In this document: positions 1 through 44,304 of the stretch, piece after piece
How positions within the stretch are numbered: the stretch's first letter is position 1
Layout of the letters: every line of letters starts with the position of its first letter
Source: Pseudomonadota bacterium
Lineage (GTDB): Bacteria > Pseudomonadota > Gammaproteobacteria > Burkholderiales > Burkholderiaceae_C
Length of the DNA stretch: 44,304 bases
Reading direction: 5' to 3'
Assembly: GCA_021830925.1 (NCBI GenBank)
Contig: JAKBNS010000183.1
Span: 1-44,304, forward strand
Made by a program: the position numbers and the translations under genes
The notes under the pieces: model-generated
Databases searched by the model: none
What the model was told of the DNA's origin: nothing
The model's input: the letters and a program-made list of their open reading frames with translations, nothing else

Positions 1-547
1 CCGCCAGGCGGTTGAGCTCGATCACCTCGCTATCGAGCCCGCCGACGATCAGCAGGGTCGGAGCGAGCACCTGGGCGAGCTCCGCGCCGGCCAGGTCGGG
101 CCGGCCGCCGCGCGAGACCACGGCCGTGACCAGTCGTGGTCTGCGTGCCGCGGCAAGCAGCGCCGCCGCCGCGCCGGTGGACGCTCCGAACAAGCCCAGG
201 CGCGACCCCGGCACGCACTCTTCCCGCTGCAGCCAGTCCACCACGTCCACCAATCTGCGCGCAAGCCGCCCGATGTCGAAGCGCAGGACCGCGCCGCGGC
301 GATCGAGCGCCTGCTCGTCCGGAGTCAGCAGATCGAACAGCAGGGTTCCCAGGCCCGCCTGCCACAGGCGCCGCGCCACGTAGAGATTGCGCGGACTGTT
401 GCGGCTGCTGCCGCTGCCATGGGCGAACACCACCAGCCCCACGGCAGCGACCGGCAGGTCCAGCGCACCGTGCAGCACGACATCGCCCGCGGGAATGCGC
501 AGCTCGCGCGACGACGGTGGGTTGTGGCGCTCCGGTGCAGGCTCCAT
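1..547 (-). CDS. Alpha/beta hydrolase, dienelactone hydrolase-like, partial
   Basis: This minus-strand reading frame begins at an ATG at 547 and is still open at base 1, so the C-terminus is outside the window. About 182 residues are visible. The order of elements is that of an alpha/beta hydrolase: a strand with FAHGSGSSR (oxyanion-hole region, about residues 39-47), the nucleophile elbow GASTG (G-x-S-x-G, about residue 120), and a strand ending in GGLDSEV whose Asp is the likely acid of the triad. The His would lie off the edge. It resembles the small dienelactone hydrolase or phosphoribosyltransferase-associated hydrolases of proteobacteria. The substrate cannot be deduced. No strong ribosome-binding site is visible before the ATG, so the start is only probable. 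It is transcribed in the same direction as the binding-protein gene behind it, with about 200 bases between them. Confidence 0.72.
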   Translation of the reverse strand, partial: MEPAPERHNPPSSRELRIPAGDVVLHGALDLPVAAVGLVVFAHGSGSSRNSPRNLYVARRLWQAGLGTLLFDLLTPDEQALDRRGAVLRFDIGRLARRLVDVVDWLQREECVPGSRLGLFGASTGAAAALLAAARRPRLVTAVVSRGGRPDLAGAELAQVLAPTLLIVGGLDSEVIELNRLA

Positions 548-749
548 GGCTTCGGGATCCAGGGTGCGGCAGGACCGACGACACGCACGGGGAAATCCCG
601 TCTGCGCCTTGCTGCAGCCCGGCTCCCGCGCTACCGGAGCCGCGATGCCTATGCGCCGGCCCGCCGCACGAGAACCAATGTAGACCCCTTGCCGAGGCCC
701 GGGGCAGTGGCTGCCACCCGGATGCTGATGTGGCGCAAGCAGCGCGGCG

Positions 750-1487
750 TCAAGCGGTCGCCGGGGGCGCCACCGAGGCGCCCTGGATGCGGTGGCGCGC
801 CAGCGCCTCGGCGACGAAACCATCCGACTTCGCCTGTTCCACGAAATCCGCCAGCAGCGCTGCCGCCTCGGCGCCGGCGCTCCTGGGCAGACCCATCGCC
901 TGCTGGATGACCATGAAGCGCCCATCGAGCAGGCGCATTCCGCCAACGCGCCGGGCGTCTGCCTCGAGTTGCTGCTTCACCCCGGCGGCCACGTCGCCCG
1001 CGCCGGCCGCGAAGGCGTCCACCACGGCCGGCGAAGTCGGCGCGCGCACAATGCCGGCGTGGCGCAGCTCGCGCGTGAGGAACAGGTCGTAGGCGCTGCC
1101 CTTGCCGACCACCACCGTGACCCCTTCGCGATCGACCTGCTCGTTGGCGCGGATCGGCGAATCCTCGTGCACAAGGTAGCAGCCCTCGATCAACACATAG
1201 GCAGCGGTGAAGGCGATGTCGCGACCGCGCACCGGGTCGATGGCGAAAAAGCCCACGTCGGCCTCCTCGCCCGCGACCACGTCCACCGATTTGCCCGCGG
1301 CATCCACCACCACCAGATCCAGTTCCAGCCCGAGCTGCCCGGCCAGGCGCCGCGCCAGGTCCACCGACACGCCGCGGGGCTCGCCGGTGGCGGGATCGCG
1401 CCCGGCGAGGATCGGGTTGCCCAGGTTGATCGCCGCGCGCAGGCGGCCGGCGGGGGCAAGGGCCGCGATCGCGGATTTCGGGGACAT
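750..1487 (-). CDS. Family 3 solute-binding-like protein without signal peptide
   Basis: The 245-residue product has the fold pattern of ABC-transporter family 3 substrate-binding proteins. An early strand (AAINLGNPILAG) is followed by a segment stating the ligand range ([19 protein letters not shown]), the ADVGFFAIDPVRGRDIAFT core typical of amino-acid binders, and a second lobe (VTVVVGKGSAYDL). Family members are normally secreted. Here no hydrophobic leader is present from either ATG (1493 or 1487), so the protein is probably cytoplasmic or the family role has shifted. AAGGAG lies nine bases before the ATG at 1487 and only three before 1493, so 1487 is preferred. No permease or ATPase gene is adjacent. 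It may act as a soluble sensor or enzyme (cyclohexadienyl dehydratase is a related fold). The ligand is unknown. Confidence 0.7.
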   Translation of the reverse strand: MSPKSAIAALAPAGRLRAAINLGNPILAGRDPATGEPRGVSVDLARRLAGQLGLELDLVVVDAAGKSVDVVAGEEADVGFFAIDPVRGRDIAFTAAYVLIEGCYLVHEDSPIRANEQVDREGVTVVVGKGSAYDLFLTRELRHAGIVRAPTSPAVVDAFAAGAGDVAAGVKQQLEADARRVGGMRLLDGRFMVIQQAMGLPRSAGAEAAALLADFVEQAKSDGFVAEALARHRIQGASVAPPATA

Positions 1488-1569
1488 GACCATGCACTCC
1501 TTCGGGGATCGGACTGTCAGTCTATGTCGGCACACGGATCACGTTCTGCGCGAACGCGGGTAGGCGACC

Positions 1570-1617
1570 CATATGATGATATGGTTTCTTATATGGCTGC
1601 ATGATCCAGTGGATCAT
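1570..1617 (+). promoter_or_regulatory. Palindrome-rich promoter/operator of brnTA
   Basis: This stretch is strikingly AT-rich for the window. It holds CATAT-GATG-ATATG (1570-1583), a further ATATG at 1591-1595, and a perfect seven-base inverted repeat ATGATCC-AGT-GGATCAT at 1601-1617 that overlaps the preferred brnT start codon at 1616. TATGAT at 1572-1577 is a fair -10 hexamer; no convincing -35 is seen. BrnA antitoxins are known to bind palindromic DNA at their own promoter, so these repeats are the natural operator candidates. The second palindrome could also form an mRNA hairpin at the brnT start. Confidence 0.5.
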
Positions 1618-1906
1618 GGCCTTGGCGCACTTCGAATGGGACTCCGACAAGGACGCGGAAAACCAGCGCAAGCACGGCGTTTCATTCGGGCGCGCGCAGT
1701 ACGCCTTCGGCGACCCGCAACGGATTCTGGCTCGGGATATCTCGCATAGTCGGACGGAAGAACGCTTCTATTGTTTCGGCTGGGTCGATGGCGGCATCCT
1801 GACGGTCCGCTTCACCTACAGGGCGTCGGCCATTCGGATCATTGGCGCCGGCTACTGGCGCAAGGGAAGGAAGATCTATGAGCACCAGAACTCGATACAC
1901 CGATGA
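1616..1906 (+). CDS. brnT: BrnT family type II toxin
   Basis: BrnT toxins are small ribonucleases of RelE-like fold that stop translation and are neutralised by BrnA. The 96-residue product shows the family signature from the start: HFEWDSDKDAENQRKHGVSF, then FGDP, the RTEERFYCFGWVDG strand and the C-terminal WRKGRKIYEHQ. An in-frame ATG at 1601 would add MIQWI, but family members start just before FEWD, so 1616 is preferred. The reading frame overlaps brnA by 29 bases, as expected for a co-translated toxin-antitoxin pair. The usual C-terminal ISAR-type motif reads IGAGYW here, which may change activity. The gene sits in DNA less GC-rich than its surroundings, consistent with horizontal acquisition. 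Confidence 0.88.
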   Translation: MALAHFEWDSDKDAENQRKHGVSFGRAQYAFGDPQRILARDISHSRTEERFYCFGWVDGGILTVRFTYRASAIRIIGAGYWRKGRKIYEHQNSIHR

Positions 1907-2174
1907 ACCTCTGGGCACGGTGGAGATCGTTCCCGATTTCCTCCCGTCCCCTGCCGAGCTGGCCTTTCGCGAAGAGGGGGTCAAGATCACCTTGGCGCTC
2001 AGCAGGAAGAGCATCGACTACTTCAAGTCCGAGGCGGCCAGACACCACACGCAGTACCAGCGGATGATCCGCCGCCTGCTGGATGCCTATGTGGATGCGC
2101 AGATCAAGGCCGACACATCGCCACGGATCGATCCGGCCGGGCATCCCGCCACGCGGCGCGCAGCTCGTCGCTGA
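1878..2174 (+). CDS. brnA: BrnA family antitoxin (ribbon-helix-helix)
   Basis: BrnA is the DNA-binding antitoxin that sequesters BrnT and represses the shared promoter. The 98-residue product carries the family core EGVKITLALSRKSIDYFKSE (strand then helix of a CopG/MetJ-type fold, about residues 33-52), followed by HHTQYQRMIRRLLDAYVDAQ, which closely matches known BrnA proteins. The start at 1878 is chosen because GGAAGGAAG lies just upstream; longer frames only add residues read inside brnT. The C-terminal 20 residues are basic and probably disordered. A small hairpin (GGCCCG/CGGGCC, 2196-2214) lies after the stop but lacks a T-tract. Confidence 0.88.
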   Translation: MSTRTRYTDEPLGTVEIVPDFLPSPAELAFREEGVKITLALSRKSIDYFKSEAARHHTQYQRMIRRLLDAYVDAQIKADTSPRIDPAGHPATRRAARR

Positions 2175-2261
2175 CTGGCTCGAAGGGGCAGACGCGGCCC
2201 GACGTGCGCGGGCCAACGCATCTAAGATCGCGGACATTTCGCGCCTCTCGCGGAGACCGCC

Positions 2262-3494
2262 TTGAGCAAGTTCCTTCCTGGTCGTGCCGAGCCGGACAAC
2301 GACGTCGCGGCCCTGGTGGTGCTGTGGCTGGTGGGCGCCTGCCTGCGCCTGACCATCCTCGCGGTGCCGCCGCTGATGCCCCTGCTGCACGCCACGCTGG
2401 GGCTGAACGAGGGCCAGGTGGGCCTGCTGTCCTCGCTGCCCTCGCTGATGTTCGCGCTGGCGGCGATTCCCGGCGCCTTCCTGGTGGCGCGCTGGGGTAT
2501 CGGCGCCACGCTGCTCATCGGACTGCTGCTCAACGCCGTGGCCTCGGCGGCGCGCGGCATGGTGCCCCAGGTCGACTTCCTCTACGTCACCACGGCGCTG
2601 ATGGCCGCCGGCGTGGCCGTGACCCAGCCCGCCCTGCCGCCGCTGGTGCGCAACCGCTTTCCCCGGCGCATCGGTTTCGCCACCGCCGTGTACACCAACG
2701 GCCTGCTGGTGGGCGAGATCCTCGCCGCCTCGCTGACCCAGCCGCTGGTGCTGCCGATGGTGGGCGGACATTGGCGCGGCGCGGTCGCGGTGTGGGCGCT
2801 GCCGGTGCTGCTGACCGCCGCGCTGGTGCTGGTGTTCGGGCGCCACCTGGTGCCCGGAGGGCGCCCGGCCGCGAACGCGCGCCAGTGGATCCCCGACTGG
2901 AAGCACCCGCTGATCTGGCGCCTGGGCTTCCTGCTCGGCGGCGTCAACGCCATGTACTTCGTCGCCAACGCCTTCCTGCCCGACTTCGCCACCGCCGCCG
3001 GCCACCCGGAACTCATCGAGAGCGCGCTGACGGCGCTGAACCTGGCGCAGTTGCCGGCCTCCTTCCTGATGCTGGCGCTGGCCGGGCGCCTGGCCACCAG
3101 CCGCTGGGCCTACGTGGTCACGGCCTCGGTGTCCCTGCTCAGCGTGCTGGGCATCATCGTCTCGCGCGGCGAGGGCATGGTGGTGTGGTGCGCGGTGCTG
3201 GGCTTTTCCAACTCCATCACCCTGATCCTGGCCTTCGCGCTGCCCTCGCTGCTGTGCGCGCCGGCGGACGTGCCGCGCACCTCGGCCGGCATGTTCACCA
3301 TCAGCTACGGCTGGGCCATGGCGGTGTCGATATTCAGCGGCCAGTTGTGGGACTGGACCCGCTCCTCGCTCAGCGGCATCGCGCCGCTGGCGCTGTGCGC
3401 GGTGATCACCGCGCTGCTGGCCTGCACCCTGCGCCTGCGCGGGCACCTCGCGCAGGGCGAAGCGGCTCCAGCAATTTCGGCGCGGGCCGACTAG
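2262..3494 (+). CDS. MFS transporter, CynX/NimT-like
   Basis: This 410-residue integral membrane protein has about twelve hydrophobic segments and the major facilitator layout. A first helix with LRLTILAVPPLMPLL is followed by LNEGQVGLLSSLPSLMFAL, the pattern of the CynX/NimT (cyanate and nitroimidazole) branch, and by VARWGIGATLL in place of the usual loop 2-3 motif. The start is a TTG at 2262, six bases after GGAG in CGGAGACCGCC; no ATG sits at an acceptable place. It is followed on the same strand by a second MFS gene and then by convergent dgdA, so uptake of a dialkylglycine or related small acid is a reasonable guess from context only. The substrate is not shown by the sequence. Confidence 0.8.
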   Translation: MSKFLPGRAEPDNDVAALVVLWLVGACLRLTILAVPPLMPLLHATLGLNEGQVGLLSSLPSLMFALAAIPGAFLVARWGIGATLLIGLLLNAVASAARGMVPQVDFLYVTTALMAAGVAVTQPALPPLVRNRFPRRIGFATAVYTNGLLVGEILAASLTQPLVLPMVGGHWRGAVAVWALPVLLTAALVLVFGRHLVPGGRPAANARQWIPDWKHPLIWRLGFLLGGVNAMYFVANAFLPDFATAAGHPELIESALTALNLAQLPASFLMLALAGRLATSRWAYVVTASVSLLSVLGIIVSRGEGMVVWCAVLGFSNSITLILAFALPSLLCAPADVPRTSAGMFTISYGWAMAVSIFSGQLWDWTRSSLSGIAPLALCAVITALLACTLRLRGHLAQGEAAPAISARAD

Positions 3495-3509
3495 CATTCG
3501 GCTTCCATC

Positions 3510-3542
3510 GCCCGGGCAGCGCGGCCACGCCGCGCCCCGGGC
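3510..3542 (+). terminator. GC-rich hairpin between two MFS genes
   Basis: A long stem is visible: GCCCGGG pairs with CCCGGGC, and inside it GCGCGG pairs with CCGCGC, with loop CCACG and a CA bulge. It is followed by only TTTG. It could be a weak intrinsic terminator or an attenuating and stabilising hairpin between the two transporter genes. Confidence 0.45.
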
Positions 3543-3565
3543 TTTGTCACAAGGAAGCCACGTCC

Positions 3566-6254
<2,689 letters not shown>

Positions 6255-7112
6255 GTGGCGCGCACCCTGGACATCGACCTGCTGCGCTCCTTCGTGGTCA
6301 TCGCCGAGACGCGCACCCTCAGCCACGCGGCCGAGCGCGTCGGGCGTACCCAGTCGGCGCTGAGCCAGCAGATCAAGCGCCTGGAGCAGACCGCGGGCCA
6401 GGCACTGTTCCAGCGCACGGGCCGCGGCGTGGTGCTCACCGAGGCGGGCGAGCGCCTGCTGCACCACGCCCACCGCATGCTGCGCCTGCACGACGAGGCC
6501 CTGGCCGAGGTCTCCGGCAGGGGGCTGTCGGGCAGCATCCGCTTCGGTTGCCCCGACGACTACGCGCAGGCCTTCCTGCCAGCGCTGCTGCGCGGCTTCG
6601 CGGCGCGGCACCCGCAGGTGCGGGTGGAACTGCACTGCGCCCCCACGCCACGCCTGTGCGAGCAGTTGCGGCGCCATGCGCTGGACCTGGCCCTGACCTC
6701 GCTGCCGGACACGGCTGCGCCGCGTGCGGTGATCCGTCGCGAGCCCCTGGTGTGGGTCGGCGGCCCCGGCATGGACGCCCGCGCGCATGACCCGCTGCCG
6801 CTGGCGCTGTCCGACCCGGACACGCTGGATCACGTCGCGGCCCTCGAGGCGCTGCGGCGCGCCGGGCGCGCCTGGCGCATCGCCTGCGCCAGCAGCTCTC
6901 TGTCGGGATTGACCGCGCTGGTGCGCTCGGGCCAGGCCTTCGCCGTGCTCACGCGCAGCGCAGTGCCGGACGACCTGCAGGTGCTGCGCCAGGATTCCGG
7001 ACTGCCCGCGCTGCCCGAGGTGTGCCTGGCCATCCAGGCCGACGACACGCGCGCCGGAGCGCTGGCCGAGGCCTTCTCGGCCCACATCCGCGCCATGCTG
7101 CCGCTGCTTTGA
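6255..7112 (+). CDS. dgdR: LysR-type regulator of dgdA
   Basis: A 285-residue LysR-type transcriptional regulator. The N-terminal winged helix-turn-helix spans about residues 5-65 (LDIDLLRSFVVIAETRTLSHAAERV, then RTQSALSQQIKRLEQ and the wing LFQRTGRGVVLTEAGE). A linker helix and a two-lobed effector domain beginning SGSIRFGCPDDYAQAFLP follow. The effector region is shorter and more divergent than in many LysR proteins. By position it should regulate dgdA and itself in response to a dialkylglycine such as 2-aminoisobutyrate, as described for DgdR in B. cepacia. The start is a GTG with AAAGGA upstream. Confidence 0.87.
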   Translation: MARTLDIDLLRSFVVIAETRTLSHAAERVGRTQSALSQQIKRLEQTAGQALFQRTGRGVVLTEAGERLLHHAHRMLRLHDEALAEVSGRGLSGSIRFGCPDDYAQAFLPALLRGFAARHPQVRVELHCAPTPRLCEQLRRHALDLALTSLPDTAAPRAVIRREPLVWVGGPGMDARAHDPLPLALSDPDTLDHVAALEALRRAGRAWRIACASSSLSGLTALVRSGQAFAVLTRSAVPDDLQVLRQDSGLPALPEVCLAIQADDTRAGALAEAFSAHIRAMLPLL

Positions 7113-7124
7113 GCCGGCCCTGCA

Positions 7125-7142
7125 GCCCGGACACGCCCGGGC
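7125..7142 (+). terminator. Possible hairpin terminator after dgdR
   Basis: GCCCGG pairs with CCGGGC across an ACACGC loop 12 bases past the dgdR stop. A short TTT run follows a few bases later. The stem is strong but the T-tract is poor, so termination is uncertain. Confidence 0.3.
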
Positions 7143-7180
7143 TAGGATTTGTCCATGGACCATCCGCAAGCGCCGCTCGC

Positions 7181-8584
7181 ATGACATCCGCGGACGACAC
7201 GCGCGAGCGCGGCCTCGGCGCGGTGGCGTTGCTGGTGGCCGGCACCTTTTTCATGGAGAACCTGGACGCCACGGTCATCACTCCGGCGATCCCGCAGATG
7301 GCGGCCAGTTTCGCGGTGCCGCCGGTGGCGCTCAACACCGGGGTGAGCGCGTACATGCTGACCCTGGGGGTGTTCATTCCGGCCAGCGGCTGGATCGCCG
7401 ATCGCTTCGGCGCGCGCAAGGTGTTCGCGTCGGCCATCGCGCTGTTCACCATCGCCTCGTGGCTGTGCGGCCATGCCGACGGGCTGGCGGAATTCGTCGC
7501 CATGCGCGTGCTGCAGGGCATCGGCGGGGCCTTGATGGTGCCGGTGGGCCGCCTGGTGGTGCTGCGCGTGACCCCCAAGCAGCGCCTGGTGCAGGCCATC
7601 GCCACCCTCACCTGGCCGGCGCTGGTGGCACCGGTGCTGGGGCCGCCGCTCGGCGGGCTGCTCGCGCAGCAGGCGAACTGGCGCTGGATCTTCTACCTCA
7701 ACCTTCCGCTGGGCCTGCTCGCGCTGCCGCTGGCGCTGCTGCTGGTGCCCCATGCGCGCGAGCCTCGCGTGGATCCCTTCGACTGGCCCGGCTTCGGGTT
7801 GTGCGCGGGCGCGCTGCTCGCGCTGCTGAGCGTGGCCGACATGGTGTCCGGCCCGCGCGCGCCCTGGGCCGGCGTGGCCGGCGCCGCGGCCTGCGGGCTG
7901 GTGCTGCTGGCCCTGGCCGTGCGCCACCTCGGGCGCAGCCCGCACCCGGTGCTGTCGCTGTCGGCCTTGAAGGTTCCGAGTTTCGCGGTGACCGTCCGGG
8001 GCGGCTCGCTGTTCCGCATGGGGGTCAGCGCGGTGCCCTTCCTGCTGCCGCTGATGTTCGAGCTGGGCTTCGGCTACGGCCCGCTGCGCGCAGGCTCCAT
8101 GCTGATGGCCGTGTTCGCCGGCAACCTGCTGATGAAACTGGGTACCACCCAGGTATTGCGGCGCTTCGGGTTCCGCCGCGTGCTCGTGGTCAACGGCCTG
8201 CTCAATGCCTGCGCCATCGCCGCCTGCGCGCTGCTCACGCCGTCCATGCCCCCGGCGCTGATCGCCATGGTCCTGTTCGTCGGCGGCATGACGCGCTCGA
8301 TGCAGTTCACCGCCTTCAACACCCTGGCCTTCGCCGACATCGAACAGCGTGCGATGGCCGCGGCCAACACCCTGTTCTCCACCGTGTTCCAACTGGCCAT
8401 GGGCCTGGGCGTGGCCCTGGGCGCGGTGGCCTGGCACGCGGGCACGCTGCTGGCCCCCCAGGCGTCGCCGGTCCTCGCATTCCGCGGGGCATTCCTGCTG
8501 GTGGCGGCGGTGTCGCTGCTGGGCGTGCGCGACAGCTTCTCGCTGCATCCCCAGGCCGGGCACCAGGTGGCGCGCGGCGCCTGA
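7181..8584 (+). CDS. DHA2-family MFS efflux transporter
   Basis: A 467-residue drug:H+ antiporter-like protein of the 14-helix DHA2 (EmrB/QacA) type. Recognisable signatures include the first helix with FMENLDATVITPAIPQMA (Asn-Leu-Asp-Ala of this branch), the loop GWIADRFGARKVF, the antiporter motif C region LVAPVLGPPLGGLL, and NWRWIFYLNLPLG. The likely role is proton-driven export of a toxic organic compound. The ATG at 7181 is chosen because the longer frame upstream reads through dgdR. A nine-codon open frame starting at 7155 ends with its TGA overlapping this ATG. The next gene, an acetyltransferase of the phosphinothricin type, may form a resistance pair with it. Confidence 0.85.
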   Translation: MTSADDTRERGLGAVALLVAGTFFMENLDATVITPAIPQMAASFAVPPVALNTGVSAYMLTLGVFIPASGWIADRFGARKVFASAIALFTIASWLCGHADGLAEFVAMRVLQGIGGALMVPVGRLVVLRVTPKQRLVQAIATLTWPALVAPVLGPPLGGLLAQQANWRWIFYLNLPLGLLALPLALLLVPHAREPRVDPFDWPGFGLCAGALLALLSVADMVSGPRAPWAGVAGAAACGLVLLALAVRHLGRSPHPVLSLSALKVPSFAVTVRGGSLFRMGVSAVPFLLPLMFELGFGYGPLRAGSMLMAVFAGNLLMKLGTTQVLRRFGFRRVLVVNGLLNACAIAACALLTPSMPPALIAMVLFVGGMTRSMQFTAFNTLAFADIEQRAMAAANTLFSTVFQLAMGLGVALGAVAWHAGTLLAPQASPVLAFRGAFLLVAAVSLLGVRDSFSLHPQAGHQVARGA

Positions 8585-8657
8585 AGGCGCCACGCCGCCG
8601 GATCCTCGCGCCCCCGGGACACTACGATCGAGGCCTTCGATGCAGGAGAAACGGACG

Positions 8658-9188
8658 ATGGACCCATTCGAGATCGTGCGGTGCAGCCATGAGCGGCACG
8701 CGGGAGCGATCCTGGACATTTTCAACGAGGCGATCGCGCATTCGACCGCGCTGTACGACTACAAGCCGCGCGAACCCCAGAGCATGGTCGGCTGGTTCGA
8801 GGCCAAGCAGCGAGGCGGCTTCCCGGTGATCGGCGTGGAGGACGCGGCCGGCACGCTGCTGGCCTTCGGCAGCTACGGAACCTTCCGCGCCTGGCCGGCC
8901 TACAAGTACACGGTGGAGCACTCGGTATACGTGCACAAGGACCACCGCGGCCGCGGACTCGGCCGCCTGGTGATGCAGCGCCTGATCGAAGCCGCGCGCG
9001 AACAGGGACTGCACGCGATGATCGGCGGCATCGACGCCGCCAACGCCGGCAGCATCGCCCTGCACGCCGGCCTGGGCTTCCGCCACGTGGGCACCCTGCC
9101 GCAGGTGGGCTTCAAGTTCGGCCGCTGGCTGGACCTGGCCTTCTACCAGTTGCTGCTGGACACGCCGGCGAGTCCGGTGGACGGCTGA
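8658..9188 (+). CDS. GNAT N-acetyltransferase, phosphinothricin/methionine sulfoximine type
   Basis: A 176-residue GNAT enzyme that should transfer acetyl from acetyl-CoA to an amino group. The order matches Pat/MnaT proteins: DIFNEAIAHSTALYDYKPR near the N-terminus, the acceptor-site segment YKYTVEHSVYVHKDHRGRGLGRLVM carrying the acetyl-CoA pyrophosphate loop (RGRGLG), MIGGIDAANAGSIALHAGLGF, and VGFKFGRWLDLAFYQLLL. Members acetylate phosphinothricin, methionine sulfoximine or methionine sulfone. GGAG at 8645-8648 points to the ATG at 8658; an in-frame ATG at 8640 would add six residues. It lies 74 bases behind an efflux gene on the same strand. Confidence 0.87.
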   Translation: MDPFEIVRCSHERHAGAILDIFNEAIAHSTALYDYKPREPQSMVGWFEAKQRGGFPVIGVEDAAGTLLAFGSYGTFRAWPAYKYTVEHSVYVHKDHRGRGLGRLVMQRLIEAAREQGLHAMIGGIDAANAGSIALHAGLGFRHVGTLPQVGFKFGRWLDLAFYQLLLDTPASPVDG

Positions 9189-9226
9189 CTGCGCCGTCCG
9201 CCGCAGGCGCCAGCGTCCCCCAAGCC

Positions 9227-10240
9227 ATGTGCAGCCACCCGACCGGCGAGCCCGCCCCGCGCCGCTTCCGGCTGGAGCTGCCCTGGCGGCCGCCCTACGA
9301 CTGGCCGGGCATGCTCGGCTTCCTGGCGCTGCGCGCGATCCCCGGCGTCGAGACCGTGCACGGCGATGCCTACGCGCGCAGCATCCGGCTGGACGACTGC
9401 CGCGGCTGGATGCTGGTGCGCCCGGCGCCGCGCAAACAGGCGCTGCGCGCCGAGCTGCATCTGCTCGAGGGCGCGCCCACGCCGCGGCTGCTCGCCCGTC
9501 TGCGCCACCTGTTCGACCTCGACACCGATCCGCTGCCGATTCGCGCCCACCTGGAGCGCGATGCCCTGCTGGCACCGCTGCTGGCGGCGCGCCCCGGACT
9601 GCGGGTTCCCGGCGCCTGGGAGGGATTCGAACTCGGCATGCGCGCCGTGCTCGGCCAGCAGGTCACGCTGGGCGCGGCGCGCAACCTGGCCGCGCGCCTG
9701 GTGGCGCTGCACGGCGAGGCCCTGCCCGCCACCTGCGAGCAAGCCTTCGCGGGCATCGATCGCCTGTTCCCGCGCGCCGCGCCGGTGGCCGAGGCGCGGG
9801 ACCTGGGCCTGGCGCTGCGCATGCCGAGGGCGCGCGCCGCCACGCTGTGCGGCATCGCGCGCGCGGCGGCGGCCGACCCCGGGCTGCTCGGCGACGACGC
9901 CGATGGGAGTCTCGACTCAGCCCCGGACGGGCTGGATGGCGCACTGGCCGGGCTGCGCGCGCTGCCTGGCGTCGGCGACTGGACGGCCCAATACATCGCG
10001 ATGCGCGCGCTGCGTCAGCCCGACGCCTTTCCGGCCGGGGACGTCGGCCTGGCGCGAGCCGTCGCCCGGGGCGGCCCGCGCCCCGCCGCGCGCGCGCTGC
10101 TGGAGCGCGCCGCCGCGTGGCGCCCCTGGCGCGCCTACGCGGCGCTGCATCTGTGGACGTCCGAGACCCATTCCCAAGACGCACGGATTCCGCCTTCGAC
10201 CCGGAGCCAGGCCGAGGCTCGCGGCGATCCGCGGGCATGA
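9227..10240 (+). CDS. alkA: DNA-3-methyladenine glycosylase II (AlkA)
   Basis: AlkA removes alkylated bases such as 3-methyladenine from DNA, starting base excision repair. The 337-residue product has the N-terminal AlkA domain (RLELPWRPPYDWPGMLGFLALRAIPG), the helical core with VLGQQVTLGAA (about residue 142-150), the helix-hairpin-helix LPGVGDWTAQYIAMRAL (246-262) and the catalytic Asp272 in FPAGDVGL. It closes with WRPWRAYAALHLW. No Ada methyltransferase domain is fused. After Trp310 there is a tail of 27 hydrophilic residues, longer than usual and rich in charged residues; it may be a genuine extension or decayed sequence. The start at 9227 follows a spacer of 38 bases after the acetyltransferase gene. 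Confidence 0.9.
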   Translation: MCSHPTGEPAPRRFRLELPWRPPYDWPGMLGFLALRAIPGVETVHGDAYARSIRLDDCRGWMLVRPAPRKQALRAELHLLEGAPTPRLLARLRHLFDLDTDPLPIRAHLERDALLAPLLAARPGLRVPGAWEGFELGMRAVLGQQVTLGAARNLAARLVALHGEALPATCEQAFAGIDRLFPRAAPVAEARDLGLALRMPRARAATLCGIARAAAADPGLLGDDADGSLDSAPDGLDGALAGLRALPGVGDWTAQYIAMRALRQPDAFPAGDVGLARAVARGGPRPAARALLERAAAWRPWRAYAALHLWTSETHSQDARIPPSTRSQAEARGDPRA

Positions 10241-10255
10241 CCCCTTGAGATTCTG

Positions 10256-10275
10256 CTGGATACTGCAGGTTCCAG
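10256..10275. other. Imperfect palindrome upstream of cydA
   Basis: CTGGATACTGCAGGTTCCAG reads nearly the same on both strands: 16 of 20 positions agree, with an inner CTGCAG core. It sits 16 bases after the alkA stop and about 210 bases before cydA. It could be a regulator site or a weak hairpin. The rest of the 242-base gap (10241-10482) shows only AT-richer patches around 10310-10345 and no clear promoter. Confidence 0.3.
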
Positions 10276-10482
10276 CGCGAAATCCGCTCGGAATCCGGGT
10301 TCACAACCATTCGTAATAACCCCACGCGCCATTTTTGATTTTTGCTGCCCGTCAAGACCCGGCATCGGAATCCGGCCTATGGTTCAGCCAGAGAATCGCG
10401 CGGGTGGCAGCGATGCGCAGTCGGCCCCGGCCGGCGCCCGCGCGGATCGCCTCTTTCCTCGGTGCGCCTCAGGGAGCATGCA

Positions 10483-12090
10483 ATGATCAACCCCACCGTC
10501 GTGGAACTCTCGCGCTGGCAGTTCGCCGCCACAGCGCTGTACCACTTCCTGTTCGTCCCCCTCACGCTGGGCATGACCTTCATGCTGGCGGCGATGGAAA
10601 CCGTCTACGTGACCACCGGGCGCGAGATCTACCGGCGCATGGTGGAGTTCTGGGGCAAGCTGTTCCTGATCAACTTCGCGCTGGGCGTGGCCACCGGGCT
10701 GACCATGGAGTTCGAGTTCGGCACCAACTGGTCCTTCTACTCGGGTTTCGTCGGCGACATCTTCGGCGCCCCGCTGGCCATCGAGGGGCTGATGGCCTTT
10801 TTCATGGAGTCCACGTTCATCGGACTCATGGTGTTCGGCTGGAAACGCCTGAGCAAGATGCAGCATCTGCTGGTCACCTACCTGGTGGCGCTGGGCTCGA
10901 ACCTGTCGGCGCTGTGGATCCTGGTGGCCAACGGCTTCATGCAGGACCCGCAGGGCGCGCATTTCAACCCGGTGACCATGCGCATGGAGCTCACCAGCCT
11001 GCCGGCGCTGATCTTCAGCCCCGACGCGCAGGCCAAGTTCGTGCACACCAGCATCGCCGGCTACGTCACCGCGTCGATCTTCGTCTGCGGCATCAGCGCC
11101 TGGTACCTGTACCGCGGGCGCCACGTCGAACTGGCGCGCCGCTCCTTCCGCATGGCCGCGCTGTTCGGGGTGCTGGCCACCGCCGGCGTGATCACCCTCG
11201 GCGACGCGCTGGGCTTCGTGGGCGCGCACGCGCAGCCCTCCAAGCTGGCGGCCATGGAAGCCATGTGGAAGACCGAGCCGGCGCCGGCTCCGTTCAACGT
11301 GGTGGCCTGGCCCGACCAGAAGCGCCGCGACAACGACTTCGCGCTGCAGGTCCCCTACGTGCTCACGCCGCTGCTGACCCACACGCTGAACCAGACGGTT
11401 CCGGGCATCGACGACATCGTGCGGGACAACCGCGAGCGCATCGTCAGCGGTGTGCAGGCGGTGCAGGCGCTCAAGCAGCTCAGCGCGAAGCCGGACGACG
11501 CGCCGGCGATGGCGCAGTTCAAGGCCCACGAGTCCGACCTGGGCTACGGCTTCCTCGCCGAACGCTACGCGCCGGACGACGACCTGGCCCGGCTGAGCCC
11601 GTCCGACCTCGACAAGGCCGCATGGGACAGCATTCCCAACGTGTTCGCCGAGTTCTGGAGCTTCCGCCTGATGGTGGGCATGGGCCTGCTGATGCTGGCC
11701 TTCTTCGTGCTCTCCACGCTGTTCACGCTGCGCCGCGACCTGCAGCGCCATCGCTGGTTCCTGCGCCTGGCGCCGTGGATGATCCCGGTGCCCTTCCTGG
11801 CCTGCGAGTTCGGCTGGCTCACCGCCGAGCTCGGACGCCAGCCGTGGACGGTGTACGGGCTGCTGCCCACCTGGATGAGCGCCTCCACCCACAGCGTGGG
11901 CTACATGGTCTTCTCGCTGATCGGCTTCGTCACGCTGTATTCGGTGTTCATCGCCATCGAGATGTACCTGATGGTGCGATTCATCCGCCAGGGCCCGCAC
12001 GAGCATGACGCCGGGCCGGCCGACTCGCAACGACCCGCCTGGGGCGGCGGTTACGCCACCGCCGGCGCCATGATGCGCAAGGGAGATTGA
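10483..12090 (+). CDS. cydA: Cytochrome bd ubiquinol oxidase subunit I
   Basis: CydA carries the quinol-oxidising site and the three haems (b558, b595, d) of the high-affinity terminal oxidase in the inner membrane. The 535-residue product keeps the ligands and proton-path residues: His21 and His188 (equivalent to E. coli His19 and His186), Met397 in FRLMVGM, and Glu101 and Glu109 in EGLMAFFMEST. The segment from VPGIDDIVRDNRERI to DSIPNVFAEFW is the long form of the Q-loop, so this is a true bd-I-type enzyme and not the short-loop cyanide-insensitive oxidase. GRQPWTVYGLLPT near the C-terminus is typical. AGGGAG six bases before the ATG at 10483 fixes the start. cydB follows after three bases. 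Confidence 0.97.
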   Translation: MINPTVVELSRWQFAATALYHFLFVPLTLGMTFMLAAMETVYVTTGREIYRRMVEFWGKLFLINFALGVATGLTMEFEFGTNWSFYSGFVGDIFGAPLAIEGLMAFFMESTFIGLMVFGWKRLSKMQHLLVTYLVALGSNLSALWILVANGFMQDPQGAHFNPVTMRMELTSLPALIFSPDAQAKFVHTSIAGYVTASIFVCGISAWYLYRGRHVELARRSFRMAALFGVLATAGVITLGDALGFVGAHAQPSKLAAMEAMWKTEPAPAPFNVVAWPDQKRRDNDFALQVPYVLTPLLTHTLNQTVPGIDDIVRDNRERIVSGVQAVQALKQLSAKPDDAPAMAQFKAHESDLGYGFLAERYAPDDDLARLSPSDLDKAAWDSIPNVFAEFWSFRLMVGMGLLMLAFFVLSTLFTLRRDLQRHRWFLRLAPWMIPVPFLACEFGWLTAELGRQPWTVYGLLPTWMSASTHSVGYMVFSLIGFVTLYSVFIAIEMYLMVRFIRQGPHEHDAGPADSQRPAWGGGYATAGAMMRKGD

Positions 12091-12093
12091 GCC

Positions 12094-13227
12094 ATGGACC
12101 TGTATCTCGCACTCAAGGTGTTGTGGTGGCTGCTGCTGGGCGTGCTGCTCATGGGCCTGGCCATCATGGTGGGCATGGACATGGGCGTGGGTACCCTGCT
12201 GCGCTTCGTCGGGCGCAGCGATACCGAACGCCGCGTCTGTCTCAACGCCATCGGACCCCACTGGGACGGCAACCAGGTGTGGTTCATCCTGGGCGGCGGC
12301 GCCATCTTCGCCGCCTTCCCCCTGATCTACGCCACGGCCTTCTCCGGGCTGTACATCGTGATGCTGCTGCTGCTGTGGACCATGATCGTGCGTCCGCTCG
12401 GGTTCGAGTACCGCAGCAAGATCGCCTCGCCTGCATGGCGCAACGCCTGGGACTGGGCGCTGCTGGTCAGCGGCGCGGTGCCCATGATCGTCTACGGCGC
12501 CGGCATGGGCAACATGCTGCTGGGCGTGCCCTTTCACTTCAGCTGGGACATGCGCTCGTACTACACGGGCAGCTTCCTGGCGCTGCTGAACCCCTTCGCC
12601 GTGCTGTGCGGCCTGCTGTCGCTGACGCTGTCGGTGCACATGGGCGCCGCGATGCTGATGGGTCGTGCCGGCGGCGCGGTGGCGCGGCGCGCGCGCGCCG
12701 CCTCCTCGGGCGCGCTGGTGCTGGCGCTGCTGCTGTTCACGGCCGGGGGCGTGTGGGTCTCGATGATGCACGGCTACGTGCTCGATGCCGGCCCCGCGCC
12801 GGCCGCCGCCCAGAACCCGCTGCAGCAGACGGTGAGCCTGCACGCCGGCGCCTGGCTGGGCAATTTCCGCGCGCATGCGCAGTTGTGGCTGGTGCCCCTG
12901 CTGGGCTACGCGGGCATGCTGCTGGCGCTGGCCTCGGTGCGCGCGCGCAGGCCCACGCTGGCCTGGTGGAGCGGCGCGCTGGCCTGGATCGGCGTGATCG
13001 GCACCGCCGGCGTGGCGCTGTTCCCCTTCATGATGCCCTCCAGCCTCGACCCCTCGCAGAGCCTGACGGTGTGGAACTCGGTGTCCAGCCTGACCACGCT
13101 GCTTTGGATGACCGGCTTCACGCTGGTGTTCGTGCCCCTGATCCTCTGGTACACGAGCTGGGCCTTCTGGGTCATGCGCGGTGAGGTGGACGCGCAGGCG
13201 CTCGAGTCGGACGACCACGCGTATTGA
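12094..13227 (+). CDS. cydB: Cytochrome bd ubiquinol oxidase subunit II
   Basis: CydB is the structural partner of CydA in cytochrome bd. The 377-residue product has the standard N-terminus LALKVLWWLLLGVLLMGLAIMVGMDMGVGTLLRFVG, the conserved NAIGPHWDGNQVWFILGGGAIFAAFP segment and the C-terminal LWYTSWAFWVMRG. About nine membrane helices are evident, in line with the family. It begins three bases after the cydA stop, so the two are translationally coupled. Its end overlaps by four bases an upstream TTG option of the next small gene. Confidence 0.97.
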   Translation: MDLYLALKVLWWLLLGVLLMGLAIMVGMDMGVGTLLRFVGRSDTERRVCLNAIGPHWDGNQVWFILGGGAIFAAFPLIYATAFSGLYIVMLLLLWTMIVRPLGFEYRSKIASPAWRNAWDWALLVSGAVPMIVYGAGMGNMLLGVPFHFSWDMRSYYTGSFLALLNPFAVLCGLLSLTLSVHMGAAMLMGRAGGAVARRARAASSGALVLALLLFTAGGVWVSMMHGYVLDAGPAPAAAQNPLQQTVSLHAGAWLGNFRAHAQLWLVPLLGYAGMLLALASVRARRPTLAWWSGALAWIGVIGTAGVALFPFMMPSSLDPSQSLTVWNSVSSLTTLLWMTGFTLVFVPLILWYTSWAFWVMRGEVDAQALESDDHAY

Positions 13228-13247
13228 ACAGTTCGACGGAGACCGCC

Positions 13248-13439
13248 ATGAAGACCTTTTTCCTGTTCGTGCTGTACCTGCTCATCGCACTGGTCACCAT
13301 CGTGCTCGGCGTGATCCTCGGCGACTACGCGTCGTGGTATTTCGCGTGGATCGTCGGCACCGTGATGATCGTGCTGGTGTCCGCCGCCGGCGGCGCCTGG
13401 CTGGACACGCAGGACGAAGACGAAGCCCTGCCGCGCTAA
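13248..13439 (+). CDS. cydX: Extended CydX-like small subunit of cytochrome bd
   Basis: CydX is a single-helix peptide of about 30-40 residues needed for stable cytochrome bd. This 63-residue product contains the CydX core WYFAWIVGTVMIVLVSAAGGAW (from residue 30) followed by an acidic tail DTQDEDEALPR. It is preceded by a second hydrophobic helix (MKTFFLFVLYLLIALVTIVL) that ordinary CydX lacks. There is no start codon immediately before the CydX core, so the two-helix form seems to be the real product. GGAG lies six bases before the ATG at 13248; a TTG at 13224 is possible but less likely. Its place directly after cydB supports the assignment. Confidence 0.8.
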   Translation: MKTFFLFVLYLLIALVTIVLGVILGDYASWYFAWIVGTVMIVLVSAAGGAWLDTQDEDEALPR

Positions 13440-13451
13440 CCTGCGCCCCGA

Positions 13452-13647
13452 GACGCAGCGAGCAACGCGAGCGTCGGAACTGCGCCCGCAGCCGGCGCCG
13501 GGCCGCTCCCAAGGCGGCTGCGCCCCCTCGGGGGGCAGCGAGCGTCAGCGAGCGTGGGGGCTGTCCACGCAGCCGGCGCCGGGCCGCTCCCAAGGCGGCT
13601 GCGACCCCCTCGGGGGGCAGCGAGCAAAGCGAGCGTGGGGGCAGTCA
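13452..13647. repeat. Tandem intergenic palindromic repeat, about 2.5 copies
   Basis: Two nearly identical units of about 81 bases start at 13487 and 13568, with the tail of a third copy just before (13452-13475). Each unit has GCCGGCGCCGGGCCGCTCCC, then an AAGGCGGCTGCG stem and the strong hairpin CCCCCTCGGGGGG, then CAGCGAGC...AGCGAGCGTGGGGG. It lies exactly between the convergent ends of cydX and cydC, where it could stop transcription from both sides. The unit is related in sequence to the 75-base repeat in the gatC-gatA gap. Units differ by one inserted A and by GCGTC versus GCAAA. Confidence 0.88.
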
Positions 13648-13648
13648 C

Positions 13649-15508
13649 TCACCCCGCGTCGCGCGCGGCCTCGTGCCAGCGCGCGACCGGGCCCCGCCAC
13701 GCGATGCGTCCGTGCTCCAGCACGGCCACCTCGTCGACCAGCGCGGACAGCGCGCCCAGGCGGTGCGAGATCAGCAGCACCGAACGGCCGCGCATGGCTT
13801 CCGACAAGGCTTCGTACAACTCCCGCTCGGTGTGGGCGTCCAGCGCATCGGCGGGCTCGTCCAGCAGCAGCACCGGGGCGTCCTTGAGCAGGGCGCGCGC
13901 GATGCCCAGGCGCCGGGCCTGGCCGCCGGACAGGCGCGTGCCGCCCTCGCCCAGCGGGCTCAGGTAGCCCTCGGGCAGGGATTCGATGAACTCGTGCAGG
14001 CGCGCCGCGCGGCACGCACCGTGCACCTGTTCGGGCGTGGCCAGTGGATTCGCCAGCAACAGGTTGTCCAGCACCGTGCCGTGGAACAGGTAGTCGTCCT
14101 GCCCGACCACCGCGAAACGTGCCCGCGCGTCGTCACCGGGCAGTTCACGCAGGTCGCGCCCGCCGATGCGCACGCTGCCCTGCTGGTACTCGCGCAGCCG
14201 GGTCAACACCTGCAGCAGGCTGCTCTTGCCGGCGCCGCTGGCGCCGACCAGCGCCAGGCGCGCGCCCGCGGGCAGGTCGAGATCGAGCCCGTCGAGCACC
14301 CACGGCGCCCGTGGTGCGTATCGCATGCGCAGGCCACGGACCTCCAGTGCCGCACCGCCACCGCTACCGCCGTGCGCATCGCCACCCGCAACGACGCTCG
14401 CGGCGGCCTCCGTGCTCGCACCCGCTCCCGCATCGGCTCCGTTGTCAGCCGCGGTACCCGCCGCGGACCCGCACAGGGGATCGGCCACGCCCGGCGGCGT
14501 GTCGGCCAGTTCGAACACGCGGCGCGCCGCGGCCAGCATCTCGCCCAGCATCTGGAAGGCCAGCGGCAGCGGCGCCACCGCCTCGAAGGCGCCCAGCGCG
14601 AACAGCGCCAGCATCGGCAGCCGCGCCGGCGGCAGTTGCCCGGCCGCGACCGCCGGCAGCAGCAGGATCAGCGCCGACCATACGGCCAGGTTGGCGCACA
14701 GACCGACGGCGGCCGCGGACAGGCCCGCCAGATCGCTGAGCCGGCGCTGCTGCTGCAGCAGTTCGGCGCTGGCCTGGTCCACGCGCCCCAGCGCCTGGCC
14801 CTCGGCACCGTAGACCCGCAAATCCAGGGCCCCGGCCAGCGCGTCGGCCACCTCGATGCGCAGCAGATTGCGCTGCAGCAGCGCGCCTGCCGCCGCCTCG
14901 CGGCCGCGGTGCCAGGCCCACCAGGGCACGGCCACCCCGGCCAGCGCCAGCCAGGCGCCGACCAGCAGCGCCAGCGCGGGACTGAACAGCGCCACCGCGG
15001 CCAGCATGCCCAGGCTGGACACCGCGGCCACGCCCGCGGGCAGCAGCAGGCGCAGGTACACCTGGTTCAGGGTGTCGATGTCGGCCTGCATGCGCGACAG
15101 CAGGTCGGCGCTGCGCATCAGGTCCAGGCGCGCCGGCGCCAGCGGCTCGATGGCCAGGTACAGCCACACCCGCAGCCGCGCCAGGATGCGGAACGTGGCC
15201 TCGTGCGTGACCAGGCGCTCGACATAGCGCCCGCCGGTGCGCGCGATGGCCAGGCCGCGGATCAGCGCCGCCGGCGTGAAATAGTCGAACGCCGCGCCGG
15301 ACACGCCCGCCAGCGCCATGGCCGCTATGAACCAGCCGGACACCGTCAGCAGGCCCACGTTGGCCAGCAGCGCCAGCAGGGCCACGGCGGCGCCGGCGAG
15401 CATCCAGCCGCGCTGCGGCGCCATCAGGCGCAGCAGGCGGACGAGATCGCGGCGCGCGCTGCCCGGCGGGGGCGCGCTCGCTCGCGGCGTGGCGTCGGTC
15501 CGGTGCAT
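13649..15508 (-). CDS. cydC: Glutathione/cysteine ABC exporter subunit CydC
   Basis: CydC forms, with CydD, the inner-membrane ABC exporter of cysteine and glutathione needed to assemble cytochrome bd. The 619-residue product has a six-helix transmembrane domain with the CydC signature LTVSGWFIAAMALAG and GGRYVERLVTHEATFRILARLR. A low-complexity Ala/Gly/Ser linker (about residues 345-385) follows. The nucleotide-binding domain carries Walker A GASGAGKSS, the ABC signature LSGGQARRLGIARAL, Walker B VLLLDEPADALD and the switch His in LISHRLG. The ATG at 15508 starts four bases after the cydD stop. It converges on cydX across the repeat element. Confidence 0.92.
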   Translation of the reverse strand: MHRTDATPRASAPPPGSARRDLVRLLRLMAPQRGWMLAGAAVALLALLANVGLLTVSGWFIAAMALAGVSGAAFDYFTPAALIRGLAIARTGGRYVERLVTHEATFRILARLRVWLYLAIEPLAPARLDLMRSADLLSRMQADIDTLNQVYLRLLLPAGVAAVSSLGMLAAVALFSPALALLVGAWLALAGVAVPWWAWHRGREAAAGALLQRNLLRIEVADALAGALDLRVYGAEGQALGRVDQASAELLQQQRRLSDLAGLSAAAVGLCANLAVWSALILLLPAVAAGQLPPARLPMLALFALGAFEAVAPLPLAFQMLGEMLAAARRVFELADTPPGVADPLCGSAAGTAADNGADAGAGASTEAAASVVAGGDAHGGSGGGAALEVRGLRMRYAPRAPWVLDGLDLDLPAGARLALVGASGAGKSSLLQVLTRLREYQQGSVRIGGRDLRELPGDDARARFAVVGQDDYLFHGTVLDNLLLANPLATPEQVHGACRAARLHEFIESLPEGYLSPLGEGGTRLSGGQARRLGIARALLKDAPVLLLDEPADALDAHTERELYEALSEAMRGRSVLLISHRLGALSALVDEVAVLEHGRIAWRGPVARWHEAARDAG

Positions 15509-15512
15509 GGGC

Positions 15513-17300
15513 CTACCCTCCTTCCTGGCTGCGCAACAGGCGCGCGAAGGCCCCGCCGGCCGCCGCAAGCTGCTGCGGCGTACCCTGCTCGACCACGCGC
15601 CCGGACGCCAGCACCACCACGCGGTCGGCCAGTTCCAGGGTGCGCAATCTGTGGGTCACCATCAGCACCGTGCGCCCGCGCACCGCGCCGCGCAGCGCGT
15701 CGAGCACCTGCTGCTGGGAATCGGCGTCCAGGCTGGCGGTGGGCTCGTCCAGCAGCAGCAGCGGCGCGTCGCGGAGCAACGCCCGGGCCAGCGCCAGGCG
15801 TTGCACCTGGCCGCCGGACAGGCCCGCGCCACGCTCGCCCAGCAGGGTCTCGAAGCCCTGCGGCAAGGCGTCGATGAAATCCTCGGCGCCGGCCGCGCGC
15901 GCCGCCGCGCGCAGCATCTCCATGTCGGCGTCCGGCCGCGCCAGGCGCAGGTTGTCGGCGATGCTGGCGGCGAACACATGGGCGCGCTGCGGCACCAGCG
16001 CGAGCCCGTGGAGCCAGGCGTCGCGCTCGAAGGAATCCAGCGGCGCGCCGTCGACCTCGATGCGCCCGCGCTGCGCCTGCGCCAGACCGAGCAGCAGCGC
16101 CAGCAAGGTGGATTTGCCGGCGCCGCTCTCGCCCACCACCGCGGTCACGCGCCCGGCCGGCGCCTCGAAACTGCAGCCTCGCAGCGCCTCGCGCCCGGGC
16201 TCGTAGGCGAAGTGCAGGTCGTCGAAACGCAGCGCGGGGGCGGCGGCGGGCGGCCGTGCCGCGCCGTCGCCCGTCACCGACGGCTGCAGTTCGAACACCG
16301 GCTGCATGCGCTGCGCGGCGCCGATGGCGTCCATGCGCAGGTGATACACGCCGCCCAGCGCGCGCAAGGGCGCGTAGTACTCGGGGGCCAGCAGCAGCAC
16401 GAAAAAGCCCTGCAGGAAATGCATCTGGCCCCACATGAGCCGAAAGCCGATGAGCACCGCCACCATGGCGATGCTCACCGTGGACAGGAATTCCAGCACT
16501 ACCGAGGACAGGAAGGCCACGCGCAGCACCCGCATGGTGGCCGCGCGGTACTCCTCGGACACCTGCTCCACCACCGCGGCCTCGCGCCGGCTGGCACCGA
16601 GCAGGCGCAGCGTGGTCAGGCCCTGCAGGGTATCGAGGAAACGTGCCGAAAGCCGCGCCAGGCGCAGCCATTGCTGCTGGTTCATGTCCTCCGCGCCACG
16701 CCCGATCAGCCACATGAACAGGGGAATCAGCGGCGCCGTGAACAGCAGGATCAGCCCGCTGATCCAGTCCACCGGGAACACCGCCAGCAGGATCGCCACC
16801 GGCACCAGCGCCGTCACCCGCGCGGTGGGCAGGTAGCGCGCGAAATAGGCCTCCAGCGCCTCGATGCCGTTGACCAGGCTGTTGACCAGGTCGCCGCGCT
16901 GCCGGCCCCGCAGCCACAGCGGGCCCAGGCGCTGGACCTGCGCGAGCAGTTCGCCACGCAATTGCTGGCGCAGCGCAGCGCCGGCGCGAAAGGCCGCCCG
17001 CTCGGAGCCGCGCACCAGCGCGAAGCGCAGCAGGTACACCGCGACCAGCGCCGGCAGCCACGGCCAGGCCCGGCGCAGCCCGGCATGGTGCAGCACCGCC
17101 GGTGCGACGAGCTGCGCGAGCATCCACGCCTGCGCCACCACCAGCGCGCCCGACACCGTGCCCAGCGCAACCGCCTGGCGCAAGGCGCCGCGAATGCGCG
17201 GCACGAAGCCGTTCAGCCAGGCCAGCGCGCGCGGGTCGCGCGACGGCGGCATGGCGGACGGCTCGGAGGAATCGGGGATAGGGCGGGCGGGAGACGGCAT
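15513..17300 (-). CDS. cydD: Glutathione/cysteine ABC exporter subunit CydD
   Basis: CydD is the other half of the CydDC exporter. The 595-residue product begins with a short hydrophilic segment, then six membrane helices with LRGELLAQVQRLGPLWLRGRQRGDLVNSLVNGIEALE and WISGLILLFTAPLIPLFMWLIGRGAEDMNQQQW, both typical of CydD. The ATPase domain has Walker A GESGAGKST, signature LSGGQVQRLALARAL, Walker B LLLLDEPTASLD and the switch His in VTHRL. Starts at 17300 or 17252 are both possible; neither has a good ribosome-binding site. Order cydD-cydC in one operon, next to the cydABX operon, is the expected arrangement. Confidence 0.92.
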   Translation of the reverse strand: MPSPARPIPDSSEPSAMPPSRDPRALAWLNGFVPRIRGALRQAVALGTVSGALVVAQAWMLAQLVAPAVLHHAGLRRAWPWLPALVAVYLLRFALVRGSERAAFRAGAALRQQLRGELLAQVQRLGPLWLRGRQRGDLVNSLVNGIEALEAYFARYLPTARVTALVPVAILLAVFPVDWISGLILLFTAPLIPLFMWLIGRGAEDMNQQQWLRLARLSARFLDTLQGLTTLRLLGASRREAAVVEQVSEEYRAATMRVLRVAFLSSVVLEFLSTVSIAMVAVLIGFRLMWGQMHFLQGFFVLLLAPEYYAPLRALGGVYHLRMDAIGAAQRMQPVFELQPSVTGDGAARPPAAAPALRFDDLHFAYEPGREALRGCSFEAPAGRVTAVVGESGAGKSTLLALLLGLAQAQRGRIEVDGAPLDSFERDAWLHGLALVPQRAHVFAASIADNLRLARPDADMEMLRAAARAAGAEDFIDALPQGFETLLGERGAGLSGGQVQRLALARALLRDAPLLLLDEPTASLDADSQQQVLDALRGAVRGRTVLMVTHRLRTLELADRVVVLASGRVVEQGTPQQLAAAGGAFARLLRSQEGG

Positions 17301-17617
17301 CGCGACGGCAGGGCCTGCGCAAGCTTACGCGAGCTCGCGCGCGCGCGCGTTGACGATACGCATACCCCCGCCGTGCCGCCCGCGTCGGGAAACGGCCTCG
17401 ACGCGGGTCGCCGGCCCCTCGGCGTGGCGGAAATGCCGTCATCGCCCGGCGACTTGGTCATAAGTTTTGCGTGAAACCGCGCCTGCGGGTACGCTGGAAC
17501 CAACCGGTCGGCGCTGGAACGCACCAGGCCACGGGAGCCCTTGCGGGGCCCCGGGCCCGGCGTCGGCACGGGGCGGTCCCGTCGCCACCTGCAGCGCGAG
17601 CTTCGCCGAGTACGCCC
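17301..17617. other. Divergent intergenic region, cydD / c-di-GMP gene
   Basis: The 317 bases contain no gene I can support. They hold an alternating (CG) run at about 17336-17349 that could adopt Z-DNA, a lone TTGACG at 17350-17355 without a matching -10, and an AT-richer patch CATAAGTTTTGCGTG around 17459-17473. The rest is GC-rich without clear symmetry. Promoters for both flanking genes must lie here but cannot be fixed by eye. Confidence 0.5.
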
Positions 17618-20600
17618 ATGCGCCGAATCCCCAGGTTCCTGCTGCAGTTGGCCCTCGCACCGACCCTGGCCGGTGGCGTAGCGGCTCATGCGCAGCCGGC
17701 GCCGCGGCAAATCCGCGTGGTCACCGACGACAACTACCCGCCCTTCGTGTTCCGCGGCACCGACGGCAGGCTGCGCGGCTACGAGGTCGACGTCTGGAAG
17801 CTCTGGCAGCGCAAGACGGGCATCGCCGTGCGGTTCACCGCCGAGCATTGGGCCGACGCGCAGCGCGACCTGCTCACAGGGCGTGCCGACGTGATCGACA
17901 TGATCTTCCGCACGCCGCAGCGCGAGCCCTACTACGACTTCTCCGCGCCCTACGCCACCCTGCCGGTCAGCATCTACGTGGAGCGTGGCATCCACGGCAT
18001 CGATTCGCCGCGGGCGCTGCGCGGCTTCGAGGTCGGCGTCGAGCGGGGTGACGCCTGCGTGTCGCATCTGCGGGGCCTGGGCGTGGACTCGCTGCGTCTG
18101 TTCCCGGACTACGCATCGCTGCTGGGCGCGGCCCGCGCCGGGGAAGTGAAGATGTTCTGCATGGACGACGATCCGGCGGACTACTACCTGTACCTCTACC
18201 GCAGCCAGCTGGGCTTCAGCCGGGCCTTCACGCTCTACACCGACCAGTTCCGCTGGGCCGTGCGCAAGGGCAATGCGGCGATGCTGCGCACGGTCGCCGA
18301 CGGCATGGCAAGGATCACTCCGGAGCAACGCGCGGCGCTGGCAGGACGATGGCTGCGCAAGCCGCTGGATTTCACCAGCTACGCGCCCTGGGCCTACGCC
18401 GGACTCGCCGCGCTGCTGGCGCTGGGCGCGCTGATCGCGCTGTGGGTGCGCGGGCTGCGCGCGGCGGTGCGCGCGAAGACCGCCGAGATCCGTCGCCAGT
18501 TGCAACTGCTCGACCTGGAACGCGCGCGCCTGCACAACCTGCTCGAGGCCACCCCGGACGGCATGTGGATGAAGGACCTGGACGGCGTGTATCTGCACTG
18601 CAACGAACAGGCGCTGCGCTACATCGGCAAGACGCGGGAGGAGGTGCTGGGCCGGCGCGACGCCGACTTCCGCCCCGCCGAGACTGCCGCGCGCAGCGTG
18701 ACCGGCGACCGCGAGGCGCTGCGCTCGGGAGGTGAAGTCCGCAGCGAGACCCTGCTTCCCAACCCGGACGGCGGGGACTACGCGCTGGAGGTGATCAAGC
18801 TTCCCGTGGCGGCGCCCGGCGGCGGCTACCTGGGGGTGCTCGGCGTGGCCCGCGACATCTCCGGGCGCCGGCGCATGGAGAGCACCATCCGGCTGTGGGC
18901 GGAGGCCTTCCGCAACGCCGGTTTCGGGCTGTCCATCTCGGACGCCCGCAGCAACCGCTACCTGGACGTCAACCCCACCTTCGCGCAGCAGCGCGGCTAC
19001 ACCCGCGAGGAGCTGATCGGCCAGCCGGTCACCAGCGTCATTCCGGCGGACATCCTGCCGCGCTACCTGGCCAACCGCGCCCGCGGCGACGAGCAGGCGC
19101 ACACGGTGTACGAATCGGTGGCGCTGCGCAAGGACGGTTCGCGCCTGCCGGTGCTGCTCGACGTCACCGTGGTGTTCGACGACGACGGCCGCGCGGAGCG
19201 GCGCATCGTGTACTCGCTGGACATCAGCGAGCGCCTGCGCACCGAGAACGAACGCCGACTGTGGGCGCACACCTTCGAGCACGCCGGCTTCGGCGTCGCG
19301 GTGTCCGACGTCCACAGCAACCTGATCGTGGCGGCCAACCGTGCCTACGCCCGTCAGCGCGGCTATTCCGTGGACGAACTCATCGGCATGAAGCTGGAGC
19401 AGCTGTACCCTGCCGATCGGCTCGCGCAGGCGCACGAGATGCTGGAACTGGCGGCGCGGCAGGGCCATTGCGTGTTCGAGTCCGAGCACCTCACGCGCGC
19501 CGGCCAGCGCTTCCCGGTGAGCCTGGACATGACGCTGGTGCACGACGACGAGGGGCGCGTGCGCTACCGCGTCGTGTACTCGCAGGACATCAGCAGCCGC
19601 CGCCAGGCCGAGCGCGAGCTGCGCATCGCCGCGGCCGCCTTCGAGTCCCAGGAGGGTATCGTGGTCACCGACGCGCAGGGCAGCATCCAGCGCGTCAACT
19701 CGGCCTTCTCGCGCATCACGGGCTGGAGCGCCTCCGAAGCCATCGGCCGCCACCCGGCGATGCTGCGTTCCGAGCATCGCCGGGCCGGCCCGGGCACTGG
19801 CGTGTTGCGCGGTCTGGTGCGCAACGGCTACTGGAGCGGCGAGATGTGGAGCCGGCGCAAGGACGACGAGGCATTCCTGGCGCGGGTTGCGATCTCCGCC
19901 GTGCGCGACGACGCCGGCACCGTGCTGCACTACGTGGGCACGCTGACCGACATCACCGAGGAACGCGAGGCCAAGCGCAGGGCCGAACGCCTGGCGCGCC
20001 ACGACGCGCTGACCGACCTGCCCAACCGCCAGTACCTGCGCGAGCTGGTGCAGGCGGCGCTGGCCCAGGCGCGCAAGAGCGGCGAGCTGGGCGCGCTGAT
20101 GATGCTCGACGTGGATCACTTCGGGCTGCTCAACGCCGCCCACGGGCACCACCAGGGCGACCTGGTGCTGGTGGAACTGGCCCGGCGCCTGCGCCTGGCC
20201 CTGCGTCCCGGCGATGCGCTGGGCCGCTTCACCGGGGACAAGTTCGTCGTTCTGATGGAAGGCGTCGGCGGCGAGTGGATGCACGCCACCCACCGCGCCG
20301 GCGCCGCCGCGGCGCAATTGCGCGAATCCGCCGCGGCCCCCTTCGAGTGGCCGGACAAGCGCATTCCGGGGGTGGGGCTGAGCATCGGCCTGACCTTGTT
20401 CGGCCCCGACACCGGCGCCCGGCTCGACAGCGACTCGCTGCTCGCCCAGGCCGAGGCGGCGATGTACCTGGCGCAGGAGGCCGGGCGCAACATCACCCGC
20501 GTGTTCGAGCCCTCGATGCAGGCCGAACTCGACGCGCGCAGCCGGCTGGTGGAGGACCTGCGGGCCGCCATCCCGCAGGGGCAGCTGCTGCTGCACCTGC

Positions 20601-21307
20601 AACCCCAGCTCGACGGTGACGGGGAGGTGCGCGCGGCGGAGGCCCTGGTGCGCTGGCAGCACCCCACGCGCGGCCTGCTGCAGCCCGGCAGCTTCATCGG
20701 CGTGGCGGAGCAGACGGGCCTGATCGACGCGCTGGGCCGCGAGGTGCTGCGCATGGCCTGCGCGCAGATCTCGGCGTGGTCCCGCGACGCCGCCACCCGC
20801 GAGATCTCGCTGTCGGTGAACGTCAGTCCGCTGCAGTTCCGGCGCGAGGACTTCGTCGCCGAGGTGCTCGACGCGGTGGCCGCGGCCGGCATCGATGCGC
20901 GGCGCCTCAAGCTGGAACTGACGGAGAGCACCCTGATGGACGATCTGGACGACGCCGTGCACAAGCTCGGCCTGCTGAGAAGCCACGGCCTGCGCATCGC
21001 GCTGGACGACTTCGGCACGGGCAGCTCCTCGCTGTCGTACCTCACCCGCCTGCCGCTGGACCAGCTGAAGATCGACAAGGCCTTCGTGCAGAACCTTCCC
21101 GACAGTCGCAGCGACGCGCTGGTGGCGCAGACCATCATCGCGATGGCCAAGGGCCTGGGCCTGGAGATCGTGGCCGAGGGCGTCGAGACCGCCGCGCAGC
21201 TGGGATTCCTGCGCGGCCACGGCTGCGACCTGTACCAGGGGTACCTGCTCGGGCGCCCGGTGCCGATCGAGGAGTTCATGCGCTCGTCGGCGCTGCAGGC
21301 CGACTGA
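17618..21307 (+). CDS. Membrane sensor c-di-GMP phosphodiesterase: SBP3-TM-PAS4-GGDEF*-EAL
   Basis: The 1229-residue product starts with a signal peptide ending near AHAQPAP. A family 3 periplasmic binding domain follows (about 30-243; DDNYPPFVFRGTDG, ADVIDMIFRTPQREPYYDFS), then one membrane helix (about 254-279) and four PAS domains (about 305-420, 428-545, 549-665, 670-790). The GGDEF domain (about 795-955) is degenerate. The signature reads TGDKF (872-876) and the usual FKxIND reads FGLLNA, so cyclase activity should be lost. The inhibitory RxxD site (RPGD) is kept. The EAL domain (about 981-1225) looks active: EAL at 1008-1010, ELTES, DDFGTGSSSL, LKIDK, AEGVET and QGYLLGRP. It should degrade c-di-GMP in response to a small periplasmic ligand. 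The ATG at 17618 is preferred because the leader begins there, though its ribosome-binding site is weak. Confidence 0.9.
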   Translation: MRRIPRFLLQLALAPTLAGGVAAHAQPAPRQIRVVTDDNYPPFVFRGTDGRLRGYEVDVWKLWQRKTGIAVRFTAEHWADAQRDLLTGRADVIDMIFRTPQREPYYDFSAPYATLPVSIYVERGIHGIDSPRALRGFEVGVERGDACVSHLRGLGVDSLRLFPDYASLLGAARAGEVKMFCMDDDPADYYLYLYRSQLGFSRAFTLYTDQFRWAVRKGNAAMLRTVADGMARITPEQRAALAGRWLRKPLDFTSYAPWAYAGLAALLALGALIALWVRGLRAAVRAKTAEIRRQLQLLDLERARLHNLLEATPDGMWMKDLDGVYLHCNEQALRYIGKTREEVLGRRDADFRPAETAARSVTGDREALRSGGEVRSETLLPNPDGGDYALEVIKLPVAAPGGGYLGVLGVARDISGRRRMESTIRLWAEAFRNAGFGLSISDARSNRYLDVNPTFAQQRGYTREELIGQPVTSVIPADILPRYLANRARGDEQAHTVYESVALRKDGSRLPVLLDVTVVFDDDGRAERRIVYSLDISERLRTENERRLWAHTFEHAGFGVAVSDVHSNLIVAANRAYARQRGYSVDELIGMKLEQLYPADRLAQAHEMLELAARQGHCVFESEHLTRAGQRFPVSLDMTLVHDDEGRVRYRVVYSQDISSRRQAERELRIAAAAFESQEGIVVTDAQGSIQRVNSAFSRITGWSASEAIGRHPAMLRSEHRRAGPGTGVLRGLVRNGYWSGEMWSRRKDDEAFLARVAISAVRDDAGTVLHYVGTLTDITEEREAKRRAERLARHDALTDLPNRQYLRELVQAALAQARKSGELGALMMLDVDHFGLLNAAHGHHQGDLVLVELARRLRLALRPGDALGRFTGDKFVVLMEGVGGEWMHATHRAGAAAAQLRESAAAPFEWPDKRIPGVGLSIGLTLFGPDTGARLDSDSLLAQAEAAMYLAQEAGRNITRVFEPSMQAELDARSRLVEDLRAAIPQGQLLLHLQPQLDGDGEVRAAEALVRWQHPTRGLLQPGSFIGVAEQTGLIDALGREVLRMACAQISAWSRDAATREISLSVNVSPLQFRREDFVAEVLDAVAAAGIDARRLKLELTESTLMDDLDDAVHKLGLLRSHGLRIALDDFGTGSSSLSYLTRLPLDQLKIDKAFVQNLPDSRSDALVAQTIIAMAKGLGLEIVAEGVETAAQLGFLRGHGCDLYQGYLLGRPVPIEEFMRSSALQAD

Positions 21308-21322
21308 CGGGCCGATCCCGCC

Positions 21323-21799
21323 TCAGCGCGCCAGCGGCAGGCGCACCTCGGCCTTGACCTCCTTGAGCACGATGCTCGAGCGCACGTGCGTGACTCCGGG
21401 CAGCCGGAACAGCACCTGGTGCTGGAACCGCTCGTAGCTCTCGATGTCGGGCAGCGCGATGGTCAGCAGGTAATCGGCCTGGCCCGTGGTCGACAGGCAG
21501 CGAACGATCTGCGGCTGCGCCAGCACCTCGCGCTCGAAGTCCTCCACGATGCTCTCGCTGTGCCGGCTCAGGTTGATCTCGGCCACCACCAGCAGGTGCA
21601 GGCCGACCTTGGCGCGGTCCACCAACGCCGTGTAGCCGCGCACCACGCCGCTGGCCTCCAGCTCCTTCACGCGGCGCCAGCAAGGCGTGCTCGACAGGCC
21701 GACCTTGTCCGCCAGCTGCTGCACGGTCTGGCGCGAATCCCGTTGCAGCTCCTCGAGAATGCGCAGACTGTAGGCATCGAGAACCATTTGCTCGCCCAT
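21323..21799 (-). CDS. Lrp/AsnC family transcriptional regulator
   Basis: A 158-residue feast/famine regulator. The N-terminal helix-turn-helix (LDAYSLRILEELQRDSRQTV, LADKVGLSSTPCWRRVKELEASGVVRGY) is followed by the ligand-binding RAM domain (VEINLSRHS-like strand read as VVAEINLSRHSES, then CLSTTGQADYLLTIALPDIESYERF). AAGG lies six bases before the ATG at 21799; a second ATG at 21805 directly abuts it and is less likely. It is divergent from the indolepyruvate oxidoreductase gene, so control of that gene by an amino acid or keto acid is the obvious guess. Its stop is 15 bases from the stop of the convergent c-di-GMP gene. Confidence 0.92.
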   Translation of the reverse strand: MGEQMVLDAYSLRILEELQRDSRQTVQQLADKVGLSSTPCWRRVKELEASGVVRGYTALVDRAKVGLHLLVVAEINLSRHSESIVEDFEREVLAQPQIVRCLSTTGQADYLLTIALPDIESYERFQHQVLFRLPGVTHVRSSIVLKEVKAEVRLPLAR

Positions 21800-21907
21800 A
21801 CCCATCCTTCGGAAATTTCTTCCCGATTTTGCGCCGGATTCGTGGAATTCGGAAAGGTTTTTTCTCCGTCTGGGGGCTATGGTTCCTGTGCCATCGCCGA
21901 GACCGCC
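21800..21907. promoter_or_regulatory. Lrp-type regulator / IOR divergent promoter region
   Basis: About 100 bases, AT-richer than the surroundings, lie between the two divergent starts. They include the palindrome GAAATTTC (21812-21819), a TTTTTT run at about 21858 and TATGGT, a weak -10 candidate, at about 21888. The closely spaced GGAATTC and GGAAAGG blocks could be parts of an Lrp-type binding array. No site can be assigned firmly. Confidence 0.4.
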
Positions 21908-24900
21908 ATGTCCAACGTCCTCCCTGCATCCGCATCCGCCGCCGACTCCGCCCACGCTCACGCCGACTCCGGCCCTGTCCCGTCCGACACCACGCCGCTG
22001 CGCCGCGACTACCAGTTGCGCGACGCGCTGCTGGCCCCGCGCGGGCGCGTGCTGCTCACCGGCACCCAGGCGCTGGTGCGCCTGCTGCTGATGCAGCGCG
22101 CAAGCGACGCCGAGCAGGGCCTGGACACGCGCGGCTTCGTCAGCGGCTACCGCGGCTCCCCGCTGGGCATGGTGGACCAGGAACTTTGGCGCGCCAAGAC
22201 CGAGCTGGATGCCGCCGGCGTGCGCTTCGTGCCCGGGGTCAACGAGGAGCTCGCGGCCACCCAGGTGCTGGGCACGCAGCGCGTGGAGACCGACCCCGAG
22301 CGCACCGCCGCCGGGGTGTTCTCCATGTGGTACGGCAAGGGTCCGGGGGTGGACCGCGCCGGCGATGCGCTGCGCCACGGCAACGCCTACGGCTCCTCGC
22401 CGCACGGCGGGGTGCTGGTGGTGGCGGGCGACGACCATGGATGCGTGTCCTCCTCCTTCCCCCACCAGAGCGATCTGGTGCTGCAGGGCATGGGCATGCC
22501 GGTGGTGTCCCCCGCCAGCGTGGCCGAGTACCTGGAATTCGGCCTGTACGGCTGGGCGCTGTCGCGCTACTGCGGCGCCTGGGTGGGCATGACCGCCCTG
22601 TCCGAGGTGGTGGAAAGCCGCGCCAGCGTCGACCTGGACCTGCTGCGGGCCCGCCGCGTGGCCTGGCTGGACGCGGCCGGCGTGGCCGCCGCCACCGGGC
22701 ACCAGGCGCCGGCCGACGGGCTGCATTACCGCTGGCCCGACCTGCCCTCGCTGCGCATCGAGACCCGCCTGGCCGACAAGCTGGAGGCGGCGCGCGCCTT
22801 CGCGCGGGTCAACAGCATCGACCGCGAACTCATCCGCAGCGAGCACGCGCGCGTGGGCATCGTCACCTGCGGCAAGGCCCACCAGGACCTGATGGAGGCG
22901 TTGCGGCGCCTGGAGATCACCCCGGACATGCTGGCCGCCGCCGGGGTGCGCCTGTACAAGGTCGGGCTGTCCTTCCCGCTGGAGTCGACGCGAGCGCTGG
23001 AATTCGCGCGCGGCCTGGACGAGCTGCTGGTGGTGGAGGAGAAGGCGCCGGTGGTGGAGAACCAGTTGCGCGAGCTGCTGTACAACCAGCCGGCCGAGCT
23101 GCGCCCGGCGATCGTCGGCAAGCACGACCGCGACGGTCGTCCGCTGGTGGCAGCCACCGGCGAACTGCGCCCGTCGCGCCTGATCGAGCTTCTGGCCGAC
23201 TGGCTGGTGCGCCACTTTCCCGACCAGGCCACCTTCAACGACCACCGGCGCCACGTGCGCGATTTCCTGCCCGCGCAACTTCCGGCCAGCCCGGTGGACG
23301 CGCTGCGGCGCATTCCCTATTTCTGCGCCGGCTGCCCGCACAACACCTCCACGCGCGTGCCCGAGGGCTCCAGCGCGCGCGCCGGCATCGGCTGCCACTT
23401 CATGGCCAGCTGGATGAACCGCGACACCGAGGGCCTGATCCAGATGGGCGGCGAGGGCGTGGACTGGGTGTCGCACTCCATGTTCACGCGCGCGCCCCAC
23501 GTGTTCCAGAACCTCGGCGACGGCACCTACTACCACTCGGGTTACCTGGCGATCCGCCAGGCGGTGGCGGCCGGCGCCCGCATGACCTACAAGATCCTGT
23601 TCAACGACGCGGTGGCGATGACCGGCGGCCAGCCGGTGGACGGCAAGATCAGCGTCGACGCCATCGCGCGCCAGGTGGAAAGCGAGGGCGTGCGCTGCGT
23701 GGCCGTGGTGTCGGAGAACGTGGCCGCGTTCCGCGCCATGCAGGACCGCTTCCCGCCGGGCACGCGCTTCCATCACCGCGACGAGCTCGACGCCGTGCAG
23801 CGCGAACTGCGCGAGATGGACGGCGTCACGGTGCTGATCTTCGAGCAGACCTGCGCGGCCGAGCTGCGGCGCCGGCGCAAGAAGGGGCTGGCGCCCGAGC
23901 GCACCCGACGCCTGTTCATCAACGACCTGGTGTGCGAGGGCTGCGGCGACTGCTCGGTGCAGAGCAATTGCGTGGCCGTGCAGCCCCTGGAGACCGAGCT
24001 GGGACGCAAGCGGCGCATCGACCAGACGGCCTGCAACAAGGACTATTCCTGCGCCAAGGGTTTCTGCCCGAGTTTCGTCAGTATCGAGGGCGCGGTGCTC
24101 AAGCGCCGCCTGGGCCTGCAGGCGCATGCCGCCGAGCAACTGCTGGCGCGCGCCGCCGCCCTGCCCCAGCCGGCCCCGCACCTGTGGGACGCCCCCTACG
24201 ACCTGCTGGTCACCGGGGTGGGCGGCACGGGCGTGGTCACCGTGGGTGCGCTGGTGGCGATGGCCGCGCACCTGCAGGACTACCACGCCAGCGTGCTGGA
24301 CTTCATGGGTTTCGCGCAAAAGGGTGGCGCGGTGCTGTCCTTCGTGCGCCTGGCCGACCGCGCCGACCGGCTGCACCAGGTGCGCATCGACGCCCAGCAG
24401 GCCGACGCCGTGCTGGCCTGCGACATGGTCACCGCGGCCAGCACCGAGGCGCTGCAGACGGTGCGCCACGGGCGCACGCGCATGCTGGTCAACGAACATG
24501 CCGCGCCGACCGCCCACGCGGTGCTCGACCGCGACGCGCCGTGGCCGGCCGAACAACTGCTGGCCAAGCTGCGCGGCGCCGCCGGAGCCGAGCAGGTGCG
24601 TACCCTGGACGCCCAGGCCTGGTCCGAGGAATTCCTCGGCGACACCACCGCGGCCAACGTGCTGGCACTGGGCCATGCCTGGCAGCTGGGCCTGGTGCCG
24701 GTGAGCGCGCAGGCGCTGGAGCGCGCCATCGAACTCAACGCCGTGGCGGTGCAGGCCAACCGCATCGCCTTCGCGCTGGGCCGCCTGTCGGCGGCCGACC
24801 CGCAGGCCTGCCGCGAGCTGCTGCACCAGCAGGCATCGGAGCCCGCCGAAGCCCCCGACTTCCTGCGCACGGCCATGGACCACCTGCGGGCCTGGCAGGA

Positions 24901-25546
24901 CGACGCCTGGGCGCAACGCTTCGCGCGCCGCGTGGAAGCGGTGCGCCGGCGCGAGACCGAACTCGGCGGCGACGGCCGCCTGGCCGATGCCGCGGCGCGC
25001 AGCCTGCTGCGCCTGATGAGCTACAAGGACGAATACGAGGTGGCGCGCCTGTACACCGACGGCCGCTTCGCGCGCAGCCTGGCCGAGCAGTTCGAGGGTC
25101 CCGCGCGCCTGCACCTGCATCTGGCGCCGCCCTGGCTGGCGCGCCCGCGCGCCGGCGCGGCCCCGCGCAAGCTGCGCGTGGGCGCCTGGGTGCTGGGCCC
25201 GCTCAAGCTGCTGGCGCGCGCGCGGCGCCTGCGCGGCACCTGGCTCGACCCCTTCGGCCACGGCGCCGAGCGGCGCATGGAGCGCGCGCTGATCCAGGAA
25301 TTCGAGACCCTGCTCGACGAACTGCTGCCCCAGCTCGACGCCTCGAAACTCGAACTGGGCATCGCGCTGGCCTCGCTGCCGCAGCAGGTCCGCGGCTTCG
25401 GCCACGTCAAGCTCGCCGCCGTCGAGGCCGCGCGCCTGCGCCGCGACGAGCTGCTGCACCGCCTGGACCCGCGGCGCTACCCGGCGCCGGCGCGCAGCCC
25501 GCGGGCCGGACAACTGCGAGGCATCGCCATCAGCGTGCAACGCTGA
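21908..25546 (+). CDS. Indolepyruvate ferredoxin oxidoreductase, fused IorA-IorB type
   Basis: This 1212-residue protein should oxidatively decarboxylate aryl 2-keto acids (indolepyruvate, phenylpyruvate) to acyl-CoA, reducing ferredoxin, in aromatic amino acid breakdown. The N-terminal pyrimidine-binding domain has GFVSGYRGSPLG and FVPGVNEELAATQVLGTQ. The TPP domain has IGCHFMASWM and NLGDGTYYHSG (about residue 536). A [4Fe-4S] segment follows with CEGCGDC (from about 674) and a second Cys group CNKDYSCAKGFCPSF (about 707). The gamma domain begins LLVTGVGGTGVVTVGALVA (about 766), and a long C-terminal domain of the family (DUF6537-like) ends the chain. The first 30 residues are low-complexity. 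The ATG at 21908 has GAGACCGCC before it. The adjacent divergent Lrp-type gene is the likely regulator. Confidence 0.92.
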   Translation: MSNVLPASASAADSAHAHADSGPVPSDTTPLRRDYQLRDALLAPRGRVLLTGTQALVRLLLMQRASDAEQGLDTRGFVSGYRGSPLGMVDQELWRAKTELDAAGVRFVPGVNEELAATQVLGTQRVETDPERTAAGVFSMWYGKGPGVDRAGDALRHGNAYGSSPHGGVLVVAGDDHGCVSSSFPHQSDLVLQGMGMPVVSPASVAEYLEFGLYGWALSRYCGAWVGMTALSEVVESRASVDLDLLRARRVAWLDAAGVAAATGHQAPADGLHYRWPDLPSLRIETRLADKLEAARAFARVNSIDRELIRSEHARVGIVTCGKAHQDLMEALRRLEITPDMLAAAGVRLYKVGLSFPLESTRALEFARGLDELLVVEEKAPVVENQLRELLYNQPAELRPAIVGKHDRDGRPLVAATGELRPSRLIELLADWLVRHFPDQATFNDHRRHVRDFLPAQLPASPVDALRRIPYFCAGCPHNTSTRVPEGSSARAGIGCHFMASWMNRDTEGLIQMGGEGVDWVSHSMFTRAPHVFQNLGDGTYYHSGYLAIRQAVAAGARMTYKILFNDAVAMTGGQPVDGKISVDAIARQVESEGVRCVAVVSENVAAFRAMQDRFPPGTRFHHRDELDAVQRELREMDGVTVLIFEQTCAAELRRRRKKGLAPERTRRLFINDLVCEGCGDCSVQSNCVAVQPLETELGRKRRIDQTACNKDYSCAKGFCPSFVSIEGAVLKRRLGLQAHAAEQLLARAAALPQPAPHLWDAPYDLLVTGVGGTGVVTVGALVAMAAHLQDYHASVLDFMGFAQKGGAVLSFVRLADRADRLHQVRIDAQQADAVLACDMVTAASTEALQTVRHGRTRMLVNEHAAPTAHAVLDRDAPWPAEQLLAKLRGAAGAEQVRTLDAQAWSEEFLGDTTAANVLALGHAWQLGLVPVSAQALERAIELNAVAVQANRIAFALGRLSAADPQACRELLHQQASEPAEAPDFLRTAMDHLRAWQDDAWAQRFARRVEAVRRRETELGGDGRLADAAARSLLRLMSYKDEYEVARLYTDGRFARSLAEQFEGPARLHLHLAPPWLARPRAGAAPRKLRVGAWVLGPLKLLARARRLRGTWLDPFGHGAERRMERALIQEFETLLDELLPQLDASKLELGIALASLPQQVRGFGHVKLAAVEAARLRRDELLHRLDPRRYPAPARSPRAGQLRGIAISVQR

Positions 25547-25570
25547 GCGGCGCCGGCGCTTACCAGGCCG

Positions 25571-26635
25571 TTACTCGTCGGAGTCGGCCCCGGTCAGGTA
25601 CCAGCAGGCCTGCGCCAACGGCGTCGGCGTGTCGGGCGGCTGCGCCAGGATCATCGGCTGCGCGCCGGCCTCGCGCAGGCGCAGCCCCGCCGCGCGCAGG
25701 CCGGCGCGCAGCCACGGCGGCCCCCCGCACTGCATCGAAAGGCTGCGCAGGCCCTGCGCCCGCGCCTGGCGCGCCGCCAGGCGCAGCACATGCGCGACCA
25801 GCGGGGCCGAGGCCTGCTGCACGAGCAGGTCGCGCACGTGCATCGCGCCGCCCTCGGTCTCGCAGGCGGCGTAGCCGGCCAGGCGCCGCGTGGCCGGGTC
25901 GACCAGCACCAGGAAACGCGTGCGATGCCAGGCGCGCGCCTCGAAGCGCCATCGCAGGAAGGGCCCATCGCGGCGCCCGAGCACGCAATCCCCCAGGGCC
26001 CGGCTGGCGCGTGCCCAGAGATCGTCGAATCGCTCGTCCGGGCCGTCCAGCCACTGTTCCCGCAGCCCGCGGCCGTGCTGCCACAGCGCGGCCGCGTGGC
26101 GCAGCGACAAGGCCGCATCCAGCGCGGCGCCCACTCCACGGCGCAGCGGCCCGGGCCAGGCGCCAGGAAGGTACGCCTCGCTGCGCAGCGCCCGCGCGTA
26201 CCGGCCCATGCCGGGCAGCACCTGGTAGCCGGCACGGCGCACCACGGGCAGCGACTTGGCGTTCGGGAAACCGTACAGCAACTCGTGGCGCTCCAGGCCC
26301 TGCTCCAGCGCGGCGCGCTGCAGCACCAGTGCCGGGTAGAGGGTGCGGTGATGGCTGTCGACCGCGAAATCGCCCATCAAGGCGCCGTCCAGTTCCCGGC
26401 CCCGCCAGCACAACCGGCGTCCGCCCAGGCCCGTGACGCCGACCACGCGGGCTTCGTGCATCAGCAGCAGCAGGCGCGGCTCGCCGGCCGGGTTGCGCAG
26501 GTAGAACCAGTCCAGCTTGAGGGGCCTGCGCTCGGCGAAACCCAGCGCCTCGCTCCACAAGGCGACGATGCTCTGCGCCTGCTCGGGCAGGCGCGCCGGC
26601 TCCACACGGTAGTCCGGGGGCCCGGCGTCAGCCAC
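25571..26635 (-). CDS. GNAT/FemAB-fold acyltransferase-like protein, last gene of ligase-ACP operon
   Basis: The 354-residue product looks like two GNAT-like halves. The first half has EALGFAERRPLKLDWFYLRNP, LDGALMGDFAVDSHHRTLYPALVLQRAALEQGL and YGFPNAKSLPVVRRAGY, which correspond to the acetyl-CoA-binding strand-helix and the Asn-rich acceptor region. The second half (from about residue 225) repeats the pattern with GRRDGPFLRWRFEA and LAGYAACETEGGAMHVRDLLV. Double-GNAT proteins of this size transfer acyl or aminoacyl groups in polysaccharide or peptidoglycan-related pathways. The GTG at 26635 overlaps the stop of the methyltransferase gene by eight bases, showing translational coupling; upstream codons in the same frame only read through that gene. 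The substrate is unknown. Confidence 0.7.
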   Translation of the reverse strand: MADAGPPDYRVEPARLPEQAQSIVALWSEALGFAERRPLKLDWFYLRNPAGEPRLLLLMHEARVVGVTGLGGRRLCWRGRELDGALMGDFAVDSHHRTLYPALVLQRAALEQGLERHELLYGFPNAKSLPVVRRAGYQVLPGMGRYARALRSEAYLPGAWPGPLRRGVGAALDAALSLRHAAALWQHGRGLREQWLDGPDERFDDLWARASRALGDCVLGRRDGPFLRWRFEARAWHRTRFLVLVDPATRRLAGYAACETEGGAMHVRDLLVQQASAPLVAHVLRLAARQARAQGLRSLSMQCGGPPWLRAGLRAAGLRLREAGAQPMILAQPPDTPTPLAQACWYLTGADSDE

Positions 26636-27554
26636 CCTGGCGCCCCGCGGCGCGGCGTGCCAGCAGCACCCGCTCGTGGCCCTGGTCGTCGCGTACCGCG
26701 CGCACCTCGTCGTAGCGCGCATCGCGGCGCGCCAGCTGCGTCATCGCGCTGCCCTGGCCCAGGCCCACTTCCACGCACAGCCAGCCGCCCGCGCGCAACA
26801 GCTCCGGCGCCTGGCGCAGCAGGCGCATCAGGATGCCCACGCCGAAGGCTCCGCCGTCGAAGGCCATCGCCGGCTCGAACCCGATGATCTCGCGCGGCAT
26901 GGTGTCCAGCCGTGCGCTCGAGATGTAGGGAGGCGCCGAGATCAGCACATCCACCGTGCCGGCCCAGGAGGTCCCGTCGAAGGGGGCCAGCAGGTCGCCC
27001 TCGTGCCAGTGCACGCGCTGCTCCAGGCCGAGTTGCACGGCGTTCTCGCGCGCCAGATCCAGCGCCTGCGCCGAAAGGTCCGCGCCGTGCACCCGCGCCG
27101 CGGGCACCGCGCGGGCCATCGCCAGCGCCAGGTTTCCGCTGCCGCAGCACACGTCGATGCAGCAGGGCGAGCCGCCCGCGGCGGCCGCCTGGCGCAGCAG
27201 TTCCAACGCCGCCTCGCCCAGCATCTCGGTCTCGCGCCGGGGAATCAGCGCGCTCGGGCGCGCCAGCAGTTCCAGCTCCATGAAGCGCTGGCGCTCCAGC
27301 AGGTAGGCCAGGGGTTCGCCGGCGAGCCGGCGCGCGATCAGCGTGTCCAGGCGCTCCAGCCCGGCGGCGTCCAGCGGCGGAGGCTCCCGCAGTTGCGCCG
27401 CCTGCACCGACACGTACAGCCCCGCGGCCCGGCACCACAGCGCGCGCAGCGCGGACTCCGGCGTTTCCTCCGGCTTGTCGGGAAGGGTCTGGAGCGACGC
27501 GCGCAAGCGCTCCAGGCCGTCGAGGCAGCGGGGGCCGCCGAAGTCGGTGGTCAT
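26628..27554 (-). CDS. PrmC/HemK-like SAM methyltransferase with altered NPPY motif
   Basis: PrmC enzymes methylate the side-chain amide of glutamine in release factors. This 308-residue paralogue has the family layout: a helical N-terminal domain, the linker LAGEPLAYLLERQRFMELEL, LIPRRETEMLGEAAL, SAM motif I IDVCCGSGNLALAMA (133-147) and the acidic ribose-binding position in GADLSAQAL. The catalytic NPPY motif reads APPY (207-210), so the Asn that holds the substrate amide is missing. It is not next to prfA. Its ATG overlaps the stop of the NAD-synthase-like gene (ATGA) and its own stop overlaps the next gene. I infer a specialised methyltransferase of the operon rather than the housekeeping PrmC. 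Confidence 0.8.
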   Translation of the reverse strand: MTTDFGGPRCLDGLERLRASLQTLPDKPEETPESALRALWCRAAGLYVSVQAAQLREPPPLDAAGLERLDTLIARRLAGEPLAYLLERQRFMELELLARPSALIPRRETEMLGEAALELLRQAAAAGGSPCCIDVCCGSGNLALAMARAVPAARVHGADLSAQALDLARENAVQLGLEQRVHWHEGDLLAPFDGTSWAGTVDVLISAPPYISSARLDTMPREIIGFEPAMAFDGGAFGVGILMRLLRQAPELLRAGGWLCVEVGLGQGSAMTQLARRDARYDEVRAVRDDQGHERVLLARRAAGRQGG

Positions 27555-28534
27555 GGGGTCGGTCCGTGCTCGTCGGCTTCGATGCGCAGCGCCGGCCAGT
27601 GCAGGTAGGCCGTGCCGCGACGCTTGGCGTCGATGTCGGCGTACACGTGGTGTGCCTGCGCCGGCTCGATGGCCAGCGCCTCGGCCAGTTGCTCCGCCGC
27701 CACCCCGTGGTCGCGCGCCCACAGCGCCAGGTCCATGCGGGACCAATCCAGCGCGAAGTAGAACTCGTCCTGCCCCTGCGCCAGGCTGTAGGTGTCGGTG
27801 GTGGGCTGGGCCTCGCAGACCTCGCGCGGCAGGCCCAGATGCCGCGCCAGCGCGTAGACCTGGGTCTTGTACAGATGCGCGATGGGCTTGAGGTCGGCCG
27901 CGCCGTCGCCGTTCTTGACAAAGAAGCCCTGGTCGAACTCCAGCCGGTTGGGCGTGCCCAGCACCGCGTAGTTCAGCGCGTCGGCGTGGTGGTACTCGAG
28001 GTTCTTGCGCACCCGCTGCTTGAAATTGGTGGCCGCCACGATGCGCAGGTAGGCCTGCAGCGGCAGGCGCCGGCGCTGCAGCTCGCCGCGCGGGTCCTGC
28101 ACCACCAGGTCGAAGAAATGCACCCGCCCGGCGGCGCCCTCGGCGATGGCCAGCTTGCTCTTCCAGCCCGCGCCGTAGTCGGGGAACAACTCGCGGATGG
28201 CCTGGTCGCGCCGCGCGTAGCACTGCAGGCCTTCGAGCGCCGGCGTGATGTCCTCGTGCAGGCAGCGCAGCCCGAGTTCGCGCGCGACCTGCTCGCCCAG
28301 GCGCGTCGAGGCCTCGCCCGACTCGCGCTCGGGCATGAGCAGCGCGACCACCCGCTGCGGGCCCAGCGCGCGCGCGGCCAGCGCCGCGCACACCGAGCTG
28401 TCGACCCCGCCGGACAGACCCAGCACCACGCCGCGGCGGTGCATGCGCGCCAGCGAGGCGCGCATGAAATCCGCGATGCGCAGCGCCTGCGCCTCGCAAT
28501 CCATCTCCAGCACCCGCGGGGACAACTGCTGCAT
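27551..28534 (-). CDS. nadE: NAD synthase-family amide synthetase
   Basis: Family members adenylate a carboxylate and replace AMP with ammonia; the classical substrate is nicotinate adenine dinucleotide. The 327-residue product has the PP-loop SGGVDSS (41-47), ATNFKQRVRKNLEYHHADAL, LGTPNRLEFDQGFFVKNGDGAADLKPIAHLYKTQVYALARHLG, which is the NAD-synthase signature region, and a C-terminal extension of about 60 residues. There is no glutaminase domain, so ammonia would be free or supplied by a partner. It is longer than the ammonia-dependent NadE of E. coli. Lying between an acyl carrier protein gene and a methyltransferase gene, it may be a dedicated amide synthetase for the pathway product or may supply NAD. 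The start is eight bases from the previous stop. Confidence 0.82.
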   Translation of the reverse strand: MQQLSPRVLEMDCEAQALRIADFMRASLARMHRRGVVLGLSGGVDSSVCAALAARALGPQRVVALLMPERESGEASTRLGEQVARELGLRCLHEDITPALEGLQCYARRDQAIRELFPDYGAGWKSKLAIAEGAAGRVHFFDLVVQDPRGELQRRRLPLQAYLRIVAATNFKQRVRKNLEYHHADALNYAVLGTPNRLEFDQGFFVKNGDGAADLKPIAHLYKTQVYALARHLGLPREVCEAQPTTDTYSLAQGQDEFYFALDWSRMDLALWARDHGVAAEQLAEALAIEPAQAHHVYADIDAKRRGTAYLHWPALRIEADEHGPTP

Positions 28535-28542
28535 GGCGCGCG

Positions 28543-28809
28543 TCAGGCCTGCGCCTCGGACCCGCGCTTGCGCTGCACGAAGGCGGCGATCGCGTCCAGC
28601 GAGTCCAGGTTCTCCGGCACCATCTCGGCGTCGAGCACGCGTACGCCGAAGGACTCCTCCAGGTACAGGATCAGCTCCAGGATGCCGGTGGAATCCACGA
28701 TGTGCCGGTCGAGCAACGAGTCGGCGTCGCCGAATTCCAGATCCTGCGCGCCCATGAGGAAGTTCTCGCGGATATAAGCCCGCACCTGCTGCTGGATGGT
28801 CGTGGCCAT
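28543..28809 (-). CDS. Acyl carrier protein (stand-alone)
   Basis: The 88-residue product is a small acidic helical protein with the phosphopantetheine site HIVDSTGILEL; Ser40 should carry the 4'-phosphopantetheine arm. The context around it (DADSLLDRHIVDSTG and LEESFGVRVLDAEMVPENLDSLDAIAAFV) matches carrier proteins of secondary pathways rather than fatty-acid AcpP. GGGAG lies seven bases before the ATG at 28809, which excludes the ATG at 28815 and the longer open frame. It is placed directly after the AMP-forming ligase gene, the natural loading enzyme. The NAD-synthase-like gene starts eight bases after its stop. Confidence 0.88.
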   Translation of the reverse strand: MATTIQQQVRAYIRENFLMGAQDLEFGDADSLLDRHIVDSTGILELILYLEESFGVRVLDAEMVPENLDSLDAIAAFVQRKRGSEAQA

Positions 28810-28846
28810 CGACATGCTCCCGTGATTGCGTGCCCCGTCGCCGCGC

Positions 28847-30388
28847 TCAGAGCAGCGAAGCGCGTCGCACCTTGCCATTGTCCGTCTGCGGCAGCTCGGA
28901 CACGAATTCCACCTGCCGCGGCACCATGAAGCTCTCCAGGCGGGCCTGGCAGTGGCGCAGCACCGCGCGCTGGTCCAGCGTGCGCCCCGGCTCCGGCACC
29001 ACGAAGGCCTTGATCGCCTCGCCCAGCAGTTCGTCGGGCACGCCCACCACCACCGCCTGTTGCACGCCGGAAATCTCGTGCAGCACGTTCTCGACCTCGC
29101 GCGGGCTGACCTTCTCGCCGCGGCTCTTGATGATGTCGTCCTTGCGCGCTACGAAATACAGCCAGCCCTGCTCGTCGCTGCGGAACAGGTCGCCGCTGTA
29201 CAGCACCATCTCGCCGGGCAGCGGCCCGGGACGCAGGCGCTCGGCGGTGGCCTGCGGCTGCCTCCAGTACCCGCGCATGACGTGGCTGCCGCGCACCACC
29301 AGCTCGCCGGTGCTGCCGTGCGGCAGGCGCCGGCCCTGCTCGTCGACCAGCCACAGTTCCTCGTTGGGCATGCCCCGCCCCACGCTGCCCGGGCGAATGT
29401 CGAGTTGCTCGGGCGGCAGGTAGCTCACGCGCTTGCATTCGGTGAGCCCGTACATGGAGTACAGCCGGGCCTGGGGAAAGGCCGCGCGGATGCGCTGGAT
29501 ATGGGCCACCGGCAGCGCCGCCGCGGTGTTGGTGACCATGCGCAGGCTGCGCAGGTCGAAACTGGAAAGATCCATGCCCAGCAGCATCGCGAACATGGTG
29601 GGCACGCCGGCGAACACCGTGGCGCCCTCGCGGGCCATGTCCTGCAGCACCCGCGCCGGATAGGTGAAGGAGCGCTCCAGCAGCACCGTGGCGCCCAGCG
29701 CGAAGGCCATCAGCACCTGGTACAGGCCGTAGTCGAAGGCCAGCGGAAGCGCGCAGGTGATGACGTCGTGTTCGTGCAGACCCAGGTAGGTGCTGACCGA
29801 ATCGAGCGCGCTGAGCATGTTGCGGTGGCTCAGCATCACCCCCTTGGGACGACCTGTGGAGCCCGAGGTGTAGATGATGGCGGCGAGGTCCAGATCGATC
29901 ACCGGCGCGGGCTCCGGCGGCCCCGCGTGCGCCTGCGGGGCCGCCGGGTAGGACACCTGCCCGGCGAGTTCCTGGGCGGGCGCGGCGTAGCCGTCGTCGG
30001 CCAGCCAGCAATGACGCACGCCGGGCGCCAGCCCCAGCGCCTGCCGCGCCACCTCGGCCAGCGCGTGCTGGGTGACCAGCGCGACGGCCTCGGAGTCCGC
30101 CAGCACGTAGGCCAGCTTGTCGGCCTTGGTCAGGGTATTCACCGGCATGAACACGGCGCCGATGCGCAGCACCGCGTAGATGGCCGCGACCATGTGCTCC
30201 GAGTTGTCCAGGAACAGCGCCACCCGGTCGCCGCGCCCGACGCCATGCGCGCGCAGGCTGGAGGCCAGCGCCGCGCTCAGCGCGTCGATGTCGGCGTAGC
30301 TGCTGCGGCGGCCCTCGCGCACCAGCGCGGTCTTTCCCGGAACGCGCCGCACCTGCGTCTCGAAGGTCTGGTGCAGCAGATGGGTCAT
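28847..30388 (-). CDS. AMP-forming acyl/amino acid ligase
   Basis: A 513-residue member of the ANL superfamily that activates a carboxylic acid as acyl-AMP and loads it on a thiol, here most likely the adjacent carrier protein. Visible motifs are the P-loop YTSGSTGRPKGVMLSH (from 173), LPLAFDYGLYQVLMAF, YGLTECKR (A5), YSGDLF and RKDDIIKSRGEKVSPREVE (A7-A8), and the C-terminal catalytic Lys506 in NGKVRR. The shape is that of the stand-alone acyl-CoA/ACP ligases found in capsule or exosortase-type clusters. The substrate pocket cannot be read with confidence. The ATG at 30388 lies 44 bases after the amidotransferase stop; a ribosome-binding site is poor. Confidence 0.88.
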   Translation of the reverse strand: MTHLLHQTFETQVRRVPGKTALVREGRRSSYADIDALSAALASSLRAHGVGRGDRVALFLDNSEHMVAAIYAVLRIGAVFMPVNTLTKADKLAYVLADSEAVALVTQHALAEVARQALGLAPGVRHCWLADDGYAAPAQELAGQVSYPAAPQAHAGPPEPAPVIDLDLAAIIYTSGSTGRPKGVMLSHRNMLSALDSVSTYLGLHEHDVITCALPLAFDYGLYQVLMAFALGATVLLERSFTYPARVLQDMAREGATVFAGVPTMFAMLLGMDLSSFDLRSLRMVTNTAAALPVAHIQRIRAAFPQARLYSMYGLTECKRVSYLPPEQLDIRPGSVGRGMPNEELWLVDEQGRRLPHGSTGELVVRGSHVMRGYWRQPQATAERLRPGPLPGEMVLYSGDLFRSDEQGWLYFVARKDDIIKSRGEKVSPREVENVLHEISGVQQAVVVGVPDELLGEAIKAFVVPEPGRTLDQRAVLRHCQARLESFMVPRQVEFVSELPQTDNGKVRRASLL

Positions 30389-30432
30389 GGGGGTGGCGGG
30401 CTCGGGAGTGCGACCGGCGAGTTTACGGAATT

Positions 30433-32385
30433 TCAGGACACCCCAGGCTCCCGGCTTCGCGGGGGCTCGCCGCGCACGAACTGCCGATGCAGCAACATGG
30501 TGGACAACACGCCGACGAAGGCCATGTTGTCGGCGAAGCCGATGGCCCTTCCGGCCCGGCACTTGGCGAGCAGTCGCGCGACCGCGGACGGGTCGAAGTA
30601 CCCGGCCTCGCCCAACGACGCCGGCGCCAGCAGTTCGGCCACCCAGTCCCGCTCCACGCCGCCCTCGAAAAAGCAGCGGCTGTCGGGCGCGCGGTACGGC
30701 TGCTTGGATCGCTCCAGCACCTCGCGCGGCAGCAGTCCGCGCATGGCCCGCTTGAGCAGCCACTTCTCGTTCAGTCCCATCAGCTTGTAGCGTGCCGGCA
30801 GGCGCGACGCGAACTCGATCAGGTGATGATCCAGGAAGGGGAAGCGCCCCTCGACCGCGTGCGCCATGGCCATGCGATCGCCCTGCGTGCACAACAGATA
30901 TTGCGACAGCAGCGTGGTCGCTTCGATGTACTGGTCCTGCTGCAGCGGCCCCCAGCCGGCGAACGCCGCGGGCAGGCCGCGCGCCAGGTCGCCGGCGACG
31001 TCGCGCTCGCGCAGGGCCTCGCGCACATCGCCGGAGAACATCTGCCAGCAACGCTGGGTGGTGCTCCAGCGGGTCATGTGTCCGTAGCCGGGCAAGGCCA
31101 GCTTGTCGGGATCGGCGCGGAAAAAACCCCGCGCCAGCGCGGCGCTGGCGGTGGGCGAGCGCGTCAGGTACGGGTACAGGCGGCTGAGCAGGCCGGCGCG
31201 CCATGCCGAGTCCGGCGCGCGCGCCATGAAGCGGCGCACCCTGGCCTCCTTGAACAGGTCGTAGCCGCCGAACACTTCGTCGGCCCCTTCCCCGGTGAGC
31301 ACGACCTTGTAGCCGGCGCCATGCACCTGTCGCGCCAGCAGCATCAGCGGCACGGGGGCGGTACGCAGCATCGGCGTCTCGGCATGCCAGACCGCCTGCG
31401 CGAAGGCCTGCGCGATGTCCTCGTCGCGGCAGCGCCACTGCGTGTGTTCGCAGCCGAGCTCGCGCACCAGCGACAGCTGCTGCTCGCCCTCGTCGAATTC
31501 CGGATCGTCGAAGCGGATCGAGAAGGTGCGCAGACGCCGCGCGCCGGCCTGCCTGGCCAGCGCCGCCACCGCCGCGGAATCGAGCCCGCCGCTGAGATAG
31601 GCCCCCACGGGCACGTCGGCGCGCAGGCGCTGCTCCACGCTGGCCTGCAGGCGCTGCCGGAGTTCATCCGCCAGGGTGTCGGCGTCGACGTCCTGCGCGA
31701 AGTCCTCGCGCCGCGGGAAGCTCCAGTCCCAGTAGCGCCATGCGCGCTCGCCGTCGTCGTCGATCGCCAGGCAGCTGCCCGGCTCCAGGCTGCGCACCCC
31801 CTCGAAGGGACTGTGCCCGGCCAGCGGACCCCAGGTCGTGAACACCTCGGCGAGCACCTGCGGGTCCAGGCGCGGGCTCCACCCCGGCATGGCCAGCAGC
31901 GCCTTGACCTCGGAGGCGAATCCCAGGCGCGAGCCGTCGCGACGCAGGAACAGCGGCCGGATTCCGGTCCGGTCCCGGGCCAGCAGCAGGCGCCGGCGGC
32001 GCGCGTCCCACAGCGCGAAGGCGAACTGTCCGTCGAGGCGCTCGACCAGCGCGTCGCCCCAGGTCTCGTAGCCGTGCACCAGCACCTCGGTGTCGCAATG
32101 GCTGCGAAAACCGTGGCCGAGCGCGAGCAGCTGGCGGCGCAACTCCGCGTGGTTGTAGATCTCGCCGTTGAAACTCACCCAGACGCTGGCGTCCTCGTTG
32201 GCCATCGGCTGGGCGCCGGCGTTCGGGTCGATCACCGCCAGCCGGGCGTGGCCGAGCACGGCCGGCCCGCAGGCGCGCACGCCGTGGCCGTCCGGCCCCC
32301 GGTGGTGCAGGGCCCGCACCATGGCGCCGACCACCTCGGCCGAGGGCGCCTGGCGAAAATCGAGCAGACCGGCCACGCCGCACAT
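30433..32385 (-). CDS. asnB: Asparagine synthase-type glutamine amidotransferase
   Basis: The 650-residue product has an N-terminal class II glutaminase domain starting MCGVAGLLDF with catalytic Cys2, HHRGPDG, RLAVIDPNAGAQPM and FNGEIYNHAELR, and a C-terminal synthetase domain with the PP-loop YLSGGLDSAAVAALA (SGGLDS at 265-270) and TGEGADEVFGGYDLF. It should use glutamine and ATP to turn a carboxylate into an amide. Paralogues of this length occur in O-antigen, capsule and exosortase-type clusters, where they amidate sugar acids or other carboxylates instead of aspartate. The gap to the SDR gene upstream is 15 bases. The ligase-carrier protein context argues for such a dedicated role. Confidence 0.87.
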   Translation of the reverse strand: MCGVAGLLDFRQAPSAEVVGAMVRALHHRGPDGHGVRACGPAVLGHARLAVIDPNAGAQPMANEDASVWVSFNGEIYNHAELRRQLLALGHGFRSHCDTEVLVHGYETWGDALVERLDGQFAFALWDARRRRLLLARDRTGIRPLFLRRDGSRLGFASEVKALLAMPGWSPRLDPQVLAEVFTTWGPLAGHSPFEGVRSLEPGSCLAIDDDGERAWRYWDWSFPRREDFAQDVDADTLADELRQRLQASVEQRLRADVPVGAYLSGGLDSAAVAALARQAGARRLRTFSIRFDDPEFDEGEQQLSLVRELGCEHTQWRCRDEDIAQAFAQAVWHAETPMLRTAPVPLMLLARQVHGAGYKVVLTGEGADEVFGGYDLFKEARVRRFMARAPDSAWRAGLLSRLYPYLTRSPTASAALARGFFRADPDKLALPGYGHMTRWSTTQRCWQMFSGDVREALRERDVAGDLARGLPAAFAGWGPLQQDQYIEATTLLSQYLLCTQGDRMAMAHAVEGRFPFLDHHLIEFASRLPARYKLMGLNEKWLLKRAMRGLLPREVLERSKQPYRAPDSRCFFEGGVERDWVAELLAPASLGEAGYFDPSAVARLLAKCRAGRAIGFADNMAFVGVLSTMLLHRQFVRGEPPRSREPGVS

Positions 32386-32400
32386 GAAGCGCGACGGGAA

Positions 32401-33204
32401 TCAGTAATGAATGCTGCGCGGCGCGCCGCCGCCCACGGCGATCGCGTCGCCGTTGATGGCGCGCGAACGCGGCGAGCACAGGAAGGCCACCACGTCGGCC
32501 ACCTCGGAGGCGTCCACCAGGTGGTGGATGGAATTGCGCGCGGCCATCTCCTGCTCGATCACGGCGGGCTCGACGCCGCGCGCCGTCGCCGTGGCGGCCA
32601 CCAGTTCCGGCGTGCGCTCGGTGCGCGTGGTGCCGGGGTGCACCACCGTGGCCTGGATGCCGAAACGGCCGAGCTCGTCGGCCATGTTCTTGGTCAGCGC
32701 GGCCACCGCGATGTTGCGCATGCTGCCCACCGCGTGCCCGGTCTGGCGCGCGCCCAGGCCGCTGACGTTGACGATGCGCCCCCAGCCGCGCTCGCGCATG
32801 CCCGGCACCACCGCCTGGGCGCAGCGCAGGTAGCCCATGACCTTGGTGTCGACCTCGCCGAGCAGGTAGTCGGCACGGATGCTCTCGATGCCGGGCGGCG
32901 CCGCGTAGCCCGAGGGCTCGGCGGCGGCGTTGACCAGGATGTCGATGCCCCCGCCGAGCAGGCGTTCGGCCTCGCGCACCGCCGCGCGCACCTGCGCGTC
33001 GTCGGTCGTGTCGGCGCGCACCGCGACCACCGTGGCGGCGCATTGCATGGCCAGTTCGTCCGCCGCCTCGCGCAGCGCCGCTTCGCCGCGCGCCAGCAGC
33101 GCCACCAGCGCGCCTTCCTGCGCCAGCGCCCGCGCCACGGCCTTGCCGATGCCCCGGCTGCCGCCGGTCACCAGCGCGCGTTTGCCCGAAAGTTGCAGAT
33201 CCAT
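32401..33204 (-). CDS. SDR-family protein lacking the YxxxK catalytic pair
   Basis: A 267-residue Rossmann-fold short-chain dehydrogenase/reductase homologue. The cofactor loop VTGGSRGIGKAVA (12-24), NAAAEPSGY and the active-site Ser148 in RIVNVSGL are present. Where classical members have YSASKAAVAALTK, this protein has GSMRNIAVAALTK, so the catalytic Tyr is Gly160 and the Lys is Asn164. HPGTTRTERTPE after it is intact. Either it uses another proton donor or it has a non-redox role. GGAGCAAGG lies just before the ATG at 33204. It is the first gene of the tight run that continues into the amidotransferase. Confidence 0.82.
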   Translation of the reverse strand: MDLQLSGKRALVTGGSRGIGKAVARALAQEGALVALLARGEAALREAADELAMQCAATVVAVRADTTDDAQVRAAVREAERLLGGGIDILVNAAAEPSGYAAPPGIESIRADYLLGEVDTKVMGYLRCAQAVVPGMRERGWGRIVNVSGLGARQTGHAVGSMRNIAVAALTKNMADELGRFGIQATVVHPGTTRTERTPELVAATATARGVEPAVIEQEMAARNSIHHLVDASEVADVVAFLCSPRSRAINGDAIAVGGGAPRSIHY

Positions 33205-33268
33205 GTGCCTTGCTCCGGTGTCGTTGCCGCGATTTTGCCGCCAAACCCGGCGAGGGCCCCGGTCCTGG

Positions 33269-34150
33269 TCATGCGCGCCGCGCCAGCAGCCGATGATGCA
33301 GCGAGGGAATCTGGTTCAGCGCCAGCCCGCTCACCACCATCGCGCCGGCCAGCAGCTTCCAGCCCTGCAGCGGTTCGTGCAGCACCAGCGTGGCGCAGAT
33401 CATTCCGCTGATCGGCACCAGCAACGTGAACGGGGCGATCTGCGCCGCCGGGTAGCGGCGCATCAGCACCGACCACACGCCGAAGCCGAACAGGGTCGCC
33501 GGATAGGCCTGGAACGCCACCACCAGCCAGGAGTTCGCGTCCATGCCGCGCAGGGCCTGCAGGTCGGTCCCCGCGCCCTCGAACACCAGGGACATCAGCA
33601 GCAGAGGCACGCAGGCGTACAGGCTGGCCCAGGAGGCCAGCGCGACCGCGTTCACCGGCCCGATGCGCCGCGCCAGCACGTTGGCCACGGCCCACGACAC
33701 GGCGCCCGCGATCAGCAGCAGCAGGCCGATCAGCGTGGTGCGCTGCTGCAGGTTCAAGGCCACCACCCCCATGCCGGCGAGCGCGACGGCCGCGCCCAGC
33801 AACTGCACCGGGCGCGCCTTCTCGCGCAGCACGGCCCAGGCCAGCCCGATGGTGAAAAAAGCCTGCAACTGCATGACGATGGACGACAGCCCGGCGGCCA
33901 TGCCCAGTTTCAGCCCGGTCAGCAGGAAGCCGAACTGCACCGCGAACTGGGCCATGCCCCAGGCGGCCACGCGCTGCCAGGGCAGCTTGGGATGGCGCAC
34001 CAGCAGCACCACCGGAAACGCCGCGAAGCCGAAGCGCATGGCACAGAACAGCAGCGGGGGCAGGCCGCGCAGCCCCAGCTTCATGACCACGAAATTGCTG
34101 CCCCAGATGGCGACCGTCAACAACGCCAGCGACAGATCACGAACGCGCAT
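33269..34150 (-). CDS. EamA/DMT-superfamily exporter
   Basis: A 293-residue inner-membrane protein with ten hydrophobic helices in two repeated halves (SLALLTVAIWGSNFVVMKLGL at the start of the first; LLLLIAGAVSWAVANVLARRIG at the start of the second). That is the EamA drug/metabolite transporter pattern, close to the O-acetylserine/cysteine exporter branch. It starts nine bases after the xth stop and ends 64 bases before the SDR start on the same strand. It could export the product of the downstream operon, but co-transcription is only inferred from direction and spacing. Confidence 0.85.
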   Translation of the reverse strand: MRVRDLSLALLTVAIWGSNFVVMKLGLRGLPPLLFCAMRFGFAAFPVVLLVRHPKLPWQRVAAWGMAQFAVQFGFLLTGLKLGMAAGLSSIVMQLQAFFTIGLAWAVLREKARPVQLLGAAVALAGMGVVALNLQQRTTLIGLLLLIAGAVSWAVANVLARRIGPVNAVALASWASLYACVPLLLMSLVFEGAGTDLQALRGMDANSWLVVAFQAYPATLFGFGVWSVLMRRYPAAQIAPFTLLVPISGMICATLVLHEPLQGWKLLAGAMVVSGLALNQIPSLHHRLLARRA

Positions 34151-34159
34151 GCCGTGCTT

Positions 34160-34981
34160 TCAGAAGGCCAGCTCGTAGTCGATGGACAGCGGCGCGTGGT
34201 CGGAAAAGCGCTGTTCCACGTAGATGCTCTCGCTGCCCGGTCGCGCCAGCGCCGCCACCCCCGGCGTGGCCAGGTGGTAGTCGATGCGCCAGCCGACGTT
34301 GCGCGCGCGCGCCTGGCCGCGATTGCTCCACCAGGTGTAGCGCTCGGGCCGCGGGTCGAGCGCGCGGAACACGTCCACCCAGCCCAGGTCGTCCAGCACG
34401 TGGGTCATCCAGGCGCGCTCCTCGGGCAGGAAGCCGCTGTTTTTCAGGTTGCCCTTCCAGTTCTTGAGATCGATCTCCTTGTGCGCGATGTTCACGTCGC
34501 CGCACAGGATCACCTCGCCCTGGGATTGCAGCTCGCGCATGTGCTGCTCGAAGTCCTCCAGGAAGCGGAACTTGGCCTGCTGGCGCAGCTCGCTGCTGGA
34601 ACCCGACGGGAAATACACCGACACCAGCGCCAGGCGCCGACCATCGGCCAGCCGGTAGCGCGCCTCCAGGTAACGCCCCTCGGCGTCGAACTCCGGGTTG
34701 CCGAAACCCACGCGCAGGTCCTCCGGCTCGGTGCGGTAGTACAGCGCCACGCCGCTGTAGCCCGGGCGCTCGGCGTGATGGAAGGCTCCGCGCAGCCCGC
34801 CCAGGCCGCGCATCGCATCGTTCAGGTCGGTCGGCGCGACCCGAATCTCCTGCAGGCACAGCCAGTCGGGGCGCGCCTGTTCGAGCAGCCAGGGGTCGAG
34901 TCCCTTGGTGAGAGCGCTGCGCAGGCCGTTGGCGTTCAGCGTGGTGACGCGCAGCGCGCGCGAGGGATGGGCTCGAGACAT
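34160..34981 (-). CDS. xth: Exodeoxyribonuclease III / AP endonuclease
   Basis: Exonuclease III cuts DNA at abasic sites and removes damaged 3' ends. The 273-residue product has the endonuclease-exonuclease-phosphatase core in order: RVTTLNANGLRSA, WLCLQEIR with the metal-binding Glu, YSGVALYYR, VSVYFPSGSS, ILCGDVNIAHKEIDLKNWKGN, WWSNRGQARARNVGWRIDYHLA and the catalytic RFSDHAPLSIDY at the end. Its length is normal. The ATG at 34981 begins MSRAHPSRALRVTTLNANG; a longer open frame upstream is not needed. No good ribosome-binding site is seen. Confidence 0.93.
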   Translation of the reverse strand: MSRAHPSRALRVTTLNANGLRSALTKGLDPWLLEQARPDWLCLQEIRVAPTDLNDAMRGLGGLRGAFHHAERPGYSGVALYYRTEPEDLRVGFGNPEFDAEGRYLEARYRLADGRRLALVSVYFPSGSSSELRQQAKFRFLEDFEQHMRELQSQGEVILCGDVNIAHKEIDLKNWKGNLKNSGFLPEERAWMTHVLDDLGWVDVFRALDPRPERYTWWSNRGQARARNVGWRIDYHLATPGVAALARPGSESIYVEQRFSDHAPLSIDYELAF

Positions 34982-35150
34982 GGCGAGAACACGGAACGGT
35001 TGGATAGACTTGCAGCATGGCGCCGAAGTGGTCGCCATGGCTGCGGACGACGTATGCAGCTTTGCGATTGTGCGCCCTGCCGCGCAATCGTGTCGGGAAT
35101 CGCCGGCGCGATCGGGTTCGCCGGCGGATCGAGTCATGGGGGAGTCATCG

Positions 35151-35792
35151 ATGCCAAGCCGAGCAGTCCGCAGTCGCGCCACCTGGGCCCTGTGCGCGGC
35201 GCTGTGCGCCTGCCTGCCCGCCACGGCGCGCGCGGCGGTGTTCCTGTGCCACGACGGCCACGGCGGCACGGTCACCACCGACCACCCGAGCTCGGACTGC
35301 CTTCAGTACGGCGGCAAGGAGCTCAACCCCGACGGCAGCGTGCGCCGGCTGATCCTCACCCAGCAGCAGCAGGAGCAGCAGGAACAGGCCCGGCAGCGCG
35401 AACAGGCACAGCAGGACTCGCAGCTGCGCGAGCAGCGCGAGCAGCGCGCGCTGCTCGCGCGCTACCCGGACGCGGCCACGCTGCAAGGCGCCCACGCCGC
35501 GGACCTGCACAGCGTGCAGGCGCTGATCGACGCCGCACGCCAGCGCATCCAGGTGCTGGATCGCGAGCGCCACGAGAACGCGCTGGACGCGCAGTTCTAC
35601 CCCAACGGCAACTACCCCAGCGACCTGCGCGCGCGCATGCAGATCAACCAGGTCCAGCGCGAGCAGGAACAGCAGATGATCCACGCCCAGCAACGCGAGC
35701 TGCAGCGGGTGAACCAGCGCTACGACGAACTGCGTGCGCGCCTGCGGCCCCTGTGGGCGCGCCAGGCCCCGGCCAGCGCCCCGGCGCGATGA
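35151..35792 (+). CDS. Secreted DUF4124-like coiled-coil protein
   Basis: A 213-residue exported protein. A signal peptide (MPSRAVRSRATWALCAALCA, cleavage after ARA near residue 28) is followed by a short DUF4124-like domain, AVFLCHDGHGGTVTTDHPSSDC, with two cysteines. A long Gln/Glu/Arg-rich region from about residue 70 is predicted coiled coil. It likely lives in the periplasm; the function is unknown. GGAG at 35141-35144, six bases before the ATG, decides the start at 35151 over the ATG at 35136. The 169 bases between it and xth hold the divergent promoters, without a recognisable motif. Confidence 0.8.
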   Translation: MPSRAVRSRATWALCAALCACLPATARAAVFLCHDGHGGTVTTDHPSSDCLQYGGKELNPDGSVRRLILTQQQQEQQEQARQREQAQQDSQLREQREQRALLARYPDAATLQGAHAADLHSVQALIDAARQRIQVLDRERHENALDAQFYPNGNYPSDLRARMQINQVQREQEQQMIHAQQRELQRVNQRYDELRARLRPLWARQAPASAPAR

Positions 35793-35798
35793 AACGGC

Positions 35799-35824
35799 GC
35801 TGAAGCCCTCCGCGGGGCGTCAGC
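35799..35824. terminator. Hairpin between convergent DUF4124-like gene and gatB
   Basis: GCTGA-A-GCCC-TCCGCG-GGGC-G-TCAGC forms a symmetrical two-part stem in the 27-base gap between the converging genes, and includes the gatB stop codon. On the minus strand it is followed by a short TTTC. It is a candidate bidirectional terminator with weak T-tracts. Confidence 0.4.
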
Positions 35825-37274
35825 CCTCGATGGCGGCGCGCAGCGCCTCGCCGACCTGCTGCGGGTTGGCACGCCCGCCGGTGGCCTTCATCACCTGGCC
35901 GACCAGGGCGTTCAGCGCCTTGGCCTTGCCGGCACGGAACTCCTCGACGTTCTTCGGGTTGGCGGCCAGCACCGCCGCCACCGCGTCGGCGATGGCCGAG
36001 GCGTCGTGGATCTGGCGCAGCCCGCGCGCGTCGATGATGGCGTCCACGCCGCGCTCGCCCTGCCACAGCGCGGCGAACACCTCGCGCGCGGTCTTGCCCG
36101 ACAGCGTGCCGTCGGCCTGGCGGGCGATCAGCGCCGCCAGCTCGGCGGCCGGCACGGGACAGCGCGCCAGCTCGAGTTCCTCGCGATTGAGCGCCGCGGC
36201 CAGCTCGCCCATGATCCAGTTGGCCGCCGGCTTGGCCGGCGCGCCCGCGGCCAGGCAGGCCTCGAAGTAGCCCGCGTGGGCGCGGCTCTGGGTCAGGTAG
36301 GCGGCATCGGCCGCGCTCAGCCCGTGCTCGCGCTCGAAGCGCCCGGCCATCTGCGCGGGCAGCTCGGGCAGCTCGGCGCGCACCCGCTCGACCCAGGCCG
36401 GCTCGATCAGCAGTGGCGGCAGGTCCGGATCGGGGAAGTATCGATAGTCGTGCGAGTCTTCCTTGGTGCGCATCGTGCGCGTCTCGCCGCGATCGGGGTC
36501 GAACAGTCGGGTTTCCTGGCGCACCGTGCCGCCATCCTCGATCAACTCGGCCTGGCGCCGGGCCTCGAACTCGATGGCGCGCTCGAGAAAGCGGAAGCTG
36601 TTGAGATTCTTGATCTCGCAGCGCGTTCCCAGCGCCGCGCCGGGCCGGCGCACCGACACGTTGGCATCGCAGCGAAACGACCCTTCCTGCAGGTTGCCGT
36701 CGCAGATGTCCAGCCACATCACCAGCGCGTGCAGCGCGCGCGCGTAGGCCGACGCCTCCCCGGGGCTGCGCAGCACCGGCTCGCTGACGATCTCCAGCAG
36801 CGGCGTGCCGGCACGGTTCAGGTCGATCCCGGTGGCACCCTGGCCGCCCCAGTCCAGGCCGTGCACGGATTTGCCGGCATCTTCCTCCAGATGGGCGCGC
36901 GTGAGTTGCGCCTCGCGCGCCTCGCCGTCGACCACGTAGGGCACCTTGCCGCCCTGCACCACGGGGATCTCGAACTGGCTGATCTGGTAGCCCTTGGGCA
37001 GGTCCGGATAGAAATAGTTCTTGCGTGCGAACACCGACATGGGCGCCACCACCGCGCCCACCGCGAGCCCGAAGCGGATCGCGCGCTCCACCGCGCCGCG
37101 ATTGGCCACCGGCAGCGTGCCCGGCAGTGCCAGGTCGACCGCGCTGGCCAGCCTGTTGGGCTCGCGCCCGAACAGGTTCGGCGCATCCGAGAACATCTTG
37201 GAGGCGGTGGACAGCTGGACGTGGGTCTCCAGCCCGATGACGACTTCCCAGCCGGGAAGGGCGAATGAGGACAT
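35820..37274 (-). CDS. gatB: Asp-tRNA(Asn)/Glu-tRNA(Gln) amidotransferase subunit B
   Basis: GatB binds the misacylated tRNA and phosphorylates the acyl group before amidation. The 484-residue product is of normal length and has the family start [25 protein letters not shown], the metal and ATP region [75 protein letters not shown] and the C-terminal tRNA-binding helical domain ending in [22 protein letters not shown]. It starts 42 bases after the gatA stop in the gatC-gatA-gatB operon. Confidence 0.97.
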
Positions 37275-37316
37275 GGTGCTCGCTCGAAACTCGCGGGAAG
37301 GGAAGGCGCCGGGCCC

Positions 37317-38807
37317 TCAGAGGGCCGCCGGCGCGCGCCGGTGCCAGTCGGTTGCGCGCTGCAGCTGGTGGGCGGCATGCAGCAGCCGCGCCTCGCCGAA
37401 ATGCGGCGCCACCAGTTGCAGGCCCACGGGGCGCCGCGCGTGCTCGCCCCGGCCGAAACCCGCCGGCACGCTCATCGCCGGAAGTCCGGCCAGGCTGGCC
37501 GGCAGCGTGTGCACGTCGGCCAGGTAATTGGCCAGCGGATCGGCCTTCTCGCCCAGGTCCCAGGCCACCGTGGGAGCCACCGGGCCGGCGATCAGGTCGC
37601 AGGATTCGAAGGCGCGCAGGAAATCCTGCGCGATCAGGCGCCGGATCTTCTGCGCCTGCAGGTAATAGGCGTCGTAGTAGCCATGCGACAGCACGTAGGT
37701 GCCGATCAGGATGCGCCGCTTCACCTCCGCCCCGAAGCCCTCGGCGCGGCTGTTGGCGTACATCTCCGCCAGGTCCGCGTACTGCTCGGCGCGGTGGCCG
37801 TAGCGCACGCCGTCGAAACGGGACAGGTTGCTCGAGGCTTCGGCCGGCGCCAGGATGTAGTAGGCCGCGACGGACAGCTCGCTGCGCGGAAGTTCGATGT
37901 CCACCAGCTGCGCGCCCAGGCCGCGCAGCTGCGCCAGCGCCTCGCGCACCGCCTGCTCGACCTCGTCGGCCAGGCCCTGCGCGAACCACTCGCGCGGCAG
38001 CCCGATGCGCAACCCGGCCAGCGGCCGCGCGGCGTCGGCGCCCTCGCGCGGCGCGTCCAGCGCGGCCGTGTAGTCGGGCACCGCGTGGCGCACGCTGGTG
38101 GAATCGCGCTCATCGAAACCGGCCATCGCGCCCAGCAGCATCGCGCAGTCCCAGGCGCTGCGCGCCATCGCCCCCGCCTGGTCGAGGCTGGAGGCATAGG
38201 CGATCATGCCGTAACGCGAGCACACACCATAGGTGGGCTTGATGCCGGTGATGCCGCACATGGCGGCCGGCTGGCGAATCGAGCCGCCGGTGTCGGTGCC
38301 GGTCGCGGCCGGCACCAGGCGCGCGGCCACCGCGGCGGCCGAGCCGCCCGAGGAACCGCCGGGCACCGCGCGGGGATCCCAGGGGTTGCGCACCGCGCCG
38401 TGGGCCGAGTTCTCGTTGGCCGAGCCCATCGCGAACTCGTCCATGTTGGTCTTGCCAAGGCACACCGCGCCGGCCTCGCGCAGGCGCGCCACCACGGTGG
38501 CGTCGAAGGGGCTGCGGTAGCCGGCCAGCATGCGCGAGCCGGCGGTGGTGGGCATGTCGCGGGTCACGAACACGTCCTTGTGCGCCAGCGGCAGGCCCAG
38601 CAGCGGCGCCAGCGAGCCCGCGGCGCGCGCCGCGTCGGCCGCGCGCGCGGCCGCCAGCGCGCCGTCGGCGTCGACGTGCACGAAGCTGCCCAGATCCGCG
38701 TGGCGCTCGATGCGCGCCAGGTGCTCGCGCACCAGTTCCTCGCTGGACGCGGTTCCGTCGCGCAGCGCCTGGGCCTGGACGCGCAGGTCCTCGTCCGCCA
38801 TGTTCAT
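37317..38807 (-). CDS. gatA: Asp-tRNA(Asn)/Glu-tRNA(Gln) amidotransferase subunit A
   Basis: GatA hydrolyses glutamine to feed ammonia to GatB. The 496-residue amidase-signature protein has the full Ser-cisSer-Lys triad: Lys77 in LAHKD, Ser152 in [14 protein letters not shown] and nucleophile Ser176 in [31 protein letters not shown] and [23 protein letters not shown] are typical. Two ATG codons (38807 and 38801) begin the protein. GGAGG of the last 75-base repeat lies seven to eight bases before 38807, which favours it. The frame remains open upstream through all repeats up to gatC, but nothing there resembles GatA. Confidence 0.96.
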
Positions 38808-39180
38808 GGAACTGCCCTCCTCGCTACGCTCGACTCCCCGAGGGAGTGGAGCGCCGCTTCGGAGCGGCCGTGCGCGGCGCTCCGGACTGCCCTCCTCGCT
38901 ACGCTCGACTCCCCGAGGGAGTGGAGCGCCGCTTCGAAGCGGCCGTGCGCGGCGCTCCGGACTGCCCTCCTCGCTACGCTCGACTCCCCGAGGGAGTGGA
39001 GCGCCGCTTCGGAGCGGCCGTGCGCGGCGCTCCGGACTGCCCTCCTCGCTACGCTCGACTCCCCGAGGGAGTGGAGCGCCGCTTCGGAGCGGCCGTGCGC
39101 GGCGCTCCGGACTGCCCTCCTCGCTACGCTCGACTCCCCGAGGGAGTGGAGCGCCGCTTCGGAGCGGCCGTGCGCGGCGC
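38808..39180 (-). repeat. Five 75-bp tandem repeats filling the gatC-gatA gap
   Basis: The whole 373-base gap between the gatC stop and the gatA start is an array of five head-to-tail 75-base copies (about 38811-39181), with copy starts at 38811, 38886, 38961, 39036 and 39111. Copies are identical except for one G-to-A change at 38937. In the sense of transcription each copy reads GGAGCGCCGC...GCGGCGCTCC (a ten-base stem), ACTCCC-TCG-GGGAGT (a six-base stem) and GAGGAGGGCAGT, which contains a ribosome-binding site. The first transcribed copy starts in the gatC stop codon and the last ends as the gatA Shine-Dalgarno. The 75-base period equals 25 codons, so frames stay open across it. Confidence 0.95.
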
Positions 39181-40694
<1,514 letters not shown>

Positions 40695-40701
40695 GGCGCA
40701 A

Positions 40702-40717
40702 GCGGGGTCCTCCCCGC
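40702..40717 (+). other. Hairpin between mreB and mreC
   Basis: GCGGGG-TCCT-CCCCGC is a perfect six-base stem with a four-base loop in the 37-base gap. No T-run follows. It may be an mRNA stability or processing element that allows more MreB than MreC to be made, or a weak attenuator. Confidence 0.4.
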
Positions 40718-40731
40718 GCGCGCATCAAGCG

Positions 40732-41631
40732 ATGGCCTTCGCAACCCTGGAGCGCTCCCCGCCGCCGTTTTTCCGCCAGGGGCCATCGGCGGCCGCGCGC
40801 CTGGTGTTCTACGCCGCGCTGTCCTTGCTGGCCATGGCGCTGGACGCGCGCTGGCACCTGTTGCAGCCGCTGCGCCTGGGCATCGACGTGGCCGTCGCGC
40901 CGGCGGTGCAACTGGCGCGCAGCCCCATGCTGGCCTGGAACGCGCTGGCCGGCCACACCGAGTCCCTCGAACGGGCGCGCAGCGAACTGGCGCTGGCGCG
41001 CCAGCGCAACCTGGAACTGGCGCTGGCGGCGCAACGCGACGCCGACCTGCGGCGCCAGAACGAGCAGCTGCGCCAATTGCTGGATCTGCGCGCGACCGTG
41101 CCGGTGCACGCCACCGCCGCGCAGATCGTCGCGCAGGCGCGCGACCCCTTCTCGCGCAAGCTGCTGCTGGATCGCGGCGGCGCCGCCGGCGTCGAGCCGG
41201 GCTCGCCGGTCATCGACGCCCACGGCCTGCTCGGCCAGGTGACCATGCTTTCGCCGCTGGGCGCGCAGGTCACGCTGATCACCGACCGCGATTCGGCGGT
41301 GCCGGTGGAAGTCGCGCGCAACCAGGCTCGCGGCGTGCTGGTCGGCGATGCCGGCTCCACCGTCGGCGGGCTGCAGCTGCTTTGGCAGGCCAACGATGGC
41401 GACCTGCGTGCGGGCGACGTGCTGGTCACCAGCGGACTCGACGGGGTGTACCCGGCCGGCCTGGCGGTGGCGCGCATCACCAAGGTCACGCGCGAACCCG
41501 ATTCGGCCTTCGCGCGCGTGCTGTGCACGCCGCTGGCGCGGGTCGACGCCGGGCGCTACGTGCTCGTGCTCACCCCGCAGCGCCCGCTGGCGCCGGCGCC
41601 GAAGGCGCCGACGCCGGCGCACCGGCGATGA
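40732..41631 (+). CDS. mreC: Rod shape-determining protein MreC
   Basis: MreC is a bitopic inner-membrane protein whose periplasmic part activates PBP2/RodA. The 299-residue product has a short cytoplasmic head starting with the conserved PPPFFRQGPSAAARLVFY, one membrane helix, a coiled coil (about residues 75-120, ERARSELALARQRNLELAL) and the beta-rich domain with ARDPFSRKLLLDRGGAAGVEPGSPVI, GLLGQV and DLRAGDVLVTSGLDGVYPAGLAVARI. The tail is a short Pro/Ala-rich stretch. It follows mreB by 37 bases. Confidence 0.96.
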   Translation: MAFATLERSPPPFFRQGPSAAARLVFYAALSLLAMALDARWHLLQPLRLGIDVAVAPAVQLARSPMLAWNALAGHTESLERARSELALARQRNLELALAAQRDADLRRQNEQLRQLLDLRATVPVHATAAQIVAQARDPFSRKLLLDRGGAAGVEPGSPVIDAHGLLGQVTMLSPLGAQVTLITDRDSAVPVEVARNQARGVLVGDAGSTVGGLQLLWQANDGDLRAGDVLVTSGLDGVYPAGLAVARITKVTREPDSAFARVLCTPLARVDAGRYVLVLTPQRPLAPAPKAPTPAHRR

Positions 41632-41653
41632 GCGCCACTGCAAGGGCCGGGGC

Positions 41654-42208
41654 ATGAATTCCCTGCGCGGATCCCGGTCTTCGTCGGCCGAAGGCCCCTC
41701 GCGCGGCGAGGTGCTGCTGCTGGCGGCACGCCCCTGGTTCGTCTGGGTCACGCTGGTCGCCGCGCTGGTGCTCGAGTTCGTGCCGGTGGGTCGCCGCCCC
41801 TGGCTGCCCGACCTGCTGGCCATGACCCTGGTGTTCTGGGTGGTGCACCAGCCTCGTCGCGTTGGGATCGGCGTCGCCTTCGTGTTCGGCCTGCTGGTCG
41901 ACGCCCAGCATGCGGCGCTGCTGGGCGAGCACGCGCTGGCCTACAGCCTGCTGGCCTTCTTCGCCGTCATGCTGCACCGGCGCCTGCTGTGGTTCTCGCT
42001 GCCCCAGCAGGCACTGCAGATCCTGCCCCTGTTCGCGGCCGCGCGCCTGCTGGAGTTCCTCGTGGCGATGATGGCCGGCGGCTCGCCGCCGGGCCTGAGC
42101 TACGCGCTGGCACCGCTGCTGCAGGCGGCGCTGTGGCCGCTGCTGAGCTGGCTGCTGCTGGCGCCGCAGCGGCGCGCACCGTTGCACGACGAGAATCGAC
42201 CCCTGTGA
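41654..42208 (+). CDS. mreD: Rod shape-determining protein MreD
   Basis: MreD is a small polytopic membrane component of the elongasome. The 184-residue product has a hydrophilic head of about 20 residues, then about five helices, with PWLPDLLAMTLVFWVVHQP and GIGVAFVFGLLVDAQHAALLGEHALAYSLLAFFA, the conserved MreD core. The start is the ATG at 41654, 22 bases after mreC; the frame is open earlier only through mreC out of phase. Its TGA overlaps the GTG start of mrdA. Confidence 0.93.
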   Translation: MNSLRGSRSSSAEGPSRGEVLLLAARPWFVWVTLVAALVLEFVPVGRRPWLPDLLAMTLVFWVVHQPRRVGIGVAFVFGLLVDAQHAALLGEHALAYSLLAFFAVMLHRRLLWFSLPQQALQILPLFAAARLLEFLVAMMAGGSPPGLSYALAPLLQAALWPLLSWLLLAPQRRAPLHDENRPL

Positions 42209-44304
42209 ACAGCCCGGAATTGAAAAACGTCGGGCGCGAGTTGCTGCGCTTCCGGCGCCGGCTGCTGCTTGCCGTGGCCGGCGTCGTGCTGGCCTTCGGG
42301 CTGCTCGTCGGGCGCTGGCTGTGGCTGCAGGTGCTGCGCCACCGGCAATATTCGCTGCAGGCGCGCGACAACCGCGTGGCCATCGTGCCGGTACAGCCGT
42401 CGCGGGGACTGATCGTCGATCGCAACGGCATCGTGCTGGCCGACAACTTCGCCGCCTACACGCTGGAGATCACGCCCAGCAAGACGGCGGGGCTGGCCGC
42501 CACCATCGCCGCGCTGCGCGCGGTGGTGGCGATTTCGCCCCACGACGAGCGCCGCTTCCACGCGCTGCTGGGGCAAAGCCGCAGCTTCGAATCCATCCCC
42601 ATCCGCAGCCGGCTGAGCGACGCCGAGGTGGCGCGCTTCGTCGCCCAGCGCTTTCGCTTTCCCGGCGTGGAAGTGCATGCCCGGCTGTTCCGCTCCTACC
42701 CGCTGGGATCGCTGGCCTGCCACGCCATCGGCATGGTCGGGCGCATCAGCCCGGGCGAACTGCAGCAACTGCAGGACTCGGGCCAGGCCGCGAACTACCA
42801 GGGGGCCGACCACATCGGCAAGACCGGCGTGGAACTGGGCTGGGAGAGCCAGTTGCACGGCACCATCGGCTTCGACGAGGTGGAGGTCAACGTCGCGGGC
42901 AAGCCGGTGCGCAAGCTGCGCAGCAAGCCGCCGGTGCCCGGCAGCACCCTGGTGCTGTCGCTGGACGCGCGCATGCAGAAACTGGCCGAGGATCTGTACG
43001 GCGACCGCAGCGGCGCCTGCGTGGCGATGGATCCGCGCACGGGCGAGGTGCTGGTGATGGCCTCGATGCCCACCTTCGACCCCAATCTGTTCGTCGAGGG
43101 CATCGATCCGCAGAACTGGAACCAGCTCAACACCGATCCGCGCCGCCCGCTGCTCGATCGGGTGCTGCGCGGCACCTTCCCGCCCGGCTCCACCTACAAG
43201 CCCTACCTGGCGGTCGGCGCGCTCACCCTCGGCCTGCGCACGGCAACTTATACGCTGAACGATCCGGGCTTTTTCATGCTCGGACACCACAAGTTCCGCG
43301 ACGACGTGCCCGGCGGCCACGGCAAGGTGGACATGCACAAGGCCATCGAGGTCTCCTGCGACACCTATTTCTACATGGTGGCCAACGACTGGGGGGTCGA
43401 CGGCATCCACGACTGGACGCGCCGCTTCGGCTTCGGCCAGTTGACCGGCGTGGACCTGCCCGGCGAGGCGCGCGGCATCCTGCCGTCCAAGGCGTGGAAA
43501 AAGCGCGCCTACAAGACTCCGGCGCTGCAGCGCTGGTACGCCGGCGAAACCGTCAGCCTGGGCATCGGCCAGGGCTACAACAGTTTCACCCCCATGCAGA
43601 TGGCCAACGCGCTGGCCACGATGGCCAACGGCGGCACGCGTTACAAGCCCCGCGTGGTGCGCATGGTGGAGGACATGACCACGCATCGCTTCGTGGCCAC
43701 CCCCGCGGAAGTCGCCGAGCGCCTGCATCTGAACGCCGCCGACTGGCAGGTGGTGCACGACGGCATGGTGGCCGTGACCTCCAGCAAGCAGGGCACGGCC
43801 CGCGCGGTGTTCCAGGACGCGCCCTATACCAGCGCGGGCAAGACCGGCACGGCGCAGGTGTTCACCGTCGGCCAGCACCAGCGCTACGACGCCGCCGACC
43901 TCGCGCGCCACCTGCTCGATCACGCGCTGTTCACCGTGTGGGCGCCCGCCGACAACCCCACCATCTGCGTGGCGCTGATCGTCGAGCACGCGGGCTGGGG
44001 CGCCAGTGCCGCCGCGCCGATCGCACGCAAGCTGCTCGACTACCACCTGCTGGGCCAGTTGCCCAGCGACGCGCAAATCCAGAAGATATCCGGGCGCAAG
44101 CCCACCCCGCTGCCTTTTCGCTATGCCGGCGCGCGCGACGGCCTGCCGCCGGTGCCGGGCGCGCATGCCCGGCCGCCTGCGCCCGGGGCGTCCGCGGCCG
44201 CCGAGGCCTCGAGCACGGCGCTCCCTCCGGTGCGCCCCTGGCCCGCGCCGACGCCTGCGGGCGCACCGTCGGCGCCACGCGCGGGCAACGCCGACGCGCG
44301 CGCC
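42205..44304 (+). CDS. mrdA: Penicillin-binding protein 2 (MrdA), partial at 3' end
   Basis: MrdA is the elongation-specific peptidoglycan transpeptidase. A GTG at 42205 overlaps the mreD stop (GTGA). The frame is open to the window edge, giving 700 residues without a stop. It has one N-terminal membrane helix (LLLAVAGVVLAFGLLVGRWLWLQVL), the pedestal domain (QPSRGLIVDRNGIVLADN, GADHIGKTGVELGWE) and the transpeptidase domain with SxxK at Ser329-Lys332 in PPGSTYKP, the SxN position as SCD in EVSCDTYFY, and KTG at 546 in SAGKTGTAQVF. After residue about 625 a Pro/Ala-rich tail begins (KPTPLPFRY onward) that is longer than in E. coli PBP2, which has 633 residues. The stop lies outside. Confidence 0.95.
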   Translation, partial: MNSPELKNVGRELLRFRRRLLLAVAGVVLAFGLLVGRWLWLQVLRHRQYSLQARDNRVAIVPVQPSRGLIVDRNGIVLADNFAAYTLEITPSKTAGLAATIAALRAVVAISPHDERRFHALLGQSRSFESIPIRSRLSDAEVARFVAQRFRFPGVEVHARLFRSYPLGSLACHAIGMVGRISPGELQQLQDSGQAANYQGADHIGKTGVELGWESQLHGTIGFDEVEVNVAGKPVRKLRSKPPVPGSTLVLSLDARMQKLAEDLYGDRSGACVAMDPRTGEVLVMASMPTFDPNLFVEGIDPQNWNQLNTDPRRPLLDRVLRGTFPPGSTYKPYLAVGALTLGLRTATYTLNDPGFFMLGHHKFRDDVPGGHGKVDMHKAIEVSCDTYFYMVANDWGVDGIHDWTRRFGFGQLTGVDLPGEARGILPSKAWKKRAYKTPALQRWYAGETVSLGIGQGYNSFTPMQMANALATMANGGTRYKPRVVRMVEDMTTHRFVATPAEVAERLHLNAADWQVVHDGMVAVTSSKQGTARAVFQDAPYTSAGKTGTAQVFTVGQHQRYDAADLARHLLDHALFTVWAPADNPTICVALIVEHAGWGASAAAPIARKLLDYHLLGQLPSDAQIQKISGRKPTPLPFRYAGARDGLPPVPGAHARPPAPGASAAAEASSTALPPVRPWPAPTPAGAPSAPRAGNADARA

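Follow-up and report, generated by a model that had tools for sequence, protein, structure and literature searches.

Why should a bacterium keep relatives of asparagine synthase, NAD synthetase and a release-factor methyltransferase in one run with an AMP-forming ligase and a carrier protein? This question is raised by an operon found in a 44,304-nucleotide stretch of DNA from a Burkholderiaceae_C bacterium (assembly GCA_021830925.1, contig JAKBNS010000183.1), hereafter called the window. Seven genes, all on the minus strand, encode in order a short-chain dehydrogenase/reductase (SDR), an AsnB-type amidotransferase, an AMP-forming (ANL) ligase, a carrier protein, a NadE-like protein, a PrmC-like methyltransferase and a tandem-GNAT protein (Table 1). 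An earlier note on this DNA had described a single-strand run with overlaps or short gaps, and re-reading of the coordinates confirmed it, the successive gaps from SDR through GNAT being 15, 44, 31, 8, -4 and -8 bases, of which 44 is the largest. The reading favoured here, to which we give roughly even chances, is that the operon encodes a carrier-protein-dependent pathway whose product is a small building block, acyl or aminoacyl in nature, that bears an amide.

Table 1. Position of the operon genes and of the sequence features discussed in the text, numbered along the window
Feature	Coordinates	Strand	Remarks
EamA-family exporter	33269..34150	-	64 bases upstream of SDR, same strand; PF00892, 113 bits
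Short-chain dehydrogenase/reductase (SDR)	32401..33204	-	Profile match
AsnB-type glutamine amidotransferase	30433..32385	-	GATase and Asn_synthase domains; N-terminal Cys, SGGLDS loop
AMP-forming (ANL) ligase, predicted carrier loader	28847..30388	-	AMP-binding domain and its C-terminal domain
Ligase Asp codon, aligned with the FD Asp of amino-acid adenylation domains	29732..29734	-	LgrA alignment; position hand-counted
Stand-alone carrier protein, 90 aa, ATG at 28815	28543..28815	-	Relatives are peptidyl carrier proteins
Carrier DSTG motif with the expected phosphopantetheine serine	28684..28695	-	Position hand-counted
NadE-like N-type ATP pyrophosphatase, predicted amide-forming	27551..28534	-	NF002048 subfamily
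NadE-like insertion, about residues 105-165	28040..28222	-	Relative to the NAD_synthase profile; modelled helix and three strands; invariant residues
PrmC/HemK-like methyltransferase, 308 aa	26628..27554	-	PrmC_N and methyltransferase domains; TIGR03534
APPY at the NPPY position of the PrmC-like protein	26925..26936	-	Sequence
Tandem-GNAT acyltransferase, 354 aa, GTG start	25571..26635	-	8-base overlap with the PrmC gene; structure model

Recurrence of a four-gene core

Relatives of the NadE-like protein were found as 440 stretches at E 1e-3 in 84,980 species genomes, some of which are perhaps ordinary NadE, and the 80 loci analysed were the best 80 of these 440 stretches, so that this set is biased towards near relatives of the query. 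The set of 100 loci used for counting did not include L001-L013, L094 and L096-L108; in 60 of the 100 the flanks on either side of NadE reached 7.5 kb or more, and the other 40, with shorter flanks, were not counted. Within these 60, counted with hand-chosen score thresholds and with a carrier profile built from 77 of the 79 extracted carriers, ligase and carrier were present in every locus (60/60 each) and AsnB in 55/60, followed by GNAT (35/60), PrmC (32/60), EamA (6/60) and SDR (5/60). GNAT was counted with an iterated profile, on which its number depends: hypothetical proteins of rhizobia reached 25-33 bits at first, and 148-187 bits once hits of this kind had become part of the profile. 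Since AsnB was absent from the flanks of 5 loci, PrmC from 28, GNAT from 25, and GNAT and thioesterase together from 21, no step past ligase, carrier and NadE is universal. Additionally, the module was carried by 14 other genomes of a 398-genome sample drawn evenly within the phylum, with ligase and carrier in 14/14 and AsnB in 13/14; this sample overlaps the locus set, 11 of the 14 genomes being also among the 60.

The core is composed of four genes, namely ligase, carrier, AsnB and NadE-like, with PrmC and GNAT as frequent options. The conserved set of seven genes that had been proposed was not borne out: a fixed seven-gene operon was rejected on the low counts of SDR and EamA given above, and these two genes are confined to a few loci from near relatives of the window. 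In the clade of the window, read partly from gene calls that are crude in such high-GC DNA, the neighbouring genes are gatC, gatA, gatB, an exonuclease-family gene and EamA, whose product scored 194 bits on the O-acetylserine/cysteine exporter model, below the cut-off of 472. However, the co-occurrence of ligase, carrier and AsnB with NadE in the same 60 loci goes beyond the occasional adjacency that had been named as the contrary case. As separate matters, a PADLOC scan of the seven proteins matched PrmC alone, over its methyltransferase domain, and the NadE-like protein had no match in a phage collection at E 1e-20; an anti-phage system and a phage-borne set were set aside on these results.

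The core is also located on pSymB of Sinorhizobium meliloti and on plasmids of Mesorhizobium, Nitratireductor, Azospirillum and Shinella. In S. meliloti strain 1021, as in the window, AsnB, carrier (SMb20651), ligase (SMb20650) and NadE-like genes form one run, with 46-56% identity. Unlike the window, however, the carrier precedes the ligase and the PrmC-like protein retains NPPY; the PrmC-like gene is located about 12 kb from the core in strain ml21, and no SDR or EamA match was found within 10 kb of the core in strain 1021. According to excerpts of a published study, the S. meliloti ligase homologue acylates its carrier in Escherichia coli (PMC7232532), and excerpts of another term the carrier SMb20651 a protein of unknown function (PMC12391972). 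A passage of a further paper deals with the expression of smb20650. Among the papers listed by searches of the open-access literature for the gene set by name, none described the whole module; further searches gave partial relatives, besides the S. meliloti papers.

Ligase, carrier and the two amide-forming families

The solved structures nearest to the ligase are adenylation domains of nonribosomal peptide synthetases (NRPS). Its best named match was TIGR03098, the XrtA-associated ligase model (482 bits, below the cut-off of 592), and on the amino-acid adenylation model TIGR01733 it reached 296 bits, below the cut-off of 317. The window ligase has both the Asp by which adenylation domains bind the amino group and the catalytic C-terminal Lys. 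This Asp, Asp235 in GrsA numbering, was found in 51 of 88 ligases and was absent in the remaining 37. The acid chosen by the Asp-type ligase is probably an amino acid, a pocket reading based on one aligned residue and on GrsA numbering. The pocket code D-Y-Y-A-T-T-M-R-V-K, with positions hand-assigned from the GrsA sequence, gave no useful substrate prediction and, taken in full, fits no specificity known to us.

The carrier gave best NCBIfam matches of 52 and 44 bits, both below their cut-offs, and no Pfam match at E 0.001. Its DSTG motif was present in 79/79 homologues, and the nearest solved structures in the PDB are peptidyl carriers, PltL and PigG among them. Free adenylation enzymes paired with free carriers are likewise found in PltF/PltL and PigI/PigG; the window differs from both systems in having two amide-forming enzymes, and no proline-oxidising partner was noticed.

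The first of these enzymes, AsnB, exceeded the asparagine synthase model TIGR01536 (496 bits against a cut-off of 267) with Cys and SGGLDS present, and its homologues retained MCG in 67/70 and LSGGLDS in 69/70. Its second-best match was the XrtA amidotransferase model TIGR03108 (410 bits, below the cut-off of 817), and the N-acetylglutaminylglutamine amide amidotransferase model TIGR03104 gave 387 bits, below the cut-off of 570; the nearest solved structure is the hydroxyamidotransferase 7ylz. Passages of a paper on floc formation mention a pair of asparagine synthetase genes that lie within a polysaccharide cluster. The second enzyme, the NadE-like protein, fell into the NadE subfamily NF002048 (471.4 bits, cut-off 313) and resembles NAD synthetase in its fold (2e18, TM 0.82 by target length), its SGG.DS loop and its retained GDG region. 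However, it differs in an insert of about 50 residues with invariant residues, such that positions 89 to 99 of the NAD_synthase profile span about 60 residues, and in its steady association with ligase and carrier. In the passages available from a paper on the NAD synthetase family, neither an acyl carrier nor a paralog is mentioned.

The PrmC-like methyltransferase and the tandem GNAT

The PrmC-like protein scored 202 bits on TIGR03534, just above the cut-off of 199.1, and resembles the PrmC/HemK release-factor glutamine methyltransferase over the whole domain. On the other hand, it reads APPY rather than NPPY, it tracks the ligase subtype, and the genome contains two other HemK-family genes that pass the cut-off, both of which read NPPY. 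In PrmC, the NPPY motif holds the glutamine amide. Among the homologues of the PrmC-like protein, the Asn of this motif is replaced by A or L in 26/47, including the window, and is N in 21/47. Therefore, the N-methylation of a carboxamide, which the earlier note had assigned to this protein, is doubtful in the clade of the window.

The presence of PrmC follows the ligase type. It was found in 53/56 loci with an Asp ligase and in 0/40 loci without Asp, when a locus was scored as Asp if any of its ligases has this residue, which places L079, with two ligases, on the Asp side; the three Asp loci without PrmC are L095, L119 and L081. When loci were classified by the ligase nearest NadE instead, PrmC was present in 52/53 Asp loci and 1/42 others, with the PrmC of L095 set by hand as present, given that it is outside the locus and near it in strain ml21. 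PrmC presence and the ligase Asp change together on the ligase tree, and a phylogeny-aware pair test, which left out L079 and used quick-method trees with long-branch warnings, yielded five independent contrasts, 4.5 of 5 in the same direction and none opposite; the sign test, with a median p of 0.0625, did not reach significance. Due to this co-occurrence, the PrmC-like methyltransferase would be expected to act on the acid selected by the ligase, either before or after loading.

The GNAT protein gave no Pfam, NCBIfam or PADLOC match at E 0.001. Its AlphaFold2 model, with a mean pLDDT of 93.6, was matched by Foldseek over nearly its full length to tandem GNAT structures (Eis and a clavulanic-acid tandem GNAT); on this model, the protein is two GNAT folds in one chain. 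In the 14 phylum-sample genomes, a thioesterase was found in 7, GNAT in 6, neither in 1 and both in 0, a count in which the thioesterase loci come mostly from related genomes, the thioesterase profile was built from 6 of the 7 loci found by it, and the neighbour proteins submitted to the Pfam scans that named the two domains were hand-picked. This mutual exclusion fits alternative routes off the carrier.

Proposed pathway and its alternatives

In the carrier-dependent pathway favoured here, the ANL ligase would adenylate a small carboxylic acid, in the window probably an amino acid, and load it onto the DSTG carrier. Judging from family chemistry, AsnB, with glutamine-derived ammonia, and the NadE-like protein, with free ammonia or another amine, would each adenylate a carboxylate that is then converted to an amide. 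The tandem GNAT may take the acyl group off the carrier and pass it to an amine, a thioesterase taking its place in some genomes of other classes; in the clade of the window, SDR would modify the product and EamA would perhaps export it. In some relatives, the product would more likely be attached to an exopolysaccharide.

This last point leads to the strongest alternative, that the module decorates surface glycans, its acyl group being placed on an exopolysaccharide or glycan sugar by GNAT or other transferases, in which case its genes would stand in for those that encode ligase, carrier and amidotransferase in the XrtA/PEP-CTERM set. We consider it unlikely. The best named match of the ligase and the second-best match of AsnB are the models of that set, yet both scores are below the curated cut-offs, and the NadE-like and PrmC-like genes are not known to belong to it. 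Of seven clusters taken as markers of XrtA exopolysaccharide loci, two or more were present in 13/82 loci, and two or more of the four that pass an NCBIfam cut-off in 9/82, each cluster being taken by one representative, of which two missed the cut-off and one had no match; most of the 82 loci are without such markers. In Azospirillum, one copy has glycosyltransferases and a polysaccharide deacetylase as neighbours. However, no exosortase link was found in the genome of the window, whose assembly, about 90% complete, gave no PF09721 match at E 0.001, and the neighbours in its clade are those listed above. Pfam named no glycosyltransferase among 20 other frames of the window; because 10 of the 20 gave no match, many of them probably not genes, the ends of the window could still hold one. 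The surface-sugar product suggested earlier fits some relatives, those with XrtA markers, but no exosortase was found in the assembly of the window itself.

It is less probable still that the genes serve fatty-acid or lipid chemistry, in which ligase and carrier would supply a fatty acid to aminolipid synthesis and GNAT would be the N-acyltransferase. The carrier scored 52 bits, a weak similarity, on the model for the OlsHI carrier of ornithine-lipid synthesis, whose cut-off is 130, and the S. meliloti homologue that acylates its carrier is described in the excerpts as a predicted long-chain acyl-CoA ligase; however, the same excerpts state that it did not substitute for fadD when oleate was the growth substrate (PMC7232532). 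Moreover, the closest relatives of the window ligase are amino-acid adenylation domains, and an aminolipid needs no pair of amide-forming enzymes. Passages of an ornithine-lipid paper present OlsH as independent of a carrier protein. Finally, that ordinary housekeeping duplicates of asnB, nadE and prmC lie together by chance is hardly credible: the NCBIfam names asparagine synthase, NAD synthase and release-factor methyltransferase were each assigned above a curated cut-off, but the core recurs in many lineages and its co-occurrence in the 60-locus counts contradicts this explanation, and the genome contains a separate nadE, to which the NadE-like protein is only 27% identical over 197 residues, together with the two HemK-family genes and further Asn_synthase genes elsewhere, so that these are not the sole housekeeping copies, the case that had been put forward as refuting the proposal.

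A recurrent carrier-based amide pathway is what remains of the earlier proposal, which was right in part: its carrier-based route with two amide-forming families is supported by the recurrent core and by the carrier acylation reported in the excerpts on S. meliloti (PMC7232532). Going further, we put forward tentatively, as a possible version, a so far undescribed class of small-molecule pathway built on relatives of two housekeeping enzymes: that the NadE-family synthetase amidates the carrier-bound acid, or makes an amidine of it, with the insert docking the carrier; that the PrmC-family enzyme methylates this small molecule and not a release factor; and that the same core serves to make soluble amides in some bacteria and to decorate glycans in others, which would account for the orphan SMb20651. 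The housekeeping names of the module genes probably hide another function. The module ties an orphan rhizobial carrier to a defined set of partners, and the link between PrmC and ligase type offers a direct way of approaching the substrate. Should carrier-bound small molecules indeed be what the NadE-like and PrmC-like proteins act on, this would be a new kind of substrate for both families.

Operon layout and protein families

Re-reading of the sequence placed the seven genes on the minus strand at the positions claimed in the earlier note, with a widest gap of 44 bases. The EamA gene is found on the same strand, 64 bases upstream of the operon, and beyond it lie, further upstream, an exonuclease-family gene, gatB, gatA and gatC, with mreB on the opposite strand.

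Coordinates of features in and around the operon
Feature	Position	Strand	Remark
Carrier protein	start 28815	minus	read from sequence
PrmC-like gene	26628-27554	minus	
GNAT gene	GTG start 26635	minus	8-base overlap with the end of the PrmC-like gene
Repeat	38811-39182		75-base unit repeated five times, near-perfect (99% matches), between gatC and gatA
Lrp/AsnC-family regulator	21326-21796	minus	adjoins plus-strand gene for a large POR/DUF6537 protein

Pfam and NCBIfam profiles assigned the AsnB, AMP-binding ligase, PrmC/HemK methyltransferase and SDR families, and placed the NadE-like protein in the NadE family, subfamily NF002048; the carrier assignment was weak, and the last protein of the operon matched no profile. 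The AlphaFold2 model of this last protein (pLDDT 93.6, pTM 0.90) resembles GNAT proteins with two domains, among them Eis2 and the clavulanic-acid tandem GNAT, so that its earlier description as a double GNAT was borne out by the modelled structure. In addition, the operon genes are not the sole copies in their own assembly (3.57 Mb, 90% complete), which also carries a second NAD synthase on contig C47 (27% identity over 197 residues to the NadE-like protein), two further HemK-family genes above cut-off and several further Asn_synthase matches. Of 300 genomes from the order, 2 contained NF002048 itself, as did 15 of 398 from the phylum, the own genome being counted in both.

The NadE-like protein is modelled with the NAD synthetase fold (top match 2e18, TM 0.82 when normalised to target length), and these proteins retain the adenylation loop. 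Both a profile gap and the structural model indicate an insertion of about 50 residues, containing residues invariant across 46 aligned NadE-like proteins drawn from the 80 loci described below plus the window; that it docks the carrier is our guess.

A recurrent core of variable order, also present on plasmids

A tblastn search (E 1e-3) of 84,980 species genomes revealed 440 stretches encoding relatives of the NadE-like protein, and the 80 best of these (56-96% identical) were retained. In 60 loci both flanks reach 7.5 kb or more; among these, ligase and carrier were each present in 60 and AsnB in 55, being absent from the flanks in L027, L043, L057, L059 and L115, while GNAT was found in 35, PrmC in 32, EamA in six and SDR in five. 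The 14 non-own genomes drawn from the phylum sample, 11 of which are also within the 60 loci, gave ligase 14, carrier 14, AsnB 13, PrmC 6 and GNAT 6. The order AsnB-ligase-carrier-NadE occurs in many betaproteobacterial records and AsnB-carrier-ligase-NadE on Sinorhizobium, Mesorhizobium, Shinella and Nitratireductor plasmids, and in five Sedimenticola records NadE lies on the strand opposite to AsnB, carrier, ligase and PrmC. Therefore, the constant feature is co-occurrence rather than a single transcript. In the open literature searched, which leaves out most subscription papers, the module as such was not found described.

In ten loci (L024, L026, L027, L032, L033, L037, L040, L043, L048 and L059; several labelled Thiomonas), ligase, NadE and PrmC adjoin a glutamine-synthetase-like gene, named by reading its sequence, and AsnB was not found within the locus DNA examined. 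Of seven marker clusters for XrtA exopolysaccharide, two or more were found in 13 of 82 loci, and two or more of the four clusters whose representative exceeds the NCBIfam cut-off in 9 of 82; a ketoacyl-ACP-synthase-III-like gene, whose representative falls below model cut-offs, was found in 14 of 82.

The NadE-like protein matched 116 plasmid records, 76 of them from Sinorhizobium. On pSymB of S. meliloti 1021 the genes run AsnB, carrier, ligase, NadE, and we identify the carrier and ligase as SMb20651 and SMb20650 from matching neighbours and the cited papers. According to PMC7232532, SMb20650 is co-transcribed with SMb20651, its expression in E. coli yields the acylated carrier, and it cannot replace FadD; carrier acylation by this ligase counts as shown in print. 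PMC12391972 calls the function of SMb20651 unknown and notes its DST motif, which recurs in each of the 79 carriers extracted in this analysis. In Azospirillum a GNAT is annotated immediately after NadE. In Mesorhizobium, HemK/PrmC and a hypothetical protein some 370 residues long lie next to the core, and in Nitratireductor and Shinella a hypothetical protein of this kind immediately precedes AsnB; against the GNAT profile, these hypothetical proteins scored 25-33 bits, and 148-187 bits after iteration.

Ligase subtype and the PrmC-like methyltransferase

The closest solved structures are NRPS adenylation domains for the ligase and peptidyl carriers, including PltL and PigG, for the carrier. 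The window ligase has an Asp aligned with the position that, by the residue numbering and role we assume for adenylation domains, binds the amino group. This Asp occurs in 51 of 88 ligases, the others having mostly Ser, Gly, Ala or Asn, whereas two other pocket positions hold an Arg and a Met without exception among the 88. This points to two or more substrate classes that share one part.

PrmC accompanies the ligase in 53 of 56 loci with the Asp and in none of 40 without it; the exceptions are L095, L119 and L081, and in L095 PrmC lies at a greater distance, as seen in S. meliloti strain ml21, where a PrmC-like gene is found about 12 kb off together with a hypothetical protein of 373 residues. 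No comparable link was observed for GNAT (24/56 with Asp, 23/40 without). A quick ligase tree shows five or more changes of the Asp, and PrmC changes the same way in 4.5 of five independent contrasts and the opposite way in none, five contrasts being too few to reach significance. From this association, we read PrmC as acting on the acid chosen by the ligase. As a separate observation, locus L079 carries two ligases of different subtypes (Asp and Ala) plus PrmC and GNAT, as if two module versions had met.

True PrmC N-methylates a carboxamide, and the earlier note suggested that the operon may do so too. However, NPPY is replaced by APPY or LPPY in the window's clade and its Thiomonas relatives (26 of 47 homologues), making that inference unsafe for them. 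The window methyltransferase scores 3 bits above the NCBIfam threshold for release-factor PrmC despite the lost NPPY, so automatic annotation would probably misname it.

Proposed release from the carrier and the putative pathway

In six of the 14 sampled genomes, neighbouring genes chosen by hand turned out to encode thioesterases or adenylation-thioesterase fusions, and a profile built from these proteins detects a seventh genome. Thioesterase was thus found in seven of the 14 genomes, GNAT in six, neither in one and both in none; the corresponding counts in the 60 loci were 4, 35, 21 and 0. This mutual exclusion, weakened by the fact that the thioesterase genomes are mostly related in the NadE tree, fits GNAT and thioesterase being alternative releases of one carrier-bound group. 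Proteins with adenylation and thioesterase domains directly adjoin the module at L109:2359-5112 and L114:9462-12251, and L116 has a long frame matching the same thioesterase profile.

We infer a pathway in which a small or carrier-bound acid would undergo amide formation and methylation, GNAT would perform a transfer and EamA may export the product.
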